Below, piece after piece: positions 1 to 9,085 of a stretch of 9,085 nt of DNA. Positions within the stretch are counted from its first letter, which is position 1; every line of letters begins with the position of its first letter. Under the pieces are notes generated by a model that saw nothing but the letters and a program-made list of their open reading frames with translations, did not search any database and was not told the DNA's origin. The stretch is from Candidatus Iainarchaeum sp. (GTDB lineage: Archaea > B1Sed10-29 > WALL01 > JAGHAM01). The stretch spans positions 1 to 9,085 of the forward strand of contig JAGHAM010000011.1 in the NCBI GenBank assembly GCA_021161465.1. Reading direction: 5' to 3'. The position numbers and the translations under genes are program-made.

Positions 1-42
1 AATGGTTAGCTGGGTAAGGAGCATTCAAGCATATAGAAATAG

Positions 43-153
43 AAGGGTGGGAAAGGGGGAGGTGTCGAGCATAGTCGACTAAATGGCTTCCCTGGGGGGG
101 AGGGGAGCCATCTGTAAGGTGCTTTCGTTCCCTACCAAGAGCGTCCCACCCTT
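43..153 (+). ncRNA. Putative structured RNA, not recognised
   Basis: This is a GC-rich stretch beyond the stop of the wHTH gene. Seen directly: a 10-bp closing stem AAGGGTGGGA (43-52) with TCCCACCCTT (144-153); a 5-bp hairpin GTCGA/TCGAC (64-68 with 75-79); and an 11-bp hairpin (83-93 with 101-111) closed by seven G. The long hairpin contains a T89/G105 pair that is a G-U wobble only if the plus strand is transcribed; on the minus strand it would be a C-A mismatch, so I assign it to plus. I could not fit it to SRP RNA, RNase P RNA or an intron-bearing tRNA, and no well-placed TATA box precedes it. It might instead be a 3' structure of the minus-strand transcript. Confidence 0.35.
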
Positions 154-161
154 GAGCATGA

Positions 162-593
162 TTACGTGACTGGCAGGAAGTAAACTTTCTTTCCTGCTCT
201 TACTTTCTTAAGGAACCCCTTTTTGCAAAGGCTGTTTAGCTTCGCGCTTGCCGCATTAGCCCCCTTGTAATTCAGGGCTAGTCTTATGTCCTCCGCGCAA
301 GCCTTCTTCCTAGTTTCAACGATTTTCAGTATTTCTTCCTCGATTTCAGATAGCACTTTCCTATCTTCAAGTCCTTGTGACTGCTGATATACCTCCATGA
401 TTTTGTCAAGCTTTTCCATGATTGTCTTAAGCATGGCGTTGGTGTACTTCCTTTCTTCCACCAACCTGTGTATCATAGCCCCAACGATGTATGGGTTCTT
501 GAACTTCTCCATGTCGTATTCAACATCTTGTGAATACTTCTTGTACTCTTTGGGGTCATAGATATTGGGTATATCCATTTGTGACACGCTCAC
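162..593 (-). CDS. Small winged-helix transcriptional regulator
   Basis: This is a 143-residue protein of unknown target. Its N-terminal third is charged and lacks an obvious fold. Residues about 38-85 are heptad-like and charged (MLKTIMEKLDKIMEVYQQS), suggesting a coiled-coil dimerisation region. Residues about 85-143 read as a winged helix: EILKIVETRKKACAEDI, then LNSLCKKGFLKKV, then a basic wing ending KVYFLPVT. The GTG start at 593 is close to the start site predicted from the TATA at 621-630; an in-frame ATG at 578 would remove only five residues. The gene lies downstream of ppsA on the same strand but has its own promoter, packed with TCATGA palindromes, so autoregulation is likely (inference). 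I recognise the fold, not a named family. Confidence 0.72.
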   Translation of the reverse strand: MSVSQMDIPNIYDPKEYKKYSQDVEYDMEKFKNPYIVGAMIHRLVEERKYTNAMLKTIMEKLDKIMEVYQQSQGLEDRKVLSEIEEEILKIVETRKKACAEDIRLALNYKGANAASAKLNSLCKKGFLKKVRAGKKVYFLPVT

Positions 594-599
594 AATGAC

Positions 600-651
600 A
601 TCATGATTTAGTCATGACTAATATTTAAAGGTTTCGGTCGTGTCATGACAC
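600..651 (-). promoter_or_regulatory. Promoter with three TCATGA palindromes
   Basis: On the minus strand a TATA element (CTTTAAATAT, 621-630) predicts transcription starting near 600. Three perfect palindromes share the core TCATGA: ATCATGAT (600-607), TTAGTCATGACTAA (608-621) and GTGTCATGACAC (640-651). Their centres are 11 and 31 bp apart, about one and three helical turns, so dimers would bind on one face of the DNA. They flank the TATA and cover the predicted start. A further inverted repeat TTGTGA-N5-TCACAA (579-595) straddles the start codon. Operators for the downstream wHTH protein are the simplest reading. Confidence 0.5.
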
Positions 652-663
652 ACAGAATTAAGT

Positions 664-2943
664 TTATTCTGGCTGTATGCCTAGCTTCCGTTCCATCTCT
701 GCCACTACTCTCCTCGTTTTTGCCACAGCATCAGGGTTTACGCTGATAGAGTTTATCCCATTTCTCACGAGGAATTCTGTGAAGTCAGGGTAGTTTGATG
801 GAGCCTGGCCGCATATGGAAACTGTTTTTCCTTTCGCATGGGCTCCCTTTATTATCATTTCTATTGCCTTCTTGACAGCGAGATTCCTTTCATTGAATAG
901 CCCCATTTTGCCAAGTGTGTCAGAATTCCTGTCAACGCCAAGTACCAGCTGTGTTAAGTCATTGCTCCCTATCGAGAAGCCATCACAGTGTTCTGCGAAT
1001 TCTTCAGCGATGAGAGCATTGCTGGGGATTTCAGCCATCAGCCAGAGCTTGAATGTTGGCCCTCTTTTGAGCCCCTGCTCTTCAAATATCTTCTCAACCT
1101 TCTTTACTTCATCAACAGTTCTGACGAACGGTAACATAACCCAAACGTTCTCGTACTTCTGCCTAACGCGCTTTATAGCTTCTACTTCCAGCAAAAATGC
1201 TCTTTTGTAGTTTGGGTGGTAATACCTTGAGCACCCTCTCCAGCCAATCATTGGATTGGCTTCGGCTATCTCATATTTCTCCCCACCTTCCAACTCCCTG
1301 TATTCATCTGTCTTGAAATCCGAAAGCCTGAGGACAACAGGCCTTGGGTAAAACGCTTTTGCAACTTTCTCTATGCCTTCCACGAGCTTCTCAACGAACA
1401 CTTCCCCACGGCCTTCCTCAATTAGCTTCAGCGGGTGTTCCTTAACGTAAGTTGCTATCGTAAATTCTTCCCTTAGCAGTCCTATGCCATCAACAGGATA
1501 TTTTGCATATTTCTCAGCAAGGTCAGGCACACCAAGATTCATGTACACTTTGGTTTTGGTCTTTGGCAGGTCCTTGAACTGCTCTTCTATGCTTACCTTC
1601 TGCTGCTTGACCTCAAGCAACCCTTCATAGACAAGCCCATTCGTCCCATCTACTGTTATGTTATCGCCATCCTTGACTATCTCGGTTATCTTGTCTGTTC
1701 CAACTACACATGGCACTCCCATTTCCCTGGAAACTATTGCAGCATGTGATGTCATACCCCCTTCATCGGTGACTATGGCAGCTGCCTTGGTCATGGCTGG
1801 AACCATGTCAGGGTTTGTCATGACTGTTACAAGCACGTCTCCCTTTTTGACCTTGTAAAGGTCTTCTGGGCCGTGGACTATTTCCACATGCCCTTTCCCT
1901 ATACCTGGGCTGGCTGGGATGCCTTCAGCTATGACCTTCCCCTTGAGTTCGTTTTTCTCTTTATGTTTTTCCTTCAGTCCGAGTGTGGTTACTGCCCTGC
2001 TTTGTACTATATACAGCTTTCCCTCTTCAAGAGCCCATTCTATATCTTGCGGGAAACCATAATGCTGTTCTACAATCTTGCCAAGCCTTGCAAGCTCTTT
2101 TATCTTGCTGTCCGGGAGCTTCTGTGCGTTTTTCTTGTCTGGGGCAACTTCCTTGAATGTTGTACCCATGCTTTTTTCACTTCTTACAATCATCCTTTCC
2201 TGCTTTGATATCTTCTTTGATTTTATCTCAAGATTTTGTTTATCTATAACATAGGTATCAGGGGTTACTGTACCGCTGACTATCGCCTCTCCGAGCCCAT
2301 ATCCCGCTTCAATTATAAGGTCATCTGTCCTGCCTGTTGGGTCAACTGTAAACATAACGCCAGATACTTCTGACCTAACCATCTTCTGTACTATTGCTGA
2401 GAGGCCTACCTTCTCATGGCTGAATCCCTTCTTTTCCCTGTAAAATATTGCCCTTGGAGTGAACAGGGATGCCCAGCATTTTCTAACAGCTTTTATCAGC
2501 TCGCTTTCCCCCTGAACATCCAGGAAGGTTTCCTGCTGACCGGCAAAACTGGCCTCTGGGAGGTCTTCAGCGGTTGCTGAGCTTCTGACCGCAACGTAAA
2601 CTTCTTCACCTTCCATTTTGCACAATTCCCGATAAGCATCAGTAATATCATCCATTAAATCCTGTGGCATTGGGCTGGAAATTATCGTTTCCTTTACTCT
2701 CTTGGAAACCTCGTTCAGGTTGTTGCTGTCCTCGACATCTACCTTGGATAATAGTTCCATTATCTTTGCCTTTACACCAGTTTTGTTGATGTACTCAAAA
2801 TAAGCCTGAGCAGTTATGCAAAATCCAGGGGGAACTGGCAGTCCCACATGGCTCATTTCACCGAGATTTGCACCTTTGCCTCCAGCAATGCTTATATCGT
2901 TCTTCGTCAGGTCTTTGAACCAGACTATCTTTTTAGATACCAC
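664..2943 (-). CDS. ppsA: Phosphoenolpyruvate synthase
   Basis: It converts pyruvate, ATP and water to PEP, AMP and phosphate, the gluconeogenic step in the cytosol. From the start chosen here it is 759 residues, normal for archaeal PpsA. Domains in order: N-terminal ATP-grasp domain (about 1-320; GGKGANLGEM near 21-30, VRSSATAEDLPEASFAGQQE near 119-138, ending QSRAVT near 314-319); swivelling phosphohistidine domain (about 340-440) with GGMTSHAAIVSREMG and catalytic His400; C-terminal PEP/pyruvate TIM barrel (about 460-750) with GSNDLTQL and the catalytic Cys711 in SICGQAPS. Start: an in-frame TTG at 2976 would add 11 residues but lies inside the TATA box (2975-2982). The GTG at 2943 follows GGTGAT (2947-2952) by 3 nt, the same layout as other genes here. 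The gene appears monocistronic. Confidence 0.95.
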   Translation of the reverse strand: MVSKKIVWFKDLTKNDISIAGGKGANLGEMSHVGLPVPPGFCITAQAYFEYINKTGVKAKIMELLSKVDVEDSNNLNEVSKRVKETIISSPMPQDLMDDITDAYRELCKMEGEEVYVAVRSSATAEDLPEASFAGQQETFLDVQGESELIKAVRKCWASLFTPRAIFYREKKGFSHEKVGLSAIVQKMVRSEVSGVMFTVDPTGRTDDLIIEAGYGLGEAIVSGTVTPDTYVIDKQNLEIKSKKISKQERMIVRSEKSMGTTFKEVAPDKKNAQKLPDSKIKELARLGKIVEQHYGFPQDIEWALEEGKLYIVQSRAVTTLGLKEKHKEKNELKGKVIAEGIPASPGIGKGHVEIVHGPEDLYKVKKGDVLVTVMTNPDMVPAMTKAAAIVTDEGGMTSHAAIVSREMGVPCVVGTDKITEIVKDGDNITVDGTNGLVYEGLLEVKQQKVSIEEQFKDLPKTKTKVYMNLGVPDLAEKYAKYPVDGIGLLREEFTIATYVKEHPLKLIEEGRGEVFVEKLVEGIEKVAKAFYPRPVVLRLSDFKTDEYRELEGGEKYEIAEANPMIGWRGCSRYYHPNYKRAFLLEVEAIKRVRQKYENVWVMLPFVRTVDEVKKVEKIFEEQGLKRGPTFKLWLMAEIPSNALIAEEFAEHCDGFSIGSNDLTQLVLGVDRNSDTLGKMGLFNERNLAVKKAIEMIIKGAHAKGKTVSICGQAPSNYPDFTEFLVRNGINSISVNPDAVAKTRRVVAEMERKLGIQPE

Positions 2944-2974
2944 AGAATCACCTGCTTTACAAACAGCGTTTAAC

Positions 2975-2982
2975 AATTTAAA
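2975..2982 (-). promoter_or_regulatory. ppsA TATA box
   Basis: TTTAAATT on the minus strand predicts a transcription start near 2952, giving a leader of about 10 nt that just includes the GGTGAT ribosome binding site. It sits in the short gap after the COG1395 gene (stop at 2997), so ppsA probably has its own transcript. Confidence 0.5.
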
Positions 2983-2996
2983 CCTTACTGGTTGCT

Positions 2997-3878
2997 TTAT
3001 TTCCTTTCCTTCACCTTATCAAGGACTTCACCGGCAGATTTTGATTTCTTTATCTCTTCCCTGCTGATTACTGGTATGCCATCAACCTGATGCTTGGAGG
3101 GTTTGTCTATCACAAATAAGGGCTCGCTCTTGAAAAAATCTCCCAACTTGTTCATGAAACCTGCTTTGCACTTTGCCAGTTTTTCTTCATGCTCCAAGTC
3201 TATGACTATTGATTCTTTTTTTGAGGCAACGGCATCGAAGCCCCTCCTCACTGGCGTTACCTGAAACCCTAATTCCCTCAGCTTCTGCAGGTAATCCTTA
3301 AGAATGCCAGGCGGTGGTGGTGCTTGCTGGTAGAATATGTGTATCGGCTTTATGAGTGGGGTGTCCAGTATCTCTTCGATTTTTTTTGCCTTGGAGAACT
3401 CAATACCCTCCCCATCCCTGTAATGGTATATAGCCCTTCTGCTCACGCCAACTTTCCTAGCAAGCTCACTTACATTTATTTCCTCAAGCTTCTTGGAGAA
3501 GATTGGCTTGTCCAGCTCAACCACAAACTTCCCTTTGAAGAACTTTTTAATAGGCATAAACTCCTGTGATAGTACACCATCAAGTGTTTTCAGGTTTAGC
3601 ACAGGAACACCATACCTTTCATATACTGTTCCGTCGAGGAGTTTGTAACTCTTGGACCTCTCACCGACAACAACAGCGCTTCCACCAAGCGCGCATGCTA
3701 AGGCCCGTAGTTCATTAGCCTGATCTTCCCTGATAGAGTCTATGTTAGGCATCATTCTGACTAGAATGAGCAGATGATCTCTTTTGGCAGCTATATCAAA
3801 GCAGCTACGCACATCTAAAGGTACAAAACAAGAAAACCCGTTTTTCTCTAAGAGCTTTATAACCTCTTCTTTGTTCAA
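2997..3878 (-). CDS. COG1395-type HTH transcriptional regulator
   Basis: This 293-residue protein matches the conserved archaeal 'putative HTH-type transcriptional regulatory protein' family in layout and length; no target is established. Residues 1-115 form an alpha/beta domain with the family signature CFDIAAKRDHLLILVRMMPN and later VVVGERS and VYERYGVPVLNL, resembling a restriction-nuclease-like fold. Residues about 130-175 are a Cro/CI-type HTH (NVSELARKVGVSRRAIYHYR). Residues about 190-290 form a second alpha/beta domain (ILKDYLQKLRELGFQVTPV) after a proline run. Start is TTG at 3878, preceded by GGAGAT, which overlaps the stop of rpl40e (3881-3883). Only 2 nt separate the two genes, so they form an operon and are probably translationally coupled. 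Confidence 0.9.
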   Translation of the reverse strand: MNKEEVIKLLEKNGFSCFVPLDVRSCFDIAAKRDHLLILVRMMPNIDSIREDQANELRALACALGGSAVVVGERSKSYKLLDGTVYERYGVPVLNLKTLDGVLSQEFMPIKKFFKGKFVVELDKPIFSKKLEEINVSELARKVGVSRRAIYHYRDGEGIEFSKAKKIEEILDTPLIKPIHIFYQQAPPPPGILKDYLQKLRELGFQVTPVRRGFDAVASKKESIVIDLEHEEKLAKCKAGFMNKLGDFFKSEPLFVIDKPSKHQVDGIPVISREEIKKSKSAGEVLDKVKERK

Positions 3879-3880
3879 AG

Positions 3881-4027
3881 TTATCTCCTTGGTTCACGCG
3901 CCTTTCTTCTCAACTGCTTTGAATGGCACTTTCTGCACTTTTTCGCATTTGGAGCGTTCACTGCCCCACATTTCATGCATATGAGCTTGTTCAGCCTTGC
4001 TTCAGCTGCTAAATCAGTTCCTTGCAT
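3881..4027 (-). CDS. rpl40e: Large ribosomal subunit protein eL40
   Basis: A 48-residue basic zinc-ribbon protein of the 50S subunit. The four zinc ligands are in ICMKCG (CxxC) and CRKC (CxxC), 11 residues apart, with the basic tail [12 protein letters not shown]. This is the usual length and pattern of archaeal L40e. An upstream in-frame ATG at 4066 would add 13 residues unlike the family. The ATG at 4027 is preceded by GGTGG (4032-4036) at 4 nt, and fits the TATA at 4072-4079, which predicts a start near 4050. It is first in an operon with the COG1395 regulator and is divergent from the tRNA-Glu gene. Confidence 0.93.
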
Positions 4028-4071
4028 ACAACCACCGTTTGATTCTCGGGGAGATATTATGCACAACTTCG

Positions 4072-4095
4072 TTTTTAAACTAATGTTTTTATAAT
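4072..4095. promoter_or_regulatory. Divergent promoter pair, rpl40e and tRNA-Glu
   Basis: Two TATA elements lie back to back. TTTAAAAA (4072-4079, minus) drives rpl40e. TTTTTATAAT (4086-4095, plus) is centred about 30 nt before the first base of tRNA-Glu (4121), as expected for archaeal tRNA promoters. The two elements are separated by only 6 bp, so the pre-initiation complexes would probably exclude each other (inference). Confidence 0.55.
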
Positions 4096-4142
4096 AGTTT
4101 CAACGTAATGTATGGGAAGTGCTCCCGTAGTCTAGTCCGGCC

Positions 4143-4308
4143 AGCCGCTGAATCGGCTGGTGCTTTAGGGTGGTCTGTTGACAACCCCTATTAAAGCACC
4201 ACTTCGAGTCTTGAGTACCTACGTGTTTAACCTAGCTGTTAAGCGCGTAAGTAACTATACTTTCAACCAGCTGGTACAGTTGAGCTAAACTTAACTGGCG
4301 GTCCGGAG
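4143..4308 (+). other. D-arm intron of tRNA-Glu (166 nt)
   Basis: CCGG (4137-4140) and CCGG (4303-4306) form the 4-bp central helix. The 3-nt bulges are CCA (4141-4143) and AGA (4307-4309), each cut after the second base. The inner helix starts at GCCGC (4144-4148) with GCGGT (4298-4302). The outer helix is weak, so this is a relaxed BHB. Inside is a strong hairpin GGTGCTTTA/TAAAGCACC (4159-4167 with 4192-4200). An alternative hairpin CCAGCCG/CGGCTGG (4141-4147 with 4154-4160) would compete with the BHB. It has no ORF worth reporting. Confidence 0.8.
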
Positions 4309-4326
4309 AAGGATAAGGGCCTTTCG

Positions 4327-4360
4327 AGGCTTTCCTTGATACCCAAGGGAGGCCAGGGAA
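4327..4360 (+). other. Anticodon-loop intron of tRNA-Glu (34 nt)
   Basis: This is the canonical 37/38 position. Central helix CTTT (4321-4324) with AGGG (4355-4358) includes two G-U pairs. Bulges are CGA (4325-4327) and AAA (4359-4361), each cut after the second base. The intron body is a continuous 11-bp helix (4328-4338 with 4344-4354, two G-U) with the 5-nt loop ATACC. Confidence 0.88.
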
Positions 4361-4381
4361 AGCCCTAGACCCGGGTTCAAA

Positions 4382-4446
4382 ATAAGGGAGGGTGACACAT
4401 TCTCCCTCCCCTTATAAGCCCTTCTCCTTTGGAAGAGCATGAACAG
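4382..4446 (+). other. T-loop intron of tRNA-Glu (65 nt)
   Basis: Position 59/60. GTTCA (4375-4379) pairs with TGAAC (4440-4444). Bulges AAA (4380-4382) and AGT (4445-4447), each cut after the second base, restore the loop TTCAAAT. Inside, AAGGGAGGG pairs with CCCTCCCCTT (around 4384-4412), and a second imperfect hairpin covers 4421-4437. If the first G of the central helix stays in the T-stem, the 3' bulge becomes 4 nt. Confidence 0.85.
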
Positions 4447-4542
4447 TCCCGGCGGGAGCACCATATGGAATTGCACGCGTTCTAGGCTAAACGTCTGGAC
4501 ACACCAGTGCAGAGAAGGTAGTCATAGTTGCTTGCAACAAGG

Positions 4543-4550
4543 TTTAAGTT
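4543..4550 (+). promoter_or_regulatory. TATA box for L41e-like gene and tRNA-Leu
   Basis: TTTAAGTT predicts a start near 4572, about 16 nt before the GTG start at 4588. A short perfect inverted repeat GTTGC-TT-GCAAC (4527-4538) lies just upstream and CTGG-ACACA-CCAG (4494-4506) before it. No TATA is seen about 26 nt before tRNA-Leu, so both genes probably share this promoter. Confidence 0.42.
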
Positions 4551-4587
4551 GGAGCAATAACATAAAACAAACAAAAACGGTGATAAA

Positions 4588-4683
4588 GTGATAATATTCA
4601 TTTCGGATGGTGAAAAAAGGAAGAAGAAACACCAGTCTCGCTGGAAGTGGAGAAAGAAGCTCAGACGTAAGAAAAAGAAGTAA
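4588..4683 (+). CDS. rpl41e: Probable ribosomal protein eL41 (31 residues)
   Basis: GTG start, TAA stop. The C-terminal half reads SRWKWRKKLRRKKKK after KRKKKHQ, close to the RWKW-basic core of archaeal L41e, the smallest ribosomal protein, almost all Arg/Lys with the paired Trp. The start is preceded by GGTGAT (4579-4584) at 3 nt, identical in layout to the gene at 5908 (GGTGAT AAA ATG) and to ppsA. The first nine residues (VIIFISDGE) are not L41e-like, so the start may be wrong, but no other start codon is in frame. The stop is 1 nt before tRNA-Leu, implying a shared transcript. An overlapping ATG frame at 4606 runs into the tRNA and looks non-coding. Confidence 0.5.
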   Translation: MIIFISDGEKRKKKHQSRWKWRKKLRRKKKK

Positions 4684-4722
4684 TGCAGGGGTTCCGGAGC
4701 GGTCAAACGGGCAGGGTTTAGG

Positions 4723-4757
4723 TGGTTTTTCAGTCCTCATGACTGGAACCCGGAAAA
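4723..4757 (+). other. Anticodon-loop intron of tRNA-Leu (35 nt)
   Basis: Position 37/38. The intron folds through GGTTT/GAACC (4724-4728 with 4746-4750) and CAGTC/GACTG (4731-4735 with 4741-4745) with loop CTCAT. The central helix is imperfect (TTTA against GGAA, three pairs), so the BHB is relaxed. The boundary is set mainly by restoring a paired anticodon stem and a 7-nt loop. Confidence 0.8.
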
Positions 4758-4789
4758 ACCCTGTGGCTTAGTGCCTCCGCGAGTTCAAA

Positions 4790-4895
4790 AAGAAGGGTTG
4801 CACCCTCTCTACACCTGCATGGGTGGCACAAGGCCACCCAAAAGCCATAATGTAGGGGAGTATGGTGCACCTTAACTTTCATTTGGAAGTGAGAC
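4790..4895 (+). other. T-loop intron of tRNA-Leu (106 nt)
   Basis: Position 59/60, the same as in tRNA-Glu. The BHB is canonical: central helix TTCA (4784-4787) with TGAG (4890-4893), bulges AAA (4788-4790) and ACT (4894-4896), each cut after the second base; the flanking G4783-C4897 pair is the 53:61 pair. Inside are a helix of 4793-4804 with GGTGCACCTT (4864-4873), an imperfect helix around CTCTCTACA/TGTAGGGGAG, and a 7-bp hairpin GGGTGGC/GCCACCC (4821-4827 with 4833-4839). Confidence 0.88.
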
Positions 4896-4913
4896 TCTCG
4901 CCCCCTGCACCTC

Positions 4914-4940
4914 ATTTTTAAAACAGTACTAGCTTCTAGT
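4914..4940 (+). terminator. Probable terminator after tRNA-Leu
   Basis: ATTTTT directly follows the tRNA 3' end, as in archaeal oligo-T termination, followed by a small inverted repeat ACTAG-CTT-CTAGT (4928-4940). Nothing else recognisable lies between here and the end of the next gene at 5041. Confidence 0.35.
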
Positions 4941-5040
4941 GATCCTCTGGAGTTAGTGCTACAAGATTTATCATGCGTTAATTGCTTGATAGTTGAAATG
5001 AAGAAGAGCTTCCATGGAAACCATTTACACTAGTACCACA

Positions 5041-5601
5041 TCAAAGCTTTATAGTCTTGTCGCAGAATATGTTCAAGCTGTCAATGAATTCTTCGTTGTC
5101 CCTCGTTTGTACAGTCGTTATGAATCCATTAACATCTTCTGTTCGAAGCTTGTTTATCATGAAATTACTGAAGCCAAGGACTTTCTTTTTATCGTTGTAG
5201 ATGAGGAGTGAGGACCATGAGTCAACTATTAAGAACTTCCTACCCTCACCCATTTTGTTCAACGTGTTTGTGAAGGCTATGCTTATGTCAGTTAGGTTGC
5301 TTGGGTGGCTTACAAACTCACAGTTGTCACATTCAACCGATGAGCCAGTTACCCTGGAGATGCAATCTATGAAGCGAATCTTGTCGGTAGGGGTTCCACG
5401 TGCTTCCAGTGTGGCCTTGAGTGAGCTGACGGTCCTTGTTATGGTTACACATATCCCCTCCATCTTTTCCTTGTTTACAGTGAAATCTATCAGGTCCAAA
5501 TAACTTTTGAAATGGGTGGATGGCTGGGTTAAGACTAGGACTACAAAAGGTGTTGGAAGACCTTTTAGTTCTTTCCCCATGGTTTCACTGACTTTAGTCA
5601 T
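5041..5601 (-). CDS. RecA/DUF835-like protein without Walker A
   Basis: A 186-residue protein of unknown role. The pattern resembles the KaiC/RecA-like fold and the archaeal DUF835 group: a strand-turn GICVTITRTVSSLKATLE (49-66) where an active ATPase would have its P-loop, a middle region ending in NLTDISIAF, and a Walker-B-like strand RKFLIVDSWSSLLIYN (121-136) followed by a helix and FITTVQTRD. No GxxxxGKT is present, so ATP hydrolysis is unlikely. A CDNC motif (91-94) might bind metal. ATG at 5601 follows GTGAT (5605-5609), which overlaps the stop of the preceding gene. It is last in a three-gene operon with two small membrane proteins. DUF835 domains are elsewhere fused to membrane sensor domains, so a split membrane sensor is plausible (inference). 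Confidence 0.75.
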   Translation of the reverse strand: MTKVSETMGKELKGLPTPFVVLVLTQPSTHFKSYLDLIDFTVNKEKMEGICVTITRTVSSLKATLEARGTPTDKIRFIDCISRVTGSSVECDNCEFVSHPSNLTDISIAFTNTLNKMGEGRKFLIVDSWSSLLIYNDKKKVLGFSNFMINKLRTEDVNGFITTVQTRDNEEFIDSLNIFCDKTIKL

Positions 5602-5605
5602 GATA

Positions 5606-5908
5606 TCACATTAGCTTTACGTCACCCATGTATGAGATATATACTGATGCCAACAGGAACGAAGCGAAACATGCCAGCAGGATATTGTCCAGAGCGAAAA
5701 ATACATCTGAGTGTATCCCAAAATATACCAAGCTTGCAGTTATGGACCAGAAGAATGCAATAATCATTCCTATGCAAAACACGAACCAAAGGGAGGATGC
5801 AAATTTTGTAATCTTATTGTTCTTTAGGCTATAGAACAACCCGATGGCAAAACCTGCTGAGCCTATCAAGCTGAAAACAGCCAGCAAGATATTTTGTATG
5901 GAAATCAT
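5606..5908 (-). CDS. Small three-helix membrane protein
   Basis: A 100-residue protein not recognised by family. Three hydrophobic segments are visible: about 5-28 (LLAVFSLIGSAGFAIGLFY), 37-62 (with FCIGMIIAFFW) and 70-92 (FALDNILLACFASFLLASVY). A short basic loop KNNKITK follows the first helix. By the positive-inside rule this loop would be cytoplasmic, putting the N-terminus outside. ATG at 5908 follows GGTGAT by 3 nt and overlaps the upstream gene by 4 nt (ATGA). The downstream RecA-like gene starts 4 nt after its stop, so the three are translationally coupled and presumably work together. Confidence 0.75.
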   Translation of the reverse strand: MISIQNILLAVFSLIGSAGFAIGLFYSLKNNKITKFASSLWFVFCIGMIIAFFWSITASLVYFGIHSDVFFALDNILLACFASFLLASVYISYMGDVKLM

Positions 5909-6174
5909 TTTATCACCTTCTTCATCCTCTTGTAGGATATCAATGCTCCAGCCCCAAAGAACAGCCCGGCAGCCATTATAGAAACACTTCTTGCAAGTGC
6001 AACGACACTTGCCTCACCAACTTTCATCGGTATGGCGAAGGCAGTTGCTGCTAGGATGCAAAGGTAACCAAGCATCATATACCGCATCTGGGGGAATTTT
6101 CTGGTTTCCATAAAGATGAGCGGAAATCCAAGTGCGGAAATTAAGAGTATCAAAGCTGCTTCAAATGATGTCAT
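5905..6174 (-). CDS. Small three-helix membrane protein
   Basis: An 89-residue protein not recognised by family. Hydrophobic segments: about 4-22 (FEAALILLISALGFPLIFM), 33-50 (MLGYLCILAATAFAIPM) and 56-80 (VVALARSVSIMAAGLFFGAG); basic residues occur after the first helix (RKFPQMR) and at the C-terminus (YKRMKKVIK). Start choice: an in-frame ATG at 6207 would add 11 polar residues, but the ATG at 6174 has a strong GGTGG (6180-6184) 5 nt before it, and the TATA at 6211-6218 predicts transcription starting near 6190, inside the longer ORF. It is the first gene of the operon and overlaps the next by ATGA. It has a similar size and helix count to the next gene, with no obvious sequence similarity. 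Confidence 0.72.
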   Translation of the reverse strand: MTSFEAALILLISALGFPLIFMETRKFPQMRYMMLGYLCILAATAFAIPMKVGEASVVALARSVSIMAAGLFFGAGALISYKRMKKVIK

Positions 6175-6210
6175 GCTATCCACCTTTAAACTCTCTTTCT
6201 CATTCATTAG

Positions 6211-6218
6211 TTTTAAAG
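6211..6218 (-). promoter_or_regulatory. TATA box of the membrane/RecA-like operon
   Basis: CTTTAAAA on the minus strand predicts a start near 6190, giving a leader of about 15 nt with the GGTGG site to the ATG at 6174. It is divergent from the tmk promoter about 30 bp away. Confidence 0.45.
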
Positions 6219-6238
6219 CTTATCGCCTTATCTCAATC

Positions 6239-6246
6239 TTTTTATA
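6239..6246 (+). promoter_or_regulatory. tmk TATA box, leaderless start
   Basis: TTTTTATA is centred about 26 nt before the tmk ATG at 6269, and no clear ribosome binding site precedes that ATG. The mRNA is therefore probably leaderless. Confidence 0.55.
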
Positions 6247-6268
6247 CCCATAGTTCGTATTTAGTGGT

Positions 6269-6859
6269 ATGAGTCTCTTCGTAGCAATTGAGGGCCTTGA
6301 TGGCAGTGGACAGAGCACGCAAACCAGGCTTTTGAGAAAGTGGTTCCTTTCCATGGGTGAAAAATGCCTTGCAACAAAGGAGCCGACCAGTGGACTTATC
6401 GGAGGTCTAATACGGGCTCAGCTAACTGGTGAGTGGAAGTCCAACCCAGAGGCACTTCAACTGTTATTTGCTGCGGACAGGGCAGTTCATCTTGACAAGG
6501 ATGTTCTACCCGCTCTTGATAGTGGTATTCATGTGATTACGGACAGGTATCTGTTTTCAAGTATAGCGTATGGTATGGTTAATCTGGATGAGAAATGGCT
6601 AAAGCAGATAAATTCGCAGTTCAGGATACCTGATATTACTATTTATCTTAAAGTTAGTCCAGAGGAGTGCTTTGGTAGGCTTAAGAGAGGAAGGTCACGG
6701 CTTGAGCTGTTCGAGAGGGAAGATTACCTTAAGAGGGTGCATGAGAACTTTATGATGCTATCAAGAGAGTACAAAAACTTTTTCATAGTTGATGGGGAAA
6801 AATCTATTAATGAGGTTCACGAAAACATAATCAACTTGGTTAAAAAATTGATGGAGTGA
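6269..6859 (+). CDS. tmk: Thymidylate (dTMP) kinase
   Basis: It phosphorylates dTMP to dTDP with ATP in the dTTP pathway. Its 196 residues are typical. P-loop region EGLDGSGQSTQ (8-18), EPT motif (38-40), the thymidylate-kinase DRY motif in ITDRYLFSSIAYG (90-102), DITIYLKVSPEE (122-133), and a LID region with Arg/Lys (KRGRSRLELFERE, 139-151). The oddity is Gln15 in place of the P-loop lysine of GxxxxGK[ST]; LID arginines may compensate as in some TMPK classes, and I recall related GLDGSGQST sequences in other archaeal and candidate-phylum proteins, unverified here. Transcription appears leaderless. It is followed after 5 nt by the adenosine-specific kinase, so both nucleotide kinases share an operon. 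Confidence 0.92.
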   Translation: MSLFVAIEGLDGSGQSTQTRLLRKWFLSMGEKCLATKEPTSGLIGGLIRAQLTGEWKSNPEALQLLFAADRAVHLDKDVLPALDSGIHVITDRYLFSSIAYGMVNLDEKWLKQINSQFRIPDITIYLKVSPEECFGRLKRGRSRLELFEREDYLKRVHENFMMLSREYKNFFIVDGEKSINEVHENIINLVKKLME

Positions 6860-6864
6860 TTCCA

Positions 6865-7344
6865 ATGGAAACATATAAAATAGATTTATCTGAAGGAGAG
6901 GAGTGCATACTGGGGCAGGGGAACTTTTCCCTTAAAACAGTTGATGACATAGTTAGAGTTCTGATGGCATCAGCGTCGAAGATTAAGGTTGGGGTTGCCA
7001 TGAATGATGGTGGGATGCGCATAACTCGGGTTTCAGGAAATGACCCTGACCTCGAGCGCGAGGCAGCAAATATAGCTTACTCCGTGGGTGCGGGGCATTT
7101 TTTTGTTGTCATATTTAGGGATGCTTATCCTGTGAATATACTCAATGACCTGATGGATGTCCACGGTGTGTGTAGCATTTATGCTGCAAGCGCGAACCCC
7201 ATGGAAGTCCTAGTGCATGAAACAGACCTTGGCAGAGCAATTATTGGTGTTGTGGACGGTCACAAGACAGAGGCTATTGAGACTGCCGCGGACAGGGAAA
7301 AGCGAAAGGAAACTCTAAAGAGGATAGGTTATCACTTGGGTTGA
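6865..7344 (+). CDS. Adenosine-specific kinase (COG1839, PF04008)
   Basis: A 159-residue cytosolic protein matching the archaeal family represented by Pyrobaculum PAE2307, described as an adenosine-specific kinase with a fold unrelated to ribokinases. Conserved stretches: NFSLKTVDDIVRVLMASA, AMNDGGMRITRVSGND, AANIAYSVGAGHFFVV, VHGVCSIYAASANPMEVLV, and the Gly-rich GRAIIGVVDGHKTEAIET near the C-terminus. Length is normal. Start: a GTG at 6856 overlaps the tmk stop (GTGA), but the ATG at 6865 lies 5 nt after GGAGTGAT (6852-6859) and gives the family-like METYKID beginning. Co-transcription with tmk suggests a shared nucleotide-salvage role (inference). Confidence 0.88.
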   Translation: METYKIDLSEGEECILGQGNFSLKTVDDIVRVLMASASKIKVGVAMNDGGMRITRVSGNDPDLEREAANIAYSVGAGHFFVVIFRDAYPVNILNDLMDVHGVCSIYAASANPMEVLVHETDLGRAIIGVVDGHKTEAIETAADREKRKETLKRIGYHLG

Positions 7345-7358
7345 GGCTTGATTAAAAT

Positions 7359-7519
7359 AGCATCACCGTCGGCTGAATACCAGGCGTAGAGAAAGCCTTT
7401 CATAGGGCAATGCTTTATTCATCTTCACTTGGTATCTCTGTTTAGATAGGAACAAAGGAAGTCTTCCGCAGGGTGATGCTTTATCCCACATACTCACTAT
7501 GTGGGCCGTTCAGGAGAAC
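7359..7519 (+). ncRNA. Structured intergenic region, possible small RNA
   Basis: It lies between convergent genes. Seen: a perfect 9-bp closing stem AGCATCACC (7359-7367) with GGTGATGCT (7472-7480); inside it ATACCA/TGGTAT (7377-7382 with 7430-7435) and AAAGC/GCTTT (7392-7396 with 7412-7416); then CCCACATA-CTCAC-TATGTGGG (7485-7505) and GTTC-AGGA-GAAC (7508-7519). A unit is duplicated: AGGGCAATGCTTTAT (7404-7418) and AGGGTGATGCTTTAT (7470-7484), 13 of 15 identical, with the 15 nt before each also similar. It could be a guide RNA or the 3' structures of the two convergent transcripts. Strand is uncertain. T5 at 7539-7543 could end plus-strand transcription. Confidence 0.35.
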
Positions 7520-7549
7520 TATCTGATTCCACTTAGTATTTTTCCCTTA

Positions 7550-8494
7550 TTAATTTGCCAACGTAATCCTGAAAAATAGAAGGTAGGCTAGATATCCCAT
7601 GTACAGCATGATGAGGAAGAAGCCTTCCCTACGGGTTATCTTATGTCCTGTCGTCATGAACCACGTTACAAGAACTGCTGACAACAAAAGGATTGCCATG
7701 TCGACCCAGATTTTTGATAGAGGTATGTTTAATGGACTGGCAATGGAAGCTAGACCCAGAATGACAAGGATGTTGAATATGTTGCTCCCAATGGCGGTCC
7801 CTATGCCCATGATGACTTTCTTTTTTAGTATGGATTGTGTGACTACAGCAAGTTCGGGCAGGGAAGTGCCTATAGCTAAGATGGTCGCGCCTATCACCCA
7901 TTCACTTATGCCTACGGCATGAGCTATACTAACTGCTGAGTTGACTGATAGCCTTGAACCAAGATAGACTGCAGCAACGCTTAGGAGAAGTAGAATGAAT
8001 TGTTTCCAGAGCTTATTTGTTTTTTTCATTTTAACTTTGCTGTGCTTGTTGTGCTGGTAGAGATAGTATAGGTATACACAGTAGGCAAGCAGGAAGGCCA
8101 ACCCAAAAAACAAGTTTATGCCGCCTACAGCAATAGCTAGGACTAACAGTATGTACGAAACAATCATAGCGACTGCATCTCTATTGATTATCTTGTCGTG
8201 AATTTTTACACCGACAAATACCGCAGGTATACCAATTATCAAGCAGATGTTGGCTATCCCTGAACCAACTATATTTGATAGGGAGATGGATGGTATGCCA
8301 TCCAAGGCAGACATTATCGTGACGCCAAACTCTGGCAGTGAGGTTGCAAAAGAAACCAGAGTAAGAGATATAATGAGGTCTGAAATGCCGAAGTGCCTTG
8401 CTATCTTTGAAGAGCTCTCCAGAAACGTGTCTGCACCCTTGACCAACAGGCCCATACCAAAGGCAAGGATGAATAGCTCAATTATGATATCCAA
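7550..8494 (-). CDS. Ca2+/Na+-type antiporter (CaCA superfamily, YrbG-like)
   Basis: An integral membrane cation exchanger of 314 residues with about ten hydrophobic segments in two inverted halves. The alpha-1 repeat has SFATSLPEFGV with Glu55 and SNIVGSGIANI (73-83). The alpha-2 repeat has AIGTSLPELAV with Glu214 and AIGSNIFNI (234-242). These acidic residues and GSN motifs form the ion site in the family. A basic loop (about 148-165, HNKHSKVKMKKTNK) links the halves. In the first half the usual GTSLPE and GSN read ATSLPE and GSG, a mild divergence. Start is TTG at 8494 with GGTGA (8502-8506) 7 nt before it, just after the stop of the 54-residue gene, so the pair is an operon. Ion specificity cannot be read from sequence. 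Confidence 0.92.
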   Translation of the reverse strand: MDIIIELFILAFGMGLLVKGADTFLESSSKIARHFGISDLIISLTLVSFATSLPEFGVTIMSALDGIPSISLSNIVGSGIANICLIIGIPAVFVGVKIHDKIINRDAVAMIVSYILLVLAIAVGGINLFFGLAFLLAYCVYLYYLYQHNKHSKVKMKKTNKLWKQFILLLLSVAAVYLGSRLSVNSAVSIAHAVGISEWVIGATILAIGTSLPELAVVTQSILKKKVIMGIGTAIGSNIFNILVILGLASIASPLNIPLSKIWVDMAILLLSAVLVTWFMTTGHKITRREGFFLIMLYMGYLAYLLFFRITLAN

Positions 8495-8506
8495 AACAGT
8501 TCACCA

Positions 8507-8671
8507 TTACCTCAAGTTTTTCCTTGTTTTAAGGCCTTTGTAGTAAGGCTCATAGCCAAACCCTTCTGCCCATGTCAGAAGTTTGTCAAGGTCAGACTTT
8601 CTTTCTGGCTCAACCTTTACTGGCTTCCTCTCTCTTTCAATGAGCTTAGCAGTCATGTCATAGACAGTCAT
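8507..8671 (-). CDS. 54-residue protein of unknown function
   Basis: Begins MTVYDMTAKLIERERKPVKV and ends in KGLKTRKNLR, with an aromatic middle WAEGFGYEPYYKG. It is soluble, strongly charged and predicted helical at the N-terminus; no family recognised. The ATG at 8671 has GGAGG (8680-8684) 8 nt before it; another in-frame ATG at 8686 would add five residues and overlap that site. Only 12 nt separate its stop from the antiporter start, and the antiporter ribosome binding site lies in that gap, so it is the first gene of that operon. A cytosolic accessory role for the antiporter is possible but unproven. Clean codon structure, a good ribosome binding site and an upstream TATA argue it is real. 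Confidence 0.65.
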   Translation of the reverse strand: MTVYDMTAKLIERERKPVKVEPERKSDLDKLLTWAEGFGYEPYYKGLKTRKNLR

Positions 8672-8700
8672 GCTTACCCCCTCCATAGCTATACACTCTA

Positions 8701-8710
8701 AAATTTAAAT
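8701..8710 (-). promoter_or_regulatory. TATA box for the antiporter operon
   Basis: ATTTAAATTT on the minus strand lies about 34 bp before the ATG at 8671. With usual spacing the transcript would start around 8680, at the edge of the GGAGG site; a start a few bases further upstream would include it. Confidence 0.42.
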
Positions 8711-8711
8711 A

Positions 8712-8970
8712 GTTTGCTACAGTTTTGCAGGATGGGCTTGCAGGGTTTTCTGCTCAACCACTGCTACTGTCCTGAAACATTGAACCAGTCATAGCTCATA
8801 GTGGTGTGTATGATTCTATGGAAATTATGGGTTAGCGAGTCAAGCAGGGGTATAAACAAACAAAGTCATAGGTCAAGAGGGCCAACAAGAGCATAAAACA
8901 AACAACCCACATGGTGTATAGGGTATTCAGGTGGTTGGTTGTTGATGAAATCCTGCAGTGTAAAACAAAC
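8712..8970. other. Non-coding stretch with degenerate repeats
   Basis: I see no gene here. 8712-8835 shows nothing recognisable. From 8838 there are degraded relatives of the downstream repeat: AGTCAAGCAGGGGTATA (8838-8854) resembles AGCCAAGCAGGGGTTATA of the array. TAAAACAAACAACCCA occurs exactly at 8894-8909 and again at 8961-8976, 67 bp apart. The region looks like a decayed edge of the tandem array. Confidence 0.5.
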
Positions 8971-9085
8971 AACCCAAACAAGCCAAGCAGGGGTTATAGA
9001 CAGGCAACCCAAACAAGCCAAGCAGGGATTATAGACAGGCAACCCAAACAAGCCAAGCAGGGGTTATAGACAGGCAACCCAAACA
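8971..9085. repeat. 35-bp direct tandem repeat, three copies plus partial
   Basis: The unit starts AACCCAAACAAGCCAAGCAG and ends TTATAGACAGGC. Copies are at 8971-9005, 9006-9040 and 9041-9075, with a partial one at 9076-9085 cut by the window end. Copies 1 and 3 are identical; copy 2 has one change (G to A, at 9028). Units abut with no unique spacers, so this is not a CRISPR array. 35 is not a multiple of 3, so it is not a coding repeat. A/C-rich on plus, G/T-rich on minus. Confidence 0.92.

Follow-up and report, generated by a model that had tools for sequence, protein, structure and literature searches.

The question raised by this locus is whether segments of a tRNA-Glu that lie apart in the DNA form a working gene and, if so, where the sequences between them came from. 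We propose, with a probability of roughly 0.93, that they form a functional three-intron tRNA-Glu(UUC) gene, and that this gene is part of a genome-wide load of spread, T-loop-portable introns. The window, i.e. the whole 9,085 nt stretch of DNA analysed, is all of contig 13 of a fragmented MAG, whose 40 contigs span 976 kb at ~93% completeness. The PEP synthase has 62% identity with its counterpart in the Micrarchaeota MAG JALWQZ010000024.1, where a neighbouring 143-aa gene is also present, and we therefore refer to the host as micrarchaeote-like. In the nearest named record (L016) ppsA and the neighbouring 143-aa gene are likewise conserved, and a check of this record for synteny of the tRNA-Glu gene found no tRNA-Glu half.

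A tRNA-Glu(UUC) gene with three introns

The raw unspliced window yields no tRNA with ARAGORN and no match with Rfam, as the first-pass annotation had anticipated of standard searches. Removal of three segments (Table 1), with the same lengths as first proposed from hand folding, leaves a 74 nt chain (GCTCCCGTAGTCTAGTCCGGCCAAGGATAAGGGCCTTTCGAGCCCTAGACCCGGGTTCAAATCCCGGCGGGAGCA; 75 nt with A73) in which all four stems pair to give a complete cloverleaf, and ARAGORN identifies this chain as tRNA-Glu(ttc). The exons thus form a full tRNA once the introns are removed, as in archaeal intron-containing tRNA genes. Together the putative introns account for 265 of the 339-343 nt of the gene (77-78%, against the 77% first estimated). 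The spliced chain is nearly identical to the intact tRNA-Glu genes of G006 (L065) and G008 (L067), which belong to the same order, and of G013 (L062), which belongs to the same class. The differences from these relatives are mostly in the acceptor and anticodon stems, and are paired and compensatory, with both sides altered.

The match was compared with chance in an intron-tolerant alignment to 430 kb of the genome, for which the queries were one intact tRNA-Glu and the intact tRNAs from two relatives; introns of 10-260 nt were permitted, each at a fixed penalty. The tRNA-Glu locus scores 70, with exactly the three introns described above. In the controls, consisting of the same 430 kb reversed and three random versions from a dinucleotide (Markov) model, the same query reaches 11.5-14 and the maximum for any query is 25, and the match at the locus is therefore not a chance one. 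Taken with the spliced cloverleaf and the intact relatives, the alignment score supports the initial reading of a tRNA-Glu(UUC) with three BHB-type introns, and the comparisons confirm 4121-4459 as a real gene of this predicted structure. No Rfam families were found within its introns, and the longest of them, intron 1, has neither an Rfam match nor an ORF of 80 aa.

Table 1. Predicted features of the interrupted tRNA-Glu(UUC) gene and of the adjacent region (window positions).
Feature	Positions	Strand	Description
Exon 1	4121-4142	+	Acceptor 5' strand, D-stem 5' strand, D-loop to ~position 20a
Intron 1	4143-4308	+	D-loop, 166 nt; module C at start
Exon 2	4309-4326	+	D-stem 3' strand, anticodon stem 5' strand, anticodon UUC to base 37
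Intron 2	4327-4360	+	Canonical 37/38, 34 nt, strict BHB
Exon 3	4361-4381	+	Anticodon stem 3' strand, variable region, T-stem 5' strand, T-loop 54-59
Intron 3	4382-4446	+	T-loop 59/60, 65 nt, family A element
Exon 4	4447-4459	+	T60, T-stem 3' strand, acceptor 3' strand; encoded ACCA next
Possible element copy	4464-4540		3' of tRNA-Glu
Short basic ORF	4588-4683		Between the two tRNA genes
tRNA-Leu(UAG)	4685-4909	+	Exons 4685-4722, 4758-4789, 4896-4909

Splice junctions and splicing enzymes

Bulge-helix-bulge (BHB) geometry had been assigned to all three junctions, but it is strict at 37/38 only. Here the outer helix has 5 bp, all Watson-Crick (AGGGC:GCCCT, 4316-4320:4362-4366), the central helix 4 bp including two G-U pairs (CTTT:AGGG, 4321-4324:4355-4358) and the inner helix 11 bp, and the bulges are CGA and AAA. 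The D and T junctions are each relaxed on one side, as in the known class of relaxed BHB motifs. At the D junction CCGG:CCGG forms a 4 bp central helix and GCCGC:GCGGT a 5 bp inner helix, the 3-nt bulges being CCA and AGA; this junction is relaxed on the outer side because 3 nt (AGT) part the D-stem helix from the central helix. At the T junction the 5 bp T-stem serves as the outer helix and the central helix is TTCA:TGAA, in which the TGAA at the 3' end of intron 3 pairs with the T-loop; two stem-loops take the place of one direct inner helix, and the bulges are AAA on the 5' side and the 4-nt CAGT on the 3' side. The predicted cuts fall after the second bulge base, as first described, at five of the six positions; the exception is the 3' cut of the T junction, which would follow the third base.

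We infer that the gene is transcribed as a single pre-tRNA of ~340 nt, from which the archaeal splicing endonuclease would excise the three introns at BHB or relaxed motifs, and that RtcB would join the exons. One RtcB gene is present in the genome and one splicing endonuclease gene was found, on contig 16. The ~170-aa endonuclease aligns end to end with Methanocaldococcus jannaschii 1A79 and has no inserted CSL or ASL loop, and is predicted to be alpha4-like with a single alpha subunit. Searches of the 93% complete assembly found no gene for a second endonuclease subunit and no three-unit epsilon endonuclease. Efficient removal of relaxed introns is reported only for enzymes of the (alpha beta)2 and epsilon2 types, as a rule carrying a CSL or ASL (PMC6379350, PMC12397907), and it counts against our explanation that the only endonuclease found is alpha4-like and lacks both loops, yet the D and T junctions are relaxed. 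Either the alpha4-like enzyme is broader in its action, or the assembly lacks a subunit, or motifs that look relaxed fold adequately. The system also offers a direct test of whether relaxed introns truly need endonucleases bearing CSL or ASL.

Interruption of tRNA genes throughout the genome

The Rfam tRNA model finds eight matches at E 0.001 or better in the whole genome, with seven above the cut-off; in a joint search with stricter filters there are six, compared with 29 in a genome of the same family and usually 20-40 elsewhere. We traced tRNA genes with introns allowed on 12 contigs with Rfam tRNA matches plus the window contig (430 kb, 44% of the genome) and at loci returned by the searches, a partial census chosen for tRNA content. 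All 39 of the genes traced are interrupted (26 traced at first, then nine others from those contigs and another four from contigs 4, 6, 28 and 39), and the tRNA-Glu(UUC) gene is thus typical of its genome as judged from the predicted structures. The introns total ~73, a count made in part by eye for genes that extend past contig ends. ARAGORN recognises a tRNA after intron removal in 36 cases, and the other three, two tRNA-Thr genes cut by contig ends and a tRNA-Ala(CGC), were read by eye without ARAGORN confirmation. Standard searches show this genome to be without most of its tRNAs, which would skew the annotation and completeness estimates of similar genomes.

The tRNA-Lys(CUU) gene on contig 30 (L145, 89004-89255) has four introns, of 26, 19, 14 and 119 nt, and gives a clean cloverleaf; on inspection, the 19-nt intron at ~30/31 fits a strict BHB. 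In reviews the stated maximum is three introns per tRNA (PMC4033280, PMC8450103), and no published case of an archaeal tRNA with four was found in the literature searched.

Contigs 5 (L163, 1-300) and 2 (L161, 1-300) both break off within an interrupted tRNA-Thr gene, and the repeat is almost the same in the two. The intron repeats probably fragment the assembly.

Intron families and pairing with the T-loop

BLAST comparison among the introns places intron 3 of tRNA-Glu in a family (A) of nine T-loop introns, and groups family B T-loop introns together with introns that have module C, including the D-loop intron 1, in a second cluster. Modules repeated in other tRNAs are thus present in two of the tRNA-Glu introns. 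Module C, common to other tRNA introns, opens with GCCGCtgAATCGGC, followed later by GCTTT and a hairpin, and within the 430 kb is found solely inside tRNA introns. Intron 2 has its sole copy elsewhere in the paralogous tRNA-Glu(CUC) gene, whose exons are almost the same as those of tRNA-Glu(UUC) and whose introns 2 and 3 match its own at 85% and 95% identity. Searches with the family A and family B models find 16 and 30 places in the genome, respectively, and the long T-loop introns (~108-321 nt) are built from family A and B units repeated in tandem or nested. In tRNA-His, family B occupies the anticodon loop as well as the T-loop. The sharing of near-identical introns by different tRNA species within a genome is a pattern of the Thermoproteales type.

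The T-loop introns end in TGRR followed by two or three further bases, a motif that is complementary to the T-loop TTCA. Pairing with TTCA is found in 25 of 29 T-loop introns, with a chance expectation of ~1 in 32 for each, although the copies are not independent. Scored against each gene's own base 57, pairing is found in 26 of the 29 (again related copies rather than independent events), the change being in tRNA-Gln, in which G57 is accompanied by the intron end CGAA. In G012, which belongs to a different family of the same class and has few detectable tRNAs (15), one near-identical T-loop intron is present in five tRNAs (L235, L240, L244, L247 and L250), apparently as a separate expansion, and these copies end in TGAA in A57 loops and in CGAA or CGGA in G57 loops. 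Because the 3' end of the intron covaries with base 57, the data support a functional role for the pairing. The T-loop families would be portable because their last four bases pair with the near-universal T-loop TTCR: the intron would bring TGRR, or CGRA where base 57 is G, and any tRNA T-loop would supply the other half of the splicing motif.

Elements of these families also occur in other genomes. In G007 a family A-type element forms the 37/38 intron of tRNA-Glu(UUC) (L215) and the anticodon intron of tRNA-Asp (L183), and in G010 the anticodon intron of tRNA-Ser (L182); family B is present in tRNAs of G001 and G012. Free-standing two-hairpin elements resembling the introns lie directly 3' of tRNA genes on contigs 16, 21, 28 and 35 of the present genome and, similarly, in G007 (L187) and G011 (L233, L242), and G005 has similar elements away from tRNAs.

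Possible routes of intron spread

The intron families appear to have spread to the T-, anticodon and D-loops of essentially all tRNA genes, by a route that we infer from the distribution of the copies. A broader proposal, held tentatively and at somewhat less than even odds, is that they represent a self-spreading class of Micrarchaeota introns, with ends that pair with the universal T-loop, which has invaded all tRNA genes of one genome, moves among the anticodon loop, the T-loop and the tRNA 3' flank across genera, and is processed by an alpha4 enzyme without the loops. Recognisable copies at different sites across genera provide a direct test of tRNA intron movement.

Spread at the RNA level, by reverse splicing of an excised intron into a different pre-tRNA followed by reverse transcription and recombination into the genome, is conceivable but on balance doubtful: it accounts for the insertions being mainly limited to splice-competent loops, and for an element that occupies 37/38 in relatives being found at 59/60 here, but it does not predict free-standing copies outside tRNAs. 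Such copies, which lie 3' of tRNA genes in G007, G011 and the present genome and apart from any tRNA in G005, do favour spread as DNA transposable elements, in which gene-less short hairpins are moved in trans, perhaps by an IS200/IS605-like or other transposase, and RNA excision is a by-product of the insertion site. The tandem or nested copies and the two-stem-loop organisation of both families, with their ends fixed at TTCAAA/T (a likeness to IS200/IS605 in layout only), are also in keeping with this, but we consider it unlikely, since the tRNA loops hold most copies found in the genome, the covariation of the 3' end with base 57 is directly explained by splicing, and no viral contigs were found to contain the intron cores with an exact core pattern. 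Gene conversion or duplication between tRNA genes, without mobility, is less probable still; the two tRNA-Glu genes with their common introns are as it would expect, but for unrelated tRNAs it is already disfavoured, with the same families present in these at differing loop positions. That the locus is a pseudogene, a dead tRNA-Glu copy with accumulated repeats in a cell using another tRNA-Glu, would suit the high intron load and the repeats at junctions but is highly improbable, as neither of the signs of it named in the first-pass annotation was seen: the whole-genome tRNA searches with Rfam find no intact tRNA-Glu in the ~93% complete assembly, every stem is intact with compensatory differences from relatives, and every other traced tRNA gene is interrupted likewise. 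As the MAG is fragmented and ~7% incomplete, the assembly may have missed an uninterrupted tRNA-Glu or another endonuclease subunit. For a functional tRNA-Glu(UUC), introns that are suggested to spread from tRNA to tRNA would have to be removed by splicing for protein synthesis.

Relationship to other archaeal tRNA introns

Three-intron tRNA-Glu(UUC), intron transposition and tRNA sets that are 92-95% interrupted are already known. Pyrobaculum calidifontis has a three-intron pre-tRNA-Glu(UUC) (PMC4390854) and 71 introns in 46 tRNA genes (PMC4390854, PMC4033280, PMC8450103), and transposition of tRNA introns is known in Thermoproteales (PMC4033280). By published descriptions, the present genome resembles these in the three introns of tRNA-Glu(UUC), the non-canonical positions and the similar introns across tRNAs; it differs in being a micrarchaeote-like DPANN genome in which every traced tRNA is interrupted, one with four introns, in its compound T-loop introns of up to ~320 nt, and in an endonuclease that is alpha4-like rather than (alpha beta)2 with CSL.

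The initial view was that three-intron tRNAs are known but rare outside Thermoproteales; multi-intron tRNAs are now also described in ARMAN lineages (PMC4033280) and in soil Asgard archaea (PMC11291895). In the latter (Atabeyarchaeia and Freyarchaeia) 92-95% of tRNA genes are described as interrupted, more than half with multiple introns, often at non-canonical sites (PMC11291895). The near-wholesale interruption, several introns per gene and non-canonical sites are alike by description, in what is another phylum. ARMAN-1 and ARMAN-2 (Micrarchaeum), probably the nearest well-studied relatives, also have multi-intron tRNAs, but their endonuclease is of the epsilon2 type (PMC4033280, PMC12397907) and the one here is a single ~170-residue alpha unit without ASL.

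As far as the cited literature shows, what is new is a micrarchaeote-like host with all traced tRNAs interrupted and four introns in one tRNA, as well as T-loop-complementary, covarying intron ends alongside an alpha4-like endonuclease. These findings extend wholesale tRNA interruption to another archaeal lineage, and exceed the stated maximum of three introns.

Neighbouring features

The tRNA-Leu(UAG) gene downstream in the window has two predicted introns, one of 35 nt at 37/38 and one of 106 nt and family B type in the T-loop. It begins two bases past the short basic ORF (VIIFISDGEKRKKKHQSRWKWRKKLRRKKKK), which resembles ribosomal protein eL41 by composition only. In the segment immediately 3' of tRNA-Glu, the sequence TTGCACGCGTTCTAG recurs within compound family B introns on contig 40, and this segment is possibly a decayed free-standing copy of the element.
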